From positions 38,624-102,623 of the forward strand of contig JBBHKE010000065.1 of the NCBI GenBank assembly GCA_037447655.1: a stretch of DNA of 64,000 nt, given 5' to 3'. The first letter of the stretch is position 1; each line of letters opens with the position of its first letter. The notes beneath the pieces are model-generated. The model saw nothing but the letters and a program-made list of their open reading frames with translations. It did not search any database and had not been told where the DNA came from. Positions 1 to 64,000 of this stretch are shown one piece after another. This DNA comes from Zygnema cylindricum. Its lineage: Eukaryota > Streptophyta > Zygnematophyceae > Zygnematales > Zygnemataceae. The position numbers and the translations under genes were made by a program.

Positions 1-208
1 TCGCAATTTTTTTTGTTTTGTCTTTTTTTTTTAAGTTATGTACAAATTATCTAAGCTTTCCGCGCCTAGTTTTTTCCTCACTATCATAGTTTCTTGTAAA
101 ATTCCTACAATTTAATTCACTTGGCTTAAGCCAAAGTTCGCAAGGTTTCTCTTCATCAAACTCTGGTGTGGATTCGGCAACAACAGACTTTCTCATGCTG
201 TGTCTAAA

Positions 209-391
209 CCCTTGTGAATGTATTATGTGCATTTGGGTTGTCTGAACCTTTGTGAATGTATTCTGTGCATTAAGGTTTGACATGTTGTTTTGCATCTCTA
301 CCCTTGTGAATGTATTATGTGCATTTGGGTTGTCTGAACCTTTGTGAATGTATTCTGTGCATTAAGGTTTGACATGTTGTTTTGCATCTCT
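209..391. repeat. Tandem duplication, 2 x 92 bp
   Basis: The block starting CCCTTGTGAATG at 209 is repeated from 301 almost without change, giving a period of 92 bp. Each block is made of two related halves (TTGTGAATGTATT.TGTGCATT occurs twice), so it is a duplicate of an older duplicate. Confidence 0.85.
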
Positions 392-560
392 GTCGCCTTT
401 TTCTACATATTATTTGCGGTTTGCTAAAATACGATTATCTCGGATTCAGATTTCTATTGTTGGTTTGTGGCATCTTTATTTGGTTGTTTATTTTATTTAT
501 TTAAAATCTTAAACCTAACTCCTGTAAAGGATACATTCAGACCGAGGAGCCTAGTGGCTA

Positions 561-674
561 TCCATCGGCATAGTGAATAAATACATCTCCCTCGGATGTG
601 TTCACTCATTTTTTTTATCCATCGGCATAGTGAATAAATACATCTCCCTCGGATGTGTTCACTCATTTTTTTTC
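561..674. repeat. Tandem duplication, 2 x 57 bp
   Basis: Two near-identical 57 bp blocks begin TCCATCGGCATAG at 561 and 618 and each ends in a T-run. Their near-identity points to a recent duplication. Confidence 0.85.
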
Positions 675-2120
675 TTTGCCTTGTCTCATTTTTTCTCACT
701 CTGTATCATATTCTTCTCGCATTCTTTTGCGTTGTTTCCTTTATCATTTTGCTGCTCAGCTGATACTGTTGAATACATTCTTCGCATTGAGAACTATGCG
801 CGACATCTATAACAAAAATTGCACTTATTTTTCAAACATAAAAAAATTAATGATAACATCATAAGAGCCTAATTTCAAGTTGGTGTTTTGACTAGAGGGC
901 GATAATAGTATATAAAATCAAAATTTTGGTTTAATAATCCACACATACACCATAAAGTGAAATAGTTGTGTTAGTAATTATAACCTTATCCAAACTAATC
1001 TATAGTACGTGTTGAATCTTTTTTATAAATGACCCATTTGTTATAAATAAAATGGATTCGCCGTTATCTAACAATTTTAACTTCATATTGATATGATAAC
1101 GCACTATCGCAAACCAAATAAAATAAAAAACAATCGATTATCAAATTCAATTGAAGGTTAAGCTTCACCATTGATGCAGAAGAAGCCGATACACACATTG
1201 GGTGTTATGCGGCAATAAAGATGAACATATTCGAGGCATACATTTGACGGATTCAGCCAAACTGGGGTATATGGACTGAAAGAAATATAAGGTGCGCACA
1301 ACATTTTTGGCGCGCTGCATAATCGAACGGACGCCGATTGAGGAATTTATTATTGGACGGTCTGCGTGAGCCTGGGGATCTCCAAATGGTTCTAATTATA
1401 AGAACACTATAGTAAAACATTTTATTCTCAAGAGAGTGACGAACGCGATTACACTTCTCTTCATAGAATTGCATAAATACACCGAGATTTGGGAAGCTTT
1501 GGTCAATCACTTATAGAAGTGGGACTCTTCGCAGCTGGCAGATTAAAAAAATAATGCATATACTTAAAAGAGAGGTGGGATGAATGAATATTGTAATAAT
1601 CTTGCTATTTTGTTTGCTGAACTAGCTAGTGGAAGCAGTCCGCAAACTGAGAGAAAGAGAGTAAACCCCCTTATCATAAAACTCCCTAACAGAGTGTGAG
1701 AACATTATAACAAGGCTTCAAAACTTAGGAGATACTAACTGAAAATGGAATGCTACCGTTGGAATGATTTTCGTGCGAGGAAGTACCTTAGATCTACGAA
1801 GAGGAGCTACTAGTGTACGCATTGGTAGCTAGGACAGATTGGAGAAAGCGTGATGGGAGAAGAAACGGAGACCAAAACTTCGGAGGAAATGGAAAGGGAG
1901 GAGAACGACCTAATGGACAAGAAATATGATTTCCAAAGATGGGTGTTGTCACTTCTCTAAAAAGCCGAGACATTATATGGCTAATTGCACAACATTGGCA
2001 GACCTAAGGATCAAAGACGGCCAGCAGAACAATAGCCAAGGAGGGGAAAAAAAGGCCCTCTTTACTATGGTGATTGGAGACGAGGAGGATGAAGAGGAAT
2101 TACACATGTAAGAAGAGGAG

Positions 2121-2402
2121 ATGGAGGAGCTTCTCCTCGATGAGAAGGTTGAGAAAGAAGAAAATAAAGTGGAAATACCGAGAAAGCAAAAGTGTACGTT
2201 CGGAGGTTTGGAGGAGACACTGGAGGAAGGGTGGATAATTAATTTAGGTGCTTTAATGCACATGTTTAAGGACCAAAGATGGTTCACAAAAATTAGAAAA
2301 ATTCCCTCGGTAGAAATAAAGTATATAGATGGGAGAGTTGTAAATACTAGCCTGGTAGGATTAGTAGAACTGAAAGTGTTAGTAAAGGGAAAACTTCTAT
2401 AG
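2121..2402 (+). pseudogene. Copia protease-region fragment
   Basis: The 93-residue frame aligns with the start of the protease segment of element B: WII, then GALMHM, RWFTK.RKI, VEI, DGRV..TSLVG and LKVLV. The catalytic aspartate of the family D-S/T-G motif is replaced (NLGA here), so no active protease is possible. The stop at 2400 cuts it before the flap region. The acidic stretch before it (EEEMEELLLDEKVEKEE) is the low-complexity C-terminus of gag. Confidence 0.7.
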
Positions 2403-3287
2403 TCACCCTATCAAAAGTGCTTTATATACTTTATTTAAGCAAAAAAATGGTTTCTACCTCTGTCTTAGATGACAAAGAATTGTGACATACCTTATTTAAG
2501 CAAAAAATTGATTTTTACCTCTGTCTTAGATGACAAAGAATTGTTACAGGAACAATAAATGAATATTCATACCTAGCTTCAATGATGAAGTATATTTCAT
2601 AGCTCAAAAGGGTAGGCATATTTCATTGTTCTAAGTAATGGAAAGAAAGGAGTGTACACGTGTGTAAATGATATGATGTTCTAGCATAAGCATTTGGGTC
2701 ATGTTCACATAGATAGACTAGAAAAATAAAAAGATAGTTGATGGACTAGAATACATAAATGAAGTAACAATGGATGATTGTAGTGAATGTGCTCAAGGGA
2801 AACTCGAAGTATAGAAAAAACATGGAAAGAAGGAAAAAAAAATTGCACTTTATTCTCTAAAACCTAGTAGTGTTGTCGCAAAGAAAAACCAAACCCACCA
2901 AAAGATAGTTCGAGGTATGATTCACAATACTAGTCGAAAAATGTTCTTCTGGGCGACGTTATTTTGACTGCAAATTATACTTGTACTCGGAGACTTAAAT
3001 CGGTCTTCGGGAACAAAACACCAAAAGAATTGAGAACGGAAAAAATCTGACCACACAATAAATACAAACTTGGGGATGTAATCCAATAGTTTATGTGGAG
3101 CCGACAAAGAGGAAAAAGGAATACGTTTAAAGAGTTGGATAAAAATCTTCGCTGGTTACAGTACAAAGAGGAATTTATATCTACAATATGATCCTATTTC
3201 ACAAATCCATAGTATACACTACATTTGAAGAGAATTGTCAAACGGAAAAAGCGATTGACATGAAAGGGGTTTTTAAGACTAAAACCA

Positions 3288-3900
3288 GTGTGTCGAGAGA
3301 CCTCGCGGTTGGTTTGTAAGAGGTTTCAACAAAACAAAAGCATTGAATATACGGACACTAATGTTGAAATTTTACTCATTGCCTTGATTAGTATATTAAC
3401 GACATATAAGAAAAAACACGTTCACCAAATAGATGTTGAAACAACATTTTTAAATGGGAAATTGGATGGAGAGGTGTACATGAAGACCCCGAAGGCGTGT
3501 CTTTTCTACGTAAAAGTATATTACGACGGTTTCAATAATCAATTTGTAGATTGAAGCCGGCGCCACGCAAATGGTACATGCGTCTTCAGAAAATACTTGT
3601 AGAGTTTGATTTAGTACGGACTACGTTTCGTTGTTAAGTGTACGTAAAAGGTGAAATTGCAGACCAAATCATATTTTCGATATACGTGAATGATTTTTTA
3701 AGGGCGTGCGATAAGCTAGTGAGCATGAACGAGATGAAATGTTAACTTATTTTACATGTTCAAGAAATAATTTGCGATCAAGAGGGAACCATTAAATTGA
3801 GTCACACAAAGCATTGCAAGGAAATTATTAAATCGTCATTTGTGCTAGATGCGAAAGCGCTTTCTACAGTTATCGAATACAAATTTACAAATTAAAATTT
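3288..3900 (+). pseudogene. Copia reverse transcriptase fragment
   Basis: HQIDVETTFLNGKLDGEVYM matches the conserved copia RT block written HQMDVKTAFLHGELEE.IYM in element D. Further on, after a stop at 3552, KPAPRKWYM and a weak YVND replace the family QAPR.WN and YVDD. The catalytic YVDD has become YVND and several stops follow. The copy is dead. Confidence 0.75.
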
Positions 3901-3929
3901 TTGAGGAAAAATTGATGTACCATATCGCC

Positions 3930-4207
3930 CCACAATCGCATGCCTTACGTACTTGAGCGTTAACACACAGCTTGACATTTCGACGAGCGTTTTGTCATTT
4001 TCCGACCCGATTGAGAGCCTAACAAAGTGCATTTCCAAGAATCTTCCATATTTTGTTGGTATTATTGATTTAGGACTTCCGTTTCCATTTGGTCCAAATT
4101 GCTTGAAGTGTTATAAATATTGCGACGCAATTGGAGCAAGGATTTTGACTTTGGAAAATCTATGTCAGATTGCATTTTTATCTTTAACGATACGTCAACA
4201 ATCTTAA
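3930..4207 (+). pseudogene. Copia late RT/RNase H connection fragment
   Basis: VPYR..I.CLTYLSVNTQLDIS resembles the copia block VPYRQA.G.LMYL..NTRPDI. It is followed by GIIDLGLPFPFG and KCYKYCDA, which echo the G..D.GL.F and Y.DADWAG blocks seen before RNase H in other copia lineages. This wording differs from elements B, D and E, so the remnant may belong to another copia lineage. The end of RNase H is not recognisable. Confidence 0.6.
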
Positions 4208-4500
4208 AATTTGCACTTATAACCAATTATCCCATTGAGGTCGATGACATCGAAATACATGGCCACGTCGATTTAAATAAAAAAGTTATTACTTGAACTG
4301 GAAATATCCATTAGATGAATGGTTGTATATTTTGACAATATAACTTCGATAGTGACAGTGACAAGTCTAGTATTTCACAAGAGGACAAAATAAGCACGAA
4401 TTCAATGACACTTCGTGCAAAATTTGGTGACAATTAAAGAGATTTGGTTTTTTAACCTCTCTATTATAGAGGTGGCGGGTTATAAATTAACTAAGGCGAT

Positions 4501-7500
4501 GATACGCGAAAGTTTTGTTTTGATAAAAAATGAATGCGTGAACACGTTGTCGTTTACCATTTTCTTTTCCTTTGTTTTTCGTTTCACCGTGATCAATAGA
4601 AATAGTTTGACAATCGAATTTAGAGTTTGGTAAAAAGCAAGTCTAATGATTTGACTTGCTACAAATTGTACCTTGAGATTTAGAGATGTACATTTTTTTC
4701 GGGAATTATGTGGTGGAAGAAAAGTTTTATCTAAACGTTATACTCTTTGGTCAATTACCTTTCTCTTATGGAAAATGCTTTAGCTTTTGGTGTGACGATC
4801 TCTACCTTGTGTGGTGTCGATTTTATCAGCCATAAGTAGAAATGGAAAAACTACAAGATGAAATGGACACTAAACACGAAAACAAAACACCATTTAAAAA
4901 AAAGGAACAGTAAACCCAAATATGGAAGCACACGACGAAAACGGCGTGGACAAATAAACTTAGACGCGACCGTCAACACTTGTGACGGATTCGATATTCG
5001 TCGGTTTGCTAAAAGGTTGATGAGCGTGGTTTCGCAAAATATATCTAACAATCTTAATCTGAGAAAACAAGAGATTGAGGCGTAAAATAAGAGGCATTGA
5101 TTGATAAGTTTATAGAGTACAATATTTAACCTTACAACAAAAGATTACACTATGATTATAACCTTATACCTTATGCCATATACTTTACATTTTGAAAATG
5201 TATTTTTTAACCGAAATAGGGAATTAAAAAAGCCAAAAATATAAGGGAAAAAATGCGATATGAGAATATAATGAAAACGTTATATCAAATTATGTTGCAA
5301 ATGTAGGTAAATTGATGAATAAATTGTTGTTATAACAAAAAGAATGATAAATTAAAAAAGTTAGAAGTGGTTTTTGAAGTGTCTTGGAAGAGTTTGGGAA
5401 ATGTTTTGTAGGAGGTTTACAAGTAACATACTTGCAATTTGGGAGGAGGTTTATAAGTGCGGTTTCCTAGTTTTGGGGGGAAGGAATTTCCAATTTTGGG
5501 GGAGGGGAAGAATGGAAAAAAAAAGGTTGATAAATGCAATGGTGTGAAAATAAAAAATATTATATACATATAAAATTAATATCGATAATTTACATGTATA
5601 AACACATTAATAACATAATTTGTCAAAAAATTATACGTTTGGATATTTCCGATTTAACAAATACCTTAGAATACTTTACCAAAAAATAAAGATTTCGTTA
5701 TTATAAAAATTAAATATCTAAAGTTTCACTCGTCAAGCGGTCCTCAAAGATAGTTTGAAAAATTAACTTTTTTGAGGATGAAAAGAAAATGATCAATAGA
5801 TATAGATAGTTTACTCTAATAAGAGTGAAAAAGACTACCGGAAAAAAGTGTGATGAGAAACAAAGAGAAAGAAAAGGTCATAATAAAAAGGGCAACGGTC
5901 AAAAAAAAAATAAGCACAAAAAATGTAATCGCTTTGGCATTTGTTCACCCACGGATTTTTTTTTTTTCGGTGTGTTTGAAGGGCCAAACTTTTCACAAAA
6001 AAAAGGACACGGATAATAATGAATGTTCCCCAAATGATATTTTTTTTGCACTTAATGGAGTTCTCCCATGTTTACTTTTAAATCGTAGACTCGTTTTAAC
6101 AAAACACTAAAGACCAAATTTACATCTTTTCTCATTACTAATACGTATCCGTTTGATAAATATCTCCAAGGGTAGATTTTCGCATTTGGTTTTTTGCTTT
6201 TTGGTATTTTCATTTTGTTTTATGTTTTGTTGTTTTTTCACATTCTATACCATATCTTTGTTTTCTTTCGAGGGTAAAACCTTCAATTAACATGGTCCCA
6301 CACTACTTTCATCGGTACAACTAGCCTTAGGACAGGGACAAACGTGTTAAAGATCTTTAAAATATAATTTTTGCTACTCATTTGAGTTCTTGATGTTTTT
6401 AAATCTTAAATTCATTCTACCAAAATATATTAAACCAAAATTTGATCATTTTTACTTGGTGGGTCTAATGAGTTTGATAAAACTCGATTATGACTCGGTT
6501 TTCATATATGGTACTTCAATTTACTAAAACCAACCTTGGGCCCTTTAATCAGGAAACACGTCGATTACATTATGCTTATCTTAAAGAAAAAAAAAAACAA
6601 CAAACAAACAAACAATTCACCAACAGTCAAGGGAGATTACATTTTGGCATAAATGGACTCACCTTGACCAATCAAACTCCATTTTGGGAAGTCACCCCCA
6701 TTAGAAAGCAGTTTCTAAAGCGCCTTTAAAATATGTTTTTAAACCTCAACCTCTTTCGACCATTTGCCTAGATGTATTTCCTCTTGTGAACTAATTCTGC
6801 CTTCACTAATAGTGTTTTGGTCTGTCACCAAAGAGACAGAACAAAAAAGAATAAATAAACAATTCTGAAATCAGATTTGGAACTGACTTTAAAAACTAGT
6901 TTCTTTCCTTTCATGCAACAAAAACAAAGAGTTTTGAAATAACACTAAAAAAAGCCTATACAACAAATTTTATTCCACCGGAAAACCAACAGAAAGGTTC
7001 CGAAATCAGATTAAAAATCCAAAAAGTTTTTTTTTTTCAAAAAAACAAAAAAAAATAAAAAACATAAAATATAAATTCAAATCTAAACCTTCTCAGCAAA
7101 GTAATAAATCAAAAATATAACACGTCGTTTCAAAATTTTGGCTAGGTTTGGTATAAAGTACAATGAATAACTTTCCCGCCAACAAATATTGGACAGGAAT
7201 TATCATACACATGAGAAAATCCACATGAAAATCAAGCTTATTTTTAAACAAAGCGATCAAATTGAAAAACAACCTTTTACAGCAAGTAATATAGAATATA
7301 TGTTTATGCAAACTCCTAAAAAAAACATCAATAATTGAACACACAAAATATGAAAAGTAACAAAAAACTAAGGTAAGGCATGCACACAACTATCACACTT
7401 ACATTAAACTAACAACATTGCTGTTAAGTAAAATCTTTAGCAGTACATGGACCAAAAAAAAAAAAAAATCCAAAAAGGAACAAAAATTGAAGAAATAAAG

Positions 7501-8436
7501 ACAACAACAAAAGAATGCACAATTTCTCACCAATGATGAAAAAAAACCATTTCACTTTACGTTTAAAAAAAGGAGATTAAAATTGCGAAGTAGATGTGTT
7601 AATCCAATACGCGAAGTGACCTCGAGAGAAACTGCAAAAAAAAAAAACATGTCCTCTTGCTATGCATAGTTTCATTACTTACTGAACATTATTCCACAGC
7701 TGCAAACATCCAAAGTTTCCCACTCTAATACTCAAAAACCATCCACATTCAGTTTATAATCCACATTAAAAGTTAGTGAAAACTATTGCAAACGGCTCTA
7801 TAGAGCACCCTTATTTATCATAAGAAAAAAGTCACCTATTACCTCTGAAATATGGAAAGACATTTACCTGTTTTAGCAGCTCTTTTAAAAACTAGTGTGA
7901 CAACTCGGATTCCTTAGTTTCCAAAGAATCTAGAGATTTCGCACCAGAATCTGAAAAAACTCCAAAAATTCCATCAGCAAACCTATATTGTAAACACCAA
8001 GTCAAGTGAAAAAGTGTTATAAAACCCTAACACACACATTGTATTTTTAACAATATTAAAGACAGAGAACAGGATACTACATATACTCAGAAAATTCCTT
8101 ACACAAACTACATCCAAGTTTCCTATATTGAAAAAGAAAGCAGCTATCCAATGGCAAGAACTAGAGCAACTTCCAAATCAATTACACAAGTAAGTCATTC
8201 ATTTTGTAACAAACTCATTTTTCTAACTGCATCTCAAAAGCTTTTCAAAAATTAAAATACATCAAAGAAAAAAATATGACATTTTACAAAAGATCTATTT
8301 ATTTACATGCAAAGTTTCACCGGACCTTCCACCGAATCTTCCAAGAACAAATCATTGCTCATATCTCAAAATCGACCCTCCGCCGCAAACTGTGGACAAA
8401 GGAAGCTGCTGCAGCAGCCGTGGCTATTGTCACAGT
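4501..8436. other. Low-complexity AT-rich stretch without a gene
   Basis: There are many A and T runs and no frame with recognisable motifs. The frame at 4858-5085 (75 residues, lysine- and arginine-rich) and the frames near 5825-6110 lie in simple sequence and have no family signature. I see no tRNA, LTR or clear inverted-repeat element here. Confidence 0.5.
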
Positions 8437-8836
8437 ATGTCACAGTATTCTTGCCTACAGGATGTCACAGGATTCTTGGCTACAGGATGTCACAGGATTC
8501 TTGGCTACAGAATGTCACAGGATTCTTGGCTACAGAATGTCACAGGATTCTTGGCTACAGAATGTCGCAGGATTCTTGGCTACAGAATGTCACAGGATTC
8601 TTGGCTACAGGATGTCACAGGATTCTTGGCTACAGGATGTCACAGGATTCTTGGCTACAGGATGTCACAAGATTCTTGGCTATAGGATGTCACAGGATTC
8701 TTGGCTACAGAATGTCACAGGATTCTTGGCTAGAGAATGTCACAAAATTCTTGGCTACAGGATGTCACAGGATTCTTGGCTACAGAATGTCACAGAATTC
8801 TTGGCTACAAGATGTCACAGGATTCTTGGCTACAGA
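8437..8836 (+). repeat. Minisatellite, 16 x 25 bp
   Basis: Sixteen units of exactly 25 bp start at 8437 and repeat without indels up to 8836. A typical unit is ATGTCACAGGATTCTTGGCT followed by ACAGG or ACAGA. Because 25 is not a multiple of 3, one turn through three frames gives a 25-residue peptide repeat and all three forward frames stay open (frames at 8276-8854, 8307-8903 and 8392-8685). These frames are a consequence of the repeat, not evidence of a gene. Variation is mostly G/A at the last base plus a few substitutions. Confidence 0.95.
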
Positions 8837-8898
8837 AGGTCCTCTTCAAAATGATGTTTCTCTCCTAAAACCTGTTATTCTGTTAAGCAGATTCAAAC

Positions 8899-9205
8899 CA
8901 TAGTTCAAAAGTAGGCGTTTTTATGGTAGGCCTTTGGTCGGCGCCTTTATCGTAAGTTGTGTTATGGGCTTTTCATGTGAACCTCTTCGATCGCTACTTT
9001 GATCAGCGACCGTCCGATCGTCCTAGTCTGACGTAGTAAATAAATTTCTTTGGTCCGAATGTTTTAATTGGTCCAATTATTCGTCCAAATGTTTTAATTG
9101 GTCCAAATAGGTCCAAATACAATAATGGGTCTTAAGGTCATCCTTTATGTTTTGCGTACAATAAGCATATTGTATGGGCCTACTTTCACCTACTTTTGAA
9201 CTATG
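8899..9205. mobile_element. MITE-like element with 17 bp inverted ends
   Basis: CATAGTTCAAAAGTAGG at 8899-8915 has its exact reverse complement at 9189-9205, and the match continues imperfectly inward (GTAGGCC on both sides). The flanks ATTCAAAC (8891-8898) and ATTCAATT (9206-9213) match at 6 of 8 bases, suggesting an 8 bp target duplication as in hAT elements. The interior repeats AATTGGTCCAA-type motifs and has no coding capacity. Family assignment is an inference. Confidence 0.65.
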
Positions 9206-10552
9206 ATTCAATTAGGGAGTGTAATCTGAAGAGAAGTATAAAACTTTAAAAGAAGTAGAAAACTTCAAAAGGTGAAATCTTTACGAGCACCCGCACAAAG
9301 ATATCAAAATCAGTACGCTAGACTGTAAGTAAAACATGGTATAATCGGTTTGAAATATACTTTGTTTTAAACAAATTTTTCAACACCTTAAATCACGGTG
9401 TGCGACTGTCTGTGCGACGTCGTTCAGCTGTCGCGGACGACCACGACTGATCAACCGCGGCGGTGTTCAAAAAACCTAAGAGGTTTCTAAACGACACTTG
9501 GCGTCATCCGGCAGCTAGCGACAATTGTTCGTTGACACATGGCGCAACTCGAAGCGAACTCCCGGTGATGAATGGAGATCTTAGGGTATGTGTCCATGTA
9601 TTCGTAGCTTTTCATTAGCGATCAGATTATGCGTTGCCACATGACACTCTCACACGTTTAAGTGCATTACGCATATAAAAAAAAAAAAAACGATGATGGC
9701 TGTCGGATATAGCGTGAACAAAAGGAGCTCTCGTCCCAGTAGGTGTTGCCAACAATCGTACGGACACGATTACTAATCAAGGTTCCATCATGTCGCACCA
9801 CCAAGGCACAGATCGCCCACGTTCGTTATTGCCATTGTTACCACGAAGGTTTCTCTTCAAACGCCTAGAATAGTCAAAGATTTTAAAAGCACAAAATCTG
9901 AACATCACATATGCACGGACGACTAAATTGAAGATTTGTAGAATTGTATTAAATTTTAAGATTTGTAAATGTGTAATTCATAATTGAACGAATTGTATCA
10001 TTCTATTTTAAAAACAAAGTCCTTTCTGCGAAGGTCAATGGAATGCAAAAAAAAAGACAGAGCATATCTACCCTCAAATGTTTGTTCGTCATTTTAGGGG
10101 ATTTGAAAGCACATGACCTACGCCACATGAAAGGTTGTTCTCTCGTTTCCATCGTGGATCGCATCTGACTTTTCCAAGTGTACCAATTGTACATGTCCTG
10201 TGTGTGGGTAGTGTCCTCATTGAAAAGACTAGAGGACACTTGCCACGCACGAGATAGCACGAAATTTTCTTCCGAAAAAACAAAATTGGATGGCTAAAGT
10301 TACCACACAAAATTTTGGGAAATCTTGCCAAATCTCCAATAAACATGTTTGAAAAAAAAAAACAATACGGCTTGGTGCAAAAATGTACGGTTTCAAGTAA
10401 ACAAACACATTATTTCGCTTGACGGAGGTTCACCCTCTGTGTAAAACTTTTATGTTAGCATAGAATAAGGTTAAACTGCCATCAGGCGGGATAGGTTTAC
10501 TGGTATCAATATCTTGCAAAATCTTCAAGTAGGTCGAAATAGTAAACACCTC
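9206..10552. other. Stretch without a recognisable gene
   Basis: No recognisable coding motif on either strand. The minus-strand frame 10430-10795 begins inside the LTR of element B and reads out into this flank. That is what the gag start in the LTR would do, so it is not an independent gene. Confidence 0.45.
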
Positions 10553-11460
10553 TGAAATTCCGTGGTCTCCATTAACCAACAAAATTAGCAGCCTATGTAA
10601 AGCCTCTACGATAATATTTGCCCCTTTCACTTTCTCACTCAATAAGTGCCCCCCAGGCAAAAAAATATTCTTACCACCCTCACCCCTGTGAGGACAAGAC
10701 TCCCTTGAGTCAAACGCAAAAATAATCACTGAATTTGCTCCCTTATGCAGTAAGTTATGGCTGGCCAAAGATGGCTTATAAATACAAAAGGTCACCTAGA
10801 GAGAGGCGCCTCAAATACGCTAAGTCCCTTAACTCCTACTCATAAATACCTACTACTCTACCCTTGGCCAATCAAAAGAGTGTATAGTACAAGAAGGTAC
10901 AGTGGTCGATTGTACTTCTTGTACGACCATTGTACAACATGGCCTTTTGGTTGACACTTGTCAACTTGGGAGCCATCGTTCCTCCTCCCATCTTTCCCGG
11001 CATCCAATGATGTGTCACCACGTGGCAAAGCGCGCCCCGCTGTTCGGAAGCCGCCAAATATTCATTCGGGTTTGGCGAGGACGACGAAGGCCGTCGGATC
11101 ATATATTTTACACGGGTAGATTCGCGTCCGCGAGTGCCGTTTTACTATAGATGTCGTTCCGTCAATTTTGGCTTGTTTAAGTCAAACTGACGTTTCGATA
11201 ACACTTTAATTAAACACCGAACCATTTACGTGTATCGTCTCTTTTACGCCTAAGTGGATAAGGCGTACATCTATATAGTTCTTTGTAGACCCAGGTTCAA
11301 ATCCTGCTAAAAGCAGCATTTTGGTAATTTATCAATCTGTTTGATTGCTTGCTTGTCTGCCTGTTTCTTTCAAAGTATGGCGCCAGCTATGGTGACTCTC
11401 TCCCTCTCTTTACTATAGATTCTAAATTAACAATTGAATATTAATTACTTATTTTCAACA
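10553..11460 (-). repeat. Element B 3' LTR
   Basis: This 908 bp direct repeat of 20871-21784 is bounded by TG and CA on the minus strand. It contains a tRNA-like segment (11240-11314). On the minus strand its last 20 bases encode the first codons of the family gag frame, so a frame reads out of it into the flank. Confidence 0.85.
11240..11314 (+). other. tRNA-like sequence in the LTR of element B
   Basis: The arrangement resembles a tRNA. The 5' acceptor TCTTTTA faces TAAAAGC, a perfect D-stem CGCC/GGCG encloses TAAGTGGATAA, and the B-box-like GGTTCAAATCC sits in a T-arm with 4 of 5 pairs. The D-arm recalls eukaryotic tRNA-Arg (GCCTAATGGATAAGGC, from memory). The anticodon arm cannot be folded properly. 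It lies antisense to the element. It is probably a relic captured from a tRNA, not a gene. A weaker copy occupies the other LTR near 21557-21632. Confidence 0.4.
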
Positions 11461-11475
11461 CACCCCTCAATTCTT
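11461..11475 (-). promoter_or_regulatory. Element B polypurine tract
   Basis: On the minus strand, AAGAATTGAGGGGTG directly precedes the 3' LTR that starts TGTTGAAAA. Its position and purine richness fit the plus-strand primer site of a copia element. The pol stop codon overlaps its upstream edge (11474-11476). Confidence 0.75.
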
Positions 11476-11566
11476 AGTCAACTTTTAATTTAAGTCCACA
11501 ATTTTCTCTGCTGAATTTTAACTTAGGAGAAGGCACCGGTTTTGTCATCATGTCTGCAATCATCTT
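11474..11566 (-). pseudogene. Element B pol C-terminal tail, cut off by element A
   Basis: On the minus strand this encodes the end of copia RNase H: ADMMTKPVPSPKLKF, then CGLK and a stop. Joined across element A, it continues the frame that ends at 16566 and matches the tail of element E (ADMMTKPL.APKLK, CGLKG). This shows that A landed within the last codons of B pol. Confidence 0.85.
11562..11566 (+). repeat. Target-site duplication of element A, left copy
   Basis: ATCTT precedes the left LTR of A and ATCTC (16566-16570) follows the right one, matching at 4 of 5 bases. Five bases is the usual length for copia integration. Confidence 0.75.
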
Positions 11567-12679
11567 TGTTGTTCTGAAACTCAGTTTCGTGTGTAAGCTT
11601 AAATTCGTGTGTAATTGCTAATTGGGTCAAATATGGAGGATCGAATTGATTCACGGATTGGGGGAGCGAACGTACGGATAACTAAAGTAACGTAAGGGAC
11701 TCTTTGAGTGGGGTGACTCACCATTGATAAATGGACGACGGATCGCGAAGCGATCCAATGTGGAATGAACGAAATGTTCAAACAGGCATCGCCGTTACGG
11801 CGCAGTTGCCACGCAGACAGGACAACGCAGCTACGGTTATTTTGGATGAATATGCTCCACCAGTACAGAGCAACTGCGACGCAGACAAGTCAACGCAACT
11901 GTGGTTACCTTGATGTGATCCGTACGGACAAAGCAGTTGAAGCAACTGCGGATAATATAACTAGTATACATTGTGAGTAATGATATTTGTTTAGTGGTTA
12001 CTTAGCGGTAGCTTGGATTTTGACGTACAAAGATTGTGGAGATGTCGGTGTAAATATTATGTACAACATAGGTTTGTCTTTTTGCTATTAAGTTATTAGT
12101 GTAGATTTGGTCGGTCTGACATACCTCGAACTATTCGAGTATACTTAAAATAGTTTAGGAAGATGGTAGATACCGTACGGCTGGTATGCCTCCGTAGATT
12201 CACTAGTGAACTCTCTGAGTATAACTCGTAGGAATCAGAATATTTTGAGCATCATAATCAAGTTTAATCAAAGCAATGGCAGACTGTTGTCTGCACTTTG
12301 ACCTATTGGTGTGATCACTCTGTTTGGTGCTTTCATGTGAAACTTTATAAAGCTTTTCTATGACATAGAATCTGTATGTGTGTGAAGTTTCATTATATTC
12401 TATTATCTCAATGAGATTTTGTGAGAAGTCAAAGTGGTTAATTTGTTAGGCTGTCAGCTGTTTTTGGGAAACTCTAGAGCTTGTTTCTTCTAGATCCCTT
12501 AGTGGATTTGGTTATAACTCTGGGAGTTGAAAGTGTCTATAATATAATGCCAATTGGTGCAGTTTAAAGTGATTTTGATTATTGTGGAGTAATCTGTGCT
12601 GTCGCAAACACAACTGTTTGAAGAGTAGTCTGTGGTGCTTCTTAGAGTAATCCAGGGCTGAAATAGGCTATGGACAATA
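11567..12679 (+). repeat. Element A 5' LTR
   Basis: Begins TGTTGTTCTGAAA and ends GGACAATA, a mutated form of the CAACA end kept in the 3' copy. It contains a perfect 7 bp inverted repeat GGATCGCGAAGCGATCC at 11740-11756 and GC-rich GCAG motifs near 11800-11950. Confidence 0.88.
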
Positions 12680-12696
12680 GGTTATGGGCCCACACC
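12680..12696 (+). promoter_or_regulatory. Element A primer-binding site (half-tRNA type)
   Basis: GGTTATGGGCCCACACC follows the LTR directly. Its first 14 bases are complementary to the anticodon stem-loop of initiator tRNA-Met (GTGGGCCCATAACC), not to the tRNA 3' end. This type of site is known from Drosophila copia, Volvox Osser and yeast Ty5. The site contains ATG, which is the first Met codon of the gag frame. Confidence 0.85.
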
Positions 12697-13940
12697 CATG
12701 GCTACCTATATTAGATGGATCAAAATATCGCTACTGGAAGGATGCACTCGAGAGCTACTTCGAGATGATGAAGCTAATGGATGTGGTGGACGGTACCTTG
12801 GCTGAAACATCAAATGGATGGAAAAGGAAAAATCATGAGTGTCTAAGGGTTATCAAGAACTCTTTGATTGAGGATTCGGTAATGTCATACTTAAGTTTCA
12901 AAAAGGCATCTGAATTATGGGAGTGCTTAGAATGTATGTATGCAAAGACTTCTTTATATCATTGGCTTAGCAGTGTTACCAAAATAGTTGAATTCAAGTT
13001 TGTCGGAGGTAGTATGGAAAAACATTGTATTGACTTACAAGTGTTATTTGCAGAAAATGATTTGGCAGGAGGAAACTTTACAGATGCCCAACAAGCTATA
13101 TTATTATTGAAAAGTCTACTTAAAGAATATAAGAGTGCTTTAGATCGATTGGCTTTAATTGATAAAAGGGATTGGAGCTTAACTGTAGCAAGACGTGTTG
13201 TTCTAGATGAAGAGGCTAATAGAAAGGTTTCATCAAGTTAGAGGAATATAAAGGAATCTAAGTCTCACTTTTAGAAAATCAAAAAAAATAGCGAGCTCAA
13301 AGATCGGCAAAAGAATTGTTTTTATTGTAATGATTTGGGACATACCTTCAGGGTATGTTCGTCATATAAAAGTGCATGTGTTATAGGGAACTTCAGAGAT
13401 GGATGGGACAACAACCTAGTTCGACCATCAACAAGAAGAGAATCAAGTTTTTTCGTGAGTGAGAGACAAGACTCAGCTGATGACAAAAGGCATACAGTTT
13501 GTGGTGACAAATTTATCTACCTACCTACCTTCTATGTTGTTCTGAATGAGGAGAAGGAGGTGACAGCAAAGGATTTGGTGTCTGTCCCTTTTCCCGACGA
13601 CAAATTGATGAGTACGAAAGAGTTACAGGAGGAAGAGTTTATTGAAGTAAGGAAAAATGACGAAAGAGAGAAGGACACAATTTTAGTGACCTTATTAGAT
13701 GACAAATCGGTGAGTGAAAATTGCCAACAAGAAATTTTGTTAACTAAAGTAAGAGGAGTTAAAAGAAGAGATGGACAATTAGAAGCAAAAACTAGAAATA
13801 AGGTGGATGTGGAAATTGGTGAACTAAGAAAAGAACAAAGAAAAAATGTTCAAAAAATTGGATTGAGAAAAGAAGTTTGTGAGAGTGAAAATTGGAATAG
13901 AAATACAAACGTTAAAGAAAATAGAGAGAAAAGAGTGTAG
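12684..13940 (+). pseudogene. gag: Element A gag with CCHC knuckle and long charged tail
   Basis: The frame opens at the ATG inside the primer site (MGPHPWLPILDGSKY, then YWKDALESYF), matching the gag starts of D and E (IP.F.G.KY.YWAD). A central UBN2-like gag region follows with the GGSMEKH..DL block (GGTMAEY in D). The knuckle CFYCNDLGHTFRVC at 13317-13358 has correct CX2CX4HX4C spacing. TAG codons at 13239 and 13272 interrupt the same frame before the knuckle. After the knuckle, about 190 residues rich in K, E and R continue to 13940 with no protease. The product would coat the element RNA. Translation would need readthrough of the two stops, so I call it a recent pseudogene. Confidence 0.8.
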
Positions 13941-15168
13941 CTGAAAAGAAAAAGAATCAAAATTAAAATTTCTCGGATGAATGAAGTTAATGGGAGTAGC
14001 AAATCTACGAAGAAAAACATAGAGGTAAAAACGAAATTTATATTTTTAACATTAAACGATTAGAATACTGTGACTGAAATGAAAATTTTCAGAAAAGACA
14101 AAAGATGTTGAAGAAAACAAAGAGAAGATGCAATATTCAACGTATCAAGGGCAAAAAAAAGCATGCTCATAAAATGATTAAGAAAAGAGAGCGGGAGAAA
14201 TGATTTTTTGAAGGATTTTAGATTTAATGATATTCCTTGTTGAGGTAGTTGAAAAGAAACAAAAATGTTATTTATGAATTTTTGAAAACAAAGGAGATAG
14301 CAAAAGCAGTGGTAAATCATCAGAAGAAGATCACGTCGCGAAGCAGCGACGCATCATAGCAGGGCAGCCGATGGCATGGAAGTATTTGATAAGGGAGGAG
14401 GTAAAACAATTGTTTGATGAAAGTGTGTAGAAAATGATATTTTTACAAATACTGATCATATGACTAAGTGACCATTACGGGTGGAATTAAGAGTTACTAC
14501 AGAGGTGTTATATGATTATAGAAAGGACAATTTGAGGTTTATAGCATAGGGGGAGCTGTTATGGGACAATATTCAAATATGTTAGTGTGTAGAATTCATA
14601 GAAATTAAGGAAATGGTTGATAAAGTTTTTGTGGAAGACAGAGTGTTTTAATACTAAATGATTAAATCAGCAAAGAGGCAGTTGTCAAGAAGGGGAAGTT
14701 TGGAAGACATGGCAAAAACGTAGTGGAAACGGTGGAGATTTAGCGGAAGGAGAAAGCTTCGCAACGCAGCAACGAAGTATAGCAACGCAGCGGAAAAAGT
14801 GGTGTTACAGTGTAAGTGAAAGTGATAGTTTCACATTTAGGACTTACGGGGAGCTGTTACAAGACAACTTCTACAAAGTGGTGGTTTTTAGCAAGGAAAA
14901 TGGGAAATTACGACGTCAGCAAAACAGTGGTGATGTATTGTTTTGGCTAATATTTTGAATCATTAGTAGTGGAGGTTGATAGAGAATTATTAATCTCTAA
15001 ATTTTTTTTTACGTTCCTCAATTTGTCTGTATCTCCATTACAGTAGAAATTTCTGCATGGACTACTGAGTGTAAAGATTTAGGGGAGTGTTGAAATTGAA
15101 AGCTTTAGTTCTCAGAAAATGAGGCTGTGAGGAGGAAGTTAAGGGTGAAAAGAGCAGCTGCTAGGGCT
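13941..15168 (+). other. Non-coding 3' interior of element A
   Basis: No frame with pol motifs. Near 15082-15100 the sequence TTTAGGGGAGTGTTGAAATTG looks like another polypurine tract plus LTR start, similar to the break in element C (GGGAGTGTTGAAATAAC). It may be a relic of an older LTR inside A. Confidence 0.5.
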
Positions 15169-15420
15169 GCGATATAGAACTAGCGCAGCGTAGTAGCATA
15201 GCAGTACACGCTGCATTTTGTATTCATACTACGTTGCGATATAGAACTAGCGCAGCGTAGCAGCATAGCAATACACGCTGCACTTTGTATTCATACTGCG
15301 CTGCGATATCGAACTAGCGCAGCGTAGCAGCATAGCAGTACACGCTGCACTTTGTATTCATACTGCGCTGCAATATCGAACTAGCGCAGCGTAGCAACAC
15401 AGCATTACACAATGCATAAT
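15169..15420 (+). repeat. 67 bp tandem repeat, about 3.7 units
   Basis: Units start GCGATATAGAAC or GCAATATCGAAC at 15169, 15236, 15303 and 15370, exactly 67 bp apart. Each carries AGCGCAGCGTAGCAGCATAG. The array sits just upstream of the polypurine tract of element A. Confidence 0.92.
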
Positions 15421-15440
15421 TTATAGGTGCACGAAACTAA

Positions 15441-15453
15441 ATTTTTGGGGGAG
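15441..15453 (+). promoter_or_regulatory. Element A polypurine tract
   Basis: ATTTTTGGGGGAG immediately precedes the TGTTGTTCTG start of the 3' LTR, the usual position for a plus-strand primer. Confidence 0.75.
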
Positions 15454-16565
15454 TGTTGTTCTGAAAACGCTGTTTCGTGCGTACGTTACAATTTGTGTGT
15501 AATTGCTAATTCGGTTTAATATGGAGGATCGAATTGATTCACGGATTAGGGGAGTGAACGTACGGATAACTAAAGTAACGTAAGGGACTCTTTGAGTTGG
15601 GTGACTAACCATTGATAAATGGACAATGGATCGCGAAGCGATCCGATGTGGAATGAACGAAATGTTCAAAAAGGCACCGCCGGTACGGCGCAGTTCCCAC
15701 GCAGACAGGACAACGCAACTGCAGTTATTTTGATGAATATGCTCCGCCGGTACGGAGCAGGTGTGACGCAGACAAGTCAACGCAATTGCGGTTACCTTGA
15801 TGTGATCTGTACCGACAAAGCAGCTAACGCAGCTGCAGATAACATAGCTAGTATAAATTGTGAGTAATGATATTTGTTTATTGGTTACATAGTGGTAGCT
15901 TGGATTTTGACGTACGAAGATTGTGGAGATGTCGTTGTGAATATTATGTACAACATAGGTTTGTTTTTTGCTAATAAATTATTAGTGTAGATTTGGTCGG
16001 TCTGACATACCTCGAACTATTCAGGTATACTTACAATAGTTTAGGTAGATGGTAGATACCGTATGGCTGGTATGCCTCCGTTGACTCACTAGTGAACTCT
16101 TTGAGTATAACTCGTAGGACTCAGAATATTTTGAGCATCATAGTCAAGTTTAATGAAAGCAATGGCAAACTGTTTTCTGCACTTTGACCTGTTGGTGTGA
16201 TCACTCTGTTTTGTGCTTTCATGTGAAAATTTTTGAAACTCTTCTATAACATAGAATATATATGTGTGTGAAGTTTCATATTATTCTGTTATCTTTGTGA
16301 GATTCTGTGAGAAGTCAAAGTGGTTAATTTGTAAGGTAGTCAACTAATTTTGGGAAACTCTGGAGCTTGTTTCTTCTAGATCCCTTAGTGGATTTAGTTA
16401 TAACTCTAGGAGTTGAAAGTGTCTATAGTATAATGCCTATTGGTGCAGTTTAAGGTGATTTTGATAATTGTGGAGTAATCTGTGTTGTCGCAAACACAGT
16501 TGTTTGAAGGGCAGTCTGTGATGCTTCCTAGAGTAATCCATGGCTGAAATAGGCTATGGACAACA
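15454..16565 (+). repeat. Element A 3' LTR
   Basis: Direct repeat of 11567-12679 with TG...CA ends (GGACAACA). The 17 bp palindrome is at 15628-15644. It is followed by ATCTC and then the interrupted RNase H of B. Confidence 0.88.
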
Positions 16566-17010
16566 ATCTCTTTATCACTTTTATTAACCTCTTTAATTAT
16601 TTTATTCTCAACCTTCTCTTTGACAAAGCTTAGTCTTATATCCATATGTTTAGCTTTGAAATGGTGTTTTGGATTAGTTGCAATTGAATAGCAGCTTGAT
16701 TATCACAAAAGACATTCTGAGTCCTACATTTCATGAACCTAAGTTTTTCGACTAGAGACTTAATCCACATTAATTATTTAGTTGCAGCACAGGAAGCCAT
16801 GTATTCAGCCTCTATAGTGGATTAAACAACTACTTTGAGTTGTTTGTTACTCCAACAGGAAGCACCAGACCCAATTTGCAACACATATCTAGTTGTACAT
16901 CGTCTCAAAGGCGCATCCCAATAACTGGCATCACTCCAAGTGGTAATGGCAGTGTGCTCCCCTCCCAAATGCAACCATAATTTCCTTGATCCCACCAAAT
17001 ATCTCAACAC
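16566..17010 (-). pseudogene. Element B RNase H
   Basis: From 17010 downward on the minus strand: MLRYLVGSRKLWLHLGG, then TWSDASY (family SDASYGD), a degenerate ..STTGFVLQIGSG block and CWSNKQ. Another short frame at 16645-16566 holds MDIRLSFVKEKVENKI, the late RNase H block. At 16566 it is broken by element A and resumes at 11566. Stops and frameshifts separate the blocks. The enzyme would degrade RNA in RNA-DNA hybrids during replication; this copy is dead. Confidence 0.8.
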
Positions 17011-17859
17011 TCTTTTGGCTGCTTCCCAGTCTCTTTTCCGGGTTCATTTAGACTTCTACTGAGAACACCTACAGCTGCAACAATGTCCGGACGTGAACAA
17101 TTCATAAAGTAAATTAAATTGCCTACAATTTGCTGATAATAAATTCGTTCAATAAACTTCTTTTCTTCCTCATCTATCTCATCACTCAAAATCACTATCC
17201 CTCCTTCTTCACTCCCCTTCGATACTTTCTTTAGGTTTATGGGATTGGTACACCCATTTGCTTTCTCCATATGAAACTTTTCTAGCATTATATCGATAGC
17301 TTCTTTTTGAGTGAGTCTTATAATTCTATTCCCTATATCTCTCTCCATTTGAATCCCCAAAATGTATTTTGCTTCGCCGAGATTTTTCATGTCAAACTGA
17401 CTTCTCATATCTTGTTTGAGTTTGTTAATCATATCTATACACTTGCTTAAGACTAACAAATCATCAACATAAATAGCAATAAATATCACTGCATTTCCAT
17501 CCTCGAATATATATATGGAGTGATCTGAACTTATTCTAATGTATCCCAAGCTAATTAGAAAATTCATCTAATTTTATGTTCCACAGTCGCGGGGCTTGCT
17601 TAAGGCCATAAAGTGATTTTATCAGTTTGCACAACTTGCTTTCTTCTCCACTTTCCACGAATCCTTCCGATTGCCTCATGTAGATTTCTTCTTCTAACTC
17701 TCCGTGTAAGATGGCGGTTTTAATATCCATCTGATGTATTTCTATATCCGATGTTGCGGCTAAACTTAAGAGGATTCTGACAAATGGAAATCTAACTATT
17801 GGTGCAAAGGTTTCTTGATAGTCTGTTCTTTCTTTTTGAGTATAACCTTTAGCAACCAA
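17004..17859 (-). pseudogene. Element B reverse transcriptase
   Basis: Two overlapping minus-strand frames. The first (17859-17551) has MVAKGYTQKE, F.PIVRFP.VRILL, HQMDIKTAILHGELEEEIYM and SLYGLKQAPRLWN. The second (17567-17004) has ISSDHSIYIF, IYVDDLLVLSK, NLGEAKYILGIQMERD, then YYQQIVGNLIYFMN and SRPDI. The polymerase motif YVDD is intact. A frameshift near 17560 splits the domain. This is the catalytic core copying element RNA into cDNA. It is closely related to the RT of D and E. Confidence 0.85.
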
Positions 17860-17955
17860 CCTAGCTTTATATCTTTCAATGGAATTATCTGGGTTTAGTT
17901 TAAGCTTAAAAACCCACTTACATCCAATCAGTTTTCGATCTAGTGGACAGTCTAC

Positions 17956-18576
17956 TTACTCCCGTGTATTGACCTCCATGATGGAAGCCATTTCTTCATT
18001 GATGGCAGTGAAACACCAGCTGCTCTCTGGGGTATTTATGGCCTCTAAGTATGTATGAGGTTTATTTGGGAGAGACATCTTTGTAAGTTGGTTATTTACT
18101 TGTCTTTCTTGAAGCCGTTTACTGCTTCTTCCCCCTTCGAAAGCTGACGCCGGTATAGAAGGCATCCTCGGATTTTTTTTAGGAAGATTTTCAACTCCTC
18201 TATTTTCTAATTCGAGTAATTGATCAAGTTCCTCGTTGGTTTCCACTTTGTATTGTGGTGTTTCTTCGAATATTGTCTTTTCGTCCATCTCTTTTGGTAT
18301 ATGTGCAAATTGTTCCTTCTCCCCGTCTTCCTTCTCGTCATTTCCAAAGTCAAAGTCAGAAAACTGACCCGGTTCAAATCTGACTTTGACTTTTGTGTTA
18401 TATTTGAAAGGATGAATAGACTTTACTTCATTCATCACAACTATGTGTTTTACCAAAATGATATCTCTCTTTTTCAAATCATACACTCGATATCCTTTTG
18501 TGCTCTCATCATATCCTACAAGATATCCCGGTTTCCCTCTTCCCTCTAACTTCCATTTAGTTTTATCGGAATCCAA
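17956..18576 (-). pseudogene. Element B integrase C-terminal and connection region
   Basis: The minus-strand frame shows the copia post-integrase block (KWKLEGRGKPGYLVGYDEST then KGYRVYDLKKR). An acidic linker follows, then the SPA.FEGGRSSKRLQ-type linker and a start of the RT region (SWCFTAINEE). It ends at a stop in what would be the next RT-proximal block. This linker normally separates integrase from RT in the polyprotein. Confidence 0.75.
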
Positions 18577-18914
18577 ACTCTAGACTTGACTTTTGAACAC
18601 TCTCAAACTAGACAAATCTGGTTTTGTTCCTGTCCACCTTTCATACGGAGTTTCCTCCTTATTTGTTAAAGTTAGCACTCTATTTTTGATGAAGTTAGAA
18701 TAGTTTATAGACTCAGCCCAAAATTGCAATCCTATTTTTTAATGAGTTAGCATACTCCTGGACATATCTCCTAAAGTTCTATTCACTCTTTCTGCTACTC
18801 CATTTTGTTCCGGATTATATAGAACAGTTGTCTCATGATGGATTCCTTCTTCATTAAGAAATTCTACAAATTCTTTCGAGGTGTATTCTTTCCCATTATC
18901 ACTTCTTATCTCTT
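18577..18914 (-). pseudogene. Element B integrase core, broken
   Basis: No single open frame, but in shifting minus-strand frames the blocks of the copia integrase can be followed: a GKEYTSKEF-like segment near 18870-18905, an NP.QNGV.ER-like segment near 18800-18830, and a TPYERWTGTKPDLS-like block near 18610-18660. Multiple stops and frameshifts make it inactive. Confidence 0.6.
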
Positions 18915-19710
18915 TTATTGAGGTTTCATGTAATTTTCACTCCATAATTTGTATTCTTTGAAACATCTTATTACTTGTGACTTATGTCTAAGAAAATAAA
19001 CCTTAGTGTATCTAGACAAATCATCTGTAATGGTTAGCATCCATCTCTTCCCCCTATGTGAAGCATACCTAGCTGGTCCCCAAACATCAGTGTGAACTAG
19101 ATCTAAAACTTTCTCTTTTCTAAATGTGGATGCCTTTGGAAATGGGAGTCTATGAATCTTCCCTTGGGCACATCCCCTATAATCATCTGAGGTCTCATCA
19201 TCTCCAAACTCAATCCCATCCACTATTTCCTTTTTCTTCATTTTCTTTAATCTGTCTAGATTCACATGCCCCAACCTCTTGTGCCAAAGCATCATATCAC
19301 TTCCACATAAGTAGAGAACACACTTTTCATTGCAAAGTACAATTCTGAACATTCTTTGACTACCCTTTTCAGCTATGAAATAAACCTCATTATTAAAGCT
19401 AGCTGTAAAGATTCCTCTCTTGGTTCTTGTTTCTAACTCTTTTTCATCCAGAACAGCTGTAGAGACTAGATTCTTGCTAAGCTGTGGAATGTAAAAAAAA
19501 TCTGAGAGTGTTACAATCGAAGCCTTTCTATCAACTAGAACTTTTAAATCAACCGATCCAACAAGACTTGTGGTTTCTACTCTACCATCTCCATAATCTA
19601 TCTCAACTGTTAGAATCTTTCTTAATTTAGTAAACCACCTCTTTTCCTTGCACATATGCATCAAGGCCCCTGAGTTTATGATCCACCCATTCTCGGGTGG
19701 ATCCCTCTTA
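18915..19710 (-). pseudogene. Element B protease, GAG-pre-integrase and integrase start
   Basis: In order on the minus strand: a protease site reading INSGALMHMC where the family has D-S/T-G-A (catalytic Asp changed to Asn), RWFTKLRKI and FFYIPQLSKNLVST. The GAG-pre-integrase block LWHKRLGHVNLDRLKKM follows, then YRGCAQGKIHRLPFP (first Cys of the zinc pair changed to Tyr) and LVHTDVWGPA with the first integrase Asp. The frame stops at 18915. The loss of both the protease Asp and a zinc ligand shows decay. Confidence 0.85.
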
Positions 19711-19884
19711 CCTCCAAAAGCACACTTTTGTCTCCGTAGAATTTATGCATAATTCTCAGTGGTTTTTAGTTTAAGAAGAAGCTCCTCGAGCTCCTCTTTC
19801 GGTTCCGTTACTTCATCTTGTCCCTCGTCATGAACTTGAGTTAGAAAAGCCTTTTTCTTTCCTCCATCTCTTAAGGAACCTTGT

Positions 19885-20890
19885 TCATCTTTGAGTCAGA
19901 GATCTCGAAGCTTTACACACTCTGCCATATAATGTTCGGTTTCTTGCATAAGTGACATAGTCCACCTCGAGGAGCTCCTCTCCCATGTCGATAAAATCTG
20001 CCACCTCCTTGTCCTGTTCCTCCAAAGTTTTGATAGGGATTCTTTCATTTTTCCTCATCACGCTTCCGCCAATCAGATCCTGCAGCCAATGCTTAACACT
20101 CCGACTTCCTCTCCTAAGTTCTATGGTACTCTCTTTCACTAAAATCATCCCCACTCTATCATCCCAATTCCAATTGCTATCACCTAGATCCTTCAACCGA
20201 TTAATGATATTCTCATACTATTCAGGCAAATTCATTATCAGGGTATTTACTCTTTATCTCTCATACCATGAGTTACCTAGACTCTCTAGTTGTCCAAATA
20301 ATGCTCCTAAATCATTGCAATAATCATTCATACTTCCTCCTTTGTAAGTATAAGCTGAAATCTTATTTTCTGCCAGCTGTTGCTGCTGCAATGACCCACT
20401 TTTATATTTGTTCACAAGAGATACCCAAATCTGAGAGGAAGATCTAACATGCATAAAAGGATTGGCAATACCCTTCACTACACTTTTGAGAATTAGTAGC
20501 TTAGCCACCTTGTCCTTATAGTTCCAATTTTCATTTTTTGACCGTTCGGTCTGACTCTTTGTCACCATTGCTGGTGGTGCTGCAGCCGGTATCGTCTTTG
20601 ATAATGGAGTCCCTTGAGAAGCAACTCCTCCCTTTTCTCCTTCCCATGATAATCTCATCCCCTTCCTCGTCATCGTTCGTGATGGTGGCTGTGGTGGTGG
20701 AGGCGCCAGAAAAACGTGTTCCTCCAAACCCAGGTGGAGGTGGACATCCAATTTGCCGGGACACTATGCCCTATAGATGCTTCTCAAAAATTTATCCCTC
20801 CATCATCATTTCCCAATAAAGAAAGTCAAATTCATTAACTATGGGCACCCTAGAGAGTGGGCCTATAACTTGAAATTTTGTGGTCTCCAT
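19885..20890 (-). pseudogene. gag: Element B gag
   Basis: The start ATG lies at 20890, inside the 5' LTR: METTKFQVIGP reads through the primer site, then P.V..FD.LYWEMM, as in the gags of A, D and E. A proline-rich segment (20764 down) and the core block ISAYTYKGGSMNDYCNDLG follow, then DSNWNWDDRVGMI. Near 19910-19955 a CCHC knuckle is visible only across a 1-base shift (CHLCKKP, then HYMAEC). Stops and at least two frameshifts make it a pseudogene. Confidence 0.75.
20857..20870 (-). promoter_or_regulatory. Element B primer-binding site (degenerate half-tRNA type)
   Basis: On the minus strand AGTTATAGGCCCAC follows the LTR end TTTCA. It differs from GGTTATGGGCCCAC at two positions, one of which destroys the ATG. 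Confidence 0.7.
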
Positions 20891-21784
20891 TAACCCACAA
20901 AATTAGCAGCCTATGTAAAGCCTCTGGATAATATTTGCCCCTTTCACTTTCTCACTCAATATTTGCCGCCCAAGCACACAAATATTCTGACCACCCTCAC
21001 TTCTGTGAGGACAAGACTCCCCTGAGTCAAACGCAAAAAGAATCACTGAATTTGCTCCCATGAGCAGTAAGTTATGGCTGGCCGAAATTGGTCTTTAAAT
21101 ACAAAAGGTCACCTGGAGAGAGGCGCCTCAAATACGCTAAGTCCCTTAACTCCTGCTCATAACTACCTACTACTATACCCTAGGCCAATCAAAAGAGTGT
21201 ATAGTACAAGAAGGTACAGTGGCCAATTGTACTTCTTGTATGATCATTGTACAACATGGCATTTTGGTTGACACTTGTCAACTAGGGAGCCATCGTTCCT
21301 CCTCCCATCTTTCCCAGCGTCTTATGATGTGTCGCCACCTGGAAAAGCGCGCCGAGCTGTCCGAAAGCCGCTGAAGATTCATTCGGGTTTTGCGGGGGCG
21401 ACGAAGGCCGTCGGATCATATATTTTACACGGGTAGATTCGCGTCCGCGAGTGCTGTTTGACTATAAATGTCGTTTCGTCAATTTTGGTCTGTTAAGTCA
21501 AATTGACGTCTCGATAACACTTTAATTAATAACCGAACCATTTACGTGTATCGTTTCGTTAATGTCTAAGTGGATAAGGAGTACGACTATATAGTACTCC
21601 GTAAACGCAGGTTCAAATCCAGCTAAAAGCAGCATTTTGGTAATTTGGTAATTTATCAATCTGTCTAATAGCTTGCCTGTCTGCCTGTTTCTTTCAGACT
21701 ATGGCGCCAGCTATGGTGACTCTCTCCCTCTCTTTACTATAGAGTCTAAATTAAGAATTGAATATTAATTACTTCTTTTCAACA
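20871..21784 (-). repeat. Element B 5' LTR
   Basis: Direct repeat of 10553-11460 with many substitutions, TG...CA bounded. It holds a second, more degenerate tRNA-like segment near 21557-21632 (GTGGATAAGG, GGTTCAAATCC). Its right edge abuts element C coding sequence. Confidence 0.85.
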
Positions 21785-22096
21785 ATTGCAATTGAAGCCA
21801 ATCCAAATAATCATATCAAAGCTAAGTGTATGGACATAAAATTGAGTTTTATAAGGGAAAAAGAAGAAAATAAAATTGTGAATCTTGTGTATAGATCTGA
21901 TGAAGAAATGGTTGTTGATATGATGAGCAAACATGTACAATCCCCCAAAGTTAAACTATTGTAGGGAAAAGTGTGGACTAAAAGAGATGTTAAAAATAGA
22001 CTAGAAAATAATGGGAGTGTTGAAATAACTAGATTTGTAGGGTTTTCTCTTGGTCTAAATATATTAGTGTAAGACAAGAAAAGCGCAGGCAGCTTG
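21785..22096 (+). pseudogene. Element C: RNase H tail, polypurine tract and start of 3' LTR
   Basis: AIAIEANP, KCMDIKLSFIREKEENKI and VDMMSKHVQSPKVKL match the C-terminus of copia RNase H in E (AIAIASN, HIDIKL, ADMMTKPL.APKLK). CREKCGLKE follows after a frameshift. A purine tract then leads to GGGAGTGTTGAAATAAC, taken as the start of the 3' LTR, which is broken after about 78 bp by element E at 22097. The upstream part of C is missing, although the flank of B should hold it. Confidence 0.75.
22092..22096 (+). repeat. Target-site duplication of element E, left copy
   Basis: GCTTG here and TCTTG at 34042-34046 flank element E and match at 4 of 5 bases. Confidence 0.65.
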
Positions 22097-22816
22097 TGTT
22101 GTTTTGGAAAACCTAAGTCCTCTCTATATCTTGTTGTTATGCTGCCATGTTGCGCTAAGTTTGACATCGAAGATGGAAACCTTGAGCACTCTACACTTGT
22201 TGCTATGCTACGTTGATCTGACATTGCAGCTGCGCTCCTCTAATATCACAATTACGGTGACAAATCATGGTAGACCTAGCAGTCATTAAAATCACAGCAG
22301 AGTCATAGTAGCTATAGTAGTCCGCGCAAGAAAAGTGTTTTGAATATTAGTTAGTTTTTGTGAAGATAAATTGACGAGGACATGATGTAGTGAGTATGTA
22401 ACTCCAAAGGGAGTACATAGGTTTCGTGCACTTCAAACACACGTGTTGGTCCATGAAAAAGTCAAGTCTGGTTGTTCCAGAAGAAGAAGTATAGTTTCAA
22501 TTGAGGACCCAAGGTACATGTGGAGGTTTATCTTCAGTGATGAAAGAATGCGCTAACAGCGCACAAAATCCGCCTTCATTTTTGGAAGAGAATTCTTGAC
22601 CGCGTTGCCATTTCAGCAGACGAACTTTGACCACGCACTACTTCATTTTAGCGGTTGTCTGCTCTTTGAACGATGTAAATATTTTATGTACGTTTGACGG
22701 TGGGGTTTTTGTGATATAAAGATTAGTGTACCAATGGACTATGGTAATTATGGTTCGGCGTGTTCAGTTGTAGGCTCACTTGTATATGTAGGACTTAGAT
22801 TATTTTAGGAAGTAGG
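22097..22816 (+). repeat. Element E 5' LTR, left part
   Basis: TGTTGTTTTGGAAAACC begins the LTR as at 33041. Its last five bases GTAGG (22812-22816) are the duplicated target of element D. Homology resumes at 28571. GC-rich GCAGCTGCG motifs lie near 22225-22240. Confidence 0.88.
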
Positions 22817-23600
22817 TGTTGTTCTACAACCACCGGTGCAGGTGGAGGAGCAGCAGTAGTAGTAGAAGTAGACATGATACACTCTAAGAAGCTATCAATA
22901 ATCCTACCAAACAGCTGTTCTTAAGTGCTCACCAATTCTTATACAAGCATCCAAACCTCAAAATACTCTATCAGAATATAGAGTAGCATAAACACTGATA
23001 ACTCCCAAAGTAATAGCACAATTGACATGACAACACTCAAGATATAATACTCAGAAGTTTCCCAAAAACTGTCTGCAGTTTTACTACTTGGAAGTTTGGA
23101 TACATAATATGTTCTGAGTCCTAAGTCTTATACTTGTGTTGAATTAACAACACTAGTGTACTTCAGAGGTACGTCAAACCACCAAGCTACCACTAATTTG
23201 TCAAGCTACCACTAAGCTATCACTAAGCTACCACTGAGCTATCACTAAGCTACCACTGAGTTACCCACTACGTTGACTAGAATTGTATCTATCGCAGTTG
23301 CTCTATCCTATACAGAATCACATTAAGAATATCAGACGGTGCGTTGTCCGTACGGACCATATCAAATGTAATCGTGGTTGCATTGTCCTGTGTGTGTTGC
23401 AGCTTCGCTGCTGCGCTGCTCTGCTGCTGCTGTATAACAGCTGCTCTGTTGTATAGCGGCTGCGCTGCTCTGTCTCTATAGCAGTTGCGCTACTCTGTCT
23501 GTATAGCAGCTGCGCTGCTCTGTCTGTATAGTAGCTGCGCTGCTTTGTCTGTATAGCAACTGCGCTGCTCTGAGACTGAAAGCTTTCCAAAAAGACAACA
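22817..23600 (-). repeat. Element D 3' LTR
   Basis: 784 bp, TG...CA bounded on the minus strand. It carries an 11 bp-based tandem repeat (GCTATCACTAA/GCTACCACTGA, about 23195-23265) and a 25 bp tandem array (about 23440-23577). It is 74 bp longer than the 5' LTR, about three 25 bp units. Confidence 0.9.
23440..23577 (-). repeat. 25 bp tandem repeat in the element D LTR
   Basis: Units of the type TCTGTCTGTATAGCAGCTGC plus GCTGC repeat every 25 bp (plus-strand reading). The matching array in the 5' LTR (28461-28537) has fewer units. Confidence 0.85.
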
Positions 23601-23615
23601 CTCCCCTAAAGCTTT
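23601..23615 (-). promoter_or_regulatory. Element D polypurine tract
   Basis: On the minus strand AAAGCTTTAGGGGAG immediately precedes the LTR start TGTTGTC. Position and composition fit the plus-strand primer. Confidence 0.75.
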
Positions 23616-23760
23616 AGACTTAGTATACCATCACAGCTGCGATGATAAACTAGCGCAGCATCGCAGCATAGCAGGACAGCAAATAGCAAGTCACCCAGTC
23701 CCACTACATCTCAATGGTGGATTTATCGCAGAGTGGCAGTATAGCAGTGCATCAATTCAA

Positions 23761-25154
23761 CTATTCACTTAATCCCACTGCCTCTCTACAATACTTCAGT
23801 TTAGGAGCAGGAAGAGCTTTAGTGAGCAAATCAACAATCATTTTTGCATCTGGCAAATAACATAATTTAATCACTCTAGAGAACACTTTTTCTCTTACAA
23901 AGTGTAATTGTACATCCATGTGCTTCTTTTGAAGTGATGATTCGGGTTAGAAGCAATGGCAATGGCAGCCTGGTTATCACACGTGATCATCTGTGGACCA
24001 ACTTGCATGTATCCTAGTTTTTGTAACATGGATTTTACCTATAAGAGTTCTTTGAGGGTCGAGCTTGCTGCCATATATTCTGACTCCATTGTCGACTGTG
24101 CTGTAGCCTTTTGAAGTTTGCTGCTCCAACAGCAAGTACCGTTCCCAATTTGTAGAACGAATCCCGTGGTGGATTTCCGGCTTGGCATGTCGCCATAGCT
24201 TGCATCACTCCATGTTTGCAGCTTGACTTCTCCTCTGCCTAGAGTGAGTTTGAGATCTTTAGTTCCTGCCAAATATCTTAAGACTCTCCTTGCTGCATCA
24301 AGATTAGATTTTCTTAGATTTTCTGGACTCCTGCTCAGTACCCCGACTGCTACAGCAATGTCAGGACGGGTACAGTTCATGAAATATATTAAGCTTCCTA
24401 TTATCTGTCTATAAGGTATTCTTGTCATAGGATCATTCTCCTTTGACTCTAAATACTTGCTAACAATGACACCTGGTTCTGTCTCTTCTCCCTCTAACTT
24501 ATGCAGAAACTCCATTGGAGTTAAACATCCTTTTGCCTCCCGTATTCCGTACTCATCGAACATGTTTCCAATAGCCTCTTTTTGATTCCATTTTATTATT
24601 TTCTTATTTCTATCCCTCTCTACCTGGATACCCAAAATATATTTTGCCTCACCGAGGTTTTTCATCTCGAATCGTGAGTTTAAAACAGTTTTGATTTTGT
24701 TAATTCTAGCCACTGATTTGCTAATTAATAGCAAATCATCTACATATACTGCTATATACACTATGCCATTTTCACCCTTTAGAACGTAGACAGAGTGATC
24801 AGAACTTATCCTTTGAAATCCTAGGCTAGTCAAGAATTCATCAAGCTTTAGATTCCACTGTCTGGGGGCATGTTTTAGGCCGTACAAAGATTTTAGCAAC
24901 TTGCATACTAAGTGCTCTTTCCCTGGTTCCACATACTTTTCAGGCTGCTGCATATAAATGGTCTCTTCTAGTTCTCCGTGCAAAAAGGCCGTCTTTACAT
25001 CCATATGATGAATTTCCATTTTTTTTATAGCAGCTATGGAGAGCAAAATCCTAACTATTGGAAATCTTACAACCGGAGAAAATGTTTTTTCAAAATCGAT
25101 TCCTTCTTTTTGATTATAACCCCTTTCCCACAAGTCTGGCCTTATAGCGTTCAA
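23761..25154 (-). pseudogene. Element D reverse transcriptase and RNase H
   Basis: The frame 25154-24039 carries the RT blocks KTFSPVVRFP, HHMDVKTAFLHGELEETIYM, SLYGLKHAPRQWN, YVDDLLLISK (catalytic YVDD intact), NLGEAKYILGIQ and YRQIIGSLIYFMN, then RPDIAVAVGVLSRS. RNase H begins with LRYLAGT.DL and TWSDASYGDMPSRKSTTGF, then CWSS..Q and STMESEYMA. A TAG at 24039 and a frameshift near 23920 interrupt the tail, whose last blocks (DNQAAIAIASNP, HMDVQLHFVREKV, LTKALPAPKLKYC) run to a stop at 23761. The start M at 25154 lies within a shifted copy of the ERYKARLV block and is not the real start. Confidence 0.88.
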
Positions 25155-25388
25155 TGGTGTTATCGGGATTTAACTTCACTTTGAATACCCATTTGCTGCC
25201 GATCGCTTTTCGGTTTGGAGGAAGGTCCACAAGCTCTTATGTTTGAGCATCCATGATGGACTTTATTTCGTCATTTGCTGCCTCGATCTAGTGATTCTGT
25301 TCTGGTGATGAGAAGGCCTCCTGAATGGTCAAAGGCTCCCCTGAGGCTGCCAAGTAGGCAAAGTGAGAGCTTGTTTGCATGCGGCTGC
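25155..25388 (-). pseudogene. Element D linker between integrase and RT
   Basis: In another minus frame (25482-25288) the linker GGRRLSSRMQ and EPLTIQEAFSSPEQ appears, then a stop. Beyond it, KWVFKVKLNPDN and ERYKARLV, the block before RT, can be read. Frameshifts near 25430 and 25120 (in GGGAAAGGGG) separate this from its neighbours. Confidence 0.7.
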
Positions 25389-26444
25389 TTAATCTTCTTC
25401 CCCCCGGAATTTTGAGGCTAAGATCGTCGAATGCCGTGCATTGCGCTGATTGCGCTGGTTGCGATCTGTGTGTACTGACCATTGTTGTTCCGTTTGGACC
25501 CTAAGTTGTTGAGGAACTTGGAGAGAGTCTAACTCCGGAGCCACCACCAGAGTTTGTGGAATCTGCGAGACAATTTCCTGCATGCAATCTAAAATGACAT
25601 ATTGTTGTACCTTTTGTTGCTTTTGCTGCTCTGTCATTTGAAATAAATCTATGGAGTCTAGTTCATCTTTAACAATGATGTTCCTTGCTACAACTATTTT
25701 CTGCCTCTGAAACACAAAGACTCTATAACCTTTTGAGTGATCATCATATCCTAACAGAATACCCGGTAATCCCTTCGGTTCCATTTTCCATCTATCTGTA
25801 GACGTATCCAATACAAAGCATTGACTACCAAAGACCTTCAAATGACTAATCTTTGGTTTGGAACCTGTCAATATCTTGTAAGGAGTAGTTTCTACCGATG
25901 TTGATCCTATCCTATTCTTAATATAAACTGCACAATTTAGAGCCTCAGCCCAAAATTTCGGATCCACATTTTTATCTGCGAGCATGGACTTAGAGCTCTC
26001 CGTGAGAGTTCTATTCAATCTTTCCGACACCCTATTTTGTTCCGGTGAATATGGAACAGTTAAAAGATGACTAATGCCTTCCTCGAGTAAAAAGGTTTCA
26101 AATTCTTTCGACGTATATTCACCACCATTGTCCGATCTGAGCTGCAAAATAGGTGAATTATGAAGTTTTTCAGCCCTTGCTTTATAGTGCTTGAAGTGGC
26201 CAAACACTTCACTCTTCTCCTTCATAAAGTAAACTTTTGTAAACCTCGAGAAATCATTTGTGAATGTGACCATATATTTCATCCCCTCGGCAGATGGAAC
26301 CTTCGCCGGACCAAAGACATCCGAATGAATTTGCTGTAAAAGTTTCGTTGACCGATGCTCAGACTCTTTAGGAAATGGCAATCTGTGGATTTTGCCTAAA
26401 GCGCAACCATCACAAGTTTTGACCGGCTCATTCGTGATTATCAC
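25389..26444 (-). pseudogene. Element D integrase
   Basis: A 351-residue frame: CDGCALGKIHRLPFP (zinc cysteines), QQIHSDVFGPA (first Asp), TNDFSRFTKVYFMKEK, LRSDNGGEYTSKEF (second Asp), YSPEQNRVSERLNRTL (Glu), FWAEAL, TPYKILTG.KP and KGLPGILLGYDDHSKGYRV. The three catalytic acids are present. It would insert the cDNA into the host genome. The histidine half of the zinc site (HKRLGH) is in the preceding frame; a single frameshift near 26440 separates them. A Q-rich, hydrophilic tail follows. Confidence 0.88.
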
Positions 26445-27027
26445 CCTCTATTTTTCCAGCAAGGACCATTTTCCTCAAAGTATCATAGTTTACATGGCCT
26501 AATCTTTTATGCCACAACTGATCTGAGTGCAAAATACCGCAGTACAGAACATCATTCTCCTTGGTATTAGCCATATCAATACGATACATCTTGCTACTAT
26601 CTCTAGTACCTGTAACCGCAACCTTGCCATTTTTGCTAACAACCTGCCGACCATTTTTCAAATTAACCTCAAAGCCTTTACTCTCTACCAACAACGTAGA
26701 AAACAGATTTTTCTTAAAGTCAGGCTTAAATAAGACATTTTGAAGAGTCCTTTCAATTGCTTTTCCGAATACATCAACTAGTAAGGACACATCACCCACA
26801 GCACGAGTCTGGACACTCATTCTACAAGCATAATTAATATTTTTCTCCGGCGTTGCTTTCAGATTCTTGAAGATGGCCTTGTTATAGCACATGTGGGCTG
26901 ACGCTCCTGTATCCATTATCCATCCAGGGTCCTTCGTGCCCTCCATTGCAGCCGCCATAGCAAATAGATCCGTATCGTCCTCCGTAGAAACCGTCAAAGT
27001 CTCGTCTTGGAGAGACGAAGAAGCCAA
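26428..27027 (-). pseudogene. Element D protease and GAG-pre-integrase
   Basis: WIMDTGASAHMC carries the aspartic protease motif intact. TLQNVLFKPDFKKNLFS, the flap-distal block, follows, then LWHKRLGHVNYDTLRKM, the GAG-pre-integrase domain. This region cleaves the polyprotein and starts the integrase zinc domain. It is in the same frame as gag (27915) and ends at a frameshift before the CDGC block. Confidence 0.88.
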
Positions 27028-27915
27028 AAATAGTGCATTTCCAGGAGGTGTAGGCCCCGTGAAGCCTTTGTAAAACTAGCTTTGTTGCCATCCCGGCCTG
27101 TATAAACCTGTATCGTTAGTTTTTTTAAGCTTAGGACAAAATTTGTATCCATGACCTCTCTCACTACAATAAAAGCATGCATTATTGGATTGTCTATTTC
27201 CACCGTGATTAAATTGTCTGAACTGATTAAACTCATTTCTTTGCTGATTAAACTGTCCTTTTCTCTCAAAGTCTAAATTAAAAGCCTCTACTTGCTCAAC
27301 ATTGAAAATATTAAATGTAGCTACCTCTTCTAGTAAAATGTTGATGGCTAATTGTAAAGTCCAGCTAGCTTTATCTTTTTGTTTGAGCATGTCAGATGCT
27401 CTTTTCATACTACGAGGGAGACCCCTCATGAGCAATGCTGCCTGTTAAAAAGGAGGAAACACCCCACCTGCACAAGCATGTGCATCTACAAGGATACGAA
27501 ATTTGTTAGAATATTCAGCCATGGTACCGCCAGTGTACTTATAGTCCCAATGTTTTCCAGCCAATAGAAGCTCTTCGTGGACATTAGCCTTTTCATAATC
27601 ACTTTTAAGGGATTTCCAGATATCAATTGCTTTTTTCATTTTTATCCGAGACATAGCTAAGTCCTAAGATATACAAAATTTCAGAATAGAACGAGCTTGC
27701 GTAATTTTCCTAGACCATGACGGATCAGATTCATCCAGCGAACCATCCAATATATTCAAAAGATTGACATTCTCAAAATGTGTCTCCACCATATCCGCCC
27801 AGTAAACATACTTATCCCCAGAAAAGATAGGAATTGTTGATGACAGGCCCATAACCTGTTGTTCTACAACCACCGGTGCAGGTGGAGGAGCAGCAGTAAT
27901 AGTAGAAGTAGACAT
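27028..27915 (-). pseudogene. gag: Element D gag
   Basis: The start ATG (27915-27913) lies in the 5' LTR. The first 20 codons (MSTST, PPPAPVVVEQQ) are LTR-encoded and the primer site then encodes VMGL. The core follows: IPIFSGDKYVYWADMVETHF, WKSLKSDYEKAN, GGTMAEYSNKF, LLMRGLP. The CCHC knuckle CFYCSERGHGYKFC lies at 27136-27177. In-frame stops occur at about 27664, 27445 and 27076, with no frameshift between these parts. Gag forms the particle that packages the element RNA. Confidence 0.85.
27841..27855 (-). promoter_or_regulatory. Element D primer-binding site (half-tRNA type)
   Basis: On the minus strand GGTTATGGGCCTGTC directly follows the LTR end GAACAACA. Its first 11 bases match GGTTATGGGCC, complementary to the initiator tRNA-Met anticodon loop. 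The same bases encode V-M-G-L of gag. Confidence 0.8.
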
Positions 27916-28565
27916 GATACACTCTCAGAAGCTATCAATAATCCTACCAAACAGTTGTTCTTTAGTGCTCAACAATTATTATACAAGCATCCAAACCTCA
28001 AAAAACTTTATGAGAATATAGAGTAGCATAAACACTGATAACTCCCAAAGTAAAAGCACAATTTACCCGACAACACTCAAGATATAATACTCAAAAGTTT
28101 CCCAAATACTGTCTGCAGTTTTACTACTTGGAAATTTGGATACATAATATGTTCTGAGTCCTAAGTCTTATACTTGTGTTGAACTAGCAACACTAGTGTA
28201 CTTCAGAGGTACGTCAAACCACCAAGCTACCAATAATTCTTCAAGATACCACTGAGCTATCACTAAGCTACCACTGAGCTATCACTAAGCTACCACTGAG
28301 TTACCCACTTTGTTGACTAGAATCTTATCTATCGCAGTTGCTCTATCGTGTACAGAATCACATTAAGAATATCAGACGCTACGTTGTCCGTACGGACCAT
28401 ATCAAATGTAATCGTGGTTGCATTGTCCTGTTTGTGTTGCAGCTTCACTGCTGCGCTGCTCTGCTGTATAGCAGCTACGCTGCTCTGTCTGTATAGCAGC
28501 TGCGCTGCTTCGTCTGTATAGCAGCTGCGCTGCTCTAAGAATGAAAGCTTTCCAAAAAGACAACA
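27856..28565 (-). repeat. Element D 5' LTR
   Basis: 710 bp direct repeat of 22817-23600 with a contracted 25 bp array (28461-28537). It contains the first 60 bases of gag. Confidence 0.9.
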
Positions 28566-28570
28566 GTAGG

Positions 28571-28855
28571 ATTGATATTTTGTATGGAAAATACTGCGAA
28601 GTAGTTTCTCGGTGTTTTGAATTATAAGATCTTTGTGATATTATGGCAGAACCTTGTGAAATTTTGCATATGGTTTTTTTGGTTTAAATTCTATATTGTG
28701 GCAAATTTGCAAACCTATGGTTTTTCTGATTAGCTTGGGGCTTCATTGTGAAGCAGGTTGTTTGTGGGATTTCTTGAAAGTTTCCTCTTTGCATAATTGA
28801 TTGTCATGGCAACTATCGGTGCTTCTTCAGTGGCACCAATTGTCTCAAATCAACA
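28571..28855 (+). repeat. Element E 5' LTR, right part
   Basis: Continues the LTR after the nested element D. It ends TCAAATCAACA, as at 34031-34041. It includes the gag start ATG at 28806, so 50 coding bases lie in the LTR. Confidence 0.88.
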
Positions 28856-31800
28856 GGTCATGGTTCCTTCCTCATGGATCACGTTGTTTAATGGGCAAAA
28901 GTATCTTTATTGGGCGGATTTGACTAAGTCTTACTTGAAACAAGTGAAATTGTATAATGTGATTTCTGGTATCCTTCCGGATATGGATCCAGATTTTGGA
29001 AAGTAAAATGAAGATGCATTGCATGATTTTAAGTTACTTTTGTCAGAAGATCTTAACATGACTTATATCAATATCTCTACGAAATCTGAAATATAGACGA
29101 CTTTGAGTGAATCCTACGTCTTATCTAGTTAGCAAAATGAGGTTGTAACTGTTGGAAAGATTTAGGACTATAAGTATACTGGGGGTGACATGAACTCATA
29201 TTGTAATGGCTTGAAGCTTTTGTTGTCTGAGAATGCATGTTCAGGGGGGATTTTTCCTCCTTATCATCAAACTATGATTCTAATAAGAGGGCTACCTACT
29301 AAATATAGACAAGCAGCGGAGCAGCTAAGAAGGTTAAAGAAGAGTAAATGGAATATAGTTGTGGCTTAGGCTTATATCTTGGACGAAGAGGCAACTTTGA
29401 TAGCATTAAATGGTGGTCAATCAGTGGTAGCCTACAATGCACAGACATATAAGCTGGTTGGATTTTGTGGAAATATAAACTTTACCCCTAATCTGAATTA
29501 TAGGCAATATGATAGGTGTGTCTATTGCTTTGGTCAAATTCATGTTTTCCGGTTGTGTTTGGCATTTATTAAAGCGTGTGAAAAAATAATTTATCGTGCG
29601 GAGTGGAAGGTGGGGTCAGAGAACTCACCATCAAAAGTGGTGGCATCAAAACTACCGGTTAAAAATGCGGCGTTCCTTGCATTTGATGAGACGTCACAAG
29701 ATGAACGATCGGAAGGAAAGGAAGATGTGGTTAGATTTCTGCAATTGGATGATGATGATTTCTTTGCTTTTGCAAAAGATCTCATGGAGGAACCTCGAGA
29801 GAACGAATGGATTATGGACTCAGGATGCTCTTCCCACATGTTCGACAACCAGGCTTACTTCAAGACGCTTACTCCAATTCCTACTCGTCGGATTTATTAC
29901 GCGGATGACAGCGGTGTGGAGGCTACGGCAAAGGGAAGCGTGGAGTTAGCATGTGACATCATTGGTCAAATTGTAAAGAGGACCTTGCAAGATTTTCTCT
30001 ATATCCCAAAGTTTATGAAAAATTTGTTTTCCACTTCAGTGGCGGAAATGAAAGGTTTTGAAATTTTACAAAAGAATGGAAAAAAGGTAGTAAGAAAATA
30101 TGGGAGGGTAGCTTTGGTAGGAACTAGAGGCCCAAACTTGTTGTACAAGATGGACTTGGCTAATGAAATTGACTTTGCATACTCCACTGTCCTTCGAGAA
30201 AATGTTTTGTGGCATAAGAGGCTCGGTCATGTTCATCATGAAAGGCTTGATAAAATGGTAAAGCAAAATATGATAGATTGTGTTAAATTTGAACAAACAG
30301 ATTCTCATGTATGTGATGCATGTGCTTTGGGAAAGCTTCATAAGCTGCCACTACCTGTGATAGCGGATAATCGGGCCACGGATTTGCTGCAAATTATTTA
30401 TTCGGATGTATGGGGACCATCAAAAGTTCCTTCACTCAGTGGCAACCAGTATTTGGTCACTTTTACGGATGATTTCTCAAGATATTGCAAGGTTTACTTT
30501 ATGAAAGAAAAGAGTGAAGTACTCACTCAATTCAAAAAAATTCGGTTATGGGCCGAAAAGCTTCATGGGAAACCGATCCTTTCCCTTCGGTGCAACAACT
30601 GAGGGGAATATATTTCTCATGCATTCCCTGAATATCTAAAAGACAATGGCATTTCTTGGCAATTTACAGTTCCTTATACTCCGCAACATAATGGAGTATC
30701 CGAAGGACTCAACCGAACTCTAATGGAAAGTGCAAAATCTATGTTGTTAGATAAGGGAATAGATTTCAAATTTTGGGGTGAGGCTTTCTCGTGTGCGTCC
30801 TATATAAGGAATAGAATAGTGACTAGAGAAAAGAAAGGAAAAACACCATATGAAGTGTTTACTTGAAAAAAACCGAATGTTAGTCACTTCCAGGTTTTTG
30901 GGAGTAAATGTTTTATTTTGGATAATCTCCCTATATCTAAGCTTAGTCCGAAATCGGTTCTTGAAATTTTTATGGGATATGATGATGAATTTGTAACCTA
31001 TAGAGTATTTAATACGGATAAGAATACTCTTCAGACTGCTAGAAATATTCAAGTTAAGGAAGAGAGTCAATCGATAGATTTTTTTGGTGTGACAGATTAT
31101 GAAAAATATTGCAAAATCAAAGAATATGTTTTTTTTGAAAGTATTCCTCTCACTTCACCTAGTCACTCTTTCGACACTTCGGTTGGTCCACGTGTGGAGG
31201 ATACTCCTCCTCCTCCACCTCCTCCTCCGCGAGAGATACCTACAGATCCAACATTTCCAGCCTCAGATTTTCATGGGGGAAAAAGGCAAAGCAGCAAGCT
31301 GCAAAATTCCGAAGCTGCGCTATTTTCAGTCAGCTCGTTGGAACTAGGTGAATATTGCGAGGCTGGTGCGACGTTGCGAAGCTTGGATGCTGCAAAGTTG
31401 CAAAGCTCCGAGGCTGCTCTATTGTCTACCTCCAGGATGGAACCAGTCACAATAAAGGAAGCTTTTTCAGGTCCATAAAAGGATCAATTGATCTTTGCAG
31501 TCAACGATGAAACGCGATCGATAATGGAGTCTCTAACCTGGGAGCTTGTCGAGCTTTCGTCGAATCGAAAAGCCATCCGTTTTAAGTGGGTCTTTAAAGT
31601 CAAGTTGAACCCAGATAACTCTATTGAAAGATATAAAGCTAGACTTGTTGCTAAAGGCTATGGTCAATAGGAGGGAATTGATTATAAAGAGCCTATCTCT
31701 CTTGTTGTCCAATTTCCAACCGTTAAAATTTTGTTGTCCTTAGCGGCCATAGAGGATATGGAATTACATCAAATGGATGTTAAGATTGCTTTCTTTCATG

Positions 31801-33017
31801 GAGATTTAGAGGAAGTAATTTATATGAAGCATTCTCAAATGTATGAAGAGACCGAAAAAGAAAATATGGTCTGTAAATTGTTGAAATCCCTGTACGGTTT
31901 TAAGCTAGCTCCACGTAAATAAAATCTGAAACTAGATGAGTTCTTAACTAGTCTTCGATTTGTTAGGATTAGCTTACATCACTCAGTTTATATTATGGAA
32001 GGGGAATTTGGGATCATTTACATTGTTGTATATGTAGATAATTTGCTGTTGTTAAGCAAACCATTAAATGAAATTAACCAAATCAAGGCAGCCTTAAATT
32101 CAATATTTGAGATGAAGGATTTAGGTGAGGCAAGGTATATTCTTGGAATTCAAGTAGAAAGGGAAAGAGATCAGAGAACAATCCATCTAACGCAGCGGGA
32201 GGCGATAGAAAATGTGCTTGAAAATATTGGCATGGCACGGGCAAAGGGAAGTGCCACCCCCATGGAATTTAAGGAAAAAATAGAAGGCATATAGACCAAT
32301 GGGGGAGTCATCTTTGTTGACATCTTAGATTCAGGGGAGGTAGATTTCATGGCCATTATTCCTTACCGACAGATTGTTGGAAGCCTTATCTACTTCATGA
32401 ACTGCTTAAGGCCGGATATTGCCACATTAGTTGGTGTTTTGAATGAAAGTTTACACAATCGGAGGAAATCAAATTGGGAGGCAGCAAAGAGGGTTCTTCG
32501 ATACCTTGCAGGGATACGGAATCTTCGACTTGCTCTCGGTGGAGATAAAGTCAAAATTTAGACATGGAGCTATGTTAGCTACAAAGACATGCCAAGCCGT
32601 CGTTCCACAACCGGATTCATTTTGAATATTGGTAGTGGAACATGCTGCTGGAGTAACAAGCTTCAAAAGATAAAATCTCATTCTACAATGGAGGTTGAAT
32701 TAATGGCACCTAGTTCAGCTATTAAGGAGTTACTATGGGTGAAGTCTCTCCTTGAAGAACTTCATTTTATGCAATCCGGACCTCAAATTGTGTGATATGA
32801 CAACCAGGCAGCTATTGCGATAGCATCTAACCTGAGTCATCATTTCAAAAGCAAGCACATTGACATCAAGCTGCATTTTGTAATAGAGAAGGTGATAAAC
32901 ATAATTTTAAAGCTCAATTATCTTCCGGATGAGAAGATGGTAGCAGATATGATGACTAAGCCTTTACGTGCACCCAAGTTAAAGGTTTGTACGGAGGAAT
33001 GTGGACTCAAAGGTTGA
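28806..33017 (+). pseudogene. gag-pol: Element E gag-pol, one frame with 13 stops
   Basis: From ATG 28806 (in the LTR) to TGA 33015-33017 the same frame runs through the whole polyprotein with no frameshift. Order: gag (NGQKYLYWADL, GGDMNSYCNG, knuckle CVYCFGQIHVFRLC), protease (WIMDSGCSSHM), GAG-pre-integrase (LWHKRLGHVHHERLDKM), integrase (CDACALGK, YSDVWGPS), RT (KWVFKVKLNPDN, HQMDVKIAFFHGDLEE, NLLLLSK) and RNase H (STTGF, STMEVE, ADMMTKPL). Stops start at 29004, 29094, 29130, 29163, 29367, 30600, 30864, 31476, 31668, 31920, 32292, 32559 and 32793. Integrase SDNG is CNN plus stop, PEQN is PQHN, and RT YVDD is YVDN, so it cannot work. Confidence 0.9.
28856..28867 (+). promoter_or_regulatory. 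Element E primer-binding site (diverged half-tRNA type)
   Basis: GGTCATGGTTCC follows the LTR at the place where A and D have GGTTATGGGCCC. It keeps the in-frame ATG but has lost part of the complementarity to initiator tRNA-Met. Confidence 0.65.
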
Positions 33018-33025
33018 GAGAGTGT

Positions 33026-33040
33026 AAAGTTTTAGGGGAG
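33026..33040 (+). promoter_or_regulatory. Element E polypurine tract
   Basis: AAAGTTTTAGGGGAG directly precedes the 3' LTR, a few bases after the pol stop codon. Confidence 0.8.
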
Positions 33041-34041
33041 TGTTGTTTTGAAAACCTAATTTCCTCTCTATATCTTGTTGCTATACTGCCATGCTGCCAT
33101 AAGTCTGACATCGCAGCTAGAAACCTTAGGCAATTGACACTTGTTTTTGTGTTGCTATGCTGCGTTGATCTGACATTGCAGCTGCGATACTCTAATATCA
33201 TAGCTGCGCTAACACATCATGGTAGTCATAGCAGTCATAGCAATCACAGAAGAGTCATAGCAGCTATAGCAATCTCCGCATGAAAAGTTTTTTGAATATT
33301 AGTCAGTTTTTGTAAAGATGAATTGACAAGGACAGAATTAAGTGAGTTCAGGTTCGGTGCACTTCACGCACAAGTATTGGTCCGTGAGGAAGTCAAGTCT
33401 GGTTGTTCCAAAAGAAGAAGTATAGTTTCAATTGAGGACCGAAGGTATACGTAGAGGTTCATTTTCGGTGATGAAAGAATACGCGAGCGGCAGACAGAGT
33501 CCGCCGTCATTTTTGGAAATGGATTCTTGACCTTGTCCTTATTTCAGCATATGAACTTTGACCGCGCACTATTTTATTTTAGCGGTTGTCTGCTCCTTGA
33601 ACGTTGTAAATATTTTATGTACGGTTGACAGTGGGGTTTTTGTTATATGAAGATAAGTGTACCGATCGATAATGGTAATAATGGTACGGCGTGTTTAGTT
33701 ATAGGCTCACTTGTATATGTAGGTCTTGAATTATTTTAGGAAGTAGGATTGATTTTTTGTATGGAAAATTCTGCGAAGTAGTTTCTCGGTGTTTTGAATT
33801 GTAAGATCTTTTTCATATTTTGGCAAAACCTTGTGAAATTTTGCATGTGGTTTCTTTGGTTTATGTTCTACAATGTGGATTATTTGCAAACCTAGGGTGT
33901 GTGTGAATTGTTAAGGGCTTCATTGTGAAGCTGGTCGTTTGTGGGATTTTACGAGAGTGTCCTCTTTGCAAAATTATTTGTCATGGCAACTGCCGGTGCT
34001 TCTTCATCTTCTTCACTGGCACTAGTTGTCTCAAATCAACA
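33041..34041 (+). repeat. Element E 3' LTR
   Basis: 1001 bp, TG...CA. It retains the intact sequence where element D is inserted in the 5' copy (AGGAAGTAGGATTGAT, about 33740-33760). GCTGC and GCAGCTGCG motifs lie at 33080-33260. Confidence 0.9.
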
Positions 34042-34929
34042 TCTTGCCTCCACCTCTTCCCTCTTGCCCCCATTCTTGTTGTTGTTATAGAATGAGAGAG
34101 AGAGTGGTGGAGCAATGGCTTCCTCAGCTCTATAGGTAGGGGTTAAGAGTGACATAAGTCACTCTCAACAAAAGGTTGAGTCCAGCAAGACTCAAACCTC
34201 CAACCGGCAGAGGGAGGCGAAGCTGTCAGCTCTAACCGGTTTGTCGTATGAGTTTTTTAAATAACATAGGGTGTGATACTTATTTAAACTGTATTATGAT
34301 CTTTAATATGATCAACGCAATTACGAATGAAGGGACATAAAACTATTTATTATTTAATGCGAACATGATCCAACACGAAACAAATGAATCAGACATTTGT
34401 TTTAACGGCTAACATTAAATGTCGTTTTTGATCCAACGGCACATATCGCCGCCGTGATCGCGTCATGGTCACTTTGGCGGTTTTTGGACATGGCATGACC
34501 TGGCTCTATGTGGAGAAATAAAATTTGGTTGCGCGAGTTGCAAGGAACATAAATACGAGTAAAAGGTCGATACACGTCCACTCAATGGCTTTGTTGTACA
34601 CAAGTCGTACAGAAAATTCATCATCCGTAGTACGTTTCTGTGTAGTACAGTTATATGATAGGATCTTAGTGTAGTATATAGGGGTTGTGAGAGGGGTTTA
34701 AGTCTTAGAAATTTTTAAGTTGATAGTTGCCTCTCTCTTTTAAAGTTTGTATAAATTAGAATTTTTGCCACTTCATAACTATTCTCCTGGTTGGGCGTTT
34801 TTAATGATTTTTTTTGTTGTGGACTTAAGTGATTCGAGATTGCACAGGGGTGTAGTTAGGTTTACAATTTGTCTTCTTAAGCAACAACCGTTGTAGCTGA
34901 AAGTGGGCTAGTTAAAACTATATAAAATC
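34042..34929. other. Unassigned stretch right of element E
   Basis: No coding motif seen. The first part should continue the broken 3' LTR of element C, but there is no second copy to prove it. The minus strand around 34175-34245 has GGTTAGAGCTGACAG and GGTTTGAGTCT, loosely like tRNA A and B boxes. A tRNA-derived SINE relic is possible but weak. Confidence 0.4.
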
Positions 34930-35860
34930 CTCTTGAATTTTGTAGTCCAATGGAGGACACAATATTGCAGTGTTTGCCATTTCCATTTGGAATTTCTCAA
35001 TCATGTTTTCTATAGCTTCTTTTTGAGTAAGTCTAATAATCCATTTCCCTTTATCTCTCTCTATTTGAATTCCCAAAATGTATCTTGCCTCCCATTAATC
35101 CTTTATGTCAAATCTGCTTCTAAGATCTTTTTTTAATGTGTTCATCTTTTCAACAGACTTACTTAATACCAGCAACTCATTCACATAGATTGCAATAAAA
35201 ATAACACCGTTCTTGTTTTCACACATTTAAATAGAATGGTCAAAGTTTATTCATATATATTCCAGACCGCTGAGAAACTCATCTAGTTTCTTATTCGATT
35301 GTTTGTGGGCCAGCTTTTGTCCATATAAAGATTGTATAAGTCTGCACACTTTGCTCTCCTCTCTTTCCTCTATAAATCCCTTTGGTTGCGGTATAAAGAT
35401 TTCTTCCACTAACTCACCATTGAGGAACCCGGTCTTGATATCCAACTGGTGTATTTCCATGTCTTGTGTTACTGCTAGACTGAGGAGAATTCTTACTAAT
35501 GGGAACCAAACCACTAGATCAAAAGTGTCCACATAATCTATCCCCTCCTTTTAGGTGAACCATTATGCTACCAACTTAGCCTTCTATCTCTCAATGGTAA
35601 TATCTAGGTTCAATTTCAATTTAAATACCTATTTGTAGCTAATCGTTTTTTTCTCTGGAGGACATTCCACCAGCTCCCTAGTATTTCGATCTCATCATTT
35701 ATAGAAGTGACCCATCTCTTGAGTGTTCATATCTTCTGAGTATGACTGAGGCTCATCAAGGTGAGACAACTTAGTTACCATGTGAACAACCTATTTTTTT
35801 TGTAGTCTCTTGTTGCTTCTTTGTCCTCCCTCAAAGTCTGAAGCTTAAATGGAGGTAAGC
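34930..35860 (-). pseudogene. Element F: decayed copia RT fragment
   Basis: Minus-strand frame 35532-35251 has VRILLSLAVTQDMEIHQLDI, KTGFLNGELVEEIF and SLYGQKLAHKQSN. Beyond a stop, IAIYVNELLVLSK (family YVDD changed to YVNE), EARYILGIQIERDKGK and LTQKEAIENMIEKF can be read down to about 34990. Upstream (35540-35800) degenerate linker sequence is seen. Only the RT part remains, without LTRs. The tandem array begins about 20 bp to its right. Confidence 0.8.
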
Positions 35861-36520
35861 AAAAATTTAAAAATGGTCAATTAACAAATTAATCAAAAAT
35901 CTTAGCTAAACTCTCACTTCACTCCTGCCGTAAGGAACTTCGCTTTAGTGAAGTGAATCCGTATTATATTATTTTGTTGTTATTTCATGATCAGATTTTC
36001 CACTTGTAATGTTACAATAATGTTTAACAAGATTTATTCTTCTAAGCCAATTTTTTTCCAAATATCAATGATTGGGAGTGGATAACTAAAAATTGATTTT
36101 AGAATGGATCTTATCCTTAATATGATTTCCAAAGGGCATAATACCAAAGCTATCTATGGCTAAACATATCTCTTAGAAGTGAAAAGTCAATCAATAATGC
36201 AATGATGTAATGATGCACATGCTTTCCCTGTAGGCCCGGCAATCTTCACTTCTTATCCAAATGGAGAGACTAATCCCTCTACCGGAATTAGTGAGGGAGA
36301 ATCATAGGATGCAAGAGGAGAGGAGGGAGTATCATGTGAGGGATGATACGATGAGGGAGCTTCGTTCCCCATTTGGGGAGAGCAGTAAAGTGGTGAGGCC
36401 TAGTCTTGTTAGAAAAGAGTTCCGATAAATTTCAATCGTCAACTTTTAATTCACATATAGAAGAGTAATAAAATTTGCACTATTTTTAGATCATAATGTT
36501 ATTTTTCCTTTTCTTAAAAG

Positions 36521-36647
36521 AGAAAGGTAGAGAGGGAGGGGAGGATGAGGGTGAGGCGGTGAGGTGGCGAGGGAGAGGGAGGGGGAGGGGGAGGAGAGGG
36601 GGGAGGAGGAGGGGGAGGGGGAGGGGAAGAGGGAGAGATTGAGAGAG
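36521..36647 (+). repeat. Purine tract in U1
   Basis: An almost pure GGGGA/GGGAGA run on the plus strand, repeated in U2 at 43416-43541 and absent from U3, where sequence jumps from the region before it to an A-run near 51600. Long purine mirror-like tracts can form triplexes; that is an inference. Confidence 0.85.
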
Positions 36648-36808
36648 CCGAATACGACCTTGCTGGTGTGACATTTTTTCATTATGTAGAGTCAAAAGTT
36701 TGTTTCACAATGACTTTATTTTCATCATGACACTTTGACTTTTTTTTGACCTTGTTGCTTACCTTGTTTCTGACTTTATTTTTGACTTTTTTTTTATTTG
36801 AGTTTCAG

Positions 36809-37430
36809 AAAGCTTATCAATTGGTGGACTGCCTCGACATTCGCTGGCAACATAAGTTCGATGGCGGTCTGTATACAATTTGTGAAATCATTTGGCTTCC
36901 CCTTTTTTTTCCATTTTACTTGTAAGTACTTTTTTTTGTAGTCGTGGTGGTTTTACCATTTTCACTACATTGTTTTTTTGTAACGTGACGCTTTTGAAGA
37001 ATAGATATAGCGTTGGTCTTTCAATTATTTTTGTATGATCTCTTTCATATTATGTCATAGGGCGGGAAGAAGGAAAGCTTTCCAATTTTATCATTGAGGT
37101 ATCTGTTACTTATGTTGCTTCCCAAGTTTTCACCTCTTGACTCCATATCTTTTTGCGTTAGGAAATTAGTAGAGGTGCGAAATTTGGGCCAGTGAGGAAA
37201 AAGTTGGTTCTTTCGGTCTTCTAAGATGGATTGGTAGAAATCAGATGAAAAAAAGTCAAAGATGAAGTTGAAGCAGTCGTCTAATTTGATAGAAGATTTA
37301 GTCAAACACTGTCAAAGACAGTCAAACATGGTCAAACACGGTCTAACACCGTAAAAATTGGTCTAACAGGCGTTCGCAGCGGTAGGGATCTATTTTGGAG
37401 TGGTGTTCGCTCTCCAAGGTCGTCCTAACT
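36809..37430 (+). pseudogene. U1 left arm: exon-like gene fragment
   Basis: Three blocks look like exons with GT/AG borders: 36809-36921 (TTTCAG before, GTAAGT after), 37061-37098 (TCATAG before, GTATCT after) and from 37162 (GTTAG before). Spliced in frame, the second and third encode FIIEEIS, GAKFGPVRKKL and DGLVEIR before stops. The same three blocks occur in U2 (43688, 43937, 44039) and U3 (51714, 51969, 52070), and again on the opposite strand in each unit's right arm. I do not recognise the family. Stops in U1 show it is not functional here. Confidence 0.5.
37300..37365 (+). repeat. 10 bp GTCAAACA-type array, U1 left arm
   Basis: GTCAAACACTGTCAAAGACA and further variants repeat at about 10 bp. 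The reverse-complement version lies in the right arm at 39800-39885. Confidence 0.8.
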
Positions 37431-38689
37431 TTCTTTGGTTGTATTTGTTTTTCTACTTTCAGCCATTATGGTAAGTTGGTTTATTGCTCAGCACTACATT
37501 GTGAAAGAATTTTGAAATGGATTTAACTCAGGACTTCATTTCATTGTGATGTTATACCTGTTGGAACCATCAAATATTGGATACCTAACACAAGTGAACT
37601 AATCTAAATATTACGGAAATAATTGTGACTTTCGTGCAGATACGGGGTCCATTAAAATCTTGTTGCCTTGAAATCTCAGTTTAATCTAACATCCATTGAC
37701 TCTAAAATTTTAAATAATTGTTCCGGTAAAACTGCATTGATTTAAGCTATGTCACCAGAATAAAACTGCTTTTTATTTTAATTTGACAGCTGGATTGCCT
37801 ATTGTTGCTTAAGAAACAACCCTCTTTCGGATAATGGCTTTCACATTGTTATCGGATTGCAATCGTTTTTAATCGAACATCTCTGTAAAGGGTCTCCAAG
37901 CGAAACTTTTTCGGGTCCAACTTCTGCCATTTTTCCAGCGAGGGTGGTGGAGACAAGTTATCGGGACTCGGAGGGAGACACGCGTGTAAGAAATCTCAAA
38001 GCCTACTTCTTTGTAACTCTTAGAGGATTTGTTGGTCACATGCAATGTATGCAATTTGCAGTGACTGTTCAATTCTCGGTGCCAAAAACTCCTCTCTCTC
38101 TCTCTCCCTCTTTTGAATTGGAATTTTTTGGGTTGGCTTGTTGGTTATTCAAAAACAGACTTATCATCAATGCGAAATATCTAATCATAAATTTGGCGGA
38201 GAACTCGAATCTTTTGAAAAACAGTGGATTGTCTCCATAATAAATGACTTCTTGGAGGTGCATTCTTTGAATTACCCAGTGTAAATAAAATTAAAACCAC
38301 GTGCATTTTTGGTGTTCAATAAGTTCAAATATTTGCATCAATACTCAGGCAAGTTCGTTGGTATAGTAAATGGATAGTAAATGGATAGCTTTGTCTTATA
38401 ATCCTTTATTGACCTCTCGAGTTGTCAAGCATTCCCTTGTTGTTTTTACTCTAAGGTTGAAGGGCTTAGGTTTCTACTTTTGAAAATATTCTCAAGGTTT
38501 TAGAGTTACACAATATATCTACTAGGTGTTTTAGTGTGTTTCTTCGAATTCCACCTTGTGTTTTTAGTTGCTGGATATCAAAGTCAAATGCTAGTCACTG
38601 CAATTTTTAAGAATATCATTTTGATGAGCTCATTTTTGTTTTCAAAATATAATTTGTTAAGGGTTGCAAATGATGAAGGATCAGTTTCA
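37431..38689. other. U1 spacer without a recognised gene
   Basis: Shared with U2 (44300-45605) and U3 (52350-53667). A 127-residue frame at 37857-38240 is cut by changes in the sister units, so coding is unlikely. No family motif seen. Confidence 0.5.
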
Positions 38690-38866
38690 TTTTTTTATAT
38701 GTATATTTTTATCTACATATATATACATCTATGTACACATATTTATATGCATATATATATGTATATATGCTGTAAGTATGTATATGTATACACAAATATA
38801 TGTGTGTATATATATTATATATGTATATATGTGTATATGTGTATATGCATGTGCATTTATATATGT
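38690..38866. repeat. AT-rich (TATA/TGTA) microsatellite, U1
   Basis: Runs of TATATG, TATACA and TGTATA. The same locus is expanded differently in U2 (45606-45762) and U3 (53668-53840). Confidence 0.9.
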
Positions 38867-39777
38867 TTGTTCAAAAGTAATTCTTGGTATGCTCGTGTCT
38901 TAAGAAATGAAAGAAATTTTTTTGGACACGGTATAACAAGCTTAAAGATTTTGCATTTTGTGCTTTGCATCTTTTCTCATAATGATATGAGCTGCCTTTT
39001 AATCCATGGATTTTTGAACCTGTATGATCAATGTGTTACTTTCAAAATGGGTACAGCATGTAACATCAGTTGGTCACAATACATGATTCACGCTAAGGTG
39101 GTCTTTCCACAAAACCTTGTTCGAAAGGGGAATAAAAAGTATATTTTATGAATATTTATGGCGGATGAGCACACAGTAATAATCGATATATTTTTGAAAA
39201 TGGAATAGATGGCATGGTCAAACATCGACAAGAGTGACGCATAACCAATTGGAAGGACTCCCGAATTTCGAATAAATAATTATCGTGAGTCAGAAGATGG
39301 TTGACTTTTTGCAATCGGTCAACCAATGTATGAGTTCCGGATAGATACGTTTTGAATAGGGATTCTAGGAAGAAGTTTTAAGGCTGAGAAGTCTCGACGT
39401 AAAAGGAGAATTCTCGACAAGATATTGTTTTTGAAGGTGTTCTCAAAAACAGTCCATGCCCCTGTGAGTAGATAGAGGATTGCAAATGGTGTGAATATAG
39501 CCAGAATTAACGCCCAAAACTAGGTGGACATAATCGTACTAGAGACAAGAGATAGATTTTTTTTGAGCTGAAAATGACAAATTTCAGATTTTTTAATTGA
39601 TAATAGATGGAAAGGTGGACTTTCCTTGAGTAGAAAACAGAGAGAAGAGAGAAGAGTGGAAATGAAAGTAGGTACGCTACGAACATGTAAGGGAATTGTA
39701 CAAGTCTACAAAAGTATTCAATGTCATCATAAAAGTGATGTCGGTTGAAACAAAAGAAAAAGTACTAAACTCCACCT

Positions 39778-40420
39778 CCACTCCATAATAGAACGTGGCT
39801 GTCGTGGCTGCTTGTTTAACTGTGTTTGACCTTTTGTACCCTGTTTAACCGTGTCTGACAGTGTTTGGCAGTGTTTGACTAGAACCTATTTTCAGGTAAA
39901 TGAATGCTTCAGCTTCATCTTCAACTTTTTTGCATCTGATTTCTACCAATCCATCTAGGAAACCCGAAGAATTTTTTTTCGTCACTGTCCCAAATTTTGA
40001 GACCTCCGCTAATTTCTTTATGCAAAAAGATACAAAAGGATATGGATTCGAGACCAGAAAACTTGGCAAGTGAAATAAAATAACGGAAACCTCAACGATG
40101 AAAATGAAAACCTTTCCTCGTCTGCCCTATGACATTAATGCAAGAGAACATACAAAATGAATCGAAGGACCAACATTTCTTCTCTTCAAATGCATAAGTT
40201 AGCAAAAAAAAAAATGGAGTGAAAATGGTAAACCATAACGACTTCCACAAAAATTACTTACATAAAACGCGAATACAAAATTATAGCGATGACAATCAAA
40301 CTCTCTTTCCAACAAATGTCAAAACAGTTGACCAACCTAAAAGATCCCTGAAATTCAGGTAAAAAACAAAGTATAAAATAAAGTAAAGAATGAGGTCTAA
40401 AAAAAATCAAAAATTGGTAT
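39778..40420 (-). pseudogene. U1 right arm: inverted copy of the exon-like fragment
   Basis: On the minus strand the order of the left arm is repeated: the GTCAAACA-type array (39800-39885), the EISGGLKIWDSDE-like block (about 39960-40018), the short exon (about 40098-40132) and the GTAAGT border with the GGTTTTACCATTTTCACTCC landmark (about 40211-40265). An exon-1-like segment (40275-40345) follows. The arms are diverged, so the pair is old. Confidence 0.55.
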
Positions 40421-41640
40421 TGAAAAGAGTGAGAGTGAGAGAGAGAGAGAGACAGAGGGACGGCAGGAGGATGGGTAGAGGTAGGGAGTGAAGGTGCTTG
40501 AAAACCCGTCCAAAAATCTTGCGCTTCAAAAGGTTAGTTATTCATAAAAAATGTTATGACTTGCTTATCGGCTATCATTTAAAAGATACCTTTTTATTGA
40601 GTGCATGGCAACTCCACGTTTGTAAAAATTATGATGAATATATGGAGAAGCCATTAACATTTTCCTGTTTGTAAAAGAATATTACAATTGTGGGTGCTAC
40701 AATACATCTGAGAGCGTGTTTCAATGAGTTACCTTCGCCACATCACTTCGTTTTTTTTCTTGTTGGTGTTAAACACCGTCAAATTTTAGATTCGTCCAAG
40801 CTGTACTTTTCAAAAGTTTCCTTCTTGATATATCATTTGAGTGTCTTTGTAGTTATTATGGTTTTCGTGGATATGAAATATGAATTCCATAATATTAAAG
40901 ATAAAATAATAGTTTGGTTTTTATATCAATTGTAGTATTTACTCTAAATTTCCATTAATACGAGACATGATAAATTAAAAAGCACGATGGTAAACCATTT
41001 GAGTTCTGGGGTACAAATTGGGTGGCATGGCCAAAGCTAAAAACTACAAGCAGGACAATATCAAACAAAGACACCAATTGTGGTATTTACACTAAATTTT
41101 GAAATTATATTACAAATTACAAAGAAAGCAACGTGAACACATAAAAACGGCAAGTAAAATAAAAGCACCCAAACCCCGAAATGAAAAGCACGACAACTCC
41201 CGAAACCAAAACTACAACCCCAACCCCAACTCAATTACATAAAAATGTATAGGTTGATCAATTTTGTTTCGACTTCAACTTATTTATGATAAATTTTAAA
41301 AACTCTGAGGAAATTATCGATAAATCGCGATAGACATATATCGTAATATCGGTCGGTTCAAATTTGGCGATATTTGGCTTCTCGATATATCGAAGGGATA
41401 TATTATCGAATGGATATATTGAATTTCGGCTATCCAAAGTTAGATACAAATCGAGTATCGACAAGGGGCCGTCGATACAAACCACTATTGAATACACTTC
41501 ACAGAAGTAGATTTTACTGTACAGCTTCTGGATGAAGCTTGCGCAACTGTAATAAAATTCACGACTTTTGTAAATCAGTGCGCCGTTTTGTGCCATTTTT
41601 GGCAGTTCATCACTTTTTTCCATTTTTCGTGCAACTTTGA
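40421..41640. other. U1 region without a gene; relic of an older hAT-like copy
   Basis: TATCGAT-rich sequence from about 41330 ends GATACAAACCACTA at about 41487, resembling the hAT terminus GATACACAACACTA. The corresponding point in U3 ends GATACACAACACTA at 62201. U2 lacks this region. It looks like an older insertion shared by U1 and U3, or lost from U2; its left end is not clear. Confidence 0.4.
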
Positions 41641-42682
41641 GGTACATGCCTCCCTTTGCCAAACTTCTTTCCTAACCCTAATCGCATTCTAACCCTAATC
41701 GCATTCTCACCCTAATCGCAGACTATCCTTCTACCTTGAACTCGACGGAGTTACCTCTCTCTCTTTTCTAAACATCTGCGCTAAAATCTCTATCCCAAGG
41801 GAAAATGTCCATTGTATTGGAGAGCCCTTCGTTAAGCTCGTCGGATGTAATAATGATAACTGAGAATAAAAGTTATCTATCCGTTAGAGCACTTTCCGAC
41901 ATATTAGACGCAGCCACGTGTATATGCAGCTGTACATTTTGGCAGTGATGAAATTTTTAGGAAAAGTGATCATAAAAAAAAAACGTGACAAATTCTGTAA
42001 CATGTCACCTAAACGTTTTGTGCTGTCATTGTCGCGTTCTAGAACATCATATATGACACTTCTCTTGTATTTTTCTTCTTATTTTGTAGTATTTTAAATT
42101 TAATTTCCTCCCTTCGATCGGGCGATGTGATGTAAACTCCGAATATTTCGGGAACCCCGAATATAAGCGACATAATTTTTTGGACGCTTTCCACGTGCGC
42201 AACTGTTGTTGGTCACGTTCCTAACCAAAGAGGTGTGCCACTCCAACGCTGTCACGCGTTCCATGTTACCAAACACCGTTTCTGAACGGATTAAGCGCTG
42301 TACGGTACTGTACCTTCTGGTTTGTTCTGGTGAAGCTTAGACTTTATCAAAAAAGTACATATCCCCAAAAATCGAAAAGTTTCCTTCTCTCCTTTCAAGT
42401 GGGAACCTTGCCAGGGAGGTCGTTTTGCTTGTTTGGGAGGGAAAGTGTTGGTTTGTCCGTTGACCTTTTGCGTAAACGAAAGGCTTTCTCCGTTACAATG
42501 GAAATTCGCCGTGACCCTAGTTATAAAACTCTAATCGAAACCTTCCATTCTTAACCCTGACCGTCAGCCTAACCCTAATTTTAACATTAGACTAGTTCTA
42601 ATTGTAGTTTCAACTCTTAACCTTAGGTTAAACTCCAAGACTAGTCTAAACTATTGCCTCTTTATCTGTCTTGTAATCGTAA

Positions 42683-42822
42683 TCTTGGCCTTAACCGTAA
42701 CCCTAACCCTATTCCTAGCCCTGACCCTAATCCTAGCCCTAACCTTTACCCTAACCCTAAACCTCGCCCTAACTGAATTGTAACCCTAGCCCTGGCCCTA
42801 ACCCTGAGCCTAACCCTCCCGA
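42683..42822. repeat. Telomere-like CCCTAA degenerate repeats, end of U1
   Basis: CCCTAACCCTAA-type hexamers mixed with CCCTAG, CCCTGA and CCGTAA variants. Similar blocks end U2 (50946-50976) and U3 (63364-63412). A related AACCCTAATCGCATTCT repeat lies at 41672-41722. Confidence 0.85.
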
Positions 42823-43415
42823 ATTTCAAACTCATGTTTGTGTCGTAACGTTATTTCAATCTGGCTTTCAGCTCAATCAAGAATCTTTGTCAAACTCTCG
42901 CTTCACTCCTGTTGTAACGAACTTCACTTTAGTGAAGTGAATCCGAATTATAATATTTTGCTTTTATTTCATATTCAGATTTTCTCACCTTCAGAATTAA
43001 AATTTTAGTCAATGATACGATAATGTTTGAGAAGATCCTTCTTTTATACCGATTTTTTCCCAAACATCAATGATTGGGAGTGGATCAGTTAAAGTGAATT
43101 TTAGAGTGGATCTCTTAACCTTAATATGATTTTCAAAGGGCATAAAACCAGAGCTATCTATGGCTAAACTTATCTTTTAGAAGTGAAAAGTCAATCAATA
43201 ATGCAACGATGCACATGCTTTTCCTACAGGCCTGACAATCTTCACTTCCAATCCGAATGGAGCGACTAATCCCTCCACCGGAATTAGTGTGGGAGAATCA
43301 TAGGATGCAAGAGGAGAGGAGGGAGTATCATGTGAGGGATGATACTTTTAGGGAGCTTCCTTCTCCATTCGGGGAGAGCGGTAGAGTGGTGAGGCCTAGT
43401 CTTGTTAAAAAATAG

Positions 43416-43541
43416 TTGGGTGGAGGGGGAAGGGGGGGAAGAGAGGGAGGGAAGGGTGAGGGTGAGGGGGGGAGGTAGCGAGGGCAAGGGAGGGGGAGGG
43501 GGAGGGAGAAGGAGGGGAAGGGGAGGGGGAGAGATAGAGAG
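43416..43541 (+). repeat. Purine tract in U2
   Basis: Counterpart of 36521-36647: GGAGGGGGAAGGGGGGGAAG and similar, on the same strand. Confidence 0.85.
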
Positions 43542-43687
43542 AGCCGAATACGACCTTGTTGGTGTGACATTTTTTCTTAATGTAGTTTTAAAATCAAAAG
43601 TTTGTTTCACAGTGCATTTATTTTCATCATGATACTTTGGCTTTTTTTTTGACCTTGTTGCTTACTTTTTTTTTATTTGAATTTCAG

Positions 43688-44260
43688 AAAGCTTATCGAT
43701 TGGACGACTATCTTGACATTAGCTGGCAAGATGAGTTCGATGACACTCCGTTTACAATTTTTAAATGCATTTTTATTTCCTTTTTTCTTTCCTTTTTTCA
43801 TGTAAGTAATTTTTCTTTTAAGTCGTGATGGTTTTAACATTTTCACTCTTTTGATTTTTGCCTTACTTGACGCTTTTGAAGAATAGAATGTTGGCTTTCA
43901 ATTCTTTTTGTATGTTCTCTTTCATTTATGCCTTAGGGCTAGTAAGGAGCAAAGTTTTCCACTTTTATCATTGAGGTATCTGTTATTTATTTTGCTTCCC
44001 AAGTTTTCTGCTCTTGACTTCATATCTTTTTGCATTAGGAAATTAGTGGAGGTGCGAATTTGGGCCAGTGAGGAAAATGCTGTTTGTTGGGTTTTCCAAA
44101 ATGGATGAGTAGAAATCAGACGCAAAAAAGTTGAAAATAAAGTTGATGCAGTCGTCTAATTCTATATAAGATTTAGTCAAACACGGTCAAACACGGTCAA
44201 ACACTATCAAACTCGGTCAAACACGGGTCAAACAGGCGTTCGCAGTGTTGGTGTTCTATA
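43688..44260 (+). pseudogene. U2 left arm: exon-like gene fragment
   Basis: Exon-like blocks at 43688-43801 (encodes AYRLDDYLDISWQDEFDD), 43937-43975 and from 44039, with AG before and GT after as in U1 and U3. Substitutions differ between units. GTCAAACA-type repeats follow at about 44175-44235. Protein family unknown. Confidence 0.5.
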
Positions 44261-46734
44261 TTGGAGTGATGACAGCTCTCCATGGCCACCCTCTACACCT
44301 TTGGTTGTTTATGTTTTTCTTCGTTCAGCCAACATGGTAAGTTGGTTTGTTACTCAACACTTCATTGTGTAAGAACTTAGAAATGGATTTAACTCAGGAC
44401 TTCATTTTTTTTGATATTATACCTGTTGGAACCATCAAATAGTGGATACCTAACATAAGTGAACTAATTTTAAAATTACGGCAATTATTGTGACTTTAAT
44501 GCAGATAAGGGGTCCTTTAAAATCTTGTTGCCTCGAAATCTCATTTTCTCTCTAACATCCACCCACTCAAAAATTTAAATAATTGTTCCAATAAAACTGC
44601 ATTGATTTAATTTGTCTCACCATAATATAATTGCTTTTAATTTTAATGTGACAGTTGAATTACTTGTTGTTGCTGTATAAAAGCTGTCATTCTGAAAAAT
44701 GGCTTTCACATTGTTATCGGATTGCAATCATTTTTAATCGAACATCTCTGTAAAGGGTCTCCTTTTTGGGTCCAACTTCGGCCATTTTTCCAGCAAGGGT
44801 GGTGGAGACAAGTTATCGCGACTCGGAGGGAGACACACATGTAAGAAATCTGAAGGCCTCTTTCTTTGTAACTCTTAAAGAATTTGTTGGTCTCATGCAA
44901 TATGTGCAATTTGGGAATGCTTTGAAGTTTAGAAATGGAACTTTTAAAGTATGACATTTTATGTTGCAGTGACTGTTCGATTCTCGGTGACGAAAACTCC
45001 TCTCTCTCTCTCCCTCCTTTGAATTGGAATTTTTTGGGTTGGCTTGTTGGTAATTCAAAAACAAACTTATCATCAATTCGAAATATCTAATCATAAATTT
45101 GGGGGAGAACTCAATATTCCAGAAAAACTGTGGATTGTCTTCATCATTAATGACTTTTTGGAGGAGCATTCTTTGAATAACCTAGTGTAAATAAAATCAA
45201 AACCACGTGCACTTTCCGTGTTCAATAAGTACAGTTATTTGCATCGATAATCGGGCAACTTCGTTGGTATAGTAAATGGATAACTTTGTCTTATAATCCT
45301 TTATTGACCTCTCGAGTTGTCAAGCATTCCCTTGTTGTTTTAACTCTAAGGTTGGAGGACTTAGGTTTCTACTTGTTAAAATATTCTCAAGGTTTTAGAG
45401 TCAAGACAATTTATTTCCTATGTGTTTATTTTCTTGTTGGTGTGTTTCTTCGAAGTCAACCTTGTGTTCTTTGTTGCTGTATATCAAATCAAATGCTAGT
45501 CACTGCAATTTTTATATATATCATTTTGATGATCTCATTTTTTTTTTCAAAATATAATTTGTTAAAGGTTGCCAAATGATGAAAGCTCGGTTTCATTTTT
45601 TTATATTTTTCTTTTTATCTGCATATACATACATCTACATACTCAAATTTGTATGCATGACATACGTACGTATATGTACATTATGTATATTATGTATGTA
45701 TTTGTATAAACAAATGTATGTGTATAAATATGTATATATGTGTATATACATATGTGTTTGTTCACATAAAATCTCTGATATGCTCATGTCTTCATCTGTT
45801 CAGATTACTTCCCATAATTATTTTTTGTAATCATAATGGTTTTACATGTTTCCACCATTACTAATAAATAAAATATTGTTGACAGCATAACAAGGTTAAC
45901 GATTTTTTCCGCCATTTTGTACTTGCGTCTTTTCTCATAATGTTAAGGCCAGACTTGCTTTTTAACCCATGGATTTTTTAACCTGTATATTATCAATGTG
46001 ACACTCTCAAAATGGGTACAACTTGTAACATCACTTGGTCACAATACATGATTCACGCTAAGGCGATCATTCCACAAAACCTTGTTAGAAAAAGGTTTAA
46101 AAAGCATGTTTTATGAATATTTATGGCGGATGAGCACACAGTAATTATTGATATGTTTTTGGTAATGGAATAGATGACACGGTCAAACATCGACAAGAGT
46201 GACGCATAACCAATAAGAAAGACTCCCAAATCTCTAATAAACAAAAGGCGACAGTCATTAGATGGTTGACTTTTTGCAATCGGTCAACCAATGTATGAGT
46301 TCCGGAAAGATATGTTTTGAATAGGGATTCTAAGAAGAAGTTTTAAGGCTGGGAAGTCTTGATGTAAAAGGTAAATTCTTGGCCAGATTTTATTTTCGAA
46401 GGTGTTCTCAAAAACAGTCCATGCTAAGTGAGTAGATAGAGGATCTCAAGTGATGTGAATCTAGTCGGGATCATCGACCAAAATTAGCCGAACATCATAG
46501 CAGTAGAGACGAGAGAGAGATATTTTCTGAGCTCAAAATGACCGGCTTCAGATTTTTTAATTGAAAATAGATAGAAGGGTGAACTTTCCTTCATTAGAAA
46601 ACAAAGAGAAGACATAAGAGTGGAAACGAAAGAAGGTTCTTGTACAAGTCGACAAAAGTATCCAATGCCATCATAAGAGTCGCGTGAGCTGAAACAAAAG
46701 AAAAGACCTAAACTCTGCATTCAATCCATAATAG
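44261..46734. other. U2 spacer without a recognised gene
   Basis: Collinear with 37431-39777 of U1. It contains the microsatellite at 45606-45762. The unbroken GTATATTATCAATGTG at about 45985-46000 is the empty version of the site where hAT1 sits in U3. Confidence 0.55.
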
Positions 46735-47440
46735 AACGCTGTTGTGGCTGCCTGTTTCACCATGTTTGACCATGTTTGACCATGTTTGACCATGTGTGAC
46801 TGTGTTTGACCATGTTTGACCATGTGCGACTGTGTTTGACCATGTTTGACCATGTTTGACTGTGTTTGACCATGTTTAACCGTGTTTGACAAGGTTAGAC
46901 TAGAACTTCTGTACAGGAACATTAACGCTTCAGCTTCGACTTCAACTTTTTGGCATCCGATTTGTACCAATCCAAACCCAACGAACAACTTTTTTGTCAC
47001 TATCCCAAATTTTGAGACCTCCACTAATTTCTTCATGCAAATAGATTAAAAAAGATATGAATTCAAGACCGGAGAACTTGGCAAGTGAAATAAATAACAA
47101 AACCTGAATGAGAAAAAAAAAACCTTTCCTCGTCCGCCCCATGACATGAATGCAAAAGAATATACAAAAAGAATTGAAGGACCGGCATTCTTCTCTACAA
47201 ATGCATAAAGTTTAGCAAAAAAAAATGGAGTGAAAATGGTAAACCATCACGACTTTAGAAAAAAAAATATAAACCGTGAAAAAAAAATTATAGAGATGAT
47301 AATTGGGCTGTCATCGAACTCGTCTTTCCAACAAATGTCGACCAATCGACAAGAGCCCTGGAATTGAGGTAAACAAACGAGTTAAAAATAAAGTAAAGAA
47401 CAAGGTCTAAAAAAAGCCAAGAAATCCTATTGAAAAAGAG
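46735..47440 (-). pseudogene. U2 right arm: inverted copy of the exon-like fragment
   Basis: On the minus strand the blocks RLVDICWKDEFDDSPIIISI (about 47280-47350), the short exon (47108-47143) and EISGGLKIWDSD (about 46985-47030) parallel the left arm. The array of 10 bp repeats at 46751-46900 closes it. Confidence 0.55.
46751..46900. repeat. 10 bp tandem repeat, 15 units
   Basis: CATGTTTGAC and TGTGTTTGAC alternate in exact 10 bp register. The matching array in U3 (55637-55800) is of similar length, while U1 has a shorter, more degenerate one. Confidence 0.93.
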
Positions 47441-48219
47441 AGAGAAGAGAGGGAGAGAGAGACAGGAGGGAAGGCGGGAGGACGGGAAGAGGTAGGGAGT
47501 GAAGGTGTTTGAAAACCCGTCCAAAAAATCTTGCTTTTCAAAAGGTTGTTATTAATATGTATCAGTTATTCATAAAAAATGTCACGACTTGCATGATTAG
47601 ACTTCACAGTCGTAGTTTGCACTCTACCGTACAGCTTTCGGATGAAGCTTGCAAGAAAGGATATGAATTCACGACTTTTTAAATACACCGCGCTATTTCG
47701 TGCCATTTTTGGTAGATCGTCACTCTTTGCCCATTTTTGTGCATTTTTCCGGTACTCTACTAAACCCTTACGTGCCCCTCCTTTCCAAACTTCTCTCCTA
47801 ACCATCATCGTAACCCTAATCGCAGACAATACTTCTACCCGAAACTCGACAGAGTTATCTTTGTCCCCTTTTTTGAAACATCTACCCACAAATCTTTATT
47901 CCAATGGAAAATGTCCATTGTAAGGGAGAGCTGTTTGTTAAGCTTGTCGGATATAGTAATGATAATTGGGAATTGTTAAACTTGTCGGATGAAATAATAA
48001 TAACTAAAAATGAAAGTTATTTATCCGTTAGAGCACTTTCCAACATATTAGATGCAGCCTAGTGTATATACACACTTGAGCAATGATGAAATTTTAAGGA
48101 AAAGTGGTCACAAAATAAAACGTGAAAGTTTTTGTATTATGGTCACCTAAATGTTTTGCGCTGTCATCGTCGCTTTCTAAAACAGCTCGCATGACTCTTC
48201 TCTTGTTTCTTGTTTCCTA

Positions 48220-49155
48220 GGGCACTTTCCCATATAACCAAAACTTTTGTCTTGTAACTTTGTTTTTAGCGAAGATTCTCCGTACCACTTTCAAAACGTT
48301 CCTATGTATAGAAATAAATCGTTACTTTAAATTGTGACGGATGTAGATGTGGGTGTAATTTGTGACGGTTGTAAACGACTACAAAACTCGGGACAATTGA
48401 TGACGTTTACAACATAACGATGGTTGTAGATGTCTAACTACTTGTGACATTGTAGATGTTTAAGGTTTGTGACATTCTAACGTCACGCTTTAATTATGAC
48501 AGCATCAATGTCACAATTTCTAAAACTTTCCCCCAAGGTTTCTCGATTTTGATTTTAAGTCTTTTCTCACTATACCTGCCATCAAAACACGACCAAAGGT
48601 AGTAAAAATAATATGTTTTCAAAGATTTTTCATTTGATACCAGTGTTGACGTTTTTCATTGCAAGAATTGTGAGATAAACGCGATAGTGGGAGAGGGAGA
48701 GAGAAAGAGGCGCTTTCATGAACATCGCTTTTGCGAAATGCCGTCCGTTGGTCGAGACACCCTCCACGACCCTTGTACAGGAAAAAGGTCACGAAAAAAG
48801 GCACGCATAGGATGGAAACGTGCAATGGGTTTATTTTTGTACTCCGTGCACAAAAATTGTCAAAAACTTACGACACGTGCGGAAGCATATGCTTATTCGC
48901 TCACCTCATGGAACTTTATTTAAAATCATCTCGCGAGGTGATTTTACATAAAATTTAAACATGAGCTAGAAGGACGCGAAAGTGGGTCAAAACGCGCTTG
49001 ACGACAAACTGCAGTACATATAAAATTTCAAGGTAATGCAACTTGTACGATGGTAATTTCATTTTTTTGCTACGACCGGATTTTCACGTTTTTTTCTAAG
49101 TTATTGAGGAAAACGACAAAAAATAACTGTAACTCTAGCACATTGGAAAGTGCCC
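48220..49155. mobile_element. DNA transposon H1 (Tourist/Harbinger-like), non-coding
   Basis: Ends are GGGCACTTTCC and GGAAAGTGCCC (perfect 11 bp inverted repeats). Flanking trinucleotides are CTA (left) and TTA (right), compatible with the TWA-type target duplication of PIF/Harbinger elements. The sister units U1 and U3 lack it. No transposase frame. Its interior near the left end (AAAACGTTCCTATGT) resembles H2. Confidence 0.7.
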
Positions 49156-49158
49156 TTA

Positions 49159-50111
49159 GGGTGTGTGCCCATGTAACCGAAACTTCAAAACGTTACTTTG
49201 GATTTTAGCGCAGATTTTACGGTGCACTTTTCAAAGTGTTCTTATGTGAATCATTTTTTGCGCCTTCATTACTTCAAATATGTGACAATTGTAGACATCT
49301 ACAAAATGTGTGACAACCCGCGAAACAAAATGTAGACGACTACGAAACTTCCTAAACTTAGTGACTTTACAATAACGGCGACGGTTGTAGACGTAAAGTT
49401 TTTTGTGACATTGTAAATGTTTAGGGTTTTGTGACATTGCGAAGTCATGCTACCTTGTGACGTCATTAGTACGTAAATCTTCAGCCATGGCTTCTCAAAT
49501 TTTTTTTCTTATCATTTATCATTCGATATGCCATCAAACTAAGTCCAAAATGTTCAAAAAGAAGAAAAAAAAATCTTTCATTTGATACGATTATTGCTGC
49601 ATTTCATTTAGAGAAGAGAGAAAGGGGAGCGGTCGAGTGAGAAAGAGGGGGAGAGACGAGGACGACGTAAACTTTAGCAAAGGACCCATGAATGAAAGTG
49701 GAGGTCCGAGACCCCAACGAATTTTTTTACGTACATGCTTGTCATTTTCATACGTACATGCGCGTGACGAGCAGGGAAAAAAATAGCGTGTACTCGCCCT
49801 TGTTAAAAAATATTCGAAGACGTTTCACGCCTACAATACCGTTTTTCTTATTCGTCAATAGGGTATTATTATAATTAAATTCAGGTCGCGATTTGATATC
49901 AGTACAAGTGTGAAGATGAGCTGGCGTGACGTGGAAGTGGGTCGAAATGATGATAACGCCAAATTGACGTACTTTACAAAGTTACAAGATGACGCAAAAT
50001 GTACTATGGGTCCTGCCCATTTTTCGTACGGCGTAAGGTTTTCTCGTTGCAAGTCCCATTTTCTGTGAAAACGACGGGAAAAAGCCATTACCTACACATG
50101 GGCACACACCC
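49159..50111. mobile_element. DNA transposon H2 (Tourist/Harbinger-like), non-coding
   Basis: Ends are GGGTGTGTGCCCATGT and its exact reverse complement at 50096-50111. TTA lies on the left, shared with H1, and GTA on the right. It directly abuts H1 and shares interior words with it, so the two are probably related elements inserted side by side. No coding capacity. Confidence 0.75.
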
Positions 50112-50945
50112 GTATTTTGTGAGATTTTAAATTTAATTTCCTCCCTTCGATCGGGCGACGGGATGTAAACTCCGAATATTTCGGTAAACTCCAAATATTT
50201 CGGGACTAGAAACGACATAATTTTTTGGACGCGGGACTAGAAACGACATAATTATTTGGACGCCTTCCACGTGCGCAACTGTTGTTGGTCACGTTTCTAA
50301 CGAACGAGGTGCGCCATTCCGCGTGTGACGGCGCTGTCAAGCCTGTCCATGTTACCAAACACCGTTTTGAACGAGTTTATAACGTATGTACACCGCCAAT
50401 CGTTATTAGCGTTGTGTACGCTAATTCCGTCCCGCTTTTTTTTTTTTTCTCAAATAGAATTATCCACACTATTTAAAAAAAACCCTAATTCCTCATTAGA
50501 ATAGACGATTTCTTCGAAAATTTTCAAATTCCCAATTAGCGTAAACCACGCTAATTATTCGTATACGCTAAAAAAACTTACACGCTAATAACGATTGGCG
50601 GTGTACATTATACCGTATCTTCGTACATTATATGCTGTACGAAACATTCCGGCCGGTTTGATTTGGTGAAGCTTGTGACTTGTATATGGCCAGAAAACGA
50701 CAAGTTTCCCACTCTTCTTCAATATCAACTTTTTTGCGCAAACGAAAGGCTCTCCGTTACAATGGATATTTGCCCTAACCCTAATTGTAAAACTCTAATC
50801 GAAACCTTCATTCTAAACCCTGACCGTTAGCCTAACCCTAACTGTAACATTAGACTAGTGCTAAGTGTAGTTTCAACTCTTAACCTTAGACTGAACTCTA
50901 ATACTAGTCTAAATTATTGCCTCTTTATCTGTCTTGTAATCGTAA

Positions 50946-50976
50946 CCCTAGTTGTAACCCTAACCCTAACCCTCTC
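50946..50976. repeat. Telomere-like repeats, end of U2
   Basis: CCCTAGTTGTAACCCTAACCCTAACCCT-type sequence: three consecutive CCCTAA-like units after degenerate ones. Confidence 0.8.
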
Positions 50977-51713
50977 TATTGTCTAACTCATGTTTTTGTC
51001 GTAACATTATTTTAATCTGGCTTTCAACTCAATCAAGAATCTTTGTCAAACTCTCGCTTCACTCCCGCTGTAAGGAACTTCACTTTAGTGAAGTGAATCC
51101 TTCTTAGATTTTTTTGTTGTTATTTCATGTTCAGATTTTCCTACCTTGAGAAGTAAAATTATAGTCAATGGTACAATAATGTTTGACAAGATCCATTCTT
51201 TTAAACCGACTTGTTTCCAAACATCAATGATTGGGAGTGGATCGGTTAAAGTGGATTTTAGAGTGGATCTTAACCTTAATAACCTAAATGATTTCCAAAG
51301 GGCATAATACCAGAGCTATCTATGGCTAAACATATCTCTTAGGAGTGAAAAGTCGATCAATAATGCAATGATGCACATGCTTTTCCTGTAGGCCCGGCAA
51401 TCTTCCCTTCCAATCCGCATGGAGCGACTAATCCCTCCACCGGAATTAGTGTGGGAGAATCTAGGATCGAAGGAGGAGTATCATAGAGATAACGTCGAGA
51501 ATGCTCGGGGAGAGCAGTGAAGTGGTGAACTTGTGTTGTTAGAGCGGATTCAATCAATTGATCCGTTATTAAAAGAAGACAAAAGTAAAAACAATTAAAA
51601 TCATAAAAAAAAAAAAAAAAGAATAAATTAGATATTCCGTCCGTTAATGTTTAACCTTGTTGCATACCTTGTTTCTTACTTTATTTTTGACTTGTTTTTT
51701 ATTTGAATTTCAG

Positions 51714-52290
51714 AAAGCTTATCGATTGGTCGACTGCCTCGACATTCGCTGGCAACAAGAGTTGGATGGCTGTCTGTCTACGATTTGTGAAATCATTTGG
51801 CTTCCCCTTTTTTTTTCCATTTTTCTTGTAAGTACTTTTTGTTTGAAGTCGTGATGGTTTTACCATTTTCACTCCATTGTTTTTTTCCTAACTTGACGCT
51901 TTTGAAGAATAGAAAAAGCGTCGGTCTTTTAATTATTTTTGTATGATCTCTTTCATATTATGTCATAGGGCGGGAAGGAGGCAAGCATTCCACTTTTATC
52001 ATTGAGGTATCTGTTATTTATGTTGCTTGCCAAGTTTTCTGCTCTTGACCTCATATCTTTTTGCCTTAGGAAATTAGTGGAGGTGCGAAATTTGGGCCAG
52101 TGAGGAAAAAGTTGGTATTTTCGGTTTTCCAAGATGGATTGGTAGAAATCAGATGCAAAATAGTTGAAGATGAAGTTGAAGCCGTCGTCTAATTCTATTG
52201 AAGATTTAGTCAAACACTGTCAAAGATGGTCAAACATGGTCAAACATGGTCAACACGGTAAAAATTGGTCAAACAGGCGTTCGCAGCGTT
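51714..52290 (+). pseudogene. U3 left arm: exon-like gene fragment
   Basis: Best-preserved copy. The block 51714-51827 encodes AYRLVDCLDIRWQQELDG, block 51969-52006 encodes GGKHSTFIIE, and the block from 52070 encodes EISGGAKFGPVRKK, then FQDGLVEIRC and VEDEVEAVV before a stop near 52190. All borders are AG/GT. The second and third blocks join in frame. Family unknown; it could be a host gene piece captured by a transposon. Confidence 0.55.
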
Positions 52291-53667
52291 GGGGCTCTAT
52301 TTTGGAGTGGTGGTGGCTCTCCAAGGTCGTCCTAACTTTCTTTGGTTCTATTTGTGTTTCTACGTTCAGCCGTTATGGTAAGTTGGTTTATTACTTAACA
52401 CTACATTGTGTAAGAAGTTAGAAATGGTTTTAACTCAGGACTTCATTTCTTTGTGATGTTATACCTGTTGGAACCATCAAATATTGGATACCTAACATAA
52501 GTGAACTAATTTAAATATTACAGAAATGATTGTGACTTTCGTGCGGATACGGGGTCCGTCAAAACCCTGTTGTCTTGAAATCTCAGTTTAGTCTAACATC
52601 CATTGTCTCTAAAATATTAAATAATTGTTCCGGTAAAACTGCATTGATTTAAGCTGTCTCACCAGAATAAAACTGCTTCTTATTTTAATGTGGCAGCTGG
52701 ATTGCCTATTGTTGCTTAAGTGCGCGTTCTCTTTCGAATAATGGCTTTCACATTGTTATCGGATTGCAATCGTTTTTAATCGAACATCTCTGTAAAGGGT
52801 CTCCAATCGAGACTTTTTGGGGTCCAACTTCGGCCATTTTTCCAGCGAGGGTGGTGGAGACAAGTTATCGGGACTCGGAGGGAGACACACGTGTAAGAAA
52901 TCTCAAGGCCTCTTTCTTTGTAACTCTTAGAGGATTTGTTGGTCCCATGCAATATGTGCAATTTGGGCATGCTTTCAAGTTTAGAACTGGAAATTTTAAA
53001 GTATGACATTTTATGTTGTAGTGACAGTTCGATTTCTGGTTACGAAAACTCCTCTCTCTCTCTCTCCCTCTTTTGAATTGGAAATTTTTGGGTTGGCTTG
53101 TTTGTTATTCAAAAACAGACTTATCATCAATGCGAAATATCTAATCATAAATTTGGCGGAGAACTCGAATCTTTTGAAAAACAGTGGATTGTCTCCATAA
53201 TAAATGACTTCTTGGAGGAGCATTCTTTGAATAACCCGGTGTAAATAAAATCAAAACCACGTGCACTTTCCGTGTTCAATAAGTTCAGTTATTCGCATCA
53301 ATACTCAGGGAAGTTCGTTTGCATAGTAAATGGATAGGAAATGGATAGCTTTTTCTTATAATCCTTTATTGACCTCTCTGATTGTCAAGCATTCCCTTGT
53401 TGTTTTTACTCTAAGGTTGAAGGACTTAGGTTTCTACTTGTGAAAATATTCTGAAGGTTTTAGAGTTACACAATATACCTATTAGGTGTTTTAGTGTGTT
53501 TCTTCGAAGACAACCTTGTGTAACCGTGTGTTTTTTGTTGCTGGAAATCAAAGTCAAATGCTAGTCACTGCAATTTTTAAGTATATCATTTTGATGAGCT
53601 CATTTCTGTTTTCAAAATATAATTTGTTAAGGGTTGCCAAATGATGAAGGCTCGGTTTCATTTTTTT

Positions 53668-53840
53668 ATATGTATATTTTTATCCACATATATACATCTA
53701 TGTACTCATGTTTATATGCATATATACATATATATATGTGTATATGCTGTATGTATGTATATGTATATACAAGTATATGTGTGTATATAAATATATATGT
53801 TTATATGTGTATATACATGTGCATTTATATGTGTTTGTTC
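53668..53840. repeat. AT-rich microsatellite, U3
   Basis: TATATG/TGTATA runs, counterpart of 38690-38866. Confidence 0.9.
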
Positions 53841-54002
53841 AAAAGTAATTCTTGGTATGCTCGTGTCTTAACAAATGAAAGAAAATATTGTTGACACAGT
53901 ATAACAAGCTTAATGATTTTCCATTTTGTGCTTTGCGTCTTTTCTCATAATGATAAGGCCAGAGCTGCCTTTTAATCCATGGATTTTTTAACCCGTATAT
54001 TA

Positions 54003-54845
54003 TAGTGTTGTGTATCGGTAAAAAACTTATCGCGATAACACTGATACCGATAGTTATCGGTTATCGAACGGTCAGAGATTCCGATATATCGGTCTGGGAC
54101 CAACAAATTCTATATCGGCGATAACTTAAAAAATATATAGTATGCATACAATAGCACTTTATAACATACTGTATTATTTTATTGATTTTATATAGCGTGG
54201 CATGCCACGAATAAAAATATGTGCCGTTACCGTTTAGCTGCAATTTATTACAGACAGCGCAGCATATAAACGTTGGCCGGTTAACAAACAAAAATTTTAC
54301 AGCGATGTACGTAATTTTACCAAGACTGGGGAACATGGAACTGTAAAAGGACGGCGCACACAAAAGTACAACGGACGCAAAATAACATTTTGCGTGCCGC
54401 CGAAATCGAACGGACGACTTGGAATGAGAAAACAAGAGCGGACGGCCAACGTGAGCGCCAGCATCAGGAATGGCTCTTTTGGCAGCTTATGCCAAAAAAG
54501 CTGACAGGTTGACAGGTGGCAGGTCCCCAGTGGATCTTAAGGAATAAAGGGACAAAGCCATGGCGTCGGATGTGAAAGGTACATCATTTTTACTAGATCC
54601 GTACGTCCGGAGAATGAGACGTACAGTTTTCGTACGTCCGGTGAATAAGACGTACAGTTGAGTGCACAGGCCGTACATTTATATGTACGGTCCGTACAGT
54701 TAATCGCCGATAAGTACCCGATATTATCGGTTACTTATCAGCGATAAGACCGATAGCGATATATCGTACCAATATATCGATTATCGGATACTCGAAAAAA
54801 AGCCCATATCGGTTATCGGCAAATCCTTACCGATACACAACACTA
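54003..54845. mobile_element. hAT1: 843 bp non-autonomous hAT-like transposon
   Basis: Perfect 19 bp terminal inverted repeats, TAGTGTTGTGTATCGGTAA at the left and its reverse complement at the right. Flanks GTATATTA (53995-54002) and GAATATTA (54846-54853) form an 8 bp duplication with one mismatch, typical of hAT. U2 has the unbroken site GTATATTATCAATGTG at about 45985. Subterminal TATCGG and CGATA words repeat many times, as binding sites of hAT transposases often do. No transposase frame. Confidence 0.9.
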
Positions 54846-55619
54846 GAATATTATCAATGTGTTACTTTCAAAATGGGTACAACATGTAACATCAGTTGGT
54901 CGCAATACATGATTCACCCTAAGGCGGTTATTCCACAAAACCTTGTTCGAAAGGGGTTTAAAAATTATATTTTAAAAATATTTATGGCGGATGATCATAT
55001 AGTAATTATCGATATGTTTTTGATAATGGAATAGATGGCATGGTCAAACATCGACAAAAGTGACGCATAACCAATTCGAAGGACTCCCAAATTTAAAATT
55101 AATAATTGGCGTCAGTCATTATACGGTTGACTTTTTGCAATCGGTCAACCAATTTATGAGTTCCGGAAAGATGTGTTTTGAATAAGGAGTCTAGGAAGAA
55201 TTTTTAAGGCTGAGAAGTCTCGACGTAAAAGGAGAATTCTCGACCAGATATTATTTTCGAATGTGTTCTCAAAAACAGTCCATGCCCTGTGAGTAGATAG
55301 AGGATCGCAAATGATGTGAATATAGCCAGGATCGACGCCCAAAACTAGGCGAACATTATAGTAGTAGAGACAAGAGATAGATTTTTTTGAGCTCCAAATG
55401 ACAAAGTTCAGATTTTTTAATTGACAATAGATGGAAAGGTAGACATTCCTGGAGTAGAAAAAGAGAGAAGAGAGAAGAGTGGAAATGAAAGAAGGTACGC
55501 TACGAACACGTAAGGGAAATTGTACAAGTCTACAAAGTATCCAATGTCATCATAAAAGTGATGTGGGTTGAAGCAAAAGAAAAAGTACTAAACTCCGCCT
55601 CCACTCCATAATAGAATGC

Positions 55620-56155
55620 CGCTGTTGTGGCTGCATGTTTGACTGTGACAGACCATGTGTGATTGTGCTTGACCATGTTTGACCGTGTTTGTACGTGTTT
55701 GACTGTGTTTGACCATGTTTGATTGTGTTTGATCATGTTTGACCGTGTTTGACCGAATTTAATCGTGTTTGAACGTGTTTGATTGTGTTAGACAATGTTT
55801 GCCTAGAACCTCTGTAGAGGTAAATGAACGCTTCAGCTTCATCAACTTTTTTGCATCTGATTTCTACCAATCCATCTAGGAAAACCCAAAGAATTTTTTT
55901 CGTCACTGTTCCAAATTTTGAGACCTCCATTAATTTCTTCATGCAAAAATATACAAAAATATTTGAATTCAAGACCACATAACTCGGCAAGTGAAATAAA
56001 ATAACGGAAACCACAACGATGAAAATGGAAACCTTTCCTCGTCCGCCCTATGACATGAATGCAAGACAAAATATAAAAGAATCGAAGGACCAACATTATT
56101 CTCCTCAAATGCATAAAGTTAGGAAAAAAAATATGGATTGAAAATGGTAAACCCA
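55620..56155 (-). pseudogene. U3 right arm: inverted copy of the exon-like fragment
   Basis: On the minus strand, GRTRKGF (short exon, about 56015-56050), EINGGLKIWNSDEK and RWIGRNQMQK (about 55840-55945). The frame 56180-55842 runs through both without splicing. The 10 bp array at 55637-55800 follows. The arm is shorter than in U1 and U2. Confidence 0.5.
55637..55800. repeat. 10 bp tandem repeat in U3 right arm, about 16 units
   Basis: GTGTTTGACC and GTGTTTGATT-type decamers, in register with a few variant units. Confidence 0.9.
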
Positions 56156-57426
56156 CACTATATATGAGAGCGCGTTTCAATGAGTTACCTTCGCCACAAC
56201 ATGTCGTTTTTTTTCTTGTTGGTGTTAGACGCAGTCAAATTTTAGATTCGTCCAAGCTGTACTTTTCAAAAGTTTCCTTCTTAATACATATTCTTGGTGT
56301 CTTTGTAGTTAGTATGGTTTTCGTGGATATGAAATATGAATTCCATAATGTTTAAGATAAAATAATAGTTTGGTTTTTATGTCAATTGCAATATTTACTC
56401 TAAATTTTTATTAAAACGAGACATGATAAATTAAAAAGCATCATGGTAAACCATATAAGTCTAAGGTGTGGCATAGCCGAAACTTGAAAACTACAAGAAG
56501 GGCAATATAAAACAAAGAAAGCAAGGTGAACACATAAAATGGCAAGTAAAATAAAAGCAACCAAACCCCAAATTGAAAAGCACGGCAACTCACTAAACCA
56601 TATCTACAACCCTGACCCTAACTCAATTAAATAAAAATGAATAGGGTGATCAATTTTGTTTCGACTTTAACTTAACCCTAAAATATTTAAAAAACCCTAA
56701 GTAAATTATCGATGTATCGTGATAGACATATATCGTAATATCGGCCGATTCAAATTTGTAGTGTTGTGTATCGGTAAGGATTTGCCGATAACCAATATGG
56801 ACCTTTTTTCGGGTACCCGATAATCGATATATTGGTACGATGTATCGCTATCGGTGTTATCGCCGATAAATAGCCGATATAAATAGCCGATATTTATCGG
56901 TGTTTATCGGCAATAACACCAATATCGATAACTGTCAGCGATATATGTACGGACCGTACAAATAAATGTACGGCCAGTACACCTAACTGTACGTCATATT
57001 CCCCGAATGCGCCGCGAACCCCCTTCCCCCTGATTTCGGTAAAAAATCGCAATTTTTCCTTGATTATTTATTATTTATGGGGGTTTTACTTGGGTTCCAC
57101 GCTCCCATACCCTTCTTCAATGTCCTTTTGAATGTTAGTTACGCCCATGGATTCCAATTCGTACGGATTTGGAATTTTCTGTTAAAATTACGTAATATTC
57201 GTCGATTTCATACTTTTCAAAAAAATCGTGTAGATTTCTCTTTACAAACATGTACGAAAAGCGAAATACCATAAAATCCTTAGAAAATCTTTAAAATTAT
57301 GAACAACTAACATAAATGTACAAAATTATACGGAAAGTGTACCCTGCAAACCTAATAATACGGCAAAACTTTGTCAATCGTACTGAGATATATAGGAACG
57401 TACGGCAATGTACCATATAAATCCTA

Positions 57427-57431
57427 GAATC
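57427..57431. repeat. Target-site duplication of element G, left copy
   Basis: GAATC here and at 61036-61040, a perfect 5 bp match around element G. Confidence 0.9.
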
Positions 57432-58791
57432 TGTTGTTCTTTGGTCTAAAATAGACCGCAGAAGCGACCCAAACTATCATGCAAAAAGCTAAGCCAAAAA
57501 TAGGTCAACGAACAATCATTTGAAATGCATCCTCCATTTAACATACAACAACATTTAGGGTTTTATGGAATAATCAACATAAATAAACCCTATGACAACA
57601 TCTAAGGTTTGATGGAATAATCGACATAAACAAACCCTAGGACAAATGCATAAACAATGCATATCAAACATATATAAAAACATAAATAAATAATAACACA
57701 CAAATGCATCACACATAAACAAGAGTATAATCAAAGTATAATCATTATATCATTCAAAGTGCATGACCTAATCGGCAACCCTAAAATACTACATCTTCGG
57801 TCCCCACTTTACTAACCAGCATTGATTATTATTCTAATGAAGCTCAAACCTATATATATATACACTTGTGAGCTGTTAACAAATCCCTAAGTGTCAAAAT
57901 AACCAACGTAAATTACATAACTGTCATTAAATAAAACTAATCGTAAGCGTACACCTGAAAGTCAAGCAATCGTAAGCGTACACTTGTCTGCAAATACGAC
58001 ATCGTACACACACAAATTACACTATCAAAACCCTAATTGATCACTTAAAAATAAACATCATAATCAACACTAGTTTATAATGATGTAAAAGACAAAACAA
58101 TGTTTCTCCAAATATTTACACCGACGCATCCACAAATCCGCGTCATAAGTGACAACTTGCTTAGTCACTTGTCGATAAGTCCACGTAGTGAACCGACATC
58201 GCATATGTACGGTCCACTAGATAATGTGTCATAAAAACAATGTGGTCCCTTAAAAATCGGCTGACGCCATCCGCCTTCCACGTGTACCACGAATCACTTG
58301 TCAAACAATCCGTACCATACAAATCTTGTCCGTACCGAAATCACGTACTTCGTCATAAATGTCGCGTGTCAAATACGACGCTCCGTACCGGCGGCGTCAC
58401 ATTTAATAAATGCGGTCTGTCGCATTATGTTTCATATGGCCGGCGTACTTTTCAAATTCTTCGAATATTTCAAATCGAATCGTGAAGCGATCCGCCGTCC
58501 ATTTCCATTTCGTATTCCGTATTTTTCGTACGCTTCTTCGCGTCACTTAATTTGTACTTTTTCGTCACCTTAAATTCATATTTCATATCGAATCGCTTCG
58601 CGATCCGCCGTACATTTTCAAATGTTTGTTCGCGCCACTCACACGTAACTTTAATTTTGCTCGTACACTTACTCCCCCAATCCACAAATCCTTTCGAACC
58701 TCCACAGTATATAACGTAAATATATACGCACGAAACGTCGCGTGCGCATCAAATTTCACATACGCACGAAACTAAATCTTCAAAAACAACA
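57432..58791 (-). repeat. Element G 3' LTR
   Basis: On the minus strand starts TGTTGTTTTTGAAG and ends AAAGAACAACA. It contains two copies of the GGATCGCGAAGCGATCC-like palindrome (58477-58493 and 58590-58606). A GTACG/CGTACG-rich zone lies around 58300-58620. Confidence 0.92.
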
Positions 58792-58806
58792 CTCCCCCGA
58801 AAATTT
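58792..58806 (-). promoter_or_regulatory. Element G polypurine tract
   Basis: AAATTTTCGGGGGAG on the minus strand directly precedes the LTR start. Confidence 0.8.
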
Positions 58807-59097
58807 AGTTTTGTGCATCCATTATGCCACGTCATCAGCTGTCACACTGTCACCTCCATCTGAATCCGCCAAATGCCTTCGACAGAATTTTCCACTTGTT
58901 CCACCATCGCTTCCGCTGCCTTCATATGCCTTCCAAGTTTCATAATACATAATATATATTTTCATTTTCCGATTACAACAAAATTTTATCTTTTCTCAAA
59001 AATATCTAAATCTGAATCTACTTCTCACAATTCTGTCACAAATCAACTAAGAATTAAAACCAAACGATCACACTAATAATATATCCCAACTCAAAAT

Positions 59098-59439
59098 TTA
59101 TACCTCAACCATATCAAATCTAGATTTCAAAATTTTTCTTTTCTTTTTTCTTTTCCATTTAATAATCTGATCCCAAAATTTCCCATTAAAAATACACTTA
59201 ACAAATAGTATTTTCCCAAAAATTCTAATAATATCACATTTCCCAAAAATTTCCAACAACTCAAAATCTACATTACAAATCCAATTTTCAACAATCATCG
59301 ATCCACAAATTTGGATCTCTCCATCACATGTCACAACTCCACCTTCCGGATCTCTCTCCCCCAAACGTCGAATCTCCATCTTCCACATCTCTCCATCAAA
59401 CGAATATGTATTTTCCAAAAATAAAATATCATTTATCAT
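59098..59439 (-). CDS. 113-residue frame of unknown function inside element G
   Basis: The only sizeable frame in the interior. It begins MINDILFLENTYSF, has an acidic/hydrophobic middle (GEIQICGSMIVENW, then FELLEIFGKCDIIRIFGK) and ends in a basic stretch (KWKRKKKRKILK) followed by FDMVEV. It does not resemble gag or pol. The family gag frame from the primer site (MGPHP) stops soon after, so this is not its continuation. It could be captured host sequence or chance. Its conservation in other copies of G would decide. Confidence 0.25.
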   Translation of the reverse strand: MINDILFLENTYSFDGEMWKMEIRRLGERDPEGGVVTCDGEIQICGSMIVENWICNVDFELLEIFGKCDIIRIFGKILFVKCIFNGKFWDQIIKWKRKKKRKILKSRFDMVEV

Positions 59440-59661
59440 AATTAATCATTTTCATTGAGGGTAGACATTTCGGCACTCTCACTAAGTTAACCCTTGGGGC
59501 GATGCAAGATTAAACTCGGCACATACCAACACTATGATAAGGCCGATCTCATGGGTACACAGACACCATTACTGCAATACAACCAGCAAGGACAATATTA
59601 ACCCGCTACAATGCGTGTGACAAAAACCTACATCGACTTAACCTAACATATAATAGATGGG

Positions 59662-59677
59662 GTGTGGGCCCATAACC
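59662..59677 (-). promoter_or_regulatory. Element G primer-binding site (half-tRNA type)
   Basis: Minus strand GGTTATGGGCCCACAC follows the 5' LTR end ACAACA directly. It is perfectly complementary to GTGGGCCCATAACC of initiator tRNA-Met. The gag-type peptide QQVMGPHP is encoded across the LTR/primer-site border. Confidence 0.88.
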
Positions 59678-61035
59678 TGTTGTTCTTTGGTCTAAAATAG
59701 ACCGCAGAAGCGACCCAAACTATCATGCAAAAAGCTAAGCCAAAAATAGGTCGACGAACAATCATTTGAAATGCATCCTCCATTTAACATACAACAACAT
59801 TTAGGGTTTTATGGAATAATCAACATAAATAAACCCTATGACAACATCTAAGGTTTGATGGAATAATCGACATAAACAAACCCTAGGACAAATGCATAAA
59901 CAATGCATATCAAACATATATAAAAACATAAATAAATAATAACACACAAATGCATCACACATAAACAAGAGTATAATCAAAGTATAATCATTATATCATT
60001 CAAAGTGCATGACCTAATCGGCAACCCTAAAATACTACATCTTCGGTCCCCACTTTACTAACCAGCATTGATTATTATTCTAATGAAGCTCAAACCTATA
60101 TATATACACTTGTGAGCTGTTAACAAATCCCTAAGTGTCAAAATAACCAACGTAAATTACATAACTGTCATTAAATAAAACTAATCGTAAGCGTACACCT
60201 GAAAGTCAAGCAATCGTAAGCGTACACTTGTCTGCAAATACGACATCGTACACACACAAATTACACTATCAAAACCCTAATTGATCACTTAAAAATAAAC
60301 ATCATAATCAACACTAGTTTATAATGATGTAAAAGACAAAACAATGTTTCTCCAAATATTTACACCGACGCATCCACAAATCCGCGTCATAAGTGACAAC
60401 TTGCTTAGTCACTTGTCGATAAGTCCACGTAGTGAACCGACATCGCATATGTACGGTCCACTAGATAATGTGTCATAAAAACAATGTGGTCCCTTAAAAA
60501 TCGGCTGACGCCATCCGCCTTCCACGTGTACCACGAATCACTTGTCAAACAATCCGTACCATACAAATCTTGTCCGTACCGAAATCACGTACTTCGTCAT
60601 AAATGTCGCGTGTCAAATACGACGCTCTGTACCGGCGGCGTCACATTTAATAAATGCGGTCTGTCGCATTATGTTTCATATGGCCGGCGTACTTTTCAAA
60701 TTCTTCGAATATTTCAAATCGAATCGTGAAGCGATCCGCCGTCCATTTCCATTTCGTATTCCGTATTTTTCGTACGCTTCTTCGCGTCACTTAATTTGTA
60801 CTTTTTCGTCACCTTAAATTCATATTTCATATCGAATCGCTTCGCGATCCGCCGTACATTTTCAAATGTTTGTTCGCGCCACTCACACGTAACTTTAATT
60901 TTGCTCGTACACTTACTCCCCCAATCCACAAATCCTTTCGAACCTCCACAGTATATAACGTAAATATATACGCACGAAACGTCGCGTGCGCATCAAATTT
61001 CACATACGCACGAAACTAAATCTTCAAAAACAACA
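59678..61035 (-). repeat. Element G 5' LTR
   Basis: 1358 bp, near-identical to 57432-58791. Palindromic motif copies at 60721-60737 and 60834-60850. Confidence 0.92.
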
Positions 61036-61319
61036 GAATCCCCCCTTATAATAACCCTAAGTAGTACGAACTTGTACGAACATTGCACTTAAATATACGA
61101 AAAATGTAGCGCAGCTGTACTGAAATATACGAAAATGTACAGCAATGTATCCTCCAAACCCTAAAGTTAATATCCGTAACAAGTACGGAAAATACGGCCA
61201 CTGTACGTACATGTATGAAAAGTGAAAGTGTGCGGCAGTTATACGAAATATACGGAATTTAAGGAAATGTACGGTAAAACTCTAAAAATTATTTATAGAA
61301 CCCTACAAGGTATGGACAT

Positions 61320-61324
61320 ATACG
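61320..61324. repeat. Target-site duplication of the TRIM, left copy
   Basis: ATACG here and at 61840-61844, a perfect match. Confidence 0.88.
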
Positions 61325-61429
61325 TGTTGGATTGGCACGTGAAGCCGGTCCAATACGGGGTAGAATATGGAAATATCCATACTCGAGCCGCCCGTAATAA
61401 ATGGGTACGGACCCGCCAGTCTCAACATC

Positions 61430-61501
61430 GAGCTGGTGGCACAATGGTAGTGCGTTCGCAGCTGAAGTGAAAGGTCCCAGGTTCGAACCCTGGCCGGCTC
61501 A
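61430..61501 (+). tRNA. tRNA-like gene inside the TRIM LTR (nominal anticodon CTG, irregular)
   Basis: It folds by eye into a full cloverleaf. The acceptor GAGCTGG/CCGGCTC has 7 pairs (one G-T), the D-stem GCAC/GTGC encloses AATGGTA, and the anticodon stem TTCGC/GTGAA encloses the loop AGCTGAA. The variable loop is AGGTC and the T-stem CCAGG/CCTGG encloses TTCGAAC, with discriminator A. The A box (TGGCACAATGG) and B box (GGTTCGAACCC) are canonical. TTTT follows at 61503-61506, a Pol III terminator. Base 33 is G instead of the invariant T, so decoding is doubtful. From memory, the D-arm resembles plant tRNA-Trp with a compensatory pair change. Confidence 0.75.
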
Positions 61502-61502
61502 A

Positions 61503-61506
61503 TTTT
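61503..61506 (+). terminator. Pol III oligo-T terminator after the LTR tRNA
   Basis: TTTT begins two bases after the end of the tRNA acceptor stem, the usual place for RNA polymerase III termination. The second LTR keeps it as well (61789-61792). Confidence 0.7.
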
Positions 61507-61553
61507 CCCAAGTGTGGGACATGCCAAATCCCGGATTTCTAGGAAATCTAACA

Positions 61554-61568
61554 TGGTATCGGAGCCAG
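61554..61568 (+). promoter_or_regulatory. TRIM primer-binding site (3' end of initiator tRNA-Met)
   Basis: TGGTATCGGAGCCAG follows the LTR. It matches the plant consensus TGGTATCAGAGCC with one mismatch. This differs from the anticodon-arm primer site used by the other families in this window. Confidence 0.88.
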
Positions 61569-61599
61569 CGGGATTGCGGATGGTTTGACCGGCTTTCCC

Positions 61600-61610
61600 G
61601 TGAGGGGGGG
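61600..61610 (+). promoter_or_regulatory. TRIM polypurine tract
   Basis: GTGAGGGGGGG directly precedes the second LTR. Confidence 0.85.
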
Positions 61611-61839
61611 TGTTGGATTGGCACGTGAAGCTAGTCTAATACGGAGTAGAATATGGAAATATCCATACTCGAGCCGCCCGTAGTAAATGGGTACGGACCC
61701 GCCAGTCTTAACATCGAGCTGGTGGCACAATGGTAGTGCGTTCGCAGCTGAAGAGAAAGGTCCCAGGTTCGAACCCTAGCAGGCTCAATTTTCCCAAGTG
61801 TGGGACATGCCGAATCCCGGATTTCTAGGAAATCTAACA
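61611..61839 (+). repeat. TRIM 3' LTR
   Basis: Same length (229 bp) as the 5' LTR, with mainly C/T and G/A differences. Confidence 0.92.
61716..61787 (+). tRNA. Second, decayed tRNA-like copy in the TRIM 3' LTR
   Basis: Counterpart of 61430-61501. The A and B boxes are intact. The anticodon stem has a G-A mismatch (GAGAA), one T-stem pair and one acceptor pair are lost (CCTAGCAGGCTC). A proper fold is less likely than for the first copy. Confidence 0.55.
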
Positions 61840-62201
61840 ATACGGACACTGTATATAACTGTACGAAATATGTACAGGTGCAATGGAAGGTACTTTATTA
61901 TACAAAGTCAACAATATAATACAGTATGTTATAAAGTACTATTGTATGCATACTATATTTTTTTAAGTTATCGCCGATATGAAATTTGTTGCTCTCAGAC
62001 CGATATATTGGAACCTCTGACCGTTCGATAACCGATAATTATCGGTATCGGTGTTATCGCGATAAGTTTTTTACAGATACACAACAATACAAATTTGGCG
62101 ATATCTGATTCTCGATATGTCTAAGTGATATATGGATTTTCAGCTATCTAAAGTTAAGTACACATCGAATATCAGAAAGGGAGCTTCGATACACAACACT
62201 A

Positions 62202-63363
62202 TTAAAGTGAATACAGTTCACAGCCGTAGATTGTACTGTACCGTACAGCTTCTGGATGAAGCTTGCGCAACTGTAATAAAATTCACGACTTTTGTAATTC
62301 AGTGCGCCATTTCGTGCCATTTTTGGCAGTTCATCATTTTTTACCATTTTCGTGCAATTTTGCGGTACATGCCTCCCCTTACCAAACTTATCTCCTAACC
62401 ATCATTCTAACCCTAATCACAGACTATCTTTCAACGCGGAACGCGACTTAGTTACCTCTCTCTCTTTTCCAACCATCTGCTCTCAAATCTTTATCCCTAG
62501 GGACAATGTCCATTGTAAGGGAGAGCCCTTCGTTAGACTCGTCGGATGTAATAATGATAACTGAGAATAAAAGTTATCTATCCGTTACCACACTTTCCGA
62601 CATATTATACGCGGACACGTGAATAGGCAGGTGTACAATTCGGCAATGATGAAATTTTTCGGAAAAGTGATCATTAAAAAAAAACGTGAAAAATTCTGTA
62701 ACATGGTCATCTAAATGTTTTGCGCTGTCATTGTCGCTTTTCTGGAACATCATGTATGACACTTCTCTTGTTTGTTTCCTTCCTATTTTGTGAAATTTTA
62801 AATTTAATTTCCTCCCTTCGATCGGGCAATGTGATGTAAACTCCGAATGTTTCGGGAACTCTGAATATAAGCGACATTATTTTTTGGACGCTTTCCACGT
62901 GCTAAACTGTTGTTGGTCACGTCCCTAACAGTACAAAGATCCATGTATTGGCGCATGTCACGCATGTCCATGTTACCAAACGCCTTTTTTGAATGAATTT
63001 AACGCTGTACGGTACTGTAACTTCTGGTTTGATCTGGTGAAGCTTGACTTATCAAAATAGTACATATCACCAAAAATCGAAAAGTTTCCTTCTCTCCTTT
63101 TTGTTTGGGAGCGAAAATGTTTGTTTATCCGTTGACTTTTCGCGCAAGCGAAGGGCTTTCTCCGTTGCTATGGACGTTTGCCCTAATCCTAATTGTAAAA
63201 CTTAATCCGAAATCTTCATTCTAAACCCTGACCGTCAACCTAACCCTAACTTTAACATTAGACTAGTTCTAAGTGTAGTTTCAACTCTTAACCTTAGGCT
63301 GAACTCCAAGAATAGTCTAAACTATTGTCTCTTTATCTGTCTTTTAATCGTAATCCTGGCCTT
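62202..63363. other. End of U3 without a recognised gene
   Basis: Collinear with 41488-42680 of U1. Short frames are not conserved between units. Landmarks: CTGGATGAAGCTTGC (62253), TTATCTATCCGTTA (62575) and TTCCTCCCTTCGATCGGGC (62809). Confidence 0.6.
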
Positions 63364-63412
63364 GACCGTAACCCTAGCCCTAGCCTCAACCCTAACCCTA
63401 ACCCTTGTTATA
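63364..63412. repeat. Telomere-like repeats, end of U3
   Basis: CCGTAACCCTAGCCCTAGCC followed by CCCTAACCCTAACCCT. The array stops here and unrelated sequence begins. Confidence 0.8.
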
Positions 63413-63415
63413 AAT

Positions 63416-64000
63416 TAGGATCGATCTGACACACACATATACACTCACGGATCACAGCGGAAGCAAATTAGAATATACAATTCGGAAATTCAGCAAAACA
63501 TAAATATATTTCACTGAAGCTTTTCTCACTTACAACATATTTCCTCACTCACTCACTCAGATTACTAACTCTGATCACTGTGACTTATAATGAAAGGCAG
63601 CCACAAGTCGTTCCCTAAATACCTTCTAAGATACTGACAACTTACTGCCACAAAAGCCCACATTCTAGCCCACTAAGAATCTGTCCAATACACGTCGCAG
63701 TCCACATGTGAACGTGCGCCGTACAAAACACATTGGCGCGCGGAACATTTCACGCCACGCCTAATAAAGACACGAAGAACTGGAACTTCACGGTGTACAG
63801 CGAACAAGCACTAAACACAAAGTAGCCGCACTAAAACATTACACTACCGTACAGGACCAAATGACACCAACGAAACTACACCGCGCATCGTAATTAGAGT
63901 AATGAAAAAATTAGAGTAAAAAAAGAGAAAAAAATAATTAGAGTAATTTACTCTAATTTATGTGATAGAACTGTTTCAGAAAGGAATTTACTCTAATTTA
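63416..64000. other. Unassigned right end
   Basis: Sequence after the array starts TGTTATAAATTAGGATCG, which could be an LTR start, but no partner copy is in the window. A hairpin AATTAGAGTA-ATT-TACTCTAATT lies at 63936-63958 and related TTAGAGTAA words recur up to the end. No gene seen. Confidence 0.45.

What the first reader, a model, noticed from the sequence alone, without database searches (positions are those of the whole stretch)
61325..61839. A miniature LTR retrotransposon whose LTRs each carry a tRNA gene
Seen directly: two 229 bp LTRs with TG/CA ends, a 57 bp interior with primer site and purine tract, a perfect ATACG target duplication, and within each LTR a sense-strand 72-base sequence. 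The first copy can form all four tRNA stems, has canonical A and B boxes and is followed by TTTT. Established: Cassandra TRIMs carry 5S rRNA sequence with Pol III promoters in the LTR. A tRNA in the same position would be a parallel solution with a different Pol III gene; I know no named family like this. Inference: Pol III transcription from the LTR may help the element's RNA supply or mimic tRNA. The G at position 33 suggests selection for promoter and fold, not for decoding.
Basis: partly seen in the sequence, partly recalled or inferred. Interest (0 to 1): 0.88.

Follow-up and report, generated by a model that had tools for sequence, protein, structure and literature searches.

The report
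Tiny retrotransposon with tRNA-like promoters
This is a very short, protein-less jumping element of a plant-type genome whose end repeats each carry a tRNA-like sequence; the kind was named Helenus in 2024, so it is a new example of a known kind rather than a new kind of element.

Summary
In detail: two 229-bp LTRs (61325-61553, 61611-61839), a 57-bp interior with an initiator-Met-type primer site and a purine tract, ATACG duplicated on both sides, and a tRNA-like segment in each LTR (53.7 and 38.2 bits, Rfam tRNA). It belongs to a recently active family: I fetched 40 loci (the window's included) with 90 LTR pieces; 85 of 90 match the tRNA model, 30 of 37 loci with intact outer LTR ends show an exact 5-bp duplication, and 592 places in the genome match a 32-nt piece of the segment (control 0). 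New here: a second family (B) in the same genome with a different, intact tRNA-like segment, and one family-A LTR whose tRNA 5' half matches family B. Pol III transcription is inferred, not shown.

The parts
61320..61324 (.). left target-site duplication ATACG
61325..61553 (+). 5' LTR, 229 bp
61396..61401 (+). AATAAA about 30 nt before the tRNA segment (in 80 of 85 family LTRs; lost in the window's 3' LTR): possible Pol II poly(A) signal, counts against a Pol III-only reading
61423..61425 (+). CAA 7 to 5 nt before the tRNA segment (plant tRNA-gene start motif in PMC11700998); in 79 of 85 family LTRs
61430..61501 (+). tRNA-like segment of 5' LTR (box A and box B inside), 53.7 bits
61503..61506 (+). 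TTTT, possible Pol III terminator (T4 in 83 of 85 family LTRs)
61554..61565 (+). primer-binding site TGGTATCGGAGC (initiator-Met 3'-end type; tRNA identity recalled)
61554..61610 (+). whole interior, 57 bp, no coding capacity
61600..61610 (+). polypurine tract at the end of the interior
61611..61839 (+). 3' LTR, 229 bp, 10 differences from 5' LTR
61716..61787 (+). tRNA-like segment of 3' LTR, 38.2 bits, partly decayed
61840..61844 (.). right target-site duplication ATACG

Best explanation
The feature is a copy of a young Helenus-type TRIM (TRIMp3): a 515-bp LTR retrotransposon without genes. Shown: LTR/primer-site/purine-tract anatomy, 5-bp target duplications, hundreds of dispersed matches, a tRNA-like segment in nearly all LTR pieces examined. 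Inferred: RNA polymerase III is recruited by boxes A and B, starts near the CAA just before the segment in the 5' LTR, reads through the short TTTT in that LTR and ends at the TTTT of the 3' LTR, giving an RNA whose repeated end (R) is the tRNA-like segment; this RNA is primed by initiator tRNA-Met and copied and inserted by the machinery of a plant Copia element acting in trans. The segment serves as promoter and terminator, not for decoding.
For: Anatomy; 5-bp duplication at 30 of 37 loci with intact outer LTR ends (chance per locus about 0.001); 90 LTR places from the 40 scored of 989 candidates; 264 LTR-to-primer-site junctions genome-wide, control 13; 592 tRNA-segment matches, control 0; 6 of 27 two-LTR elements have identical LTRs, so recent activity. 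tRNA model match in 85 of 90 LTR pieces. CAA before the segment in 79 of 85 aligned LTRs, TTTT in 83, GGTTC of box B in 83; CAA upstream and poly(T) downstream are plant tRNA-gene features (PMC11700998, passages). Same structural features in the Helenus paper. Copia gag/pol remains are common in this window, and Copia, with 5-bp duplications, is the proposed helper of fungal Helenus.
Against: No transcript data. No autonomous partner with the same primer site was found in the DNA I held, about 0.3 Mb of 352.8. A TTTT lies right behind the segment in the 5' LTR, so much Pol III transcription might stop there. An AATAAA about 30 nt before the segment is present in 80 of 85 LTRs and leaves a Pol II transcript possible. 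CAA is absent at that place in the one family-B element read. No sign of selection on the segment within the family. Conservation of boxes and T4 is weak evidence in copies this young.
Confidence: 0.7

Rival explanations
1. A Pol II-transcribed TRIM in which the tRNA-like segment lies in U5 and acts as RNA structure (packaging, mimicry of tRNA, 5'-end protection), not as promoter.
For: AATAAA upstream of the segment in 80 of 85 LTRs; the region before the segment folds better than 200 of 200 shuffles (z -3.1); Pol III use by Helenus is itself unproven.
Against: Box A, box B and T4 are present in 82-83 of 85 LTRs, though that is also expected of young copies. I ran no test for a TATA box or Pol II start.
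Confidence: 0.2
2. A passive passenger: a SINE or tRNA gene inserted into a TRIM LTR and was copied along, with no function.
For: Within family A the segment varies at least as much as the rest (30 of 72 sites variable against 45 of 157, Fisher p 0.07); stem changes keep pairing in 10 of 23 cases, expected 36%.
Against: A second family in the same genome also carries an intact tRNA-like segment in its LTRs; many Helenus families are reported. Post-insertion changes in young copies say little about selection on the source copies.
Confidence: 0.08
3. A genuine tRNA-Gln gene spread by an LTR element and used in translation.
For: ARAGORN names it tRNA-Gln(CTG) with all stems formed.
Against: G instead of U before the anticodon; the four host tRNA-Gln(TTG) genes fetched are not among the four best matches to the segment (no host Gln(CTG) gene was fetched); 60 of the 63 host tRNA places scored lie above 53.7 bits.
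Confidence: 0.02

Closest known systems
Helenus (Kojima 2024, PMC10886601; I read text parts 1-4 of 6 and the figures/tables section)
   Same: TRIM, mostly under 1000 bp, two LTRs with a tRNA-derived sequence, primer site and purine tract, 5-bp duplications in plants and fungi, box B GGTTC, anticodon and tRNA body often of different isotypes, tandem arrays in one family (zebrafish), several families per genome, initiator-Met 3'-end primer in some fungal families.
   Different: The only plant family described there (Selaginella moellendorffii) has a 120-bp LTR and an 85-bp interior; here 229/57 and 246/61. An exchange of tRNA segments between two families within one LTR is not described in the parts I read.
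Cassandra TRIMs (PMC7215508, passages)
   Same: Non-coding TRIM with a Pol III gene in the LTR, primer site TGGTATCAGAGC, short tandem arrays of about three LTRs.
   Different: 5S rRNA, not tRNA, in the LTR.
tRNA-derived SINEs (SINE2; recalled, and as described in PMC10886601)
   Same: tRNA-like Pol III promoter in a non-coding retroelement.
   Different: No LTRs, no primer site; moved by non-LTR retrotransposons. Possible source of the segment (Kojima's proposal).

Membership tests
Helenus | LTR retrotransposon shorter than about 1000 bp without protein genes | tested here: met
   515 bp, 57-bp interior
Helenus | tRNA-derived sequence inside both LTRs | tested here: met
   Rfam tRNA in both window LTRs and in 85 of 90 LTR pieces at 40 loci
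Helenus | primer-binding site and polypurine tract at the ends of the interior | tested here: met
   47 of 49 interior matches begin TGGTATC(G/A)(G/A)AGC; the purine tract is at the end of the complete ones, with a few single changes. The primer tRNA is recalled, not matched to a host initiator tRNA
Helenus | 5-bp target-site duplication (plants, fungi) | tested here: met
   30 of 37 testable loci; not at the one family-B locus
Helenus | conserved box A (TRGCY, YGG) and box B (GGTTC) | tested here: inconclusive
   GGTTC in 83 of 85; box A is TGGCA with TGG in family A, so the last base of TRGCY is not met; family B has TAGCT. The paper says most, not all, families have it
Helenus | anticodon and tRNA body of different isotypes in many families | tested here: inconclusive
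   Gln anticodon, but the segment is closer to other host tRNAs than to the Gln(TTG) genes fetched; only 27 of 63 scored places were fetched and tRNAscan-SE was not run
Helenus | Pol III transcription | not testable with these tools
   no transcript data; also unproven in the Helenus paper
Helenus | similarity to an autonomous Copia or Gypsy partner (reported for some families, not defining) | tested here: inconclusive
   none found, but only about 0.3 Mb of the 352.8-Mb genome was held
Cassandra | 5S rRNA-derived sequence in the LTR | tested here: not met
   tRNA is the only Rfam family that matches the LTRs (one sub-threshold SNORA75 match in L042 aside)
functional tRNA gene | U before the anticodon | tested here: not met
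   G there in family A, C in the family-B element

The most novel reading that the evidence does not exclude
Helenus-type elements living in one genome swap tRNA modules: a family-A LTR (L032:264-494) has family-A sequence on both sides but the 5' half of family B's tRNA segment, joined at the first base of the tRNA. If such joins recur, they would mark the RNA 5' end at the tRNA start, making the tRNA-like segment the R region, and show that the Pol III module is exchanged by template switching between co-packaged RNAs.
Probability: 0.18. Interest if true: 0.55.

Novelty: new member of a known kind. Interest (0 to 1): 0.35.

Why it matters
In the one paper I found on this group, Selaginella is the only plant with a described family; this genome, plant-type but not named here, may add another green lineage, with two co-resident families, recent insertions, tandem arrays and one exchange of tRNA segments. 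That makes two ideas testable in one genome: that tRNA-promoted TRIMs are transcribed by Pol III, and that they exchange their promoter modules. It also warns that tRNA gene counts in such genomes are inflated by LTR copies.

Tried and rejected
Compensatory changes as proof of fold selection inside family A: rejected. With the chimeric L032_1 and the deleted L041_1 left out (83 of 85 LTRs used), 10 of 23 distinct stem substitutions keep a pair against 36% expected. The two double changes seen first both lie in L032_1 and belong to the family-B segment.

Self-priming: the primer site is not complementary to the segment's 3' end (reading).

Source tRNA: of 63 host tRNA places scored out of 24,620 first-look candidates I fetched 27; the best-scoring match to the segment has 51 identities over 72 (Arg-CCT, L095) and gives no clear parent.

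Autonomous partner: a scan of all DNA held for TGGTATCNNAGC found only the two TRIM families.

Host: a window Copia protein is 40-46% identical to the 120 best listed relatives, the named ones nearly all plants; an LRR protein is at most 35% identical to the 120 best of 7,482 hits, the named ones nearly all plants; psbA-type fragments lie in three contigs; tRNAs are plant-type. A text search for the assembly size named no host. Zygnema cf. cylindricum SAG 698-1a (359.8 Mb, 3,587 scaffolds, 29.8% Copia; PMC9915684, passages) resembles this genome in size and Copia load, but the numbers differ; not claimed. A comparison of L052's exon with solved structures only confirmed an aquaporin.

Full report
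What is there. Its two LTRs differ at 10 of 229 positions, more than in most elements fetched, so this is one of the older copies. Rfam's tRNA model matches the 5' LTR at 53.7 bits and the 3' LTR at 38.2 bits. ARAGORN calls the first tRNA-Gln(CTG). The window's copies have A where 78 of 85 LTRs have G in box A (LTR position 120).

Is it a family. A search of the window's own genome (G000, 352.8 Mb, 2,689 contigs) with one LTR listed 90 places from the 40 candidates scored out of 989. I fetched these as 40 loci, the window's included. They hold 90 LTR pieces: 29 loci with two, 4 with one, 7 with three to five in tandem. Of 37 loci with both outer LTR ends intact, 30 have an exact 5-bp duplication and 7 do not; one of the 7, L027, is flanked by the element's own interior rather than by host DNA. 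The other 3 of the 40 have a truncated outer LTR. Of 27 elements with two full LTRs, 6 have identical LTRs. Pattern counts over the whole genome: 592 matches to a 32-nt piece of the tRNA segment with up to 3 mismatches, control 0; 264 matches to the 16-nt LTR/primer-site junction with up to 1 mismatch, control 13. From the two counts I infer roughly 250 junctions with an interior, and solo LTRs besides.

The tRNA segment in the copies. 85 of the 90 LTR pieces match the tRNA model at 33.7 bits or more (40, 45). The five misses are two fragments that lack the segment or most of it (L011, L019), two pieces in L041, one of them with a deletion, and one in L038. Of 85 full LTRs aligned, 54 have the identical 72-nt segment. 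CAA lies 7 to 5 nt before it in 79, TTTT behind it in 83, GGTTC of box B in 83. In flowering plants CAA within 10 nt upstream occurs at 36-45% of tRNA genes, where it can act as a start site (PMC11700998, passages).

Test of selection. With L032_1 and L041_1 left out (83 of 85 LTRs used), 30 of 72 tRNA sites vary against 45 of 157 elsewhere (Fisher p 0.07), and 10 of 23 distinct stem substitutions keep a pair against 36% expected (p 0.52). Box B has the lowest rate (3 substitutions over 11 sites and 85 copies), but 3 variable sites of 11 is about what 75 of 229 predicts (3.6). The variation looks like decay after insertion, with C-to-T and G-to-A changes most frequent at CpG. Such young copies cannot decide the matter.

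A second family. One LTR, L032_1, has the usual flanks but a different tRNA 5' half. A search with this LTR found no second LTR like it: the next best is 93% identical (81 matches from 40 of 1,004 candidates scored). Searching the genome for the odd half alone gave 235 matches with up to 3 mismatches, control 1; among the 100 places listed, five contigs hold pairs or triples 307-308 bp apart. One of these places, L108, is a complete second TRIM, family B: LTRs of 246 bp with two differences, a 61-bp interior with TGGTATCAGAGC and GTGAGGGGGCG, and a 73-nt tRNA-like segment at LTR positions 113-185 (49.4 bits in both LTRs). It is the only family-B place I read. Its flanks show no target duplication (GTGTC, GTAGC). 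Families A and B share the LTR start TGTTGGA, the end AACA and the ends of the interior; the rest of U3 and U5 is only weakly similar (14 and 20 of 1000 shuffles score as high). On a six-row alignment of tRNA segments that I picked (four of family A, the chimera, one of family B), 8 of 21 pairs have a both-sided change and 93.7% of cells pair, against 26-42% when the partners are slid by one to three columns. This shows that both fold as tRNA; it does not tell common descent under selection from two separate tRNA captures. Neither has U before the anticodon.

The chimera. L032's 5' LTR equals its 3' LTR except for the first 41 nt of the tRNA segment, which are one G followed by family B's first 40 nt. 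The upstream join thus falls at the first base of the tRNA; the downstream join lies in the anticodon stem, a few bases before a stretch that the two families share (AAGGTCCC). Template switching between co-packaged RNAs would explain the first join if family B's RNA begins there. But one round of reverse transcription should put the same sequence in both LTRs, and here only one has it, so later gene conversion or recombination between elements is at least as likely. It is one case among the 90 LTR pieces.

How it most likely works. Pol III starts near the tRNA segment of the 5' LTR, passes its TTTT, and stops in the 3' LTR; initiator tRNA-Met primes; Copia-type enzymes from elsewhere copy and insert. 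Only the anatomy, the 5-bp duplications and the copy number are shown here. The rival with most weight is Pol II transcription from upstream, because AATAAA lies before the segment in 80 of 85 LTRs.

What is known. A text search of 5.39 million open papers found Kojima 2024, PMC10886601, of which I read parts 1-4 of 6 and the figures and tables section. It defines Helenus as TRIMs with a tRNA-derived sequence in the LTR, in fungi, animals and one plant, Selaginella moellendorffii (120-bp LTR, 85-bp interior, 5-bp duplications), proposes the group name TRIMp3, and suggests origin by SINE insertion into an LTR. Further searches named no other plant family: Helenus with retrotransposon gave 3 papers (Kojima; a 2026 meeting report that mentions it, passages; a butterfly genome, listing only); TRIMp3 gave Kojima and three unrelated papers; four wider searches were seen as listings. 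Most subscription journals, preprint servers and Repbase were not searched.

Host. Plant-like proteins, tRNAs and psbA-type fragments point to a photosynthetic host with plant-type genes. I could not name it.

Noticed in passing
L011, L018, L022, L031, L035, L037, L041: Tandem arrays of three to five LTRs separated by interiors; 6 of the 7 arrays (not L011, whose ends are truncated) are flanked as a whole by one exact 5-bp duplication.
   Followed up: partly
L109 (G000:C144:51040-51330): tRNA segments repeat every 243 bp; the stretch read has a truncated LTR end and a short spacer in place of the interior, as if the LTR were turning into a satellite.
   Followed up: partly
interiors of L009-L048: The primer site occurs mainly in three forms, TGGTATC followed by GG, AG or AA and then AGC, in otherwise identical interiors. 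Primer sites are partly copied from the primer tRNA (recalled), so several initiator tRNA forms may be used.
   Followed up: no
window 61325-61429: The U3 part begins TGTTGGATTGGC and ends GCCAGTCTCAACA just before the tRNA segment: it has inverted, LTR-like ends of its own and folds better than shuffles (z -3.1). It might be an older, shorter LTR to which the tRNA segment and U5 were added.
   Followed up: no
window 57428-58791 and 59674-61035: A 1.36-kb direct repeat 99.6% identical, 2.2 kb apart, just upstream of the element.
   Followed up: no
window 36-57 kb: Three diverged copies of a unit in tandem, with spacings of 6.9-7.0 and 8.0-8.9 kb.
   Followed up: no
window 8357-8931: 25-bp tandem repeat that keeps reading frames open with YRMSQDSWLQ-like repeats in several frames.
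   Followed up: no
window 12-35 kb: Several decayed Copia elements with gag, integrase and reverse transcriptase pieces.
   Followed up: partly
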